Positions 1 to 64,000 of a stretch of 64,000 nucleotides of DNA are shown here, piece after piece; position 1 is the first letter of the stretch; each line of letters starts with the position of its first letter. The position numbers and the translations under genes were made by a program. Source of the stretch: Ligula intestinalis (taxonomy: Eukaryota; Platyhelminthes; Cestoda; Diphyllobothriidea; Diphyllobothriidae); assembly GCA_036362985.1 (NCBI GenBank), contig JAYGXS010000004.1, forward strand, positions 63,694,141 to 63,758,140. The letters run 5' to 3'. The notes beneath the pieces are model-generated. The model had not been told where the DNA came from and ran no database searches. It saw only the letters and a list, made by a program, of their open reading frames with translations.

Positions 1-17
1 GGTAGCTTAATCTAAAC

Positions 18-778
18 TCATTTCCGTAAAGATAGCATGCCCGCTTTTTGCGAGCTTCTTTTTGACCACTAATAAAAGGCACATACCGTAAAAAATGGCT
101 ACATAAGTGGTATGCATTTTGATCATTGACTTGGACTACCTTTATAAATTCAAATATATTTTATGGGAAACATGCACGAAAATGTTCTTTTTTGCACACG
201 ATTGTTTAAAAATTACGCCTTCTTTAAATTTTATAATTTAATAAATGGTATATTCAAATTTATGGAAAAAGTTTCTAAATTTTCGAATATTTTGAAACCA
301 TCCAACTGAATTCAAGGTTTACAGACTGCATGCTGTGTTTATCATGTTTAAGGAAAAGTAAGTTTTTTCCTACGGTTTGTGAAAGAAGTCACATAGTTCT
401 CATTAAATTTTGCAATAGATGTGGATCATATTGTATACATTATAAGCAGTATTAATAAATTGGCGGCTTTGAGGTTTTATGAATGATTGCCTCACAATCA
501 CAAGAAATGTCATGATAAGAAATTTTTTCTGAAACAGAAGGATACTGTTTCCTAAATTATAAAACTTAAGGAAGGCGTAATTTGCTATCAAACGTAAACT
601 GAAAAAAATATTTTCGTGTGTGCTTCCCATAAAATGTATTGGAATGTCGAATGACAATCAAAATCAATGATAAAATTTAAACTTCTTTTGTAGCCATTTT
701 CTACACTACATACTTTTTTTATTTGTCGGAAGGAAGCTTGGTAAAGGGCCAGCATCCTCCCCTGACTGAAATGACTTT
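18..778. mobile_element. Foldback / long-TIR non-autonomous element, copy 1
   Basis: The left ~230 bp and the right ~230 bp are inverted copies of each other. The stretch around 95-215 (ATGGCTAC, then the ATTTTATGGGAA/CACGAAAAT words, then AATTACGCC) returns reverse-complemented around 560-705. The outer words (AGCTTC.TT..GAC and AGGATGC) also pair, near 45-70 and 725-755. The central ~250 bp is not inverted. There is no coding capacity; short open frames here are incidental. A second copy with the same architecture lies at 37815-38580. The layout fits a MITE or foldback element with long terminal inverted repeats. No transposase is visible and I did not identify a superfamily. The exact ends are uncertain by about 20 bp because the arms have diverged. 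Confidence 0.7.
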
Positions 779-2199
779 AGAATAGGCTACACGATAATCA
801 GTCTGACAGCCTGAGTGAATGATGATAAGCGAGTGAATATCCATCTTTCGCAAATATCGGAATTTTGCGCGAATTCGGAGACGTGCTGTAGTATCCGTGG
901 ACACGTAACTTAGACACAAAACGTTAAAATCAGCAAAAATTCGAAGCATATTTTATAGAAAATTTGGCCACCTTGCAGTATATGTAGGACGCGCAAAAAC
1001 GTAACCAAAGTTGGAAAATCAGCAGACAGCGATTTTATTTGGCCCATAAAAAGATAGTAAAATGTGCCGACAAAATTCAAGAATGAACAAACTTTTTACA
1101 ATTTTGTTTTTTGGTTTGGAAAGAGTTGGAGGACTGAAAATTCAACATCGAAATTTATCAGTTATCAGAGAAAATTTATTAATAAATATGGAACATATTT
1201 ATCACAGACCCACCGTGTGGATACATATTTTCTGCAGACAGTATGCTCCGCATTTGCACGTGGCCACAAATAAAAGAAAAACCGTAATCTGCTAAAAAGG
1301 AAGGTAAGAGAACTGCCTACCCAGTTAAACGCTCCAGGAAACCGTCCTTTTCGAAATAAATAATGAAAACTGAAGACTAAAATGTAGTTACTGATATCGC
1401 AAGAATACCCTAAATTACAGCGAACCTGGCCAGCACCATGAAGCACATAGCAATTTTACCGATACATTCTCTTTTTATACAGAAAATAACAAGACTGCTT
1501 TTGCATCTGCAATTGAGAGAATAATTTCTTCGTCAGTGATAACGCATTCCCCATACATGACCTTACGAACACCCTTATTCCTCTAAAACAAAGTAAACCT
1601 CCCGTCGTTTAAATCAACCACCTTCTGGTTCAATAAAAATGCGTAAAAATATCAGATTTTCTTTACATCATTTTGAAGCACGCACTCAAGCCTCTGAATG
1701 TCACCCATCTGCCTTACTACATACTGCAATAACTGCTAGAGAATATCCAGTCTGAGGAGCATCTTAAACGTTTCACAATGACATTGTTCCCAGTCCATAT
1801 TACTTTCTTTGAATGGAAAGTCCTTATGGACTTCTGTCAGTTAAGGCTGATTGTTTGACTCGAATATTCGGACTTAGCCATTCAGACTTCTTCTAGAGAT
1901 ATTGATATTCTTGAGCGCTCTATTTAACATTGAGAAATTCACATGTATAAGCGTTTACCTAAGAGTCATTCGGCATTCCATCGAAGCACAAAGCAGTGCA
2001 TTTTGGCTGACAGTTAAGCTTATCTTTGTAAATTTACGCATATCGCATGAAATATACTATCTACTAAAGTAAACGATTTCCGGAGAACAAGATTACAGTA
2101 GGTGATGAAGATCATGCAATGCTAATTATTAAATTTGCTGGACACTTAAGCATAAATTTGAAAATACTATTGTGATTCATTCAGTTTATTGAATTCTGC
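779..2199. other. Non-coding AT-rich stretch
   Basis: No recognisable gene, RNA or repeat. The open frames are short, overlap on both strands and have no family resemblance. Confidence 0.5.
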
Positions 2200-3770
2200 A
2201 AAAGCCTTTTACTCAGTGAAATCGGCAGTTTATTATGTTTATTAAGAGAAATAACCATTAGTTTAGGGGAAATTGGAAGTTGTCTCATATGGAAGGAATT
2301 TACTATGCTATAATGAAAAAGAGAACAAAACTGCAAGTTAATGCTGATAATACGAAGAATGAACTCCAAAATAAGCAAAATAGGTATAGAAGATATAACT
2401 TCCAGAACAGAAAAAGTTAAGACAAAATTATTCAGATTTAAGTGAAGCCAAGTTAATTGAGCCAAATTTTTTGCAGAAACATTGAACAGTTGTTTTTAAA
2501 AAATTATATTCAGTTATTAGGTTAATTCTTTTTGCACAAAATGAAATAAAAGCAAGGTGTTTGTTTGAATGCAGCAATGAACCTCAAACGTCCTTTAATA
2601 AAAACCAAATGACTGACATTTTCTCGTGTATTTAAGACAAATAAGTGCTTATTGAATTTAAGTCATGAAGAAAAATAGGTTTTTGTATGCTTTGCGTTCC
2701 CTTTAACTTTATTTATAAACGTAAGAGACGAAAGAATAATAAGTATTCCGTAAAATGGCATTGCATATGGCAAGTTTTTTTTAATTCGCCAGCATAAATC
2801 TGAAAGTCAAATTAATCTACTCATGCGGAATGTAATACATTATAAAGAGAAAAGAAAGTTTTTTTTATCTCCAGTCTACTTGAAACCTTCGTCTTCAGAA
2901 AACAAAGAAATTCTCAAAATTCTCAACTTTCATTCTGACATCACGTTGAAAAAATTTAATATACGCAGAAGTTCATCAGCCAAAGATCTAATCAAAGCAA
3001 TTTCTAAGAGGTAGCCTTTTGCGAAACGTCTTATAATAATCTAATGAATAGTAGTTTCAGAGTTCCACTGCTGATATGATTCACTCTCGGCAATGTGGTT
3101 TGCTGTTTCGCAGCATTTCTACAAATGAGCAACATGGTCATAATTCTAAGAACAAATATCCAAAAACACTTTCTTTCGGTAAATACTCTTTATGTTTGCC
3201 TAATTTTAAAGGCTGTTGTGTAAATGTCAACCAGCAGCACAATTTATGAATTGACCAATGAACACAGAGTAAAGAAGAAAAATAATGACACACTTTTCTC
3301 GGTGACATTCACTAAAACCTTAACCGGTAAAAACAAAGTTTAAAGAATACTTTGACTAACCAAAAATTCTTTTATTGTAAAGAAGGTGGTTGCTTCAAGT
3401 TCTCAACGTTACACAATATCTAAATTTATTGTTCTAATTTAGAGCTTTTTTTACGTCTCGAAAACCACGGAATTATCGAGAAAATTTTACATTCCTTTAC
3501 GAACACTTAGTGATTGCTATAGTTCTTTTAAAAACTTAATATGCTTAATGCTGTTCATGATTTTTTCTATGTTTTCTTAAAAACATTCACACTGTTATTT
3601 GAGTAATCATCAAACTTATACAAATTTAGAAAAATGACATGGTCTATGTTAACCACTGTACTTGAAATATCATAAAACGCCAAAAGTCATCCGAGGAAGC
3701 TTAATATGAATAACAACGTCAAAAATTCACAAGAAGGTAAAAGTATCACAGGGCATGGTTCTACCAAATA
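2200..3770 (+). repeat. Diverged dispersed repeat, copy A
   Basis: Collinear similarity in the same orientation to 54560-56010. Shared ordered landmarks include TTTTGCACAAAATG (2528 region), CTTATTGAA..TAAGTCATG (2650), AGAATAATAAGT (2735), a stretch with ATATACGCAGAA..TCAGC (2960), CTTTATGTTT (3190) and AAGTACTTAATACGCTT-like text (3535). Similarity continues to CCGAGGAAGC and GCATGGTT near 3700-3760. The copies carry many small indels, so this is an old family. No conserved reading frame spans either copy, and I recognise no named element. Confidence 0.55.
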
Positions 3771-5796
3771 AGCTGATTTCCCTAATCAGGATTAAAAGTA
3801 GACGAAAAAGCAATTCAATGGTTACTAGTCAGCGCTTCCGAATAAATGATTGGTAATCAAAAACTGTTCGTGTCATATTTGAGCAAATATATTTATGCAT
3901 GCTATGTTGAAAACAAGTCGGTTACTGTTGGACTCAACAACGCAGAGAATCAATTGGAAAAGTCATTTCAGAGGAGCACAATCAACCAAGAGGAAAATTC
4001 CCGTGAGAGGACGGAGAACGAGATGAAATTTTCAAATTTCAAACGCTTTTACGCTTCTTGCACAAATTGCCCTATCTATAGAGTTTCTAGACAAAGCCCC
4101 CTTTTGCACTCCAAATAAGTGATACCTCCAAAAGTTAATTAAAGCCTTAAATTACAAACAAGAATCGCTGCCATCTCGAGTCGAGCAGCCAAACGCGGCC
4201 TCTGTATTCCTAATTGGAAATAAAAATAATTTTAATGACCAAGCAATTTGCCAGTTGTGGAGCTTCCTTGAATCCATTGGGAGCAGAGTTTTTTACAGAT
4301 CGTTGAATCGTGTAATTAGAGTGACCACACAATGCTTCCATTTAAGCCAAAATTGGGAAAAAATGCAAAACTTTTAAACTGCCTCTCTCAGTGAGGGAAA
4401 TTGCGGTATTTTGCATAAACCAGTATCCACCAGATAGGTTCAAGTTTGCTGAATTCAAATGGAAAGAAGCATTACTTGTCTGTGATATTTTTTGGTGTGC
4501 AGGACTTCTGAAATGAGATGTAGTAGGCTCAACGGAAACCCCCATCAAACAGGAATAGGCTCCAGCTCCTGCCTCTGATGGCACCAAAATGAACCCACTA
4601 GGTACTACTGCCTCGTTCCACATTGTGCCACTTCTGAACCAGAACACTGTGGGGAGTATGGACCTTACGTTTGGCTTACCTGACCCAGAAAACGGTACGA
4701 GAACGGTATATGTGTGCCAACCTCCTCCCTGATGGAGAAGGAGAAGTTTTCTGCAAAATTTATGGCTCACTAAGGCACTGAACCCCGTTTCCGGAGGCCC
4801 CAACGGTAGGCATATTTCAGCCACAAGTAGGACTATAAACATTCCCTCGAAGTTGTTGAATTCCAGCGAGCAGCTATGGTAAGTCCGTCAGTGATGCAAA
4901 ATTAAGCGACCACGTGGGAGGAGGTGGGAGGATGAGCAGCTTCCAGTCTTGCATCATCCATAAACACTACTATTCACAAAGTTTGCTCTGCTACCAATAT
5001 TATAATTTACTTCGCTTTGTTGATTAATTGAGGCCTTATTTGATAGCAAAGGATGTCTGCGCATGTAGCACACAAGGGATCAGCCCCAAAATGACATACT
5101 TTCCTAATTAGAGTGGGGATAAAAAACAAAGAGAGCTGGAGAAAGGATCAAAGCAAGTCATTATGCTCATAGAACCTGAATAAAAAAGGGTTGGACATGT
5201 TGCTGTAGGGCCTCAGGGTAGACGTATACAAGGAGAAGTGAAAGATTTTTGCCCAGATTCCGTTTTGCAAAATTCTTAGCAAAACGCTATTAGCAAAAGA
5301 GCTAATGCAAAAAGCAAAAACAATTCTCTCGCGACCGGGCCCTGCGGATTTCGCACCAGATATGGCTGAATTCAGAAAGCCCCTTTTGTCTTCTAAGTAC
5401 TTCTTTAGTCAATGTCCGTGTAAGTACTTAAGATCAAAAAAAGCTCGTATCGCGGTTAATTCAGGTTCTGTCTTATTGTTTGGATTACGATGCCCCCTTT
5501 TGAAAAAAAAGATCCATCAAATACAGTTTTGTGATTTTGCCTGTTCACCTAATATTGGCACACCCGAAATGAAAGCATTGTAAAACACCATCCTTAGACC
5601 AATGTTTGTCAGTTCAAAGTCCCAAATCGTTTGGAACCTTCCAACGCAACATAGTCCTTCTAGGCCACGAGGCAGTCATAAATAGGCAGCCCAAAGTAAC
5701 GGTCGCCAGCTTATAAAAGCAAATAAAATTATGACAACTATTTTTTATATTTCTAAGTTATCACATATAGGGAGAATGGTGGTGTCGCTACAGAAG
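3771..5796. other. Non-coding stretch with a few unassigned open frames
   Basis: Contains an open frame at 3846-4118 (+), with a Lys/Asn/Glu-rich product and no recognised motif, and the longer minus-strand frame at 4342-4842 listed separately. Nothing else is recognised. Confidence 0.4.
4342..4842 (-). other. Unassigned 166-codon open frame
   Basis: An ATG-to-stop frame of 166 codons, unusually long for this AT-rich sequence and lying in a locally more GC-rich patch. The product is rich in Ser, Gly, Pro and Leu. The first residues are hydrophobic (MFIVLLVAEICLPLG), so a signal-peptide-like start is possible. I recognise no domain, catalytic motif or element family. It may be a chance open frame, a fragment of a degenerate repeat, or an exon of an unrecognised gene. 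There is no supporting splice-site or paralogue evidence in the window. Confidence 0.2.
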
Positions 5797-6095
5797 CCTG
5801 CGCCATTTTCTCCATTAAAATCAAGCTACAAAAGCACGATTTAGATGGCAAAATAGCGAATGGCGGAGGATTTTTTTCGCCCTTCCTAGCATGCTTAAGG
5901 GTATTGTTAGGAAGGGTGTAATTTCGAATTTTGCCGCCGAGCCAGTCATATGTGCTCCATCCAAAGAGCACGCGGCTGATCGACTAGGATAGTGGACTTT
6001 TTTCCATTAAAATCAAAAGCATGACATAGATGGCCGAATTACCAGATTGCCAAAATTTCGTCACCCTTCACGGCTTGTTTAGTAGGTATTATCAG
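5797..6095 (+). repeat. Diverged tandem pair, ~190-bp period
   Basis: About 100 bp starting at 5806 (TTTTCTCCATTAAAATCAA, then AGATGGC, CGCCCTTC, GCTTAAGGGTATT) recurs diverged from about 5998 (TTTTTTCCATTAAAATCAAA, then AGATGGCC, TCACCCTTC, GTAGGTATT). The two units are separated by about 90 bp. The likely origin is a local duplication or two units of a degenerate repeat family; no coding function is visible. Confidence 0.5.
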
Positions 6096-7870
6096 CAGTT
6101 TCACCTGTGCTGTGATATCGCCATCTAACTACACTTTGCTTGAGTCCCCAAGGAAGAACACAACAAGAAGTGCGCGAAAGTAGGAGTCTTTTTCCAAAAC
6201 CAGTATGGAGAACTTATAACAATTGATGCATATAAGATTGGACCAATCAAATAGTGTTCTTGGGGGGGGGGGACATTCTGACTGACTGTAGGGCTGGACA
6301 GAGCGATAGCGCAGAACACCAATCATGGATGGTGGCTTCATCGATCGCATTACTCATATGGCTTGTACTAATCGATAGTGCACCGTTGGATTAGAAATCA
6401 TGGCAGCGCAATAATTGGTCGTTAGGCCTGTCCCCTAACAAGTTCGACTCTGAAGACCCCATCCTCACGAAATGCAGCACATGTTCTTTGCCATAAACAA
6501 ACTGACGCACTGTTAGTCTCCCGCCTTGTGGTAATGTTGTGTCTGAGGGGTGGAGGGGGGGGGGAGGATGCCAACTGACAGGGTAATTCGGTTACTTCAG
6601 GAAGGGGAGTATGGCTGCAGTGGCCCCTCCTAAATACGGTTGGTATGCATTCCCACTCAGATGGCTTCGCACATCCATCTTTATGTGAAAACTGGTCTAG
6701 AAGTGTGTGTGTCATGTTTATCCTTTTCAGCTAATTTGGGCTTTCCCGTTTCTGCTCTTTCACCAAAAGGATTAGGAAGGGGAGAGAGAACGATGGATGC
6801 AGTGCAAGTCTGTCAACATTAACTAATTTGCATACAAGGCACCGTCACTGCGGTCACCCTGCTGTGAGTCACGCGAAGAGCATCCTTGACTGGAGACGGG
6901 TGAACAGTCGTGGTGTAAGGGAACAAGACCTGCTTTGTTTCGAGGGTTATTTGAGTGTCCATAAAAGACCGACTGAATCGTCGCAAACGGTTAAGCAGGG
7001 GAGTGGCCGTGTCGGTTGCTGGTTCTTAGCTTCTGGTGCTGGTTCCTCCGCTTTAGTCTGGTGAAGAAGGTGACCAAGCAGATATGGAATTAAGGTGCCA
7101 TGGGATTTTGGTTAACAGCGTGTATGCATTACTGACGGTTATCCTTAATTCATTCAGATGCTAATACTACAGTGAGCGAAAGCATCCGACTAAAAAGCGC
7201 AGGGAAAGAAATGAAATACTACAACAGAGACAAAGAATGTATTCAAAAAGGTTAATGACGGTGGATAGGCTGACTGTGTTTATACTACTGTAATCGCGAA
7301 AGTTCAAAGTAACTATTTAACTGTCTAAGTAGTAGGTGACAGTAAACGAAAGGTTTGTATACTGGGTTTGTGGCTAAACCATCGTGCATGACTTACGCTT
7401 CGTATTACCTTTTGCTTTTGGGTACTCCTGGAGGCCATTATTCACGTTTTATTAGCGTATCATCAAGCCTTTTTTCAATATTTTGTTGTTGATTATAGGA
7501 AACTAGGTTAAGGCACTATGCTGTCGCTCGACCATCATTTACCTCTTATTTGTCCACAAGTGATGAAAGTGCAATGTAGTCGTCCAATTGGACACATAGA
7601 TACGCGAAGGAGGCTGAAGTTGCTTTGGTATTTCGTCCACGATCCTGCTTCTTATATAGGTACAGTCTAAATGTCAACCAAATGTATCCCATTCCATTAT
7701 GAGATGAAGATCATAATTATTTAAGAATGCGCATTGAAGCCTGCAAAGGTTTCGGTTTATGTGGGTTAAAGTGTGGTTTTAAGTCCCAACATTTGGTGAA
7801 TCGAAACTGCGCTGGGTACGCCAGCTGGCCTACCATTGGGAAACTCAGTTAATGGACACTGCCAAATTGG
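6096..7870. other. GC-richer non-coding patch with G-runs
   Basis: Locally higher GC than the flanks. Contains an 11-G run at 6262-6272 and a 10-G run at about 6555-6564. Short open frames occur on both strands (for example 6422-6715 minus, 6828-7064 plus) but none shows a recognised domain. Probably an unidentified repeat remnant. Confidence 0.35.
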
Positions 7871-8509
7871 TGCCTAATTGATGTCGGCCGATATCTGATC
7901 ATAGTCGTCTCTGCGTAAGTGTTCAGTCTGGAGGTTCAGGCACAGAAGAAAAAGTGGTTCAAGTTCCGCTGTTATGGTGTTAAGTACGTTGTCGTCAGTG
8001 CATGGGTCTTGACAGACACTAACTCTATCAGTATTCGTTTCGACGTGCATAGGTTGCTTGTTATGAAGTTCGATAGTCAATGCTGAGTTCAGGCAGCTCT
8101 TAACGACAGGCATCAATCAGCAGTAGAGGATTATGACAGCGGAGTAATGGAATTGCATACCCGAATATTTTCACTCCATAATTGTGGAGGCTTCCGAGAA
8201 AGATCTGTTGTCCAGTCCTTATATCATTAGACCTCCGAGAAAACTCTGTAAGTATTTGGGAGCATGCTTTTCGAGAAGTCATTACTGTTACCTGAACGGA
8301 AGGCCCATCTTAGATCTTTCGATGTTTACATTAACTGGCGTTAGTTTTCCCCCAAAACTCAGTCTGTATGGACATAGGCATCAAAAAATAGCAACTTTAT
8401 CACGGTACTTCTGGTTCTTAGCAACAGTCCAATGCAGACTGGTTTTTCAGATAGGATACGTCAACTTTCCTCGCCATTATGAGCAACCTTAATTTACCGA
8501 TAAATTCAA
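7871..8509. other. Non-coding stretch
   Basis: Overlapping short open frames on both strands (7874-8116 minus, 8184-8492 plus) with no recognisable motif. Confidence 0.3.
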
Positions 8510-8640
8510 GTAATTCAGTTGACCTTATTGTGAAAAAATTCGCGGGGCCGGCAGGAGTCGAACCCGAACAGCAGGGTAGGCCTTTTACATAGCCAACGCT
8601 CTTTCACTTGTGCTGTGACGCCACATCTGCGCCGTGAATT
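8510..8640 (-). mobile_element. tRNA-headed SINE, copy 1
   Basis: On the minus strand a tRNA-like head contains a near-perfect B box, GGTTCGACTCC (8554-8564), and a degenerate A box (AGAGCGTTGGC, around 8595-8605). It is followed by a tail that reads TTTTTTCACAATAAGGTCAACTG-like text (8512-8540). The same head-to-tail order recurs at 8785-8895, which marks a SINE family rather than a working tRNA. The acceptor ends do not pair as a tRNA should. RNA polymerase III would be the expected transcriptase, by analogy with tRNA-derived SINEs. Confidence 0.6.
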
Positions 8641-8784
8641 CAATCACACCCAACTTATAGCTCTTATGAAATCCACCATTACGGAACAGCAAGCTGATTG
8701 CCCAAGCAGGATTTCCTAAGCAATCATCTAGAACCAACCAAAATGACTACCAGACTGACTTAATTATTAAGAGATTTCGGCAGA

Positions 8785-8895
8785 TTTGCCTAATTCAGTT
8801 GACCAAATTGTGAAAAAAACTCGTGGCGTCGACGGGAGTCGAACCTTTACAACAGGAAAGGCCTTTGCGCAGCCAATGCTCTACCGCTTCAAATA
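8785..8895 (-). mobile_element. tRNA-headed SINE, copy 2
   Basis: Minus-strand head with A-box-like TAGAGCATTGGCTGC (8870-8886 region) and B box GGTTCGACTCC (8835-8845). It is followed by the same tail as copy 1 (TTTTTTTCACAATTTGGTC, then AACTGAATTA). About 140 bp of unrelated-looking DNA separates the two copies. The 5' side differs from copy 1, so at least one copy is truncated or mutated. Confidence 0.6.
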
Positions 8896-9479
8896 ATTAT
8901 ACAGTAATCGTGTTGAGGGCGTCCTACGGTTCTTACAATTTCTTCCGAACAGCCTCTTCTGAACAGCCTTTTCCAGCAGATCTTGCTTTTAATCCAGAGT
9001 TCTATTCGTTCGGCTTTTTAGCATCATTTTGATTCAGACTAGGCTACACAATATATTCCTCACTAGCTGTATCCTCACACTGAGGCCATTTGAGGAGTTG
9101 AAGTGACTGTCCCATCTTTGAAATGTACAACTGTGGTCTGTCTGTCATTCGACGTCGCATATCACCTGTTCCACCGGGATGTCATGATAGTTTTGCCTCT
9201 CGACGGGCACTCAACCCTTGAAAGTGACAGAGGCTAGCGTCCTTGTGTGTCGTCTGTTGGGGGTAGTCCAAATCCCATGAACAAAATGGTAAATAATTAA
9301 TGTGCCGCGCTCAGCTACCTAGGGAATAGCATGAACTTTAGACAGTTCGTTAAGGCTTACGGTTTAACATTGCGAATTCTGGCTTTATTTCCGACATAAC
9401 CTCCTAGGATTACTAATTTTGTTCTCAAGGCATCCAAGGTATATTCTTTTGCCGGCGCAAACGCACACACAAATGCAGA
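8896..9479. other. Non-coding stretch
   Basis: No gene or repeat that I can recognise. Confidence 0.4.
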
Positions 9480-9610
9480 GCTAGCCGGTTGGTGGGTCGA
9501 AGGTCATCAAAATCTTTGCTCAAGTATATACCGGGGGTGAGTATGACCAGCTGATGACGGTTAATAAGTCAGAGATGGCTATTCTGGGCTCTCTTGGCTT
9601 TGTAGGTAAG
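9480..9610 (+). mobile_element. SINE fragment, GGGTATGAC-tail family
   Basis: A tRNA-like B-box relic (GGGTCGAAGGTC near 9496) leads into GGGTGAGTATGACCAGCTGATG, in pieces, around 9533-9556. Then follow ACGGTTAATAAGTCAGAGATGG-like text and GGCTCTCTTGGCTTTG. The same ordered tail occurs at 17925-17980 and 54370-54425 on this strand, and inverted at 31130-31160. That supports a dispersed SINE family distinct from the one at 8.5-8.9 kb. Confidence 0.55.
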
Positions 9611-11131
9611 GTATTCAAGCTTACAGTGCATCCAACCGTAAGAACATAAAAAGGATATGGGATGCACTTTTATACCTCTTAAATTTTCGGATGTTAAGCT
9701 GCACTGCTAGGCCTGTTAATTTAATAACTTTCATGCATATTGACGAGCATAGGCAGGAACGAAAATTCCTTTTAAACTAAATAATATCTAATAAAATTTT
9801 AAAACTGCAATTGCTGGTAGGTGGCAACCCCAAAAGGAAGTCAATGCTCTCCAGTCATAGAAGGTCACCAAAAAAAGCCACGTGGATCCCATACCACAAA
9901 CTTTATCGGATGTACAGTCTATGCAAAAACCCCCTGCTTAAAGCAAGCAGTTAGCCAGCAGTTAGCAATCGTCATTCATTCTGCATAGCTTAAAATCTCG
10001 AGTAAAACAGGACTAAAAATGGCTGACTAACGACGATTAAAAGGATGTGAAACGGTCACTCCAATATATTTAGTTTTTGCCCTAATACCTCTTGTTCAAA
10101 AAGGTTGGGAAAAGTCTCACTATGCAACAACATCTACTTGTCCATATAGTCTGCCATCCACATGTATTCTTTCACGTGTACACAGCTGCAATGTCAATAG
10201 GTCAGCAGTATAAATGTTTCATATATCTTATGCGAACTTGTTAATTGGGCACATAAAAAATTAAATATCTCTCTCTCAATGAACTTTCAAACATTTTTAT
10301 ACACTTTCATCATCTTCCAATTGGAATCTGTATCTGGTGCCTAAAGAAAACGCTAACGCCTCACTCCCTTTCTTAGTTTCAACATGAACTTATGGATGAA
10401 ATCTCATCTATTCCGATGTGAGATATATTATTCGCAGGGCACATTTATTTTGTAACCTACCTTGATATCTTTTTGCTGCTGCCATAACACGAAGTCAAGT
10501 AACGGTGACCATGCATTCAGTCCATTGAAACCTCTGGGATTGGTCTTGCTTTAATCACGTTAATCGAATCATTGCTGGGCAAATTAAGCTAATACGGCGC
10601 AGTTATTTTCCTATCCTCTGTCTTACCACGACCAAACAACAAACAGTCGTATTTTCCGCGTTTTTATTCTTCGATAATAGATTGAAAGGACGAAATTGAC
10701 ATCTGACTTCGCATCTTGACAGCCACATATGCTATCCAGTTTGCTACTTGCAATTTTCCTTACCAATGGGTTCTGATGTGTGAAGGACATTTTCACCAAA
10801 AGTTTAAGAAACGTCTGTTTATCGGGTCGCTCCCCCTAGTTGCTATCGTCTCGTTAGTAAACAATTCCATCTCAAAGATATGACCAACCAAAACGAATAT
10901 ATATATATAACTGTCAATTCGAGTCAAAACCTCTTGCATATACGTGCCAATATTAGGAAGCTTTGCACAAACTACTTTGCAATTTTTGTGTCTACAGTCA
11001 AATTTGCGTCTTTTTGAATCATTCGGTAACCATTAACTACGTTAACAGATATTCTTTTGCGTCTCTGTTGTAACAGTTTGCTGACGGCTTTTTGCACTCA
11101 AAACAAATGAAAAATAATACACTTTTGCGCT
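9611..11131. other. Non-coding AT-rich stretch
   Basis: No recognisable genes. A short TA microsatellite lies near 10900-10910. Confidence 0.45.
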
Positions 11132-11355
11132 CAATACTATCTTCAAAACATACTGTTAATATTTTCAATGGCATTCCAAGTAAAAAAATAATGTAACCAT
11201 CGTTTGGACAACTAATTCAACTTTGGTTTGACTCGAACGAACACAATACTATCTTAAAAACATACTGTTAATATTTCCAATGGCATTCCAAGTAACAAAA
11301 TAATGTAACCATCGTTTGGACAACTAATTCAACTTTGGTTTGGCTCGAACGAACA
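11132..11355 (+). repeat. Tandem duplication, 112-bp unit x2
   Basis: 11132-11243 and 11244-11355 are almost identical. Both run from CAATACTATCTT through GGCATTCCAAGTAA and CATCGTTTGGACAACT to CGAACGAACA, with only a handful of substitutions. Such low divergence contrasts with the older repeats in the window and implies a recent local duplication. Confidence 0.9.
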
Positions 11356-11379
11356 CAATAAATCCACTAAATAAGTAAT

Positions 11380-11658
11380 ATCACTTACACTCCCAAAAAT
11401 ATCGTAACTCTTGCAGCGGCTAATGCTGCTATGCATATTTCGGAAAATATAGTACATTTCGATCGGCGCGATCGGCTAGATGCAGCATTAGCTTTATTTA
11501 AACACAAACATTTGGATATAGTGAGGAGTGAGGAAATATTCGATGATAACGGTATTTTCCGGACCATTGGCCTTAGAGTATTTTCATCTCGTAATAACCG
11601 ACGGCCTGTCCTAGTCAAGCTGAATAGAATTAAGTCTAGTTTAGGAGCGGTCATTTAG
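11380..11658 (+). pseudogene. Open frame, possibly LINE ORF1 fragment or exon
   Basis: The reading frame is open from about 11380 to a stop at 11656-11658; the first ATG is at 11431. The product has an acidic/basic alternating character (for example HFDRRDRLDAALALF) followed by a segment ending RRPVLVKLNRIKSSL. That ending resembles the N-R-P-R-P-V-L-V-x-L stretch seen in the first ORF of flatworm non-LTR retrotransposons. A TTGCAG at 11411-11416 could serve as a 3' splice acceptor, so an exon of a host gene is an alternative. It starts right after the tandem duplication. Assignment is tentative. Confidence 0.3.
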
Positions 11659-12644
11659 TGATAATTTTTTATTATCCAACTGAACCTATTTTTAGCATAC
11701 TCCACTTAAAAAACCAAGTCTGTCGCCCAAATGGTAATAGCAATAGACGTATTGACCGACAAGCCTTTAATATATTCGTTCAACAAGTGCCCAATACATG
11801 CAAAGCCGACATATGGACAAGTCCAGATCTTGTCTGACCTTTAGCGTAGTTTGTTAATTATACCTGCGCTTTACTGATATTCCTTTAACAAAGAACACAA
11901 CAAATCTCTTGTTTGGGTATGCACAGTGGCTGATCTAAATTTGAAGGTGTTTTTGGTTGCCTAATTTTCCTGAACATGAATCTACATTAATATCTGTGAC
12001 ATACCAATAATTGCGTGATTCTGCAGAAAATTGCGACAAAACCTCGAGAAAAGTGAAAAGAGATCCTTCCCGGAGTTAAAAAAGCCCATAACTAAACAAA
12101 AAGACAAAAAATTGCAGGAATTCTGGCATCTCGGTTCATCCGATCTCGCAGTCTTAAAATATTTCGTATGCTGCGTAATCAGCCTGCGGCCGATGGAATA
12201 GAAATCGCTCTCTGACTTGTTCAGAGTGTTGGTCCTAAATGCTGTCTTACTAACCGAATTCGGGCTCACACCGTAAACAACTACGAAACTGGCCTCGGTT
12301 ATCTGTAGCCGATTTAAACAAATTACATGAAAATAACCGCTTTCATATTCACATATATCGTTGTCGAAGGGCGCTCACAATTTACAGGATTCTCAAAGCA
12401 AGTAATGTGATGTTAATGCCTGGTTGGTCGTCTTAAAATCTTAAGATAGGGTTGCATTATCAAAAAACTGGAGCATCACGGTGGTAGTGTGGAACTGGAA
12501 AACATTTTTAGGGCTGCAGAGAGGAAAGGGCAACCTTTTGCTAATAGCAGCGAAGATATGATGATCCCATCATCAGAAGCAATCGCAGGAAAGTATAGTA
12601 GATTGCTACAGTCTGTTTCAGGCTTATTATGCCTTCATTCGGCT
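11659..12644. other. Non-coding stretch
   Basis: No recognised feature. Confidence 0.4.
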
Positions 12645-13016
12645 TGTCATAACGCAGACTACTAACAGTTACGGGGATGGTAGCGGCGATGCACTCAGCG
12701 CCTAGGGACGGAAGCGCATACCCACAGAGTCATGCGCTCAGACCGGCCGCGCACGCCTGAGCCCCAAGCACACATAACGATGGCGCACGAGTGAAGTGCA
12801 AATATACCAGAAACGCCACGATGGGCCGCAGCTTGGGATAATACAGATTAGTGCAAACGCCAGAAACCCGGTAGCACACTTAGGCCAGGATTGTTCCGAA
12901 AAGACGCTGCAGTAGACAAGCTAAGGGACGCCGTTGTCTCGATGTTGTTCTGAATAAAGCTGTTGCAATCAGAATCGGCTGTTTGCCTTTTTCTGCTTAT
13001 TATTCGGGGCATAACA
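12645..13016 (+). mobile_element. Possible solo LTR
   Basis: A 372-bp block, more GC-rich than its flanks, begins TGTCATAACG and ends GGGGCATAACA. This gives the TGT...ACA termini usual for LTR retrotransposons. An AATAAA lies at about 12954, in the last fifth, where an R-region polyadenylation signal would sit. The length is close to the 369-370 bp of the gypsy LTRs at 42.1-43.1 kb, but the sequence is not obviously the same. There is no matching 5-bp target duplication (CGGCT on the left, CCAAT on the right) and no internal element sequence beside it. The block could be something else. Confidence 0.35.
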
Positions 13017-15358
13017 CCAATTGATACAGGAAACACAAGCATGCACTCGTATACGACGCGGGTGGTCCATAGACGGGCCATAAACGCTTCGTCAGACTGA
13101 TGATCATCCATGTCTCGCTACCTGCTATTTCCCATCGCAGTATGTTGAATATTTATGCAAGCGCAAATAGAAATACACCACTCTATAGGTTTCCAGAAAC
13201 AAATAAGCTCCGTATGAGGTAGTAAAGTTCACGAACTGCAACCAACTACTAAACTGAATAACCCAGAAGCAGAGCATATCATTTTGCTTGACTTTTGTGT
13301 TTCCAACTTAACGTGCAACTACAATTTTTGGTCGGCTTTGGCTAAGTACTTGATTACCTGTTCATAACGTTTGCCACGGAATATGGAGATAAGTTGATTG
13401 GAAAGGCGTTATAAAGTGTATATATGCTGTGCCGCAAATAAAATAACCATGACACAGAACCTCTTAGAAGACTCTAGCATTTTGACTAGGGTTTTGTTAA
13501 AAAATTAGATAGGCAATTTTAACTGTGTGGGACATACCAAAGCATGCAGCAAGAAGAGTGGTTGTAGAGGAAAAAAGCTTGGGTTAGATTGTGTTCAAAC
13601 AATAGTGGGATACCAACAGGTTATATTTCGGTGATTATGTTTCGTATACACACAGGAACTTTTGAGCAATAATAGAGAACGTATGAAGCAAAGGCTGAAG
13701 TCAATGGGCTGAAATCATGGAAATTTCCGTATAACTACGGAGCATGTATTTTTTACCTTCATTTTCGCGTTTTTTAACTATATATGCAATGTGAGAATAT
13801 TTGCGGAGTGAGAAACGTTAACCTCTTTAGCAGAAAATAAGGAAATAGGTTACGAACTGTAAAATATCCTGCAAAACATGCACCGATATACCCTCATTTG
13901 AAAATTTACACTTTCTATTTAAAAGTATGATGCCGCACTATAGATGCAACAAGTCCTGTTGTGTGTTGGATAATGTTGTAAGCAGATGCACCAGTGCTAT
14001 TTTTCAATTTAAGATAACAAGCTTTGCTTGAGATTCAAAAGCTGTAGCAAATTAAGCAGTTCAACAACATACAATTTGAGATAATGAACGTACGTAATGT
14101 CACTTGTTTCTCCTAACCTTGAAGCGTAGACTGGTCAATAAGACGGGAACTGACAGAATAGTTGATTTCCACGTGAGTGACCAAGTAGCTCTGCTTTGGC
14201 TGTTGATAAATCTATAACAGACAGCTGGAATTCATGATCTGAATTTCAGCAAACCTTTTTAGGTGAGCAAAATCAAAGCAAAAGCTGGTAGTCAAGGTGT
14301 AAAAAGGCTGAAAAACAAGTAGCATAATAAAATAACTGTTGAAATTAGGCAATTTAAGTATTTTGCTAGTCACCTGAATCAAAATTTATAGTTAATAGAC
14401 CTATCAACTATTACAAAAATAAAAAAAAGGTTTTTCGGAGGCAATTTTTTCGACCAACGTTTGCAGTCCAGGTTATGGAGGTCCGACCTCTCAAGGAGGT
14501 CTATTGATCCCTTCATTGGGCGCAGAGGCCTAAGCCTCTAAATGCTCAAATGTTCTTGGAGTAGTTGCTGCTTGCGGATAGTTGAGAATCAGTCTAAACT
14601 TAAATTATGTGCGCTCTGCTCGACCTGAAGACTAATATCAGCTAACATTATTAATAAAACATAGGAGGCCTTACAGACATTGAAATGCATCTTTGCATTT
14701 AAATGCATTTTTGCGGAAAATATCAACCTAAACGTCCTTTTTGCCTTCTCAGATGAAATTTGTGCAAAAATGCTGCACATTTTTTAAAATTGCTAGATCT
14801 TGGAAATCATGGCTCGTGATGAGATGAAAAGTCTAGTAAAGGCACGAAAATAGACCTTGTTTATTTGGCAGACGTGACCAAACACAAACACTGATAATTT
14901 AGCTGGCTTATTTAGCCTTAAGTTCTTTAAACTGCAGAGACACATTTTTTCATACGGACGCTTGTATCTGACAGCTTGGTTTATCTGCATCGAGCCTTGG
15001 GCCATGATTAAGGTCTTCGCGGAAAATCTATATATATTATATTCTGTCTGAAATGAGTTTGAATTTTACGGGCTTGTAATACTTTCACTAATTCAAACCT
15101 TCGAATGAAAACTATGAAAGAGCAAGGAAGCATTAGTGAGGCATAATCTAAAAAGCGGGCATTTATACAACCAATAGTCGAAAGCACGATTTTATCAATG
15201 TCGGCAGTTATTTTAAGAACAGAGTGGAAAGATTAAACAGTTTTTTTTAATGATTTAAATAATCTGATGAAAAAATGTGTCAGTTCTTGAAGCGCAATTG
15301 TTCCCTCCTACTTGTTTTTACTGCGGAGAAAAGAAACTTTTAAGGGTGTGCTTACAAC
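13017..15358. other. Non-coding AT-rich stretch
   Basis: Short open frames on the minus strand around 14589-15005 look incidental. No repeats recognised. Confidence 0.4.
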
Positions 15359-15370
15359 CATTCAAAGACT
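15359..15370 (+). repeat. 12-bp target-site duplication, left copy
   Basis: CATTCAAAGACT, identical to 16469-16480. It immediately precedes the left arm of the PLE relic. Confidence 0.65.
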
Positions 15371-15565
15371 TCAAGGAAAGGCGTCATTTGGGAAAATGAG
15401 TAAGTTTATTCAGTAAAAGTTTCGACAGTGGATCCCTAGGTCGTCGTCAGACTTGAGACTGATGTGCAAAGAACAGTTAGTATTTCAAAGTGCTGATACA
15501 GTTATAAATTCATTTGTAGAAGGCGTAAATTTGGAGTTAATTGGGAGTTACACTTTGCTTCACAG
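15371..15565 (+). repeat. PLE relic, left inverted arm
   Basis: Reverse-complement partner of 16240-16435. Shared landmarks include GATCCCTAGGTCGTCGTCAG (15431-15450 here), GAACAGTTAGTATTTCAAAG and TTTGGAGTTAATTGGGAG. The CTGACGACGACC...TGTCGAAA motif on the minus strand resembles the termini of the other PLE relics. Confidence 0.8.
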
Positions 15566-15591
15566 TCCAAGTCATCCGATATGGATGCTAA

Positions 15592-16059
15592 TTACAATTC
15601 ATTTTGGTTCATGTTTGTCTGCTGCAGCCTCTTCCACCTTTCTTTGAGGTGTTCGTACACTCCAGCTAACTCGATACGCCGGTTGATGCATGAATCATTG
15701 GAATGCATGGCCTCAAAACATTTTCGGCCTTTTTTGGAGGAGCAAACATCGACAATGCGTGTTTTGCCCCATACAGAGGTATTTTCTGTGTTAAGGCAAC
15801 ACATAGCCATTTCGGAAAAACGGTCCTATCTCGTTGCCGCCGATGGGCGCTCGCAGATGTGTGTGGAGACGGATCTTCCTGTTTGGCCACAATAAACCGT
15901 GTCACAAGCTTCACATGACATCTTGTAGATGGCTTCTTTCTTATCGAGGAAGCCAACCGTATCCTTAGGGTTCACTAGCTGATTGCGTAAAGTAGCCATC
16001 GTTTTGTGAGCCACTTTGATTTGGTGTTTCCACAAGTGTCTTTCAACGAGTTCAAACAC
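15592..16059 (-). pseudogene. PLE GIY-YIG endonuclease fragment, frameshifted
   Basis: Reading the minus strand from 16059, the frame gives a basic segment and then YKMSCEACDTVYCGQTGRS. This matches the PLE GIY-YIG pattern (hydrophobic-Y, C-x2-C, then Y-x-G-x-T-x-R). The match continues in a second minus frame (NTENTSVWGKTRI, then FEAMHSNDSCINRRIELAG, then EHLKERW), the usual C-terminal end of such proteins. At least one frameshift separates the two parts, so the gene is dead. In intact PLEs this domain nicks the target DNA. The N-terminal RT is missing. Confidence 0.7.
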
Positions 16060-16239
16060 GTTCCTTATATAAAGAAGGACTCGCCATGTGCTTGTTTTGG
16101 GTGCTTGCGTGTTCCTCTTAAGTGTTTCACCACAATTAGCGTCTACATCCGATGACCTGGACTGACCCCCAACTGACTCAAATTACAGTTGCCAATTAGC
16201 CATTACCCCATTGCGAATGCTAATCATTTCAACCACGAT

Positions 16240-16435
16240 GTGACGCAAATTGTAGCTCCCAATTAACTCCAAATAAACGCCCACTACAGATGACTATAAA
16301 ACTGTATCAGCACTTTGAAATACTAACTGTTCTCTGCCTATTACTCTCAAGTCTGACGACGACCTAGGGATCCAGTGTCGAAAATTAACTGAATAAATTT
16401 ACTAATTTTCCCAAAGGATGCCTTTCTTTGAAATT
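16240..16435 (-). repeat. PLE relic, right inverted arm
   Basis: Inverted partner of the left arm, ~85% similar by eye. It contains AGTCTGACGACGACCTAGGG near 16350. This arm is followed by ~33 bp more before the duplicated target site, so the two outer ends are not identical. Confidence 0.8.
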
Positions 16436-16468
16436 ACATTTCTTGGGATGCCTGCGTTTCAGTTTATA

Positions 16469-16480
16469 CATTCAAAGACT
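16469..16480 (+). repeat. 12-bp target-site duplication, right copy
   Basis: CATTCAAAGACT, identical to 15359-15370. Confidence 0.65.
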
Positions 16481-17859
16481 GCCATACTTTTGTAAAGTAA
16501 TTGATATTATTCATAGCCAGATGAAAGTTAAGGCCTGTGTTGTTCACCTTATTAGTATATGCTTGCGTAAGGAAAATTGGAGTTTTAAAAATATTTTCTT
16601 TTTGGAAGAATATAATGTCATAATACAAAACAGATTTGATGCCATTGCTGATAAAAAAACAAATGGATAGCGCTCCAAACAACTGAAATAATCAACGTGA
16701 GTGGTGTACATTCGACCATATAATCCTAAGATGATACTGGAGTTGTTCGTCTCCAACAGCCTCCACTTACATCATAAGGTCACGTCAGCAAAATTATTCT
16801 TGTTTACCGCAGGTTTTACAGGACTCTATATTCACTTTACCAGAGTATATTTAACAGTATTCGTAGGACTAATTCGAATACCATCACTTTGATTGCTAGA
16901 ATTTCCGGAATAAAATAACAAAACGTCAAAAGAACCAAGAAATGGGACTAGTAAGCATGTTACCTTATCCGTCCAATCTGCAGGGCTCCGATAAATATCT
17001 TCCAAACAATGGTAGTCTAAACGTCCTTTAATTTTTTTTATTATTCACATTTGAAGCATCTTAAGAACGATTTAATCTGCCTTGTAGTGTCAACATTTTG
17101 AACAAAGCACAAGCTTGTTCCAATCTCAAAAGAGAGGAATAGGCCATGCAAATTCGAAACCTAAACAATCATTTACCTGTCAGTTCTTAAGCTTAAGATT
17201 CAACATGCCATGTTTTAATCCTCTCAATCTTATGAGGATTAGAGCTATACGATCAGAATTTAAGCTCTTATTAGTCTGAAATCTCATGAAGTGTACTGTC
17301 ATACAAAGGGACAAAAACTGCAGTATATTAGCTAAATTGTCCGACTTAGGTCAAGTTACCCTATCAGCATAGTGCAACGTATCAAATCCAACAATTCTGA
17401 CACAGCTAACAGGCTGCGCATGCTGGTTCCTGAACAATGAATTCAGAATCTGCCCGCTGGCCATCATACGCAGATAGGTTTTACTTGAGTCTTGACCTGG
17501 TTCTTGCGGGCTTAAATCCAACTTTTTTCTCAACTGAGTCGAATGAATTGATAGAATCGGCCAAAACTTGGCGTCACGGATTATATTCTACCCATATGGG
17601 CGGATGGTCTTATGGACAAAAATCTAACAATTATTGAACAGCATGTTTCCTTATTAAGGGAGATTCATTGGATTGCTAAAGGAACTCATTTGTCGCGCTC
17701 TACCTTAGGCCTCGATAGACGCCCTTACATCCGTAGCAGCCGATATTAGCCAAATATGTTGCCGTCAAAGATAAGGGAGATTGGAGTGGTCATGGGCGAG
17801 TGAATATTACGGCTGAATTAAACCGGCGAGATACAAAGCTTGGGCCTCAATTTTGAGGG
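16481..17859. other. Non-coding AT-rich stretch
   Basis: No recognised feature. Confidence 0.4.
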
Positions 17860-17990
17860 CGTTTTAATCTGTTCAAAGAGGTCACCAGTTCAAGGCTCGG
17901 GTAAGACACCACTCGGGTCTGGGTATGACTGTCTGACGACGTCTAATTAGCCAAACGTGGCTATAACAGTCTCCCTTGCCTGTGGCGACA
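17860..17990 (+). mobile_element. SINE, GGGTATGAC-tail family
   Basis: CAGTTCAAGGCTCGGG (17888 onward) resembles a polymerase III B box. The family tail follows: GGGTATGACTGTCTGACGAC (17925-17944), then CTAATTAGCC, GGCTATAACAGTCTCCCTTG. The same tail order is found at 9533-9600 and 54370-54425. Confidence 0.55.
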
Positions 17991-17999
17991 ATACAGTCT

Positions 18000-18360
18000 G
18001 TATAATATATCTTTTACTAAGCGCAAGATTAGAGGTGAACATCAAATAGCCGGTAGTGAGTATCAGGAAGAGTTCCAAAGCAATAGGACTGGTTAGGCCT
18101 TTGTGGCTTTGGTATAGCTGTATATATATACGAGTTTGATCCAGCGTAATGACAGCTGTTGTTAAAGTGCGGTGTGCTCTTTTAACTGGCTACGCCGACA
18201 TTTCCGGTGGAAGAATGGAGGAAAAGGACATTGCACAAAAAACATTATTAGGGCTGCGCAGGCCTAACAAATCCCACACTTTCGAGAGAGAGGGACGCTT
18301 ATTCACGGGCGCAGGGCACACCTGCCACCTCAAACTGATCACGTCTCTAGTTTTCTTCCG
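18000..18360. other. Non-coding stretch
   Basis: An open frame at 18149-18364 (+) has no recognised motif. Confidence 0.3.
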
Positions 18361-18830
18361 CTAATTATGACGCCAGACATTTTTAAGGGAAATTTGAGGG
18401 TTTAAAAAAGACAAAGGTGCGATCAGTGGGCCAGAAATTGTATTAGTCTGAGCTTTCGGCTTCATAAGGAGGCCATCATCAGATAAGATGAGAGAACAGC
18501 AAGCATTGGCATGTTTTTGTAGTCCGGCTACGAGTAAACGGGGGGGAGGTAGCATTCGTGATTGGTCCAAGCGCACGTCCTCTCATGGTATCCGCTCTGC
18601 GCGCGTCCTTGACTATTACAGTTATCGTGCCTTTGTCTTCTTGTCCAAAAAATGTGGGGCAATGATCTTTGCTTCTACTCGAGAGAAGAATGTAGCAGAT
18701 AGCGTAAACGTTCACTCCTACTGTTAACGTATTTGTACGCCACTCACCATCCCGGCACCAACGTGCTTGTGGGACACATGGTAGACCATGTTGGATACCG
18801 CCTCCGCAAAAGCCGATTTCCAGCAAATTA
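18361..18830 (-). mobile_element. Possible PLE terminal sequence
   Basis: A GC-richer block. On the minus strand, 18482 down to 18446 reads CTGATGATGGCC, a short loop, then GCCGAAAGCTCAGACTAATA. This is the same plan as the terminal motif of the PLE relics here (CTGATGA, short GC hairpin, GAAA, TCAG). Minus-strand open frames at 18361-18576 and 18479-18826 do not resemble RT or GIY-YIG. I infer a PLE end from the motif alone. Confidence 0.35.
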
Positions 18831-21800
18831 ATTCGCTAGATAAAGAGAACTATATAGATCCTTAATTCACTCATTTGAAGCAAAAAAATGCTAGTAAATT
18901 TTGGTTGCACTATGCTACTGAAAATTAAATAGACAATTTTTTCCAGCTCATAAGGACAAGGGGAATTTCCTTAGTTTCGATGATATTATTTTCACAAATG
19001 TTTCGAAAAAAAACTGTATTTCTTAAGTAGTTCTCTACTTCAGTGGCAACAACCTTTGTTCATAATATTCAAACTACGCTTAATGCCAAAATAATCCTTC
19101 TCATGATTGCTGTCAATAATGACGCTGTTACGATGGTCAGTTATAGTAAGGGCATGAATATAACATCCAGAATTCCGCAGTTACCGTCTTTTTTGGCTAG
19201 AAAGTTTCACTGGTGCCTGGTGGCTTGATTTACTTGTGACAGCGGGTGTCTGTGAGCATTTTATATATGATGTTTTGCATTATGAAACAATTATAACATT
19301 GGTCAGTTTCAAAGACTTATTAGTCTGAAAAGAAACCGCACAAAATGCTATATGAAGGTATTCTTAAAGGGGTTTTTATTTTGGATCTGCACTTATAGCA
19401 ATTACCAAAATCGTTATTTAAAAGTATTTTAATTTGTAAGAATAACTTGGTGAAGGTCCTTTTACAACGAAATTGAGATTTAAGTAATGATTTAATGATA
19501 TTTAATAATATAAGCCTGAAGTTCTTTCAGCCTGTACTTTTTTTAAAAAAGAGATAAGGGCTGCTAAACTTCGCTTCCTTTTACCTATGGCTATGCAATG
19601 ACAATTCTGACACTTCATATACCATTCTACTTCAAGCGCAACGTTTCAATGAAGAATTTCGCAGATTGCTACAAGCTTCGCTTTATAAACAAGAATTATA
19701 CGCAGAAGCTACTGCCACTTATATGCAAGCAGGTGTGCTGACCTTATGTTAGTATGCCTATACTAACTGAGTTTAAAAGCGTCGCCTGTTTACTTCCCAT
19801 GCCCCAGATGCAAACGTGAAAAGCGTTTCGAGAAAGTGACTCTTAATGCTCAAACTGGACGCATTCGCTAGCTGAAATCTACTTTATCGTTTTTAGTGGT
19901 AGATGTCTTTGCGTCATTTCCAAACAGAAACGCTGAAAATTTCGGGCAATCTACAGCGGAGAATGTTTACCTTTCAAAACGCTTTGTTTTGTTTTTTTTT
20001 TGACTTTTTATTGAAAAACTGGCATAGTGTTGCTCCGTAAACTGCGCTCGATGAATAAGAAAAGTATGATGTCACTGCTATAAGTGAAGTAGAGTTCCAT
20101 TTTTATGGCATTGTGGGAATGCACAGGCATATGTTTGTTGATACGACCCTAATAAAACGAAGTTTGTAAGCCAACACAGCATTGTGACATAAATATCTGA
20201 TTTTCAGCAATATCGTCAAATATGTATTCGAATATACGAAAAATCTGAAATAAATTTGATGATTTAATAATTTTACATAGCCCCCATAAAATGCTGTCGA
20301 TTTTTTAATAACGGTTTTCAGTGAGGTATCCAGATAAAATGCATGAATTCTGATTGCTTTAATGTTCCTGTTCTACACATAAACTAAACTTCAATAAGTT
20401 TGCGCGTTCAACCAAGGATTCAGTATTTTCTGAAGGACTTACATTACAAAGCTCATCCCTCGCCACCCTTAAGCTAATCTCATTTATAATGGAAAACGAA
20501 ATTGAGCAGCTTTTGTTTGTTTTCGCCGTAGACGTTTCTAAAGTAGCTCGCCACTAGAAAGAGGAAAGATTCAACATCCGCTAAGCGTACTCCTGTCCTG
20601 GCGTAATCCAGAAAACACTTTCTGTACTTCTTTCCCACTTCCTTTTACCACGCAGCAGTCACCAATTCGGAAGAAAGGAAAATTGACAGCTGGGCATAGT
20701 TGATAACAGACAAGGACAGTTGTGCACCGATTTTTGGCTACCAGGAAACACGTATGGTTAATGGGATGCTCTAGGAAAACCAGGATAGCACATAGAAAAG
20801 TGCAGGATGCTTTAGACTATAAATGCTGGTACTCTGAAGAAAACATAATTGAAGGACTCCAGAATTCTCAAAAGAAAAAATAAAGACTTTTAGGGGGACA
20901 TAAGCCGTCCCAGCTGATACTGCTGAAGTAGAGAATAGTTTTATTCGCCAAACAAATCATAAAAAGTGATCTAAAATACGAAATAAGGTATCTCAAAGAG
21001 CACACGTGGAACGTTTGTGAGATTATAGTGAAAAGCAGAAAGTACTGTGCCCAGATGTTTTAAAATGATGAAAGTAACTAATGCTATTCCAACAGCACTG
21101 ATAAAGGATATACATTTTTTTGTGTAACCTCGTGCGTAATGAGACGACGAAAATATGAAGAGGAATTAATCAACTGATTTCAGCATACGAACCTTTATAA
21201 AGAATAAATATGAATCCTTATTTTCCAGATATTTGAGGTTTTATAAAGGTCTACAGTAAATCAATCGGTAAAAATAATTATATGGCCCTTTTAAAAGGAC
21301 TCGAGATAAGGACATACCAGCCAACTATTAGCGGTGATTGTAAACATAATTCTAAGACAGCTAACTATTCCCGTGTTCTTAGCCCAGCACTGAATCTAAC
21401 CGTAGCCCAAGTCGTTTCAATAACTATAACTTTACAGTAATCTCTAAATGCAAAATTAACATCAAAACATAAAAAATTCTAAAAATAACCCTTTATTGAG
21501 TTAGTGCTTACCTTATCCCTAAACATAACCTTAAAACCAAGAATATAGCTAACGCCATTTTCTTCGGAGTTTGGCTCAAACACACAAATAAGTCAGATGT
21601 TTTCTATTATCATGTCTCTTTAGGGGGCTACAAAAATCCTCTTTAAATTTAAGCCAAATTGGAACATCAGTTAACCTGCTGTATGTTTTAGGAGACAACA
21701 GCATTCAATTCTAATAGTAATCTTTCTAAGACAATCATATGAATCATCCGGAAACAACAATAAGCTCTTGAAATATTGTTCCATAGAAATGCTTTCAATG

Positions 21801-24199
21801 TTGTACCATTAGTAAAGACACTCATAGAACCTAGGTGAGACATTTAAATACATACGCTAGGAAATGCATAATTGTCCATAGTTATCGGGCACAGCAGTGG
21901 TTTTAAAACCGAAAGAAGACTGAATCGCACCAAATAATTTGGGCTGGTGTACAAATCCCATGGCCAAATTCTCCTTGTCACTACATAGGTCAAACTGCAG
22001 GCCTACTTATGGCTTATGTAGACGATGAAAAGCTGGACGGGCGGAGCTGTCAATTTTCATCAATAGGAGCAGAACGGAATACAAATTGATTTAATCCTGG
22101 TCTTCCCATTATAACTAAATCATCTGATGTTTCGATCTAGCGTTGACATACAGAGCCCTGCGAATTCGTCTTTAAACCTGCGTCACTGACATTTAAACAG
22201 CTTAGACCGCCATGAGTGTAGCTGCTGCTTGTGCTACCAAACTTAACGAGGGAATACTGCACTAGCTCGAAGGCTGTTCCATCTCCATCACCGACAAAAA
22301 AGTCGGAAACTCAAAAAAGTAGTCTTTAATTATAATCGTCTTATAGACGAATCAGAAAAACCCAGATTAAGAAATCATTATATGCAAGTTGCATAGCATA
22401 CTAAAAAAACATCATCTTTGTGTGTGCAGTGCCTCAAAATGGTAAGTTGCTTTGCTAGTTTGTAATAGCAATCAACGCATTGTTTTCAGCGTTCTGCTAA
22501 GTGTTCACAATGAAATCATTATAATACCCCTCTTAGTAGTGGAATAACGAACACAGTGGCTGATTTATGTTTGGAGAGAAAATATTTCACGATAGAGATA
22601 CCTTTACGCAGCTTCAATAAATGCTCATATTAAATTTACATCAAAAGGTACAAATTGGTGACTCCACTTAGTAAACTTTTCAATATGAGTGCAATAAAAA
22701 CATTTTTTGTTTTGTTAGAGCTTAATTCATAGTTAAACGGAAAAAAAACTCAGTCTGCAGTTACTTGCCATATAATCGAACGACCTCAGAGTTTTAGCAC
22801 ATCTCAAGAGTGGCTAAAATCATGGCTGTCGGCGAAGATTCATAGTTGAGATTGCTGATGCTGTCGTAAGTTCGAAGCTAACCCAGGCCACCTAGTTTTT
22901 TCCAAAATGAGTCAAATTATTTAATAATTTCAGAAAGTTCATCTCATGGACGTGGCTTTTTCGAAAGAACACCGGCGTCTTGCTGTAGGATTAGAACCAG
23001 GCAGATTTTGAGACTGAGTTACTGAATTTAAAAGCTTAGAATAAATATGGATATATGTGCCTGTGAAAGGAAGATAGGTGTTTACCGTTTCAGTTTCTAC
23101 AATTTACAGTTTTTGCCTTTTTCGATAACCTTTCCTGACAAAGAGATGTGTAAAAAACGGGTCCCAGGTAATCCGCTTCAACTGACGGGGAACAATGCTC
23201 TATTACCAATCGAACAAAAACGGAGAATAGCGTCACACAATCGTTACTACTGCTGACAACAAAATGCACTTTTATGACACATATTTCCCTTGCTCTTGGT
23301 AGACTCACTCGTCTTCCTTACAAGCGCTACTCACCGGTAGCATAGAATAAATCATTTTAAAAGGAGGAAGTTGCAATTTGTAGTGGATAGATATTCTTAG
23401 ATATGTCATCACAACAAAGAAACTAGGATACGCTTACGAACCGCTTCATAAATAAAAGTTATTTTGCCTAAAGTAAAGCAGAAGCTCCTCCAAGTTTGCT
23501 TCACATCTTGAGCATGAGCGTTTAACCTCCTGCGAAAGCTCACAATCGTAAAACAGAACCTCCTAAAAAATACCTTGTTAGCTGCGTTAGATGGAAAGAG
23601 GAATTGCAAAGATTACTAACACATCCCAACGCGCTGCCTCAATACGTATGGTGCGCCACAGATGGAGACCTTTACGCAATGGCAGTCCATGTAAACATCA
23701 ATTGGCTTCAAAACTAGGAGATACAACCACTATGTGGACCGGGAAAGCCATAAAAAGGTCGGCATTCTCATGGGAAGTCAGTGAATTTGTCCCTATAGTA
23801 CAGTCAGAATGTTTGAGTTTATAACGAGTCTTCGTCGGTGAGCAAATTGCCACATTAAAGGGTATTTTAATCCTACTTAGAGCTAGTTCTCAAGATGTAA
23901 AACAGCTCTGTTACTGGCATTTTGTGGCAGTCTCGCCTTTGTGAGATTCAGGAGTGAGGTGGGAATTCGCACGTCTAAATCGACTGTCAAGTAGACGCAT
24001 CGCCCTCGCTGTATTGGTAAGACGCTTGCTTAATTGCCTCGCAAGACCTAGGATGTACTGATGATAGAAAAAGACCAATAAACAACTGTTTTTGTCTAAC
24101 TTCCTGCTCTTTAAATGTGCTCTTTACCTATTGCATGTAATTTAATTTCTCTCAGTCCCTACGCTCATGCTTACCTCCCAGCCTCCTCTTCGTTAACCG
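18831..24199. other. Long non-coding AT-rich stretch
   Basis: No recognised gene, RNA or structured repeat in more than 5 kb. A slightly GC-richer patch at about 21950-22290 and open frames at 23047-23256 and 23591-23824 (+) show no family signature. At 24001-24050 a weak tRNA-like string (CTGTATTGGTAAGACGCTTGC) might be a decayed SINE head. Confidence 0.4.
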
Positions 24200-25420
24200 T
24201 CGGAAGACGATGGCTCTCGGCAGAATGGTTTCATTAAATTAAATGTGTACAAGTAATTGCTGGTCAACACCGTGCAGACGCTGTTGTTCTTCGTCTTTCA
24301 GGAACCACTTAGACTGGTATAGCAATGCAAAAATAACTTATTTTGTAGTGGGGCACTCAAGGATCGAGAGTCCCACCAGCGGGTGCACAGTGGCGATTAT
24401 TATTTGGAATTTGACGGTCACTCTTGACGATGTCCATCACGACCTTCAGCAGGCTAAAGCAAAGTTGGGACTGCGGCTGGATAACATTGAAAGTAGCCTC
24501 GCGGAGAATTTCTCACTAGTCCCACGCCTAGACTCGCTGTGTTAGGTCGGCCAGCACACGAGTCATCAGTCAGGCCGTCCTGAGGACAAGACAAAAAATG
24601 AAGCCCACATGCAAGCGGACACATAGAGAATACGCAAAGAGCGCCAACTTCAAAGGGCCGATACGCGAGTACGTAAGGACAGTCGTCGGCCGGGTTCTGA
24701 GGTCACACCCGACAAGGGGGCACGCGAAGACGTATGCACATGCGCGCGTACCGATGGCGCGACGTGTCATTCTGAGGAAACCCCACTAGATGACTGCCTG
24801 CAGAAGGGGCAATAGGGAGCAAAGGCCGTTGGTCCTTAAATACGCTGCCAACGCTGGAGGCGGCATTCTGCTGCTGCGGACACGAGACTCTTTTGCCGAG
24901 ACCTGCTGCTATCGAGAGGAGAAAATGGTGACAGAAAACACGCTGCCGACAGAAACAAGACGAACTGCAGACACAACTGAGCTGCGTAGACAACCAAGCT
25001 GCAGACAAGACCCAGCCGCATAAGAGGACAAGCTGCCGGATCCAAAGAAGACGGAGTTGATGTACAGGAAGAAACAGAAACAGCAAACTATCCCCTGCTA
25101 TCCTGTTGCCTTCCTTTTCTTACATACAACTGAGAGATTTAACCAGTGTCGACGCAGGTGCACACAAAGTTATAACATGATGTCATGACAAAAGTCAAGA
25201 AAACCGGATTAACGGGGGGGGGGGGGGCGCAGGCAGCTTGCGCGACGTACACTCAACACGCGCACCTCATTAATAAATAGGCTCCCGCCTGGGAGCGCTA
25301 TAAAGACCCTATAAAGAGGCAGCCATTGGGCCTGACTCTCAGTCCGAAATAAGCCACTCAGCCAACAAGATACACACTGAACTGACAGCCGTGTCCCTGT
25401 TTTCCCGTCGGTTGGCAACC
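24200..25420. other. GC-rich island, unassigned; possible LTR-element remnant
   Basis: The island is clearly more GC-rich than its flanks and contains a 14-G run at 25214-25227. Overlapping open frames occur on both strands (for example 24243-24545 plus, 24703-25086 minus). From 24540, TGTTAGGTCGGCC begins a block with a TTAAATAC TATA-like string at about 24837. A GAAAATGGTGACAG near 24922 could be an LTR end plus primer-binding site. No partner LTR, gag or pol is recognisable. I treat it as an unidentified repeat. Confidence 0.25.
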
Positions 25421-28400
25421 CTTCAACCCATGACTTTTAGCACACCACGATAACACCAAGCTCATCCGATTGTTTTTAGTGAGTAGAGAAATGCGCCGAG
25501 GGTCTACCCCACACTTTCTCCTACACCACCCTGTTGATTGGTCGCCCAGGGCTATATCATAGGCAGTGCAATAGAAGCATAAATAATGCTGCCATATAAG
25601 CAAGATGCCCTTAACTGAATGCATGTCTATTTGCTAAAACAATAGACCAGCAATCATTTTTTTAGTGCTGGATACCAAATTGCTTAATCATCTTATCAAA
25701 GAGTTGCAAGTTGTTCATTAGATGGGTACGGGTCGTTATTAATTTTGGTTTATTTTAAAACTTACAAAATTTTTTGAAAATTAGATGGTATGAGAGGCAT
25801 TCTTGGAATTTACAATATGTTTTACCATTAAAACAGTATCGAATGTGACATAAACATTCAATATTCTAGAAAAAGTATTGTGAAAGATCTCACAAAAATG
25901 AACGCAAGAATATATTTCATGTGCATTCTTTCCTGAAAAATGAGCTAATTTTTACGTGCATCAAAGGATCAAATAAACATGAATTTGCGAGTTAGTTTCT
26001 TGCTAATATGCTTGGCGCAGATCAAAGGGTGGAAACTGCTGAAACCAATAAATTAGGATCAATACATGCAATAATTGCTTAATTATATTTGAAATAAGCT
26101 CACGCTGCAATTTCTGTTGTGTTACATGGCTCACAGTAAGTATCTCATAAATTTCACACAGTGTACAAATGCCCACCTTGTAAATATTTAAGGCACTTTT
26201 CCAGATTTTTGTTAGCTCAACTGAGTAATATTGTAAGATAGCGTGAAAACATGCACTTGAAATAGTAAAAAACACTATGAGAGTATGACCATTGGCATCC
26301 AGATTTAGCGGTTTCATAAGGCTAGAGCGATTAAACAAGCATTATTTTTCCAAAAATATATGTACGCACTTCTAGTTGTTCTCATGCTTCCCTGTTACAG
26401 TGACAGAGTACCTTTTCATTAAGTTGAAATAACCCGTGTTCAAATCAATATCTTTTTATATTGATCTTGTTTAAACTGTATTCCAACTGAAGCTGTCTAT
26501 ACTATTCCTATGATAGGATAAAAACTTTGCGGGAAACAAACTGGTATCGATTTCTTCAGCCGAAAACTGATTCCGAGCATGCCAAATGAATAACAACCAT
26601 CAAATGAATAAAAAACATAAAATTCCATATAACTCAAGGGGCAACGCAGCAATTAAAATTATTTATTTCAAGGAAAGACGTGCAAATTATACGAACCATG
26701 CTATAATTTACCAACCATTCTATAACTGCTTATTTATTTTCGGCCAAAGTTTTTTTCAGAGTTGACGTTTCTGAATACTATTCAATCTGTTCTTCAAGCA
26801 TCTTGTGCGGAGTTGTAGTTTTGCATTTAACCCATTACCTCCCATAATTTTAAGCACTTTGATTGTTGTTATGAAACTTGGCTCTCTATGGTTTTCTAGA
26901 CTTGTATATAAATTAATTTTGATTGACTTTTTTTCAAAATCTCACGTGGATATCAGAGAAATATACCTAATAGATATAACATGAAGGTTAAATATGAGTA
27001 TATACAGACAGATAATTAAGAAAGCTCTAGATATTTAAGTGATCTCATATGAGATCCCCGAGAAGTAATGGGCTATGAAAGTCACCAATTATACCAACGA
27101 TACTTTGGTCCAAAATCAGTTGCCTGAAAATAAGGATACTTGACCACCAGAATAAGAATAGCGTTCACTTGCAAGTGTATTATTTGAGACAGATATAAGC
27201 AGAGGTCGATGGCGGACATGCATGCCCTGAAACTGCATCCCCTAACCCTCCACCATTTATTCTGTAAAAGTAAAGAAGGTGAACACTGTTTGCTTCCCGA
27301 CATCATGCTTCTATTTGTGACGGCTTTCGAAGTCTTACTGGAGTCAATGTTCAGCGATAAAAACGCAAAACGAACAAGCAACAATTATAAAAGGGGGATA
27401 AAAAGAGACCAACAAAGGACTATTAATGCTAGTTGGAAGATGACTGTGCACGGCTCCGTAGGCCTGCAGCAGATCAATAAACCGAATTTTTATATATCCA
27501 TCGGTGGACCAGACTTAAATAAACTATCGTTATGTCTTGCTTCTAACGTGGTCTTTTATCTTCATGACGGTAAAGTTAAACTCATCACCCATTTCGTGGA
27601 CCTAGGCAGCCACTTGTAATAATCCGTCACCTGGTTTCACCCTCTATGACCACTGTCTGTCTTGTTATCGCTTTTATTTTTGACGATGGTCTAAAGTATG
27701 AGTTCAAAAGCATGAATTCAAATGGACGAACAGCCTTCATATTCTTTACGTATACACACACTTTTAATGCAAAATACACTTTATCCTCTTGTGTATTCAA
27801 TGGCAATTTGAGAGCGATTTCGAAAAAAATGTCGAATGAAACCTCTATTTAGCAAACGTGTTTTATTTTCCAAAACTGCTTCGTTGAAGTCACCCTTTCG
27901 TTTCCACTGGTAGCTTCTAGTTTTGTTGGCAATTTATATCTCTTTCTTGAAGGGGAAGTTATCAAGGAATGTACAATAAGCCCACTTATTCAAATAAGTA
28001 AACCTTCACATGATCGTACTGGAATTTCAGAATTATACTTTTTACTTCGTCTCCTAATACCCAAGTGGCCCATACGAGAACCAAATTGAAAAGACAAGCC
28101 TGCAGGTGATCACTAATTTATGCCGACTTGAAGGTTAAAACTCAAGGCATAGTGGGCTGCTACATCACTGAAACATGACAATATTTGTTCCAGTTGACGG
28201 ATCAATAGCTGATTATGTACGGATTTAAAAAGTTGTAAATAAAATCCCAAACTTACGGGATAGCGTCATCCTTAAACAGAAAAAATTGCAGTGTGTTTAG
28301 CGTCAGAAACTTTCGCTCGGCATTTGCTTTTTGTGTGTGAGTTCTAAAGCATAATTTAATTTTATGTTTATCCTGGTAATATAATCTTCAAATTTAAGTT

Positions 28401-31129
28401 TGACAAAAGTTAAGTTGTCTTTTAGTAATTTATGATTTCCGGATTACCGGACCATAGACCTATATTATTGACTTCAAAGAGGGCGATGCACAAATTTGTT
28501 TTTTGAAAATCTAAACATCTGTCCAGCGGCTGGCGCAGAAATGAAGTCATTAAAAATCTCCCCGAACGAAAAAACCTGATTTTTTTGGAAAATAGATGCC
28601 TGCAACTTGAGGTAATAAAACTGAGGTGCACTTAAACTGCTTACCTAACGTTGAGTATTTAAGTCCGCAAGCCATGTTCTACGCAACACCACCGGCATAA
28701 TGAAGAAGAAACAGTCTGGCTAAAACGACTAAATGGTCAGGCTACAAGAACTAAATAGAAGCGCTGTTAGCAAGCACATTGGACTGATTCACAAAGGATG
28801 TCTTTGAATTTGCACTACTGGATCAATGAGTTGTTGTCGCGCAATCCACTTAAACGGCAGAATATATGACCCATGAGTCGAACTGCGAACTTATTAACGA
28901 GGTCCATTCCAGTTGTAGAAGCTAAATGGGGAATTGTGTGAAAATCTGTTCATCAGGTTTATGATATCCGTAGGCTAATCTCCTTGAAAGTATGTCATAT
29001 TTTGTTCCGCATGTAATTTTTCCCCAAATGACCTGTAAGGCTACTTCGAACGGATAAATTTATTTTCGATTATTTTCATCATCCTCAATAGCCCCAGCAT
29101 AATACTAAAAATAATAATAATGTTATCACAATCACTTCGTCATCATAACATGATTGAGTTCGGAACATGAGCAATTAACAAATCACGATATAATGATTGA
29201 CTCACGAAAGGAGGAGGTGATAAAAATATAGGAGATTAATTAAATGCCAATGTAAAGGGAGTCTACTGAGGTGTACTATCGGTGGAGGAACAAATGCCCG
29301 ATAAAGTAAATGCACTTAAAATGCTAACTGGCTTCTGTTCATGGAAACTTTGGGCTGGACAGTTAGGTCTCATGCGCAAACAAGACACGTGTACAAAACT
29401 GACACATGTCTGTGAGGTGACGTTGAAATCACTTTACGGGGCGGAAAATTTTTAGTTTCTGCATGCGCGAAAATGACGCTCATAGTCCAATAACCTCCCT
29501 TATTTTACTCACAATGGAAATTTTGACAGTTACTTTACATAATGAACGGAATGCATGGATAATTTCTTTGATAGCAGAGGGAACTAGATTGCTCGGGCGT
29601 TTAGTCCATTGGCAGACAATGATAGTGAAAATCTAAAATTCCAGTCCAAGGATGATTATTTCTTGCTCTAGGGATGCAAACAGATTACTAATTTGACCGA
29701 AATAGACAACCGCCCATGGGAATAGGCGACTTAAAAGGTTTCTCCCAACCGCTGCAGGGCCAAAATTCGAAGTTCCAGAATGGTTTTGCTATCAATATAG
29801 ATAAATATTGTAAATAACTAGAGTAAACGAATTTTGAGACGGTTGATTGCAGTTGGCAGGATCTCGTGGGAGCCACTCAAACATAAGCTTCAGTCTGTTT
29901 ACGACAACCCGTTTTTCCGCTAGCTGGATGTATTCATTAAAAGAAGGTGACCCTTCGTGGTGAAGTCGAGTGGAAGGAGAAAGTACTACTATACCATATG
30001 GTGTTCTTCTAGACGGCCGCCAAGGTGATTTGTGGAATCAAGGAGATGTGACCTGTGGCTGCATGTGAGGAAAATACACTTTGGAAGCACGACATAGAGA
30101 TTTAAAAATAGCGCTGTCCTCTGACGGACAGAATGGTTTAATATCCAGCAAAGGAAATGACACTGATGCGCACCCAAACATCTAGCATGGAAGCTAATGG
30201 GGTGCACGCCCTGAACCCCATGTGGCATTTGCAGCAGACACCAGCAATGAAACCTGAACGTCTGTTCACGAGGCCTTCTAACACCTATTTTTTAAGCAGT
30301 AAGAGTTATTTCATGTAAGTGAACGTACGTCATATTGATATTGAGATTTAAGATGGTACACGCCCAGTCATCACGTAATTTTCACTGCACTTTACTACAA
30401 GATTGTCCAACAATTTTAAATGAAATGACAAAATTCCTAGTTTTTTTATGCTAGTCAGAAACTCCTTCTCTCGTCAGAATCTAAGAAAATTAGACTTATT
30501 TTTTTAGGTTTTGATCAGGGTTCAGGAGAGACTTGGTGCTGACTGCTGTACTAGGGTAAGGTTGAGAATAAGGCTACGGTTAATATTGATTTAAGTGTAA
30601 GTATGTATTCAGCATATCCAGTTAAACGCAGGAGACCCTTATTCACAGCCATCCGTAAGATGCATTCATGTTGCTGCTCCTTTTGGAATAAAGCTCGATT
30701 GGAGATTGGTGGGCCCCTTCGTAGGACGTTTAATTCAAAACTACATATTAACTTAATAGCCGTTAATTGTCGGAAGCGTACTTTATATATGGTAAAATCA
30801 CTAGCCTTGTATCCAAGGCCAGGTCCATTTTCTTCAAAAAAATGCATTGACGCTCATCTAAGAAAGTACAGGTGAATGCATAACACCGATCTCTAGTGTA
30901 AAAAAAGGTTGATTAAGAAATTTCTTAACCTCCCTTCGTCCATACTTAAAAAAGACTTGTAATTTCACGAAAATTTGAAAAATATCATACAGATGTTCGT
31001 TTATCAATGTTTTCTGATTGCCGATGGAACTCCCTCGTCCCGCCCTGTCTTATGACTCATTTTCGAACACCAACACCAGCCCGCATCAGTAAGCATTCTA
31101 GGCATTGCTTGTTAAAACACGATAGACTA
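25421..31129. other. Long non-coding stretch
   Basis: No recognised gene. The longest open frame is 27209-27619 (+), 136 codons, listed separately. Confidence 0.4.
27209..27619 (+). other. Unassigned 136-codon open frame
   Basis: ATG-to-stop frame of 136 codons. The start (MADMHALKLHPLTLHHLFC) and the remainder match no family I know. There is a Lys/Arg/Asn-rich middle (about residues 50-75) and a hydrophobic C-terminal third. A shorter minus-strand frame overlaps it. No splice sites or paralogue support a real gene. Confidence 0.15.
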
Positions 31130-31260
31130 GATTGGTCCTTTTTGTTCGCTAGCCATCATCAGCTAGTCATACCCGACCCCGGGGCTTAAACCCAACATTT
31201 ATTGAACAGAAATCCAACTCTCTAACCATTGAGTCAGTAGGTGGCTTTGGGGCAGTTTAG
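31130..31260 (-). mobile_element. SINE with tRNA-like head, inverted
   Basis: On the minus strand, CTCAATGGTTAGAGAG (about 31218-31233) resembles an A box and GGGTTTAAGCCCC (about 31183-31195) a B box. The sequence then runs into CGGGTATGACTAGCTGATGA (31150 region). The latter is the tail of the SINE family at 9.5, 17.9 and 54.4 kb, here with a better-preserved tRNA-like head. Confidence 0.6.
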
Positions 31261-32559
31261 ATCTGGAATACTGCCAAATGTTCGTAAAACCTTCTTTTTA
31301 AGTAAGGGTTATCCGTACCACGGAGGCAAGCATTCCATACAGTATCCATTAGAAAATTACAGGACCTCAAGAAAGAAAAAACATCCTAGCATATTCGTTC
31401 GTTCCTGTGGATAACCCCCAGATGAAAGATCAATACCCTACTGGGATTCAGGGTCAGATGTTTAAACTGACGGAAGTGAATTTCATTTCCTCTCGTAAAT
31501 TTTTGTGAGCAGAAAAGTGAACCACTAAAACCTAGTGACTGTAATTATTACCAATAGAGGCAAAATACCAAATTAGTCTTAGGCAGTCATATGAGAACCC
31601 AAAAGCATATTATCACATCAAATGTAAGATATATGAAATTCAAAGGGGAGATCAATAGTATAAAAATGTTCGGTAAAAGGCCGTAATATTTCGAAACAGT
31701 CCCTATCAGATACAATTATTAATGTCACAGAAAATGCAAGCAAGCAGATAGACGACATTAGTCTACGTGTAAATTTTTGGAGCCATTCAACCCCTTGGCA
31801 CTCAAAGACAGGTTTTCGAAATTTCAGGTGCAATTTGAAAAAAAAACGTTCTTTTACGCCCATTCATTTAATTTTGGTACATAACAATTTGCCGACAGCC
31901 AGTTTGTATGCATGTTTGCTAATGATTACAATGACATATGTGAAGGATAGCGCAAGAACAACCGTGTCATACAAAGTACACTAGATAGAAGCAGGATTGC
32001 TTTTGCTTCGCGAAGGAACTTGATTCCGCTACACGCACCGAAGCAATAGCCGGAAATTGGATTTATGTGTCGCATTCATGAATCATTTTAAAAAATCCCT
32101 CGCTTTAGTTTACGTTCACTGCTGGTCCTACTCCACAAGGCAATGGGTTGAAAAATCCCATTCAAGCGCACTCTCAAGAGAACGTGAATTGAAAGTTTTT
32201 GCTCGTCCTTGCATATTTTGTTCAGACAGAATCACATACAATGGTCACATGCTGAGCTGAATATTCTGGTAGGCATTATTGACTTTGTCAAAAACAAAAG
32301 TCGGCATTGGAGACTGAAAATTGCAATCACTGAGATCGAAATGCATACGCTGAAACCGTTATGTAAAGACGAAGGATAATATTTATTCGACTTTAAAAAA
32401 ATTCTTTGCACTTTCGCGTAAAATAAAAATCACGTCCTTTATGCCTTGGCGTTCACTTTGCTGTTTGAGTTAATCTTTGCGGACACATCGTGGTAAAACC
32501 AAGATGGCACTTTTTGAGTACTCTTACTCGATTTATTTGGATCAGTTAAGTGTAGTTTT
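31261..32559. other. Non-coding stretch
   Basis: No recognised feature. Confidence 0.4.
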
Positions 32560-32920
32560 ATTATGCCATGCCCACTAACAACTCATCCCAAACACCCATA
32601 AGTATAAGCAGGTGATGTAGTAATACCACTCACACTTGGGAAGAAAATTTAGAAAATGTAAATTCAATGAAATATGCTGAACAATGCGTATTTAAACCAC
32701 GTTACGCAGAGGAATGCCTTTTCACTTTATTCGTTTGGTACTCGTTGTCTTACAGCAAACGAGATTTCATGCTGCACAGAACAACTTAACTTTTATGTTG
32801 AAATACAAAAGCTACGCATTTAGGATAGGATTTTAACCAGACTGTTTACCAACTGCATTTTCACACCTACTTAACTTACCAATATTTCAGGAGTTTGTGT
32901 CTTCTAAACCAATGCAGTCA
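32560..32920 (+). repeat. Dispersed repeat, copy 1 of a local pair
   Basis: Shares ordered landmarks with 35170-35400: TTATTCGTTTGGTAC, CAAAAGCTA, ATAGGATTT, AGTCTGTTTA-like and TGCATTTT. Diverged and non-coding. Confidence 0.5.
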
Positions 32921-35169
32921 TCAGTAACTTGTTCTTAATGTCTCGTGATGGATATATTTGCAAAAGAGGTGACAGTTTTACTTTGGTTTTAATGAACTGA
33001 GCTTTCACTCGTTACCTTGTCTCCTTTTGATACGGTGAAATTGCAGAAAAGCACAAAGCTTATTGATTTTCATACGATATGAAAAAACGATGATTAAAAA
33101 ATTACAAATCGTGAGGAAACTATCGCTTACTGGCTCTATCATTAGCGACCGATAGCATTTTAACCATACCACTTGTTCGACAAATAATTGGTTTTGAGTA
33201 ATTCGATAAGAAAACGATTTCCCATTGCCTTGAATATAACCATTACTGATCATTATGAGGAAATACAAATATTGAGGAGATAATTATTCTGTAGATTTTA
33301 CACGATTGGTAGGTTTAAGATAAGAATACACGATAAAAATCCACGCAGTCGTGACACCACTGAAAAAAAAGTCTGCTCCATAGGGATCGTTGTGCTGGCA
33401 AAGGCAAATTCAGGTGCTGATTGGTTTGATCATTGACAAATGAGTAATATTAAGGTGTTTACATAGTAGAGTCAGTTTTATTGTGTCAGACAGTGGAGTG
33501 AGGAAGGTGAAAGACAGTTTGAAAATTAGCGCCTCGTTCACGCCTCGTTAGCTCGAAAAGTAGATGCTTTGATGAAGGATTGATCAACAGATGCTTGCTC
33601 TAATCCGCTTATAGGCACCTGCGTGTTATTTGCCCAGATTTGCGACTTTTCACGTAAATTTGTTACGCTATTCACTAGGGACTAGGCCAATGCTTTTTGC
33701 GCAATATTGGAGGCTGCCAACAAGAAGTATAACAAACTTATATTAATGTGTGCATACCTAAATCATTCCTACCAAAGGTGCTTGCTAAACGAGATGAAAA
33801 AGTTGCAGTCTGTTGATACGGAGAACCGATTTTTAGTTGCTGACTTCTTACTAAAAAAAATATGTTAGCCATCGTTTCGGTGTAGGAATAATCGTCTCGT
33901 TTAATAATCCAGGCAAAAAATTTAACCAAAGCTTCATCATACGTGGGCCGCTGGATTCAGACTATTGGAATAGTGGTCATTCGAGTATATAGTTAAGTGT
34001 GTACTACTTCGAAACAACGTAATTTTCAGATGGTATTTTTGCCTACATTTCCTCGGTTTAGCAACTTAATACATTAAACAGGGTATTTTGATGTAAGTCA
34101 CTGTCATTTTTTATGATGTGAGGCTTCATGACAATTATCCGTTTCCCCAAAAGAGGATGGCTGTGCAATGATCAGCCAAAGCTCTAGGAGTGTTAGTTAA
34201 ACTTATTTTACTAGATCAACAACACTTGTGGATCTCCTTTGGGAGAATAAACCAACGTAAAAACAACAGAAACTAAAAACGAACAAAGATCTATCATACT
34301 CAATATATCCCCATTACACAAAAAACTATGGAACTTGTATGATTTAATCATTATATCTATTTATTTATTTATTATATTTTGTTGTAGCATTGTTTACGAA
34401 ACAGAGGTAAGACGTAACATAAGTCCCATACAAGAGGCCTGATACTCTCAGTCAAATCTCTCTTGAATGCAATCAAACTGCTAGATGCAAACAATAGCAA
34501 CGGACTACCTAAATTTTATTGTAGGCGTAATGGTCATTAGGAAATTAAGAAGGCTAAATTTCTGCCACTAATCCTGATATATAATATGAAATTTTGCCAT
34601 GTATTATCCAACGAAAACATTTAATTTGTTTCAAACAAGCATTAATCGTAGCAAATGCTCTAGTCAGACATTCTGAGCCTTTGGTGAAACCGGTTTATAA
34701 TTTCGGTAAGGTCATCACACACTGCCTGAAAATGTGGGCGGACAACAAATGACTATCAGTTGTAGAAGCAATATCTGGACTTTTCTTGGAAATGCGATGG
34801 TACAAATGCACTTTGACATGAAGTAGAAAGTTTATTTTAACCGAATTATTGAGTAATCCTGCTACATTTATCTCTCCAGAAGAACGTTGTTCAGACAAAT
34901 TGGTCATTTAGCGAATTCCATACAAGCGTGCATCAACCCTGCAGCATATCAGACGGGTCAATGCGTGTCCACTTACTTTCCATCAAATAGGTTGACTGAT
35001 TTTGTATAAAATTTGGAAATTTATTTTTGGTTTAATGAGTGGCATTACGAAATATTTATCTTTAATTTTACAAATGTCCACATTTTTAGAGCTAAACGGT
35101 AGTTGCTAAAAGTGAAAAAGTTAACTCATTTCGTCCTCCTATTCCTTTTTATTTCTGTTGAACACAAAA
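32921..35169. other. Non-coding AT-rich stretch
   Basis: A short TTTA microsatellite lies at 34357-34375. No genes recognised. Confidence 0.4.
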
Positions 35170-35400
35170 GCGTGCACATTTGGGCAGCACATTCAAAACA
35201 TATTACTTTCCTGGAATATGCTTAAAAATGCATATTAAAATCACATTACACAAATTAGTTTCTTTTCAATTTATTCGTTTGGTACACTTAGTCACAAATG
35301 CAAAAGCTAGGCAGTTAGAATAGGATTTCAGTTAGTCTGTTTATCAAGTGCATTTTGGTCACTATTAATCCTGTGCTTAACTGATAAAATATTTTCGCAA
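35170..35400 (+). repeat. Dispersed repeat, copy 2 of a local pair
   Basis: Same orientation as 32560-32920 and about 2.6 kb away. See that entry for the shared words. Confidence 0.5.
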
Positions 35401-37814
35401 TTAAAACAACTCTCAAATGGGAAAGGAATTAACATCAAAGGCTTTTGCAGCTCGCGAGAGTGGTTCAAAATTTTGTGATATATTAGTGTATCTGCAAGCA
35501 TCCTCGGCCACTCTATTCAACGCTTAAAATCCGCACAGAAAAGAAGAAAACAGAGCACTTCATATTTGAGTAATAATTCGCAGAGTATAAAATATGCAAC
35601 TTGTTTTGGGCTTACCTCTATCAGTCTTCTTGTCTTCTTAAATGTTTTCGATGTAGCGCTAGTGGACAAGCTATTTATGGAAATGGATTTTAGTAAGCTC
35701 CAGCGCGGTAAAAATGAGTGAACAAGAAGTCAAAAGAACATATGCCAATTGTCTGACAATAATTTTTTACTGGCCACATGTACCCAGACTCGTTTACTTA
35801 GTACAGTGCGGCCTCGCCAGCCTGCTCAAAAACTCTGCCGACAAATTCGCGTATCATTGGCAGACCAGCAGCCAATCAAACGTCACGCTTTCTTCCCAAA
35901 TACACGTGGAAGTAATTACACGAGACGAAGGCACTTATTCAAAGCAAGCTTTAGAAGAATGACACTCGAGGGGTTTTACACTTCTAAAATCAACATCCTC
36001 TTAGAAGACCTTCTATTCGCAACTAGCTGCATAAATAAGTATCTATAAATAGTGGACCATTTAAAATAAATCTGCATATTATATGCGTAAAATGCAGCCG
36101 CAACTTTCTGACATACTGCAAAATCGTACATTTGATATAAAATATATCTTTGTCTAATCACAAATCTGTGCAAAAGAGAGAGAGAGAGTTAGAAATTCTT
36201 TCTCTTTAATTTTGTGCATGCACATTCATTTGACATGGTTTTTTATGGCCATCGATGTTGGTCAAAAACTGTGTCAACCTTTTCAAGATGAGTGCTAAAA
36301 CTGCGATACGCAGCAATCTACTGAAAATTTTGGAAGACACTCGCGAAACAGAATTTTTCCTGTCCTAATTTTTAAGATACCCTTTTATTCCCTCGTACGT
36401 TCTGAGCATTTGCTTCTTTTTGGAAAAGGGTATTCGGCAATATCATTTTCAATACATTCACTCAAGGGAGACAACAATGAGTTGGATTTTGCAGAAGAAG
36501 TATATCTTGAAGATTGTCAGACGCCTTTTCCTTAGCCGGTTAAGCAAACAGTATTTAAGAGCTGTGGGAAAATAAAAGCGTCCAAATGAATTTGTTTTGC
36601 ATGTGCAGATTTGCATGACCGGTAAGCGTCCAATAAGCACATGTCATTCACATAACTTTTTGTAGGAAACGTTTTGTTGCGATATGAAATGGTGGTCATA
36701 TCGCATGCTATAACCGACGTGAAAATTAATAAAGAAAACAGAAAATAAAGCCAGGTTTCGGTAAAACGTTTTGTTGCTTCTGAAAACGTTTCTGCACCAC
36801 ATCATCCAGGGTATCCTGCGTTCACTTATATCGTTCTGATGCAAGCACGATGAGTTTCCAATTTTTTGAAAGTTTTAAACTAAATAACGTCATTTTGGTT
36901 CTAAATTGTTGCACTAATTTAAATGTTATGCCACCATGGATGACTGATTGGGTCTGCTGTCGGATAGGGCTGGCCTCTTAAGGAAAGAAATTGGCAGATG
37001 TACTTGAATGAAATTTTAAGGTATACGCTATCTGCGTCACCTAAAGTGGGTCGTAGATTCCAGGCGCACGGTCATATAAGAATGAATGAGGGACATGAAT
37101 TTTCTTTTCACTGATTCTAGCCCAACGCTAGAGAATATTTTGGTAGGAGCCTCTACTTTTTGTCCTTTGTATAGTTAGAGTGAAAAACACATTGTCGTTG
37201 ATGAACAGCTGCCGGAAGTTATACTGTCTTAAATGTTTCCTTCTAAGCAATGGTCTTTTAAGATTGTACCTGTTTTAACACATCTTATTAACAAACGTTT
37301 TGTTAAATAAAAAAACAACAGGCTTGACATCCAAAAGAATAGCAAACAGTCTTATAAATAACCTTATTTTGGTTCTACATTCTTCAGCCCAATGCAATGT
37401 GTTCCTGCATTTCTGTAGCTCACCAGAAAAGTTTCCTAAGATACCATTTTGTCATTTTCGTCCTACTCACAGGACTCTACTTTTTCAATTTGAGCTGGAT
37501 TTAGTATCTTAGATACTGTCGCTATTGTGGTTCACTCAGCCCTTCTAAATATATACAGGTGTTACTGTGCGAATACATGTGCATTCCTGGAGAATTTATC
37601 CACCCCGACCCCTCCTGTGCAAAACCTCTTCCCGAGTCACTCCTTTCTGAACTTCTTATTGCCTTAAAGACCTCTTTTCTTTTCAAAACCAACATATCTG
37701 CATTATTATGCGTGTTGCAGGCAACAATCCACAATTTGAAAAAGACCGGTTATCACTCGCAAGCCAACATTGAGTAAGGTTGCAATACTTTTTATCATGC
37801 AGTTGAATTTTGAC
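35401..37814. other. Non-coding AT-rich stretch
   Basis: AG microsatellite of seven units at 36175-36188. Open frames around 35714-36048 show no recognisable motif. Confidence 0.4.
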
Positions 37815-38580
37815 TATCTTCAGTCACGCCAGGATGCCAACACTGTGACAAGCTTCTTTCTGACCACTGCAAATAGTGTATTCGATAAAAAATGGCTAGT
37901 TTAATAGCATGCATTTTTATCATTGATTATGATTGCTTTTATAAATTCAAATATATTTTATGAAAAGCATGCATGAAAAAATCCTCACTTGTAATTATTT
38001 GATAGCAAATTACGCTTTATTTAATTTTTATTAATAAAGGAAGGGTTTTCTTCGGTATTAAAAAAAGTTTCTAAATTGCCGAATGCTTTGAAAACCTACT
38101 GAATGCAAGATTTGAATACAAGTTTTAAAAAATGGATGCTGTGTTCATCTTGTATAAGGAAAAGTACGTTCTTGCCTACCGTTTGAGGGAGTGCTTATAT
38201 AGATCTCATGTAATTTTGTAATAGACATGGATCATGCTGTTCATATTAGGGACAGCATTAATAAATTGACGGATACGATGTATCACGAAAAAGCACCACA
38301 CAATCGAAAACAAAATCCTGATAAGAAATTTGTTAAAAACGAAGGTGACCCTTCCTTTAAAAATAAAATTTAAAGAAGGCGTAATTGGCTTTCAACTAAG
38401 TACATGAGAGAATTTTATCGTGCATGCTTTGCATAAAATATATTTGAATTTATAAAAACAGTCAACATCAATGATAGAAATGCATGCTATTTAAGTAGCC
38501 ATTCTTTTACAGAATCAGACTTTTCATAGCGGTCAGAAGGAAACAAATTACAGAGTCGACATCCTAGCTTGTCCGAAAAT
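37815..38580. mobile_element. Foldback / long-TIR non-autonomous element, copy 2
   Basis: Aligns end to end with 18-778, including AAGCTTCTTTCTGACCACT (37850-37868), ATAAATTCAAATATATTTTATG (in pieces around 37940-37960), AAATTACGC, and the inverted return AAGGCGTAATTGGC (38373 region) to GTAGCCATT (38497). The left and right arms (about 230 bp) are reverse complements, as in copy 1. Two copies of the same length with the same internal inverted structure argue for a transposable family rather than a chance palindrome. Confidence 0.7.
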
Positions 38581-41500
38581 ACTTGAAATTGGACTGCATG
38601 ATAAACTGTATCGGAATCTTTCTCAATGTTGGTAGGCGTGTGAATACCGTTCTGTGTTCAAACTGCGAAATGTTGCTTGCAGCACTCGCCATACTGTAGT
38701 TTTGCAATCTACATCTCCACTTGATAGTTATGAAGCACATAAAGACCCTTTCCTTTGGTATTGTTAACTTAAATCGTAAGACGTCTGCCCATATTTGAAT
38801 AATGTTGGCGGAATGTTTGTTATCACTCATCAGTTAATGCAATTTATGCCCAATTTCTTAAAACAGACTTTCAGCAGGCCTAATAAAACTACCTTTGACA
38901 CACAAATATTGTATACAAAAGCTGCAGAAGGTTTAAAGCTCAGATCTGTTCCCCGTGCCATCATCTGTGATCAAAAGGCAGATTTTTGTGACCATTGACT
39001 TAAATTTTTCACCCAATCCATTAAAAAATACAAATTATCAGTAATTTACCCTGAAGTAAAACAGACAGGTACGATTAAAATTCATGAAAGTTTTTTTCTA
39101 CGCTTGCAGGCCTTCTTTAAAGGCTTGGCTGATATGTGATAAACTATTAACCATTCTTAAGCCAAAACTGAAACCATGATTTTAAGGGTGTTGGAAGACT
39201 TTTTTGCTATCCATGCTCTCAAAAAAGGCACAGGAAGGCAGGATGTGTTCACGTCTTTATTAGCCCCCAAAAAGGCTTTTACGATAGATGCGGTCACTTT
39301 TAAAAGCTATCAACTTCAACTTGTTGATGTTTTACGTAGGGAAAAGAAGGGCGGTTATCTTGTCTTAACTAGCTGGGACAAACAACGTGAAAACCTTCCT
39401 TTTCCTCTTTTTTGAATTTTAGCTCGCTCTGCCTGCAATGTACCGTTGACCAGTGTGGTCTGTTTATCCGCTAGCAAAACCGAATTTCTAATGAAAGGCA
39501 GGTCGGAAAGCGGTGGATGTCAGTCCTCTGCGCTTTTGACTGGCGGCAGAGAGGGGAGGGAGGTGGTTGGGTTGTAAATAACCTTGTCAACTAGCAGCTC
39601 ACACGGTCTCCAAACGTTTGTCACAGCCGCGGGTCTAGTCTCATTTGCTCTGGGCTGATAACATAAATTGTCATTAGCCGCGTAGGAACAGCAGGTGATC
39701 ACTGATATAATGTCGATGCAAAATGCAATAGCAAAGACAAATCTTCCCACGAATGTTGGTGGTAAGAGAGTGTCACATTGCGCGACACCTGCAGATCGCT
39801 AAGATAGCAGGACCTATCAGATGTCAGAATTTGCGTCCGGGCTTTATAGGTTATGCTGCTCGCACGTGACTAGACTGTGGCTAGAAAACAATGTTACTTA
39901 TGGTTATCACAGATGGGTATCCCCAGGGGAATCGCGGCAACGCAGGTAAGAACGCTACTGCCTCCAATGGCATTCAGGAGAATTGAGGGTGCCTAACAAT
40001 GACGCAAACGGCAAGTCACGAAAAGGCTGCTTTACAAGGAACTATCGGGAAATTTTGTTCTAAGCTCAGAGAAATGATAATGCATTTAATAAGGTTGCCC
40101 TTGAAACTCGATAAAAGGAAGTTGTGCATGTATTTCACTAAACTTCCAAGTAAAACGTTGACGAGGTTATCGGAACCTACAGTTGTATAACGCAATCTGG
40201 TAAATAAAATCACGATTATGACAGGGTTATCAAAGTGCCCTTCTTGGGCAAATGTAATAGTTACGAAAGAGCACTCAATTGGACATTATTCTTTGCTATA
40301 TCCAAAAAATTGCTATATTATCATGCAAAATCAGGTAAACGTTGTTATTTATCATGCATGCACTGAACAACAAAATTTAATTTCAAGCAAAGCTCAGCTG
40401 ATTTGATTTTGGAAAAGCAAAGAAGTTGCCGAAGTTATGGCTAATGTTGAGGGCATTATTTTGAACATTTGATTGATCCATATTTCAACAACCATATTGA
40501 TTAACAACATCGAAGGAATTTTAAAATCCAGTTTTAATGTTTGAGGTAAAAATATTTGCTGTTTTAAACTAAAAACGAATATTAAAATATTTTTCACTGA
40601 TTTCATATTGTGTTGAGGCCTTGCACCTACGAATTTGTACATTTGCCCTCTCCCCCGTTTCCGTTTCACAAGGGACGGAGTAATCATCACCTTCCCTATC
40701 CGTTGACGTGCATACCCCCTTTATTCGCCTCATCAGTACTTTAGGTTCTGCCAGTGAATGTAGCCTGTAAAACCTAGCTGAAGTGGGCGTTTTAAACCCA
40801 GCTTTAAAACTAAACAGCATGCTGTATTCCTAAACCGTACGAGGAAAACAAGTGCTATGTTAAATGTTCGATTATCAAACTTCATTGTGCATGCCACAAA
40901 AAATGAAGTTAATTTCAAAGGAGTGGTAAAACGTATCATCGTGCAACAGAAGGATAGGCCAATACCGAGGTGATTTGTAATATTTCGCAAACAACGGAAG
41001 GTAGGGTTCTGGTTTTGTTTGGTCAATGCCTACTATCATTCATTTCTCCTTGGCACCGTAAATTTAAAAGCTGACCACAGTTGTTCAGTAGCAGTGGTTT
41101 TTTTATAAGTCGTTCTGTTAATTTTCATGTCGGGAGTTCAGGTGTACGCCGTTAAAAAATATTCCAGCACATTGACCTGTAATGCATGCAAATTCATTTT
41201 TAATTTAATGTACGTCTGCACTATTGATAGAATAATTTGAAGAGCATTTCTCAACACCAGGCAACCCGCGTCATAGTTGAGGGGAAACAAGCAGTATCCT
41301 TCACTACACACATGCATTCGAGGAAACGTGGTGCATCATGAGAGTGCACGAATGTAATTACTGCCTAAATGCATATTAAGTGCTAGTTCCAGGATTCCTG
41401 ATGGAAGCACGTAGTTTTCTGTTTTTTGACAGGTTTCCGTACGCAGGACAGCTATTTTTACGATGGTGACTATTATCTTAGTGTTTTGGGCGTTGGTCAA

Positions 41501-41789
41501 TCGTGCAGTCGTCTTACACAGCATAAATTGTTTCAAAATTAAGATATGGTCTTTAACTTTTCCACTGAACTGCTGGACTCTGTCATCCATTTTCATCCTA
41601 GCTTTGCGTAAGCATTTAAATTTACTAAAACGCTTTTTGCTAGAAAAGCAGATCTTTATAGCATAGAAAAACGAATTAATTTTTTTTCGATTAAGTCCGT
41701 CCAAAAATGTCTTGTTCATTGAACCAAAATGTAAAACGGATTTAAAAACCCAACAGCAGTTTGCGCCTGTTGGGACTAAAAATATTAAA
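38581..41789. other. Non-coding stretch
   Basis: Open frames at 39176-39415 (+) and 41336-41719 (-, 127 codons, Lys-rich) have no recognised domain. Confidence 0.35.
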
Positions 41790-41794
41790 CAAGA

Positions 41795-42061
41795 ATGAGA
41801 TATGGTATTAAAAGCCTTCGAATCATCAGAAACAAATCAGACGTTTCACTGCCCCTCGATATCTTGTTGGACACTTTTGCTATTCCAGCGGACCAATTAG
41901 TCCCCAAATCGACCTCTGCAGCCTTTTCGGATATACCGCCTTCGGGACTAGCTCTCGGTCCTGCACAGGTAGACCTAAAACTGCCCACAACACGCCGGAC
42001 CAACCGTGCTCGCCAAAGTTCGTGGCCCTTTAAGGTACTGACAGCGGTACAGGGGTACTGA
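41795..42061 (+). pseudogene. Ty3/gypsy Pol C-terminal fragment
   Basis: An 88-codon open frame stops at 42059-42061, just before a polypurine tract and an LTR. The C-terminal part (PTTRRTNRARQSSWPF) resembles the R-R-S-x-R-x-R-x-x-P tail common at the end of gypsy integrases. The position directly upstream of PPT and LTR supports this. The rest of Pol is missing; sequence upstream of 41790 is unrelated AT-rich DNA. Tentative, because tails of this protein are poorly conserved. Confidence 0.4.
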
Positions 42062-42068
42062 CATACTT

Positions 42069-42080
42069 GAAGGGGAGGTG
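42069..42080 (+). promoter_or_regulatory. Polypurine tract (plus-strand primer site)
   Basis: GAAGGGGAGGTG lies 7 bp before the TGT that opens the LTR at 42088. This is the expected position for the PPT of an LTR retrotransposon. Confidence 0.5.
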
Positions 42081-42087
42081 CTGGTAA

Positions 42088-42456
42088 TGTGTCCATTCCC
42101 ATGATTACTTTGTTAGCATAGGCCTAGCAGACAGATAGCCTGCGCAAGCGGCGCGCACAGCAGGCTATCGATCGGCCACTGACAGCAAACACTAATTGCA
42201 GTCACCCAATCGATCATTCCAAATCTAATCACAACAATCACGCCAGCAACCAAAGCTAATTGCCCCAATGGACTTAACTCACCATCGTTTTTTCCCTTAT
42301 TCTGTTGGACCTGACACACTAATCTGACTTGCTGTAGCATGCTTGTTGCAGTAAAATTCTCCCTTCTCCGGCCAACCCAACTTCTCTCTGTCCCACTCTT
42401 ACGGGTTCCTTGGCTCGGCGTTCGATTAAGTAAGCAGTACCAGGCGGGTCATAACA
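42088..42456 (+). mobile_element. Ty3/gypsy LTR, plus orientation
   Basis: 369 bp, opening TGTGTCCATTCC and closing GGGTCATAACA. It pairs, reverse-complemented, with 42707-43076 over its whole length. It contains an inverted GC-rich word pair (AGCCTGCGC / GCAGGCTATCG). Confidence 0.65.
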
Positions 42457-42706
42457 ATTCAGCGAAGTCGTAGAAGCCAAGGTAGAAGGAGATTCTATTC
42501 TGTACAGAAAAAATAGGAGAAGAGATAACAGAAGGGTTCATTCGGCCTTTCGCCCTGGTGAGCGGTGGACGCACCGCCGCTGCTCTCACTCATGGGTCTC
42601 ACGGTTGAGCTCCACGCCAGGCCGAGTCAACCCTCTGTAATCTCTTCTATTTTTTTGTACAAAAATAAAATCTCCTTCTACCTTGGCTTCTACGATTTCT
42701 CTTAAT

Positions 42707-43076
42707 TGTTATGACCCGCCTGGTACTGCTTACTTAGTTGAACGCCGGGCCAAGAAACCCATAAGAGTGAGACAGAGAGAAGTCGGGTTGGCCGGAGAAG
42801 GGAGAAGTTTACTGCGACAAGCACGATTCAGCAAGTCAGAGCAGTGTGTACAGTCCAACCGAATTAGGGAGCAAGCGATGGTAAGTTAAGTCCATTGGGC
42901 CAATCGGCTATTGGCTGCTGGCGTTATTAGTGTGATTAAATTTGGAATGATCGATTGGGTGACTGCAATTAGTGTTTGCTGCCAGTGACCGATCGATAGC
43001 CTGCTGTGCGCCCCACTTGCGCTAGCTACCTATCTGATAGGCGTATGCTAACGGAGTAATCGTTGGAATGGACACA
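42707..43076 (-). mobile_element. Ty3/gypsy LTR, minus orientation
   Basis: 370 bp, plus strand reading TGTTATGACCCGCC to AATGGACACA. It is the inverted partner of 42088-42456, with scattered substitutions and a more altered middle (around 42800-42900). Confidence 0.65.
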
Positions 43077-43129
43077 TTACCAGCACCTTGCCTTCAAGGA
43101 CCGCTGGTGGCGTGAATTTTTCTGTAAGC

Positions 43130-43352
43130 GCCGCAGACTTTGGCGAGCACCATTGGTCCAGCATCGGATAATGGCTCGTATTTAACCTCATCGAACTTTG
43201 AGGATTTCTGCCGACAACACCATATCCAGTACCTGTGCTCCCCGCCCTACCATCCCCAATCCAGCGGTCAGGCTGAGCGCTTTGTCGAAACATACGAAAA
43301 CATAATTTTGGAAAATAAAACGTGCATTGCCTTGAAGAAAAATGGTATCTAG
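43130..43352 (+). pseudogene. Ty3/gypsy integrase core fragment
   Basis: The open frame encodes GPASDNGSYLTSSNFEDF, then CSPPYHPQSSGQAERFVET. This is the second half of a retroviral-type integrase core: the second catalytic Asp (SDNG) and the catalytic Glu (GQAERF) with exactly 35 residues between them (D35E), plus the typical YHPQSSGQAER signature. The first Asp and the zinc-binding N-terminus are absent. It reads plus, opposite to the LTR arm it abuts, so it was joined by rearrangement. It ends in unrelated sequence near 43320. Confidence 0.8.
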
Positions 43353-43355
43353 ATA

Positions 43356-44709
43356 CCATTGGCCACAGCAAAAGCTTAACCAGTTCTTTCGTGTTTTATC
43401 TTTCATTCACTTTTGCAAGTGCAAGTATATTAACCATTTGGTTTTAACAAAATGTCATAATCAGTCCCATCTCACTCTGTTAAAGTCAGTAAATAGGTAT
43501 CTTCGCAGTAGGATATACTTGGTACATTAGCAAACATTTATCGTTGAATTCCTAATTTATACAAAGTCATGAAATACCAATTCCCACTACCATTGTTATC
43601 AAATTTATAGCATTTTTATAAAGACGAAAATGATTTTTTTTGATTAAAAAATGAAGTTAAGTCTGCGTCTACAAATGCCTGTTCAATCGAAGATATACTT
43701 CGCAATGCTCATGAAATACATGCTGTATTTATTCATCGTACTCGACAGCAGAATAAGCCGCTCTTTGAGATTAATAGCCATATTATCCATGTATTTTCGA
43801 CAATTTCTTTCATAAACGGCCATCTGGATCAATGCTGCATGCTTATCATAAAATGAAACTCCCCACAGCTTAGGAATGACGGCCAGAGACGGCTATACTG
43901 CCTGGCAAATTAAAAGGTATCTAAGCTTTGAAAATAAAAATAGCCCGATTATGGCCTTTTCCTGGTACAAGTGGAATTACTTAATCCTTCTCACTATAAG
44001 CTATTCAAAGAACGTACATATGTGTTCCCTATTAATGGCATGAATGAACACGTTATGATACATTCTGCAGATAAAATCATCGTTTTTTTACACGTTGACA
44101 AATTTGGTCCAATCTGCCAATTCCTAAGAATGGTTCTACTATTATTAATTAAACATACATGGTAAATTCCTAGTCTAGAAAAAATGCTTGCTACCGTCTC
44201 ACGCGGCTATCAGTCCGCTGTTTATTTGCATATTAACTCGTAGTCGTCCGTAGAGAGAAACTGTCCAAACACGTATCGCACGGCGTGAAAGATAAAAGTG
44301 ACAGTATGTTGCGTGTTCTCGCCTACCTCGCGAATAGTCATTGTCTTGAATAAAGTTATATTTGTACATCAAGGTCTTTTGGCATAAAACGTACAAAATA
44401 TGTTAAAAGCAATTTTTGACGCATAATCTTTCCTAGGTTTTCCAAAAACTATACGATTTCTCTCAACGTCTTTTTGTCTATTTCTCATAAAAGCGGAGCA
44501 CTCTTTTATTTCTTCCGGCTTATCTTTATGCAAATTTATAGTTCAAGTTTTACAGGTAAGAGATTTTCATTCGTACGCCTCTGATAGCGTAAGAAATTAC
44601 ATAAATAACAAGATGGCCGCAATTTTGCCCAACTTTGGCTTGCTTGTTCTTTATTTAACAGGTTTGGAGCGAATTCTCCTTTATTAAACAACTCTGTGCA
44701 CTGCAAAAT
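43356..44709. other. Non-coding AT-rich stretch
   Basis: No recognised feature. Confidence 0.4.
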
Positions 44710-44719
44710 CATTCAAAGT

Positions 44720-45490
44720 TGCCAATACAAGCGAATGTGCGAGTCCCAGGAAGTAATTGAGAAGAAGAAAACTCGATCGCTGGGAGAATATGTTTATTCG
44801 CTTAACGGTTCGACACCCCTCGCAGATACATCATCAGCTAAGTAAACACAGAGCAACAGCAGATACAATTATTTTGTGTACACGAGTCTGCCATGAAATT
44901 TAAAGGCGCAGAAAAAGTTGATAAATGCTTGGAGTGTGCACTGCTTCATTACGGCAGCAATGACCTTCTGGCCCTGCAGCGTTGGTTAAGGATGATGCGG
45001 TGTCCTGTCTATGCTCCAAGCGGTGACTCACTTTGGCCAAATTAACTCGAAGCACAGAGTATAGGTTAAGCAAATCGTCGCACTTTCTGATGAATTGAGG
45101 GCCCGTGAACCATGACTCAAGGTATCCTCGCAAGAGGTGACTATTAGGTGAGCCGAAAATTACTTGAGTTGTGGTCCACGGGCCCCAATACATCAACAAT
45201 CGCAACGATTTGCCCAAACCATGTTCAGTGCTGAGATTAAATTTGGCCTAAGCAAGTCACCGCTCAGGGAATAGACAAACCAAAACCGCAGGGCCAGGTG
45301 GTCATTGCAGACGTAATGAATTAGTGCACACTCCAAGCATTTATCGCTTTTTTCTGAACGTTTGAATTTGACGGAAAACTCCTGTACACAAACTACTTGT
45401 ATCTGCTCCTGTTCTGTGTTTACGTATTTGATGGTGAATCCGCGAGGGGTCTCAAAACGTCAGGCGAATAAACATATTTTCCTCGTGATT
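44720..45490 (-). mobile_element. 5'-truncated Penelope-like element with inverted terminal arms, second relic
   Basis: Left arm 44765-45056 and right arm 45224-45490 are inverted copies. Shared landmarks include GATAAATGCTTGGAGTGTGCAC in pieces, GGCCCTGC, GCGGTGACT and GGCCAAAT. They are separated by ~167 bp. A minus-strand frame across the spacer encodes a PLE-like C-terminus. The left end has a hairpin (CCCAGGAAGTAATTGAG, purine loop, CTCGATCGCTGGG) that recurs at 58.9 and 62.1 kb. A weak direct repeat, CATTCAAAGT / CATTCAATGT (44710-44719, 45510-45519), may be the target duplication. Confidence 0.65.
44900..45217 (-). pseudogene. PLE C-terminal (GIY-YIG protein end) fragment
   Basis: The minus-strand frame contains LRGYLESWFTGPQFIRKCDD followed by NLYSVLRVNLAKV. 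This is the L-E-S-W-x-(S/T)-G-P-x-x-I-N-x-x-x-D-L-P-x-x-Y-x-x-L-R pattern I associate with the last ~40 residues of GIY-YIG-bearing PLE proteins. The catalytic part of the nuclease and the RT are absent. Conserved Asn and Pro positions are substituted (I-R-K, L-N), consistent with decay. The frame runs on into the left arm. Confidence 0.5.
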
Positions 45491-45519
45491 AAGTTCTATT
45501 CTTTTCAACCATTCAATGT

Positions 45520-46135
45520 GTACCCGTGCTTACCCCTAATTTTGATCATACTAAACCATCAAATTTTGATGTTGATATTTCATGAGTGAGACTTTTAACT
45601 TTATGGCACAGTCTGCTAAGGTTTCAATAATCCCATGTGAATATTCAACTATGCACTAAGTTTTAATAGGATGTTGAAGAAAAACTGTATGTGTGGTACG
45701 TAACGATTAAGCGATAAATTATGCATCTTATTAGAGTGAGCCGTTCTTTGACTGTATGCTTAGTGGCAATGGGATACGCCAGCCGGTCACAGGCTTACCG
45801 TAGTCGGATGCAAATGGCAAACTACAGTTCCTGGTCGACTCATAAAAATATATTTGGTTCGTAAATTTTTTTCCCGCTGAAAGGATCATTCAAAAAAGTG
45901 AAGAAGCATTGATTAACAAACAAAGTCCTGCAAATTTGTTTTCAGAATACAAATATGCCCACATGCAATCATTACTACTTAGCTAATAAGAATTGCATAT
46001 TGATCTATTATAATTCCTGAAGTGCAAATATTTTTTGTAGGACACGTGTATAAAAAAAGAGTGTCTCAAAATTCTTAGCAACCTAATAATACACTCACAG
46101 TTTTTAAAGTTATATATATTTCATAATTTTTTTGC
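45520..46135. other. Non-coding stretch
   Basis: No recognised gene. A string around 45775-45840 (GGGATACGCCAGCC...) is possibly a decayed SINE, not assigned. Confidence 0.35.
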
Positions 46136-46149
46136 AATAAATTTTCATT
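46136..46149 (+). repeat. 14-bp target-site duplication, left copy
   Basis: AATAAATTTTCATT, identical to 47097-47110. It directly precedes the ribozyme repeat array. Confidence 0.7.
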
Positions 46150-46189
46150 GATGTTGCAACTTACCACACTAACAGCCTAGGTACTTGCT

Positions 46190-46275
46190 AAAAAGCCCAG
46201 ACACGTGTTTCGCCGGTAATCTGCCACAGCTTGACACAGCTGCGAGGGCTCCGGCTCATCAGTGGGTCGCCCAGC
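46190..46275 (-). ncRNA. Hammerhead ribozyme, unit A (core intact)
   Basis: Minus strand in order: stem I 5' strand CCCA (46263-46266); core CTGATGA (46256-46262); stem II GCCGG paired with CCGGC, enclosing a ~34-nt loop with an inner hairpin CAGCT/AGCTG; core GAAA (46208-46211); a palindromic ACACGTGT; the GTC cleavage triplet (46200-46202); and stem I 3' strand TGGG (46196-46199). All invariant core positions that I can check (CUGAUGA, GAAA, UH before cleavage) are present. Stem III is palindromic and too short to fold alone, so a dimeric ribozyme is likely. Confidence 0.75.
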
Positions 46276-46524
46276 TTTCCTTATCTGCTTTCTGGTTGAT
46301 ATACCGGTTTTGAAAGTTCAGCTTTTTAATCTTCAGAGAAATTAATTTGTGATCGCGGAATATATCAGTATATGTAAGGTCTATAGGCGTAGACCGAAAT
46401 TGCAAGTGTATATTCGTGTTGAAACCCATCAACCCCTGTGAAATATACACATGCTGCCCTCAGACAGTTGTTAGTAGTATAAAGTGACGTTGTAACTTAC
46501 CATAATTACAGCCTAGGTACTTGC

Positions 46525-46612
46525 TAAAGGGCCCAGACACGTGTTCCGCCGGTATTCTGCCGCTGCTTGACACAAATGCGAGGGCTCCGGCTCATCAGTG
46601 GGTCGCCCAGAT
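46525..46612 (-). ncRNA. Hammerhead ribozyme, unit B (core mutated)
   Basis: Same layout as unit A, with CTGATGA at 46592-46598, stem II GCCGG/CCGGC and ACACGTGTC. The second core box reads GGAA instead of GAAA, which changes an invariant A of the catalytic core. I expect it to be inactive or very weak. The inner loop also lost its CAGCT pairing partner. Confidence 0.65.
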
Positions 46613-46804
46613 TTCCCTACCTGCTTTCTGGTTGATATACCGGTTTTGACGGGTTTCAACACGAATATACACTTACAATTTCGGTCTACGCCTATAGACC
46701 TTACATATACTGATGTATACCGCGATCAGAAATTAATTTCTCTGGAGATTAAAAAGCTGAACTTTCAAAACCGGTATATCAACTAGAAAGCAGATAGGGA
46801 AAGC

Positions 46805-46890
46805 TGGGCGACCCACTGATGAACGGGAGCCCTCGCATCTGTGTCAAGCAGCGGCAAAATACCGGCGAAACACGTATCTGGGCCTTTTAG
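46805..46890 (+). ncRNA. Hammerhead ribozyme, unit C (degenerate)
   Basis: Plus strand CCCA, CTGATGA (46816-46822), then ACGGG instead of GCCGG, so stem II is weakened. GAAA is intact at 46867-46870. The stem III palindrome is broken (CACGTATC instead of CACGTGTC). Stem I TGGG is present. Recognisable but probably impaired. Confidence 0.65.
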
Positions 46891-47096
46891 CAAATACGTA
46901 GGCTGTTAGTATGGTAAGTTATAACGTCAATTTATACTACTAACGACTGTCTGAGGGCAGAATGTGTATATTTCACAGGGATTGACGGGTTTCAACACGA
47001 ATATACACTTACAATTTCGGTCTATGCCTATAGACCTGACATATACTTATATATACCCCGATCAGAACTTAATTTCTCTGGAGATTAAAAAAGCTG

Positions 47097-47110
47097 AATA
47101 AATTTTCATT
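47097..47110 (+). repeat. 14-bp target-site duplication, right copy
   Basis: AATAAATTTTCATT, identical to 46136-46149. It follows directly on partial unit D, with which it shares the AA at the junction. Confidence 0.7.
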
Positions 47111-50039
47111 TTGAGAGAGCTCTTATCTTCTTTCCATTGAATGTATGAGATTTGGAAAGGTCTCCAAAGAGCCTTTTCTCCGTGTGGCCAACGGGGATCT
47201 CTCCAATCCAGCAACATCAGTATGAACGCAGAGATTCTACTCAAGTATATTACCAAGAATTGACCATAGATTTTCAAATAAATTAAAGGCAGGACTAAAT
47301 GCTGTCCACATGCCTTTCCTACACAAAAAAGGAACTTTTAGGCTTCCAGGGCTGCGGCTTCGTCCCGCATAAGAATAATCCTTCACACTTCTAGAACAAG
47401 TTTATTCTCAAATTTGGACCTGTCCATACGTTTAAGTACAATTTATGAAACAAGCTTTAGTTAAGAATCTCCCGTCTAGTATATCCAGCATATATTCGAC
47501 TCTGTGGACAGAGAGCCCTCCAAACGTCCTTGTTCCCCATACCATCACTGGAAAGCTAACATGCGGAACTTAAACATTCTCAAACATTGTACGATTTGGA
47601 GCCCCAATAACGTCATTTTTCTGTGTTTTTGCGGGTGGAACAATTAATACGTCAAATCATTGCGGCAGACGACTTGTTTCCAGTCGTCTCCAATCCATCT
47701 TATGACCACTTTACAAGAACTCATCCTATCCTTGATTAGTTGTTCAGTTCCCGTAAGGCTATTCGTTCTTTGATAGGTGGTTAAATCCAAGTGTGCTCTT
47801 AAGTACCGGTGCACACTGGATTCAGAAACCCTCAGGCCTTTAAAATTTGGTTTCTTTGCGCTATTACTCGCACTTTGCCTTGGTATACGAAAAGATTTTT
47901 CGAAAATGATCTTTTCAATTCTTTCCAACATTTCTCGTCTTTCAGAATTTTCCTTTTTTGGCAGAGTACCTCTACGTTTGTAGCTTGACTACTAACGTTT
48001 GACCGTCTGCATATGTACACCTTAAACATTATTATCCTTCAGTCACTTCACTCCGGCCTCTATCCTACCTTGAGGTCGACCTCTGTCCTATGAGCTTCTT
48101 GTCGTCAGAATTCCTGATACTGATTTGTACTGGTTTAGAGCTTTCCCTTTTATCTGTGCTGCTGTACAGTATAGTAAACGTTGCATTAACGCTTTAAATA
48201 ATAACTCACCAACCATTGATGTTGAGGAACATATAAAATTATTGCTAAGTATTCACTGTTAAGGAAATTCTCTAACCTCAAAAATATGCAAATAATTTTT
48301 GGACACGCTATATATTCCATGTCAGCAAATCACCTTTATCTCAAAAATTATTTGTTTATTGTCAAATAACACATTATCATCATTTTCTTAGACAAACACT
48401 GTGCACGCTATTTGACGTTATAAAAATGGCATGCTAACAAGTATGAACGTGTTGGGCACAGAAATACGAGATTCGTACTACAGGCAGCCTTGCTCTAAGT
48501 TACATAGGTTAAATGTTTCCTAATGGTTATTCTTACCTTCTTGATTTTTCTGACAGGTATTTCCCTAACGCTGAATCTAACTGCCAGAAAATTTAACGCA
48601 AGCTCGCTTTAAGTAAGTCAATTTACACAAAACAGTGTTGTAAGGTGTTTGGAGCATCGTGAATAGTACAAAAATAGCATACATAATAGTAAAGATGCAA
48701 TTCTACCTGAACCAGTGGTAGCCTTAATCTTTTTCCTGATTGCAGATTGTTTTAAATGCAAACAAAACCGTCTTCTCGTCCTCGCTAAGTAAGAAAACAG
48801 TCCATTTTAGAAGAAAAACAACAGTTTTTTTATTTACGATCGTTAAAAATATCGAGTAATCAAAATACAATGAAAATGTTTGGCATGAATTGTGTTATTA
48901 TTTTAGTGATTTAAATGTTAAGACAGTTTGCAGCGCCCAAGCATCTTCTGCTAATCGGCTTGTCAGAGGCAGACTTTTTTTTGAAGCTAGAACCCGTACA
49001 ATGAGTTTTTGAGTCTGCATTATTCCTACCGCCACCACATATCATATATATTTTAACAAACTCGCCTACAGTAACGCCCATTGATTGTAAACTACTTGAT
49101 AGATGCACGTAAGCTATGAATAGAGAAATTATTGCCTTAAGTTAATTAAATTGGGATTAATATGCTTCTTTTCAGTGCAAAAGTACTTACATGCATTTTT
49201 CCTCATTAGCCGTAAATAAGTGTCGCGACATCCCCATATCTATTTTCCTGTATGAAAAAGATTACAACTTCTGCCAATTACCCGCGTTGCTTGCACTCCG
49301 GAAGCAGAAAGCAACAGATTGTAGATTGATGCGAAGATACTACGCCTGTCTACATTTGTTGGAATAAGCTGTACCTTTTAAGAGAAGACTCGGTAAGCAG
49401 AAATATCAGGCAAGAATATTAAGAGTGCATTATCACCTATATTGGTACCGCACTTTGCACTAACCAGGTTTTGTCAGTTAGCTATGAGCAAATGTATTCC
49501 CAACAAAAAATCATATCGCTCGAAGTATTAGCTAAAAATGGAAAATAGGTTTAAGAGTATAAAATATTGTCCAAATTGCGTTGTTATACTTATTATCGTA
49601 ACGCCTTATAATAAAATATTAAAGTTGCGGCGGAGGGTAATTTCATAGACAAGTTCCTCGTTAAGTAGCCTTCAAAAACTAAACTGTGTAATAAATGGCA
49701 ACTTATATCAATGATTGTTTTGTTGATATTCATTGGTGTTATAAATTTAAATTAATATTGATATAATGTGTCTACGTTACTATTTGTCGTACGAACTTGG
49801 AAGAGAATCGTGTATTCTTTAAACGTAATTCATCCAAAAAGCCAACCCTCTGTTGTTAAATGAAAAGATAAGATAATATTTAGATTGACTTTTTGTGACC
49901 ACAAAACTATCATACCTGTAAAGATATTTAAAATCAAAATTTAAAATTTCTAGAGGCAATGAAATTAAGAAGATCTTTATTTGTTTCTACAGGTGCGCAG
50001 GAAATAATTGTTGTTTACGTTTTCTATAAAATAGGATGG
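47111..50039. other. Non-coding AT-rich stretch
   Basis: No recognised feature between the ribozyme array and the intact PLE. Short open frames near 47644-48029 are on both strands and unassigned. Confidence 0.4.
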
Positions 50040-50166
50040 AAACAATTCCAACTCAATCAGAAGTAAATTAAGCAGACTGCGTCCGGAGCGGTACGTGCAT
50101 AACTATTCTTCAATGCGTCTTGACAAAACACTCTTAGAGTAACTATCTCTAGGCCCTAAGTTCTGC

Positions 50167-50511
50167 ATGGCGGGAAAAAGGCCGAGGCAGCTAGAGTTAG
50201 AAATCGCATTTGAGAGCCTCTTTAGCCAGACTGCTGACCTAAAATCTACCAAGCCTAGCGAAGTTGATTATCTCAAGTCGACGCTGGTGAACTGCTGCCA
50301 GCAGTATTTGAGAAAGGTCCCAACGAACAAAGGCCCCTTAACAAAGGCTCATCTGGATAGCCTAAGAGAACTCCGAAGAAACGACGACATCGTGCTAACA
50401 AGACCAGACAAAGGGTCCGGAATAGTACTGATGAATAAGAATGATTATGTTACGAAACTAGAAGCCATCCTGGCAGATCGTTCGAAGTTTACAAAATTTA
50501 GAGAAGGATAA
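50167..50511 (+). CDS. PLE polyprotein, N-terminal part (before frameshift)
   Basis: 114 codons from ATG 50167. An in-frame TAA about 30 bp upstream makes this the first usable Met. The segment ILTRPDKGSGIVLMNKNDY (residues ~75-95 region, here DDIVLTRPDKGSGIVLMNK) is the conserved start of PLE reverse transcriptases (the xxKADKGNxxVVM box). The frame then runs into an early stop. The homologous continuation (EKDKERTEAVEGQLTAIL) is found in the next frame from about 50490, so a single-base frameshift around 50485-50500 breaks the gene. Confidence 0.75.
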   Translation: MAGKRPRQLELEIAFESLFSQTADLKSTKPSEVDYLKSTLVNCCQQYLRKVPTNKGPLTKAHLDSLRELRRNDDIVLTRPDKGSGIVLMNKNDYVTKLEAILADRSKFTKFREG

Positions 50512-50578
50512 GGAGCGTACGGAGGCCGTCGAGGGTCAGTTAACTGCAATTCTCAAAGACCTGCACAAGGAAGGTTTC

Positions 50579-52273
50579 TTGTCTGACAAAGAGCTTGAAA
50601 GAATGAGACCTGTAAGCACGACAGTACCTAGAATGTATGGCCTGCCGAAAATCCACAAACAGGGGTTACCCTTGCGTCCCATCCTGGATATGAGGAACTC
50701 CCCTTATCACGCCATTGCCAAATGGCTGGTAGAAAAGCTAAAACCACTTGGCAGTGACCTATACTCTCGAAGTTTGAAAGACACGTTTGAGTTTGTTGAG
50801 GCTATAAAGGATATGAATGTTGGAGAAAGTAAGATGCTCTCATTGGATGTATCGTCACTTTTTACCAACGTACCCGTGGTGGAAACCATTGACTACCTCT
50901 GTGATGTGATAAGGGACACGAACTACCGGATAGGTATACCCGTGAAAACCCTGAAAGAACTTCTTGCGAGATGTACGCAAAATGTGCAATTTCTCTGCAA
51001 TGGTCAATTTTGCAGACAGATAGATGGTGTGGCAATGGGCTCACCACTTGGCCCGTTTCTCGCAAATGTCTTTATGGGCAAGATCCAGAAAACTTGTCTA
51101 AGGGACACTATCAATGACCTTGCGTTTTACGGTCGATATGTTGATGACATCTTCTGTTTGACCGACTATAACGCGGACACTGACGCTCTGGTCGCGAAGT
51201 TTAACAACGCGCACCCATCTCTCAAATTTACTGCAGAGACAGAGGAAAATGATGAAATTTCGTTTCTTGATGTCCATCTGCGAAGGCAAGATGATGGATC
51301 GATCCTGCGTAGAGTCTTTCGAAAGAAAACCTGGACGGGACAATACACCAACTTTCACAGTTTTGTCCCCCTAAATATAAAACGAAATCTAGTCCAGGGA
51401 CTAGCAGCTAGAGTACGAAAGATCTGTTCTCCCGAAACTGTGGAAGCAGAGCTCCAACAGCTGCAGCAGATACTTATCGAAAATGGATGCCCGGAGAGGT
51501 TCATCCTCAGGAATATTGGCGAGCGATCCAAAAAGCCTGATACCTTAACAGCAGAAAAGAAAGACGTTTTCATAAGACTGCCTTTCTCGGGCGATGCAGC
51601 AAGCGAGCTGGTCAGACGGCGTCTAAGAACCGCAATCGTTAGCGCTTTCCACGCGGCGAACTTACGGGTGTTCTTCACGAACTCTCCCCTCCTACGATTA
51701 GGAGAATCAGACCGACTCCCGTTGAAGGCCACATCTATATGTATTTACTCTTTCACTTGCTCCTGTGGAGCAAGATACATAGGCCGAACAACGAGGCACA
51801 TGGAAAAGAGGGTACGTGAGCATATACCGGCCTGGTTAAATAAAGGTGAAACTAGATCGATTTCGAGTTCATTTCTCGCACACCTCGTCGATGCGAATCA
51901 TCGAGTCGATACTAACAAAGCCTTTCAGGTTGTCTACCGGACACCATCCAACTTTTCCAAGGGCCTACGCCAAAGGGTGCTTGCAACAGCCGAAGCAGTA
52001 GCTATACGGCTAGAGAATCCGGTGCTGTGTTGTCAGAAACTGACAGAAGCCTTTTCACTTCCGTGGCTGACCCCGACGACAGGAAACGATCGCACTTTGC
52101 CCCCACGCCCCAGTGAGAGTCGTTCGCTGTGCACAAATAGCAGCAATTATCCCCCCATGCATCTGCCATCTGATCAACCCCACAACCTAACCCAATTACC
52201 CTCCCTACCCCTCCTCCCCTCCCCGGACGCACAAACCTCTAAACGCCGACCTCGCCATGCGGGCGACGCGTAA
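50579..52273 (+). CDS. PLE reverse transcriptase with GIY-YIG endonuclease
   Basis: 564 codons from the first Met after the frameshift; the true frame opens earlier, at about 50490. The RT has YGLPKIHK (residues 20-27), motif A SLDVSSLFTNVP (88-99, catalytic Asp 90), motif B GVAMGSPLGP (150-159) and motif C YVDD (187-190). A thumb region follows, with FLDV at 229-232. The nuclease has CIY (388-390), the CSC pair (394-396), YIGRTTR (400-406) and a catalytic-type Glu 472 in AEAVAIRLENP. The last ~60 residues are Pro/Ser-rich. RT copies element RNA; GIY-YIG nicks target DNA. All checked catalytic residues are present. With the N-terminal part the protein would be about 700 residues, a normal PLE size. 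Confidence 0.92.
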   Translation: MSDKELERMRPVSTTVPRMYGLPKIHKQGLPLRPILDMRNSPYHAIAKWLVEKLKPLGSDLYSRSLKDTFEFVEAIKDMNVGESKMLSLDVSSLFTNVPVVETIDYLCDVIRDTNYRIGIPVKTLKELLARCTQNVQFLCNGQFCRQIDGVAMGSPLGPFLANVFMGKIQKTCLRDTINDLAFYGRYVDDIFCLTDYNADTDALVAKFNNAHPSLKFTAETEENDEISFLDVHLRRQDDGSILRRVFRKKTWTGQYTNFHSFVPLNIKRNLVQGLAARVRKICSPETVEAELQQLQQILIENGCPERFILRNIGERSKKPDTLTAEKKDVFIRLPFSGDAASELVRRRLRTAIVSAFHAANLRVFFTNSPLLRLGESDRLPLKATSICIYSFTCSCGARYIGRTTRHMEKRVREHIPAWLNKGETRSISSSFLAHLVDANHRVDTNKAFQVVYRTPSNFSKGLRQRVLATAEAVAIRLENPVLCCQKLTEAFSLPWLTPTTGNDRTLPPRPSESRSLCTNSSNYPPMHLPSDQPHNLTQLPSLPLLPSPDAQTSKRRPRHAGDA

Positions 52274-52420
52274 ACGATGAATTTTAATTAGACTACACTA
52301 TTTAACCCTGTCCATCTGTCTAGTTTTAATTAGCTTGCAAATGTTTTGGCCTGACGATGATTTGCTGAAAACATATGTTTGCCAATCTTGACTTCTCAAC
52401 TTAAGAAGGGGAATATTTGC

Positions 52421-54339
52421 AGATCTTTAAAAAATGTTTGTTCAAAAGACGGCATAAAGAAGTCAGCAGTATTAACAGGCTATATGGTAAGAAGTATTAA
52501 GTCTCTACTTAGGTAACATTTCCGGGTCAAAAGCGCATTTTAGAATTTTACTCCAATCTTCATGAACTAGCAAAGTGTATCGTGATTACAGCACGGAACA
52601 GAACATTTTCGCTTTTTCTTGTTGCTGAAAGCCTTCAGTCAACACATTCTGAAGCATGGGGAGTAAATGTACATCCAAATTTTAACTGAATGTCCAGTAC
52701 AAACTTCGATCTATGAATGATGCTGCCTGATGACTAAAGTAATCCAGGGATGACTTTTTCAAGCATATGTATTACGTTTTTGATATGCATCTCTGTAAAA
52801 ATTCTTTGCATGCCTGGAACTTGCACTTAAAGTTGAAATATAAGCAGAAAACGGACAGCTACGTATGGAAAAAATGCACACTTCTCAGGATAAAATATAA
52901 ACCTTTAAATCTTACAATTGTTTATTTATCAAACATATCGATTTATCTCAAAGAGAATGAGCAGTCATTTTGTATTTACCCATAATTTAATTTTTTTCAA
53001 AATTTAAGTGAGTGATTATAAATCATGGGCATTTACTTTCATAAGCATATTGTTTCCAATGGAAAATTTGTCAGTTTAGCTGCTTAAATGACATTGAACG
53101 AATTCTGGTTGCCACTTGTACTGCTTAGATTTTGAATTTCAATATTCTTTAATTATAAATGATATTGTATGGAAAAAAGTGGTTAAAATATGCTTGAATT
53201 CATCTTGCAATTTATGCCTTCCGTTTTTTACGAACTTATTTGATTTATTATTATTTTATCAACTTGATGCGGTGTGTTTTTCTTTTATGTCTTAGAAAAT
53301 TGTTTGCAGATCTCTTTAGGTGGCTTTTTCCGTTCATAGGATACTGCTTAAAAGAGGGCTGTAGCGTTTTTGAAATGTAGGAGCGCCTATTTGCAGTCTT
53401 TTATGCTTGAAAACGATCGCAGATAGTCATTCCGTTTTCTTCCAATTAATTGTCTGAAATATTTTCTTAATAACCAAGATGGTAGGAAATGGTCCGTTGG
53501 GCTTATCTTATCTTGTAAGACGGTGCTGTTTGATAAAACGTCACTTTACAGCCTGGTTTTATGGCGGCTCGTGGTTAAATCACGAAGATCTCGGGAAACG
53601 AACGCTTCAAAAGAGTGAACTTGCAACTGAAACAATGGAAGCTCAGTGTTTTCTTTCACAAATACGTAGATACATTCAAAATTGATAGATATGTACACAA
53701 TACACTCAGAAGCACGCCAGCTGGAGCTGTTTTCTACGAGCAATCGGTGAGATGACAGTTAGGGAGACTGGGATCCAACACTTGGGATAAAAAATCTACC
53801 TTCAGTCTATCGAACGCTTTGTCTATGGACAGATAATGCATTCCGGGAAATTGCAGAGACTAATTGAGTTTAACTTTTCAAAGGTTTAGATGATGCTCCG
53901 TGTAGTCATAAAATCTAAGGAGATATTTATTACTTGGTAGCTTGCAGTAAAATTGGAGGAGAACTTTAAGCAACCCTTAAGGGTACATATAAATTCTTTG
54001 CATATTAAAAACTACGACAGCAATCATAAAAGTTCACCCTAATTTACACTCGCTCAGATGCTTATATAGGCATAGCACCATTTAAAAGTGAGCGAAGAGT
54101 CAAATATGAAATGACATGCCCTTTAAAGCTTATCAGAAATAACGGAATTCACGGAATGTTTGCAAAAAGCCCATGGAAGAATGGAGACTTGCGAAAGGCT
54201 AAAATGTTGCAATGGAACAGTTCTTGCCGATTTATTCGAAGGCCTTGCTGACTTTACAAATGACCAGAAATCTTGACAAACGCATATGTCCTTAGCCATT
54301 ATTAGTTAATAGTCCATTTAGTCAAACGTTTTAGTTCAT
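52421..54339. other. Non-coding AT-rich stretch
   Basis: No recognised feature. Confidence 0.4.
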
Positions 54340-54430
54340 ATACTCGCGAGGATTCCAGCCTTTGAGGTTGGGCATGACTGGTTGATGAAAATTTACAAGT
54401 CAGGAATAGCCATTTCGGTCTCTTTTCACT
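54340..54430 (+). mobile_element. SINE fragment, GGGTATGAC-tail family
   Basis: GATTCCAGCCTTTGAGGTTG (54350-54370), then GGGCATGACTGGTTGATGA, AAGTCAGGAATAGCCATTTC and GGTCTCTTTTC. This is the same order as the tails at 9.5 and 17.9 kb. The tRNA-like head is decayed. Confidence 0.5.
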
Positions 54431-54559
54431 TTATCGGCAACAGTACATATATGCGTACAATTTTCAAAATTCCTGCATGCAACTTATATGACGAAATTCA
54501 ACTTTGTAGTTTACCATTATTTGGACAGTTGTTTGTCCAGCTGAGTAGATTTAATTAAA

Positions 54560-56010
54560 AGAAAGGCCATAGTTTGGAAAACTTCCCCCTTAATTAAAGT
54601 TACGTACGAAAATAGGCACTTACTTCAGCTAATTTATGAGTAAGTTTTTATATTTTCTATGCTATAAGATAAGACAGAGCCAAACCTTTTGCTTACATGC
54701 ATTGCGCTATGGAAGCCTTTCAGAATAAGTTAAGAAAATCGAAAATATATCACTTTCAAAAATTGAAAAATTGTGTCCGGAATTGTTAAGATGCAAATAA
54801 AGCCAAATTTAAGGATCTGAATTTATTTTCGGAAATAAGCAGCAATTTTAGTTTTAAAATCATGCTTAACTAACCTGTGCATTTTTTTGCACAAAATGCA
54901 AGAAAAAAGTTTTCGTTGCATTTTTTTGACCGCACGGCTTAAAATGGCATACAAGCAAAGTGACCACATAGATTGCGGCAAATATAATATGAAGAAGGCC
55001 TTATTGAAAATAAGTCATGTAAATTATACGCACTCTCAATGCGCTATTTAGAGACAGAACAGACAGAAAAATAATAAGTTATTCAAAAATAGCCATACAT
55101 ATAGAGTCCTTTTGCATTCGCAGTCTTCAGTCATATTAATCGTTTATCTTCAGGCAAATTAAAGGAATTGTCAAAAGCCTCCAAATCCATTGTGATTTAA
55201 CCTTGGTAAAAGTAAATATACACAGAAATGTGTCAGCTGAATATCCAACGAGAACACTTTTGAAGAGATAGCTTATCATAAAATTTTTTTTTATTTATCT
55301 TAGGAATAACAATACCCGACTTATCTTGTGGATTTTATTGTTTGCTGTTTTTAGGCATTTCGAAATATGATCTACATTGCACTTTTCATAAAAATAATTT
55401 ATATCATTTTTTTGGCAAATAATCTTTATGTTTATCGAATTTTAAAGGTTTTAATATACACGTTGCACAGAAGCGGACTTTATGAATGACCTTACTAAGA
55501 CACTGAAAACGATGAAACTCATGCAGTAGTATTGAAAAATATTCAACGAATACTCGTCAACTAATCGTGATTTATACATGATATTTTGACTTGAAAATGG
55601 GTATTTTTATATGCAGTATTTCCCTAAATTCCTTTTTTCAAATTACGAGAAGATAAACATTTATTTTTCAAATTTAAAGCTATGTTTTACGTTCCCGAAA
55701 CTTGGAAATTATTGGCAAGATTTTATTTTTCTTGACTAACACTGAGTATTTCTTATATTTTTAAGTACTTAATACACTTCATGCTGCTTAGGATTGTATC
55801 CTAGTTTTCGTACATTATTCACGCCGGTATGCGAGTAATGATCTCACTTTTACAAATTAAGGCATGTTGTACGTAGCATTTACAGCATTGTACTATTAGG
55901 CGCAAATATTCGAGATCTTCATATTATAGTGTTTTATCATTTCCGGAAGCGGGTGAGCGTGAGAACAATTAAAATGACCACTGTGAACCAGGTATGGTTA
56001 TAACACGGGG
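54560..56010 (+). repeat. Diverged dispersed repeat, copy B
   Basis: Collinear with 2200-3770. Landmarks include TTTTTTGCACAAAATG (54885 region), TTATTGAAAATAAGTCATG (55001-55019), AAAAATAATAAGTTATTC (55068 region), CTTTATGTTT (55424), TTCTTATATTTTTAAGTACT (55750 region) and GAGTAATGATC (55833). It has many small gaps relative to copy A and is non-coding. Confidence 0.55.
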
Positions 56011-56574
56011 GTAGCGGTAAGATGCATCCATTGGACGGTTGAACAAAAGTAGGTGGCACGCTCTGACGAGGAAAATAGGAAATTAAGTGTGAGCAAGCTA
56101 CAAAGGCTTTAAATGTTTACAACTCCAGACAAGAATTTCTCATAACAGACAATTTTGAGCCAGTCCATTAGTCAGATCTCCTGGTAAATTTGGTAACTCA
56201 TCCTCGGCTGTCAGTGGTACAAAGAGTCACAAATACAAATTGATTATCATAAACGTAGCTCTCTCTCTGTCACATGATAGGTATATCGACTTAAAATGTT
56301 TTAATTTTGCACCAAACCATAAAAAAGACTCAAATAGGAACGCCATTTATCAGGAAAAAAATTATTGGCACCCAGAACTTTCCCTTGTATCATTTTTAAT
56401 AGAAGCATAATGATATAATGACGTTCCTTGCAAATTTTGTGGGACATTTTCGTGTACCTGTGCCTTGCGGCGCAATTGACAGCAATCCTAGAAAGTCAGT
56501 TATAAAACTAAGAATATATTTGTGGAAAGGAAACGGACCATGAAGAACCACACTTGAAGAACAGATGTCTCTAA
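56011..56574. other. Non-coding stretch
   Basis: An open frame at 56396-56614 (-) is unassigned. A short CT repeat lies near 56262-56272. Confidence 0.35.
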
Positions 56575-56790
56575 TTGATTGCTCGATACCTTCGAGCAAA
56601 TTTAGGATTTCCAATCTTAACGGACAGGAGTGCCAGCACTTCAGCAGAGTGCTGAAGTACTTGACGCTTACAGAACACTGATTCTTAGTTTGCCTTTCAT
56701 AGCAAGCACATACAAGGTTAAATGAGCCTGCCTGACGATGGTCGGTTAGCGATTTTTGTTCAATAAACTTAATAATTTAATTTGCTGTGA
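56575..56790 (+). repeat. Two hairpins followed by a PLE-end-like motif
   Basis: A hairpin TGCTCGA/TTCGAGCA lies at about 56578-56598. A second one, with a 9-bp perfect stem and GAG loop (56638-56658, ACTTCAGCA/TGCTGAAGT), follows. About 75 bp on, GCCTGACGATGGTCGG... GTTCAATAAACTTAATA (56730-56780) follows the plan of the PLE terminal motif. No coding sequence is identifiable; it may be a PLE end. Confidence 0.35.
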
Positions 56791-58859
56791 CAGTGACAGA
56801 TAAGCGAAAATACAACGGTCAGGTCAAATCATTATCATAGCATATTATTTTTATTAAAGACAATTCTTTCACTCAGTGCCTTTACGGAAAATTCTGGCAT
56901 AAGGTTAGGTTTAATTTAAGCGTTATCATGAAAGCTTAGTGAATATTTCAAATTTTTTAAACTATCGCTTTCCAACATTTATCTTCCGTTCGAGGTGTTT
57001 ATCAAAACCTCAAAAATAATATATTTCCAATAAGAATTTACTGAAGAAGTGACCTTTAAAAATTAATTCCTAAGACATTGAACGTCTAAAGCATAATTTT
57101 GCATGTATTCAAACCCCAAGTATGAGTGCCTACCATCAACTGTTTCAGCCTGTCGGCATCGCGACCGTGACATCGAATCTTATGATGGCCTGCTTGTGGG
57201 GCCAGAAAGGCAGCGTCAGATGTCCCATATATACACGCATCACACAGGCCTACCTTGACCATGCGATTGATCGATCATATGCGCTTCCACATAAATCGTT
57301 AGTAACACAACACAGTGTGGACAAAACAAGACACTGGCCACAGGCAAAGCAGTGAAATACCCCACACAAACAGGTATCCTCTGAAGCTAACTTTTTATCG
57401 TTCCTGTTGCAAATTAGTCGTCACCTTTCCATCGCCGATAAAATGAACTAAGTGTTAAATTTAAAAAACACACAATTCTCACGATTGGAGGAAACGCGCA
57501 TTTTCGTGACCTAGTACTAGATTAAAGGTCTCGGTTGTGTGTGCCACACACATGCCACCTCAGCAACTAAGTTCCCTTAATCACTGGGTTGGCAGTAGCC
57601 GAACGAGGTTTTTTTGTTACCAGGGCCTGGAGAACTCATCCTCCATGTGGCTGCTACCTTGATTGCACATAATTGTGTTCCACACTGCTTGTGAGAGCGT
57701 CTTTTAGAGTATATCTCCTGTGCGCCACGACTGTACGGGCTCTTTACGCCCACATAATACTGTGGTTGTTATCGTTGCCAGTCTATTCGTGACTATTCAT
57801 TGAACTGTATAAGAAAACAGTTTAGTGCACAAGGACAGTTTTAGATCAGAAGTAACCATGGAAGTCTTTTGCAAATAAAACAACAGAGCCCTTCTTTATT
57901 TTTAATGTACCCTTAGAGTAAGGTTAGTGGAATTGCCTGATAGAAGCTGCAGCGAAGGCCAGGTTTTTGAATTTCTAAATAACCATCTGCGGACCACCAT
58001 TCAGAGGCCGATGATAAGATAGCTTTATGCTCCACTAAAATGTATAGGCACGCATGAAAAAACTTGAGTGGTACACAGGGGCGATAAAAAATTTTTAAAT
58101 CATCCAAAATGGGTCAAGAAGCAACGGGGTGCCACATTGCTACTTTTTATTTCATAAAGACGCGTTGAAGCAGCGAGAATAATTTGCTGTAATAGACACA
58201 TCCATGGTAGCTCAACGTTCTTTTGTTCGTTCCCTATACAAGTTTATTCAGCTGTATCTGACTTTCGCAATTTGTTTTCTTTTTGAGTATCCTAACTGAA
58301 AGGAAGCTCGCTCCGGGTATAATCTGGAAAGTCCACTTTCATTGATAATGCATACTCACCTGAGCAGAGAAACATGCTCTGCAAAAATAGGTATTCGAAG
58401 CTAATGATGCCATAACACATCAGCCTTGCCTTTTGAAAAGAATAATCTTTGATTAGAATTAAGTGGCTGCTTTCAGTCCTTAAATTGTGTCAGCATCGCT
58501 TAACTTGTTGAAAACATTCACTGTACATTCTTTTGAATCGCGTATGCCAGACAATTTCAACGTGATGCTACGCATATCGTGCTTATTAAAAAAGTAATAA
58601 ATAGCCCATCGAGCATTGATCTTAATATATGCTCCAGTTTGCCTTATGTCTTTTGTGAACGTTCGAAGTTCCAAACCACGGTAAACATTTCATTTGAACT
58701 TTAGTGACGCGATACGTTAGGTAAACAGTGGGATTAACTTTTAACACTATTTGATCAGCTGCTTCAACAAACCTTTAACCTTTAAAGCATTTGACACTGT
58801 GGAACTATGCAATATTAAAAAAGCATATATTTTAAACTGTAGACTCTGCTTATACAAGT
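56791..58859. other. Non-coding stretch
   Basis: A locally GC-richer part at 57110-57790 contains an open frame (57122-57355, +) and TGTGTGTGCCACACACA (57536-57552), a short palindrome. No family is recognised. Confidence 0.35.
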
Positions 58860-58935
58860 GAACATGCGAGACCCAGGAAGTAATTGGGAAGAAGATGGCT
58901 TAATCGCTGGGACAATAATTTTATTCGCCTGCTGA
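58860..58935 (-). mobile_element. PLE terminal hairpin fragment
   Basis: ACCCAGGAAGTAATTGGGAAG, a purine loop and CTTAATCGCTGGGACAATAA match the outer end of the 44.7-kb PLE relic and the 62.1-kb copy. It breaks off at TTATTCGCCT, before the CTGATGA motif. Confidence 0.6.
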
Positions 58936-59699
58936 ATAAAGGTATTGGCCCAGCCTAACTTGCAAAGCAGACTGTGAAATTTTCAGTAACCAGCAGATAG
59001 AAAATATTTCACACGGGAGGCAAAAGTAATCAATATGAGCCTAAAATCCAATAGATGTGGAAAAGACGCCGGATTCACATGAAAGTTTACGGCTTCACAT
59101 TTTTTAAACAAATACGTTGAAAACCAAAAACCAACCTTTGCATGCTTCACTCCTGTCGTGTGCACTCGTGACGGGATCGTAGAGTTCCTGAAAGAATTCT
59201 TAAATTGCAGTCCTTCACTATTATTTTTTTTCGTTTTGTATTCATATTGGGTAACAGGCAGTTTTTATTGGTGGTTTGCGCAAAATATAGTTTGACTGGA
59301 TTAAAATAACCTCTAATCATCACCAACATGCCTTTAGCGAACATTTGGTTAGTAAATAGGCCTCAATAAGTTGTTGATATAATTAATTTTCAATATTTTT
59401 CACAAAATATGTTTGCCGTTGCGCTTATCTTTGTAGCAGTTTGTTTTATTTTAATACTTAAGGCTTGCCTATTAATAAAAAGTGGCATTTAAAATTAGAT
59501 TATAAACCGTACTTTTTGTTAACGCGATGCTCATAATAATATCAGAGATTTAAATTCAATAAATTATCGAGTTTAAAGGTCGACAAATTGGTCATATTTA
59601 TAAAAGCGTAAAAACCAGATAGCTCGGAAAAATTGGGTAAGTTCAAGGCGAATCTCTAATGACACATGCATTCCTTTATGATAATTTGGGTCTTCTGAA
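58936..59699. other. Non-coding stretch
   Basis: No recognised feature. Confidence 0.4.
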
Positions 59700-59974
59700 A
59701 TCGTTTCTATAATTAAAATAAAGCAGAATATAGTTCAGTATAGCTCAGTATGTTTAGGGTAGTAGACAATGCCTGTGAAGACCCTATTGAAAACAGTGTG
59801 CATGAAGTATCCAACATAAAATATGTCCCTATAAAGCAGTGAGTAACATACATAAATGAACACATTTTGACGTGTGTGTGAGGGCATTCAGCATTGTCTC
59901 TTGGGTACATAATATATCCAAAATAAAATATTTTACTGTAAAATAGTAAGAAGCATATACAAATGTAAAGTTTT

Positions 59975-60720
59975 ATGTATAGGCATGTCCAAGGCGTAGA
60001 TTATAACTGCTTCCTTGTGTATATAAACGGTAAATGTTATGTAGGTGTTCACCCAGTTTTCTTTTAAATGCATCTGTGGAGTTTGCCATTCCGACCTCCT
60101 CGGACAGTCCGTTCCAGGCATTGATGACTCATTATGGGAATGAATGCTTGCAGACCTCTAGATGGGATAGAGTTCTTCGCAGTTTGACGGAATTCCCACG
60201 GAAGTTGGTTGAAGTGGTGAAGGTGAAGAAGTCATCAAACTTCAGGGCACACTCCCGATTCCTCACGAAGCGGTACGTCTATATGAGGTCACCACGTATT
60301 TGTCTTACCTCAAGAGGGAAAACGTTAAGTGCTTCTAGTCTACATTCGTAAGATGAAGACTTTAAGCCCTTCACAATTTTTTGCCTTTCGTTGAATTCTT
60401 TCCAGCATCTGGATATCTTTTTGCAACCAAGGTTGCCACGCCTGAACGCCATACTCCAGATGTGACCGAATAAATGTTCCGAATATTTTGCCAAATAGTT
60501 CTTTATCTATGTCGAAAAAGTTCGCTTTATGGCAAACAAAACACTGTTCACCCTCTTGGCAGCCCTAGCACACTGTAAAGATGGCTTCAGGGATGGCACA
60601 ATAGTGAAACCCAGATCTTTTGTTCGTTGACGTTCGACAGGCACCTACCATCGAACACGTTGTTATGCGAGTCATCCGTCGCGCTCACTTTCTTCGTCTG
60701 GAGCCGCGATGTGACACACT
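59975..60720 (-). pseudogene. LINE RT C-terminal region
   Basis: Minus strand: a stretch [20 protein letters not shown], then [30 protein letters not shown], and finally NAWNGLSEEVGMANSTDAFKR before a stop near 59975. These match the ordered motifs of CR1/Jockey-like RT C-termini ([11 protein letters not shown]-x-x-RL-x-x-L-x-L-x-P-L, RRxRGDLI, W-N-x-L-P-x-x-V). Several in-frame stops and frame changes occur, for example within the 60494-60279 part. Confidence 0.75.
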
Positions 60721-60738
60721 TCTCAAAGTTAAACCACA

Positions 60739-61400
60739 TTAACCATTTTTCGTCCATTCAACTAGGCGGTCAAGTCCTTCTTGCAGAGTTTGTTCATCAT
60801 AAGTGCTTCTAATAGGTTGCCATATCTTAATATAATCGGCAAACAAGACTCCATTGCTGACCAGTCCATGCCTACAGGCGTTGACGTAGATTAGGAACAA
60901 TAATGGCCCAAAGATGGAGCCCTGAGGCACTCCACTTGCAACTGGCACAAAAGAGGATTGTGTCGTTCCAACGCACCAACGGTCTATCAGAAAATCTCCT
61001 TCCCAATTTCGTAAATTTCCCCTTATCCCAGATTCACCAACCTTGAAGAGTAGCCGTTGGTGTGGGACACTATCGAAGGCCTTTTCAAAGTCTATGTAAA
61101 CGACATGTACGGGGGCATTTTCATCTAATGACATGGACCACTGCTCCATAGAATAAAGCATATTGGTCAGGCAGCAGTGGTTTCCGCGATATTCGTGTTG
61201 GGCATAGTCAAAATAGTCTTTTTATTCGGGGAACTCCATGGTAGCCTTTTTGATGATCTTTTTCAAAACTTTACAACAGATGCAAGTAAGGCTCACTGGT
61301 CGATAGTTGTTTGCGCTGGTTCTGGATCCACCCTTATGAATAGGGTAGATGTTCGCAACTTTTCAATTGGATTGGAGGAGGCCTCGCCCTATCTGCGCAT
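60739..61400 (-). pseudogene. LINE reverse transcriptase
   Basis: The N-terminal part (61400-61170) gives VANIYPIHKGG and NNYRPVSLTCICCKVLKKII, typical of the first RT blocks. The open frame 61161-60739 (140 codons) contains HVVYIDFEKAFDSVPH (motif A, catalytic Asp), SGVPQGSIFGPLLFLIYVN (motif B) and VLFADYIKIWQ (motif C). Motif C should read F/Y-A-D-D; here the second Asp is Tyr, which would abolish activity. The shape is that of a CR1/Jockey-like RT. Confidence 0.88.
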
Positions 61401-61427
61401 GTCTCAGACCATTTTACGTTTACATAT

Positions 61428-61497
61428 GACTAAAGATTCCCGACGGAATCCAAAACGTCAGGAAAATAAAGTCCTTGTTCCAGTGATCGCTTCTACT

Positions 61498-61529
<32 letters not shown>

Positions 61530-61545
61530 GAAACTTAGTACTCTC
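61428..61545 (+). mobile_element. PLE terminal fragment inserted in LINE, plus orientation
   Basis: GACTAAAGATTCCCGACGG, then AAAACGTCAGGAAAATAAAG, GTTCCAGTGATCG and a TTC microsatellite (61493-61529). The order matches the 62.1-kb PLE end read on its minus strand. It lies just after the start of the LINE endonuclease on the minus strand. Confidence 0.6.
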
Positions 61546-61559
61546 CGGGTACAATTTTT

Positions 61560-61705
61560 AGCATCCATTACGTCAGCATGAAGCCAGGTCTCTGTTATGG
61601 ATATGACATCCAGCTGTAAGTCAGCTATACAAATTTAAAGCTCGTCAATCTTCTGAAGCAAACTCTGTGCTTTCGTATAGAGAAAGCGCAGCTTCGACGG
61701 CATAG
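61560..61705 (-). pseudogene. LINE endonuclease domain, N-terminal start only
   Basis: The minus strand encodes SKLRFLYTKAQSLLQKIDEL, a stop, then ICIADLQLDVISITETWLHAD. This is the opening of the apurinic/apyrimidinic-type endonuclease of CR1/Jockey elements: the N-A-R-S-L-x-x-K-x-x-E-L block and the catalytic-Glu ITETWL block. The remainder of the domain (Asp and His catalytic blocks) is absent, being replaced by the PLE fragment and the RT start. Confidence 0.7.
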
Positions 61706-61769
61706 AGTTCTAAGCAATTTGTGGGTCGAGGTAGCCGGAAGGTTTTTGCGAATAGCCACTTTAATGCCT

Positions 61770-62040
61770 ATGTTTCGGTCTGCGTTTTATCTGTAAAACA
61801 CAGCATTATTGGCTGTATCCAGAAGACTGACGTCTGGGCGGTGATGATTTCCCCGTTCATTATTCGCAGGTTCCTCTTCCGGCATTGGATCTCCCGTGGA
61901 GTGCGGTTTTCAGTTCTCTTCACTTCTCCCTCTCGGCTGGCGAGTACTCCCGCTGAAAAAACCATTAGGTCATTGTTCCATCGTTGCAATTTCATGTTCA
62001 ACTGTAGCTTCGCTTGTTCTTCATGCTTGAGTTTAAATTT
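61770..62040 (-). pseudogene. LINE ORF1 C-terminal part
   Basis: Minus frame reading LAKFKLKHEEQAKLQL, then PREIQCRKRNLRIMNGEIITA. The latter resembles the E-L-x-x-R-x-x-x-G-E-x-x-L-x-I-x-N-G-x-I ending found in ORF1 of flatworm CR1-like elements. It directly continues the ORF1 interrupted at 62040-62165. Confidence 0.55.
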
Positions 62041-62165
62041 TGCCAATACAAGCGAACATCCGTGTCCCAGGAAGCAATTGAGAAGAAGAAGAAGAAGACT
62101 CAATCGCTGGGACAATATGTTTATTCACCTGACGTTTCGATATCCGTCGCGGATTCGTCATCAGA
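62040..62165 (-). mobile_element. PLE terminal fragment inserted in LINE, minus orientation
   Basis: Minus strand: CTGATGACGAATCCGCGACG, GATATCGAAACGTCAGG, GAATAAACATATTGTCCC, then a hairpin (GTCCCAGCGATTGAG, TCT-repeat loop, CTCAATTGCTTCCTGGGAC) and TTCGCTTGTATTGGCA. The same unit is at 44.72-44.84 kb and partly at 45.43, 58.87 and 61.43 kb. The LINE ORF1 is split here. Confidence 0.7.
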
Positions 62166-62169
62166 GCCA

Positions 62170-63233
62170 TGAGTAGCAGAAAGGTCTGGGTTGGCCCAAG
62201 CCCGCATATGTACCCTTCTTCAGGCCCATCCTAAATGCTTTTAGGATGGAGACCACCATTTCTTCATTTTTATGTAGGACATGTTTATAGTATCCGCGAA
62301 ATAAGTCCATATCTTGGTGAATTCTATTCTTTGGGGTCTCCGAAGAAGATTCAGGAGTGCCTTGTATGACTATGAACTGGCTGCGATTAAATGACGAGCT
62401 ATGAGTTTTATTATTGGACCCTACCGAAGTGTGGGTATCCTTGACTTGGGTTGTGAGATCCTTAAGCTCTGGCCTTTGATAATTGGGAGGACACGACCGC
62501 TCCTCTTTTGTGCCAAGGCCACCTTTTTTGTGGCATTCGGTGGCGTCTTGGGCCCTTTGGGAGACGCGACCAGACATGTTCTAACGGGTATCTTAGACAC
62601 CGCCTGCTTGGTTTTTGGGTCTGTGTTAAGCACGACACCCCTTGAGTAAGCAAAATGTTCAATTCCTTCAGGATGGTCTGTTGGTCTAGTGGCCATGCCG
62701 TTTGCCTGTTGGCCTTGCGTACTGGGTTCAACTTCCGGCTGTTCCACATTTTCGGAGATTTCCGACTCTTTGACTAGGTTGAGTTCCACTACTGGTTCTG
62801 CTGTAATTTGCTTATGGAGTACGGAAAACTTCTCTGGTTTCTTTGTCTTGACAGTTTCTTGTCTTTCGGTCGCCTCCAAAATCATGCAATGTGTTAAAGT
62901 ATGCAAAAGTGACTTCAGTTCCTCTAATTCCGTTTAAAGGCATACCATATCCTTCGGTATGACGGAAAATGCTGTGAAAATTTCCATGTCTAATACGCCA
63001 TCTCGCTTTTCGTAATTTGTGTCTATTGAGCTCAGAGAACTTCTAGGCCTTTTAGCAGGGCGCGATTTCGATGCGCCAACCATGCGGTTTCTACCCTCAA
63101 AATTGCGAATAGGGCTTTTATCGCGAATTAAATCAGTGGAAACCGTCCGCCTGGGTGATGTTGTGGTAACGACCGATGCCCGTGAACCACGGGTTTTGGG
63201 TTTGAATCCCAATCGCGGTAGATTTTTTAACAT
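62170..63233 (-). pseudogene. LINE ORF1-like protein, N-terminal and central parts
   Basis: The minus strand has three consecutive frames: 63233-62934 (basic, Ser/Arg-rich, KPKTRGSRASVVTTTSPRRT), 62906-62421 (charged, Lys/Glu-rich) and 62577-62161. The last holds RSQFIVIQGTPESSSETPKN, RIHQDMDLF and VSILKAFRMG. This matches the S-x-I-V-x-N-x-P-E-S... D-x-x-x-F... L-K-A-F-R-x-G pattern of the ORF1 of flatworm CR1-like LINEs. Frame changes show decay. Function in the live element would be RNA binding. Confidence 0.6.
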
Positions 63234-63240
63234 GTTGCGC

Positions 63241-64000
63241 TGTACGTTTAGTTATATTTCCCATCATATATCGAAGTAAAGTTCTATGATATTAAAACTC
63301 TATGCAATACGTATAAAACAATTAACTGTATGGAAAGGATAGTAAAACGAATCAGCCGTTTTTAAAATAGCTGGAATCCTTTAAAATTGTTGACGGATGG
63401 CTGTCACGGAGTGCTGCTCGTTTTGTGAGTGCCTGCCGTGGTTATTGAGGCTGGAGATGTTGTGTAAACGAATCCTATGGCTAACAACGAGTGTCTGCCA
63501 GAGTGGTAGGTGGTCCGAAATCCAGAAATCCCGAAAATAGTATTTCCCACGAAGGACGAGAAATTTGAACCGCAATTTGAAGCGTGCGCTTCTTATTCGT
63601 GTGTATGAGAAATTCATTTGTTCAAAAAAAATGTATTCACATGGTTAAGATGATACTATTATTAGCTAAATCTTAACTTTCGAAAATTTTGAAAAAAAAC
63701 ATGGCTGTAGTCATGGGGAAGGTTAACGTTCCTCAACAAAAGGGTGAGCGCATGTGTAAATATGAAGCCACATTATCAATAAAAGCAAAAAAATATTACT
63801 TTGTGGCAGAAAAAACAGTTCTGGTCTGGAATGCTACTTCAATTTATGAGTTCTGCTTTGCTCAAAAGGCACTCTTTTGAATACCGTTGCATTAATAACG
63901 ACAAGAAAACTAAAAATGTTGATTGTTTTGTGAGAGTGCCTTCAGGCAATTTATTCATTTTTATGTTTACTACGCCAGGCAAACTTCAATTGTTAATGAA
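63241..64000. other. LINE 5' flank and non-coding end of window
   Basis: Possibly includes the LINE 5' untranslated region (63241-63600, GC-richer). Open frames at 63381-63617 and 63689-63880 are unassigned. Confidence 0.3.

Follow-up and report, generated by a model that had tools for sequence, protein, structure and literature searches.

A hammerhead retrozyme of Ligula intestinalis with two fixed internal 3′ ends and a candidate Penelope-like mover

The window, i.e. the whole 64,000-nucleotide stretch of Ligula intestinalis DNA that was analysed (C4:63694141-63758140), carries at 46150-47096 a single insertion of 947 bases, which is bounded on both sides by identical 14-bp target-site duplications. 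The evidence supports a non-coding, mobile hammerhead retrozyme of the non-LTR type. In kind it is an ordinary hammerhead retrozyme. New is its anatomy, with two dedicated start sites, A and B, which are found together in every head-to-head copy sampled; also new are the start-site letters that the retrozyme has in common with a Penelope-like element that the same genome contains. These features suggest that a Penelope-type reverse transcriptase (RT) copies the retrozyme into DNA, here from both cut strands, each at its own spot on the RNA. We assign a probability of roughly 0.7 to this reading, a non-LTR retrozyme that is moved by a Penelope-like RT able to prime on both cut strands.

Architecture of the insertion

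An earlier note on this DNA had described a hammerhead ribozyme in a tandem unit of 336 bp at this place. Its limits proved exact, with the target-site duplications directly adjoining both sides, and the period was recovered from two direct repeats, 165 and 117 nt long and spaced by 336 (identity 90% and 92%, respectively). The repeats thus stand, whereas the plain tandem order does not, as the whole is made up of two arms arranged head-to-head (Table 1). The left arm has its sense strand on minus and the right arm on plus, and the two are joined back-to-back, both sense strands pointing outward. The arms are related to each other by inverted repeats, 327 and 293 nt long and 91% complementary, and in this copy the BLAST pieces of the left and the right arm overlap by 11 nt at the junction. 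The earlier description had included neither this arrangement of the arms nor the two fixed 3′ ends, nor a Penelope-like element whose RT frame sits 3.4 kb from the insertion.

No stop-to-stop frame of at least 150 aa overlaps the 947-bp element. Since it thus has no RT/GIY-YIG open reading frame, it can be at most a passenger and not an autonomous Penelope-like element. Together with the hammerhead, the many copies and the target-site duplications, this bears out the previous assignment as a non-autonomous retrozyme. A plain tandem satellite was ruled out by the target duplication, the head-to-head arms and the dispersed copies.

Table 1. Features of the retrozyme insertion and of the neighbouring candidate Penelope-like element (positions in the window)
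Feature	Position	Strand	Evidence
Left target-site duplication AATAAATTTTCATT	46136..46149	none	identical over 14 bp to 47097-47110
Left arm (~1.5 units of 336 bp) with its outer 3′ end, end A, at unit ~51	46150..46649	-	direct repeat at spacing 336, 90%; circular-unit mapping
Hammerhead core, unit A	46196..46266	-	sequence; descriptor with chance rate
Second core, GGAA replacing GAAA	46523..46614	-	sequence, core alignment, retrozyme-core covariance model
TTGA common to both arms at the head-to-head junction	46646..46649	none	read by eye
Right arm (~1.4 units) with its outer 3′ end, end B, at unit ~219	46650..47096	+	inverted repeats; circular-unit mapping
Internal copy of the B start-site motif, TGAACTTT	46758..46765	+	sequence
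Third core, right arm; stem II ACGGG for GCCGG, GTATC for GTGTC	46800..46891	+	sequence, core alignment, covariance model
Internal copy of the A region, predicted stem-loop	46905..46944	+	fold -7.8 kcal/mol, 11/200 shuffles as good
Right target-site duplication AATAAATTTTCATT	47097..47110	none	exact copy of 46136-46149
Open frame, Penelope-like RT, candidate autonomous partner	50462..52273	+	Pfam RVT_1 5.1e-10
3′ end of the candidate element: hammerhead-like CTGACGA...GAA-AACATATGTT-T, no-tail end (~52399), tail end (~52423-52430)	52350..52430	+	genomic copies

The hammerhead core

Read on the minus strand from 46266, the core of unit A has the order CCCA-CTGATGA-GCCGG-(34 nt)-CCGGC-GAA-ACACGTGT-C^TGGG, in which the caret marks the predicted cleavage site after C46200 of the GTC triplet. 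Stem I pairs CCCA (46266-46263) with TGGG (46199-46196), CTGATGA lies at 46262-46256 and GAA at 46211-46209, and stem II pairs GCCGG (46255-46251) with CCGGC (46216-46212) around a loop II of 34 nt. Stem III consists of the palindrome ACACGTGT (46208-46201), which is perfect and loopless; judging from hammerheads with a short stem III, the dimer is therefore the likely active form. With CTGANGA...GAA...NTH, three helices and an open stem I, the window core has the conserved layout of a type I hammerhead. The parts that had been read previously on the minus strand of unit A, i.e. CCCA/TGGG, CTGATGA, a clamped stem II, GAA(A) and the GTC triplet, are all present. The inner hairpin that the earlier note had drawn into the loop of about 34 nt fares differently: the loop length is confirmed, whereas part of the hairpin is private to unit A, as it depends on AAGCTGTGG, at which place AAGCAGCGG is the majority reading among the 102 aligned cores.

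The full hammerhead descriptor has one match in the window, in unit A, versus one in 205 Mb of simulated single-strand sequence built from the dinucleotide frequencies of the window. It was found 39 times, in 33 of 59 sources, among the 58 sampled genome loci and the window. A significant match to a covariance model, which had been set as a test of the ribozyme, was not obtained: at the Rfam gathering thresholds the whole window gave no match, the best hammerhead in a relaxed Rfam scan of 46100-47150 was Hammerhead_3 (16.9 bits, E 1.9, not significant), and cmscan with E up to 5 listed no hammerhead in nine further loci (eight retrozyme, one Penelope-like). The Rfam models probably miss this hammerhead because of its 34-nt loop II. 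The retrozyme-core covariance model recovers its three own copies in the window and found nothing in 14 Penelope loci; an exact DNA search of viral contigs with a 22-base piece of the core gave no match.

The core alignment comprises 102 of 111 cores, since eight that are cut by junctions and one with 65% identity were left out. Covariation was tried as proof of the ribozyme and dropped, because the 102 cores show no gain over shuffles (92.1% paired versus 91.9%). Double changes occur at three helix pairs, again not above shuffles, and one stem II pair changes from C-G to U-A in four sequences. From the same cores RNAalifold returned four weak pairs only and did not recover the hammerhead fold. 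As the retrozyme copies are decaying relics, flat covariation is weak evidence either way.

A dispersed retrozyme family

The assembly searched (644 Mb, 2377 contigs) contains 390 matches to the exact core plus cleavage-site pattern, and 1459 matches, with up to three mismatches, to a 26-base family stretch around B; the reversed control gave 0 in each case. A genome search for further copies, as the earlier note had proposed, was thus successful. With a 351-base query, 40 of 3214 first-look candidates were scored, which gave 110 matches. The sample of 58 loci was drawn in two ways. The first 38 are the best matches to the 351-base query, so that long copies are over-represented, and the further 20 follow the listing order of the core pattern, with known places left out and neighbours merged. 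These 20 loci contributed 7 of all 21 two-armed copies, each with A and B. Being short, non-coding and repeated over several units, with a type I hammerhead and many dispersed copies, the family agrees with animal non-LTR retrozymes.

Animal non-LTR retrozymes have units of 170-400 nt, and Penelope-like elements are described as no more than a strong candidate for their mobilising enzyme (Cervera and de la Pena 2020, PMC7229834). The element described here resembles them in the type I hammerhead within a short unit (here 336 nt), the multi-unit copies, target duplications of more than 4 bp and the Penelope-like elements alongside, which bear hammerheads there and a hammerhead-like motif here. 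Unlike those retrozymes, for which the main text of PMC7229834 does not use the word 'inverted', 21 of the 59 copies are head-to-head here. Further differences from the animal retrozymes of that paper are the two fixed 3′ ends, which in head-to-head copies are always A+B, and the loop II of 34 nt.

Two of the loci, L057 (1348-3051) and L012 (2298-4201), contain divergent units (67-75% relative to the unit of the window) that follow one another head-to-tail in long arrays. These arrays keep recognisable cores and are satellite-like relatives of the retrozyme family. Schistosome hammerhead satellites (Sm-alpha) and W-elements are known from flatworms as units of ~330 bp with type I hammerheads. 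Unit length, hammerhead type and flatworm host are similar in the present family, the sampled copies of which, unlike Sm-alpha, are dispersed short insertions with fixed 3′ ends, long arrays being found in 2 of 58 loci.

Two fixed 3′ ends and dispersed 5′ points

The 58 loci and the window were mapped onto a circular unit, in which position 1 is the first base past the cleavage site. The end counts leave out L012 and L057, because their arrays reach the locus edge or an N run, as well as BLAST pieces below 80% identity and elements shorter than 150 bp. On the 59 delimited elements there are 80 outer 3′ ends, 53 of which lie at A, 22 at B and five elsewhere. The ranges of A (41-69) and B (209-229) together make up 50 of the 336 unit positions and hold 75 of the 80 ends. 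Every two-armed copy has one A and one B end (21/21). The single-armed copies (n = 38) end at A in 32 cases, at B in one and elsewhere in five; these five other ends stay in the counts, and in L020 and L047 the printed flank continues to end A. Where the target duplications are exact, the common end letters are ...ACAACGTC immediately before end A, and ...AAAGCTG before end B, which is followed by A.

A and B are spaced by ~168 nt, i.e. half of the 336-nt unit, which may be chance. An old 168-bp duplication behind this half-unit symmetry was rejected, as self-comparison of the unit at every offset gave no peak at 168; the best values, 102 of 336 letters, were reached at offsets 304, 265, 71 and 32.

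At the other side of the arms the picture is entirely different. The 5′ points of the 80 arms are dispersed evenly over the unit (chi-square p 0.90) and do not pile up at the cleavage site, with 2 of 80 lying at most 3 nt from it versus 1.7 expected. Fixed 3′ ends together with even 5′ points are what target-primed reverse transcription leaves behind when it begins at two set places inside the template. Arms longer than one unit are common at A (39 of 53) and occur at B (8 of 22); the longest measures 834 nt, and apart from the L012/L057 arrays the arms in the sampled copies reach at most 2.5 units. Target duplications with a score of at least 10 were found in 16 of 59 copies versus 4 of 600 mismatched flank pairs. 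In the 19 copies scoring at least 9 they are 9-15 bp long, i.e. longer than 4 bp as in known retrozymes. Where two arms on opposite strands meet head-to-head, an overlap of 1-11 nt is present in 12 of 21 adjacent pairs, which resembles microhomology joining.

These counts bear on the possibility that we are dealing with a fold-back DNA transposon, or with a plain satellite that contains a hammerhead by chance. Two long palindromes nearby (42066-43098 and 44757-45508) and the partly palindromic insertion itself would fit such an origin. However, 3′ ends that are fixed while the 5′ points spread are the mark of reverse transcription, and a fold-back transposon was rejected on these grounds; 38 of the 59 copies are single-armed, and recurrence of the descriptor in more than half of the sources, versus once in the simulated sequence, speaks against a chance hammerhead. 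We consider this explanation extremely improbable.

The nature of the template

A cut linear monomer is disfavoured as template, as the 5′ points lack a pile-up and the 3′ ends do not lie at the 3′ end of the monomer. Since arms are longer than one unit, with internal 3′ ends and no 5′ pile-up, the template would span the cleavage site and be either a circle or an uncut multimer. In the latter case, the same element would be moved by the same enzyme from an uncut multimeric transcript, the hammerhead being a by-stander or active elsewhere. In the lizard Penelope system, unprocessed RNA is the main substrate and hammerhead mutants insert in vitro, so that a circle is not required there (Frangieh et al. 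2024, PMC11167929); the two long divergent arrays among the 58 sampled loci would likewise agree with a multimeric template. Against it stand the sampled copies, which, beyond these two arrays, end at A or B with short arms. Moreover, multi-unit arms would need a circle or rare array sources, because an insertion made from a linear transcript of an earlier copy would be as long as that copy or shorter. On this argument, which is not a measurement, we favour the circle over the uncut multimer, a template that we regard as possible but distinctly less likely.

A candidate Penelope-like element nearby

The open frame at 50462-52273 has its best named relatives in Sparganum proliferum (77%) and Spirometra erinaceieuropaei (80-81%), which points to a diphyllobothriidean-like tapeworm as host. 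A GIY-YIG-like motif near its end was read by eye; Pfam gave no GIY-YIG match in this frame, and 20 GIY-YIG are among the matches listed elsewhere in the genome. NCBIfam returned distant RTs only, below cut-off, and a PDB search with the frame no useful match. The element is therefore a candidate Penelope-like element on the basis of Pfam RVT_1 and eye-read motifs, and no search names it Penelope. Just upstream of its 3′ ends, a hammerhead-like motif with TGGC/GCCA (52350-52384, plus strand) is conserved in the copies read; its stem II is weak.

For the 3′ region of this element, 40 of 4017 candidate copies were scored. The 39 copies besides the window's own end either at query positions 495-507 (12 copies) or at 519-545 (27 copies), and none ends between; these correspond to the no-tail and the tail ends known from Penelope elements (PMC3846280). 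Of four head-to-head pairs that could be read, L073, L079 and L080 have one tail end each, the other arm ending at 52376, 52398 and 52352, respectively; the second end is thus less fixed. By eye, these pairs are flanked by duplications of ~9-13 bp.

For Penelope, head-to-head inserts are described as frequent, and one of the two inverted pieces may bear a tail (PMC3846280). With the purified protein of the lizard element, reverse transcription began internally on the RNA, at two sites in an AC-rich stem-loop, and both strands of AT-rich DNA were cut and extended; the start sites in vitro did not appear to differ between the strands (PMC11167929). Penelope-like elements as described in these two papers resemble the retrozyme in the head-to-head pieces with an optional tail on one of them, the internal RT start at two sites and, as proposed for the retrozyme, the cutting of both strands. 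Duplications of 8-10 bp are reported there, compared with 9-15 bp in the retrozyme. Unlike Penelope, the retrozyme encodes no protein, and its start sites are ~168 nt apart on a 336-nt unit versus some 24-40 nt.

Start-site motif and structure

In an alignment of the four start sites, end A reads GTCAATTT, end B CTGAACTT and the Penelope ends CTCAACTT and CAGAACTT, with the common block [GC][TA][CG]AA[CT]TT. The motif was picked after the ends had been seen, so that its statistics are overstated: 27 of 32 letters equal the column majority, a value that none of 400 random four-site sets with equal shift freedom reaches, and WSAAYTTW, expected 0.27 times per 336 nt by chance, occurs on the unit chiefly at 49 (61 of 107 covering copies) and at 216 (59 of 103), the next best place having 8 of 84. 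The core of the Penelope tail end, GCAGAACTTT, has its closest match on the unit at B, with 9 of 10 letters versus 7 of 10 at the next best place. The 16-letter tail end matches B at 11 of 16 letters, which 284 of 3000 random Penelope 16-mers equal or beat somewhere on the unit. For the no-tail end, comparison with the unit revealed no special letter match at A. It is important to note that the roles of the ends are not one-to-one, since single retrozyme arms end at A and most of the Penelope copies (27 of 39) at the tail site with its B-like letters.

For the family-majority A region, a stem of 14 pairs with a CAAC-containing loop of 8 nt, ACAACGTC, is predicted, and end A is located at the 3′ edge of this loop. 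The stem-loop is only modestly special, as 63 of 1000 shuffles of the family-majority sequence are as good. The B region gave no single predicted stem-loop, and folding of two other left-arm stretches yielded nothing.

In LINEs, too, twin priming leads to head-to-head inversions, and their target duplications are of such a size. Their ends usually lie at the 3′ end of the RNA, and the second priming point varies. It is thus conceivable that the mover is another retrotransposon, e.g. a LINE, and that the likeness to the Penelope ends is chance; the window does contain an RT fragment that belongs to a different class and probably comes from a LINE (60739-61221, minus strand; RVT_1, 1e-13). However, A and B are fixed and internal, and they have letters in common with the Penelope ends. 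We therefore judge a LINE or similar mover unlikely.

Proposed mechanism

For the favoured Penelope-like mover, we propose that transcripts with two hammerhead cores would cut themselves into 336-nt monomers, which would then be closed into circles. A Penelope-like RT/endonuclease would nick both target strands 9-15 bp apart. Reverse transcription would start inside the RNA, not at its end, at one of two dedicated sites, either at A, 51 nt past the cleavage site and at the edge of the predicted stem-loop, or at B, about 168 nt further. If one strand is primed, a single arm would result, as a rule ending at A. If both are primed, one start would be at A and the other at B, each of which may circle the template more than once, and the two cDNAs would be joined head-to-head, in about half of the cases by a few shared bases. 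The genomic copies directly show where the ends lie, how they are paired, the duplications and the arms of more than one unit, whereas self-cleavage, circular RNA and the nature of the helper enzyme are the parts that we infer. Against this model we count the Rfam misses, the flat covariation, the modest A stem-loop and B without a single fold, and also the end roles that are not one-to-one, the post-hoc motif, the less fixed second Penelope end and the weak Penelope stem II.

In LINE twin priming, the use of both strands is an accident. As a tentative and rather less probable extension, the retrozyme might be a two-handed RNA template, on which a dimeric Penelope-like RT/endonuclease sits on one circle with two sites spaced by half a circle; A+B would then be obligatory and two-strand priming built-in.

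In the papers searched, we found no description of a paired, two-start-site retrozyme anatomy, and none was found that joins retrozymes and twin priming. In the parts of the literature covered, retrozymes together with target-primed reverse transcription led to LTR elements only. Records on hammerhead ribozymes in tapeworms, by their titles and the beginnings of their abstracts, concern no such elements.

With regard to the enzyme that moves animal retrozymes, the ends that a retrozyme family and a Penelope-like element have left in one and the same genome can now be compared side by side, with fixed internal RT starts, a common short motif, head-to-head copies and similar target duplications. 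A and B supply exact nucleotides to mutate in an assay with purified RT, and the A+B ends of all two-armed copies would reveal in what way an insertion makes use of both strands of a single target.

Additional observations

At one place on C8 (about 994.3-996.5 kb; L069/L070), a head-to-head Penelope pair has tail ends on both arms. Its flanks are identical outward over 25 printed letters, and it therefore looks like an inverted duplication rather than a normal insertion. In L022, two single-armed retrozyme copies in inverted orientation (1506-2039, plus strand; 4561-4951, minus strand) lie 2.5 kb apart and have an identical core; this is possibly another inverted duplication, though counted as two copies.

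The window stretches 42066-43098 and 44757-45508 are near-palindromes, with 84% and 73%, respectively, self-matching on the opposite strand. They end 3.1 kb and 0.6 kb ahead of the retrozyme insertion and are probably fold-back elements. A tandem repeat of 112 bp in two copies (96% matches) is located at 11132-11360. In L062 (2295-2456), two close tRNA-like matches on opposite strands (35.3 and 30.4 bits) perhaps represent a tRNA-derived SINE.
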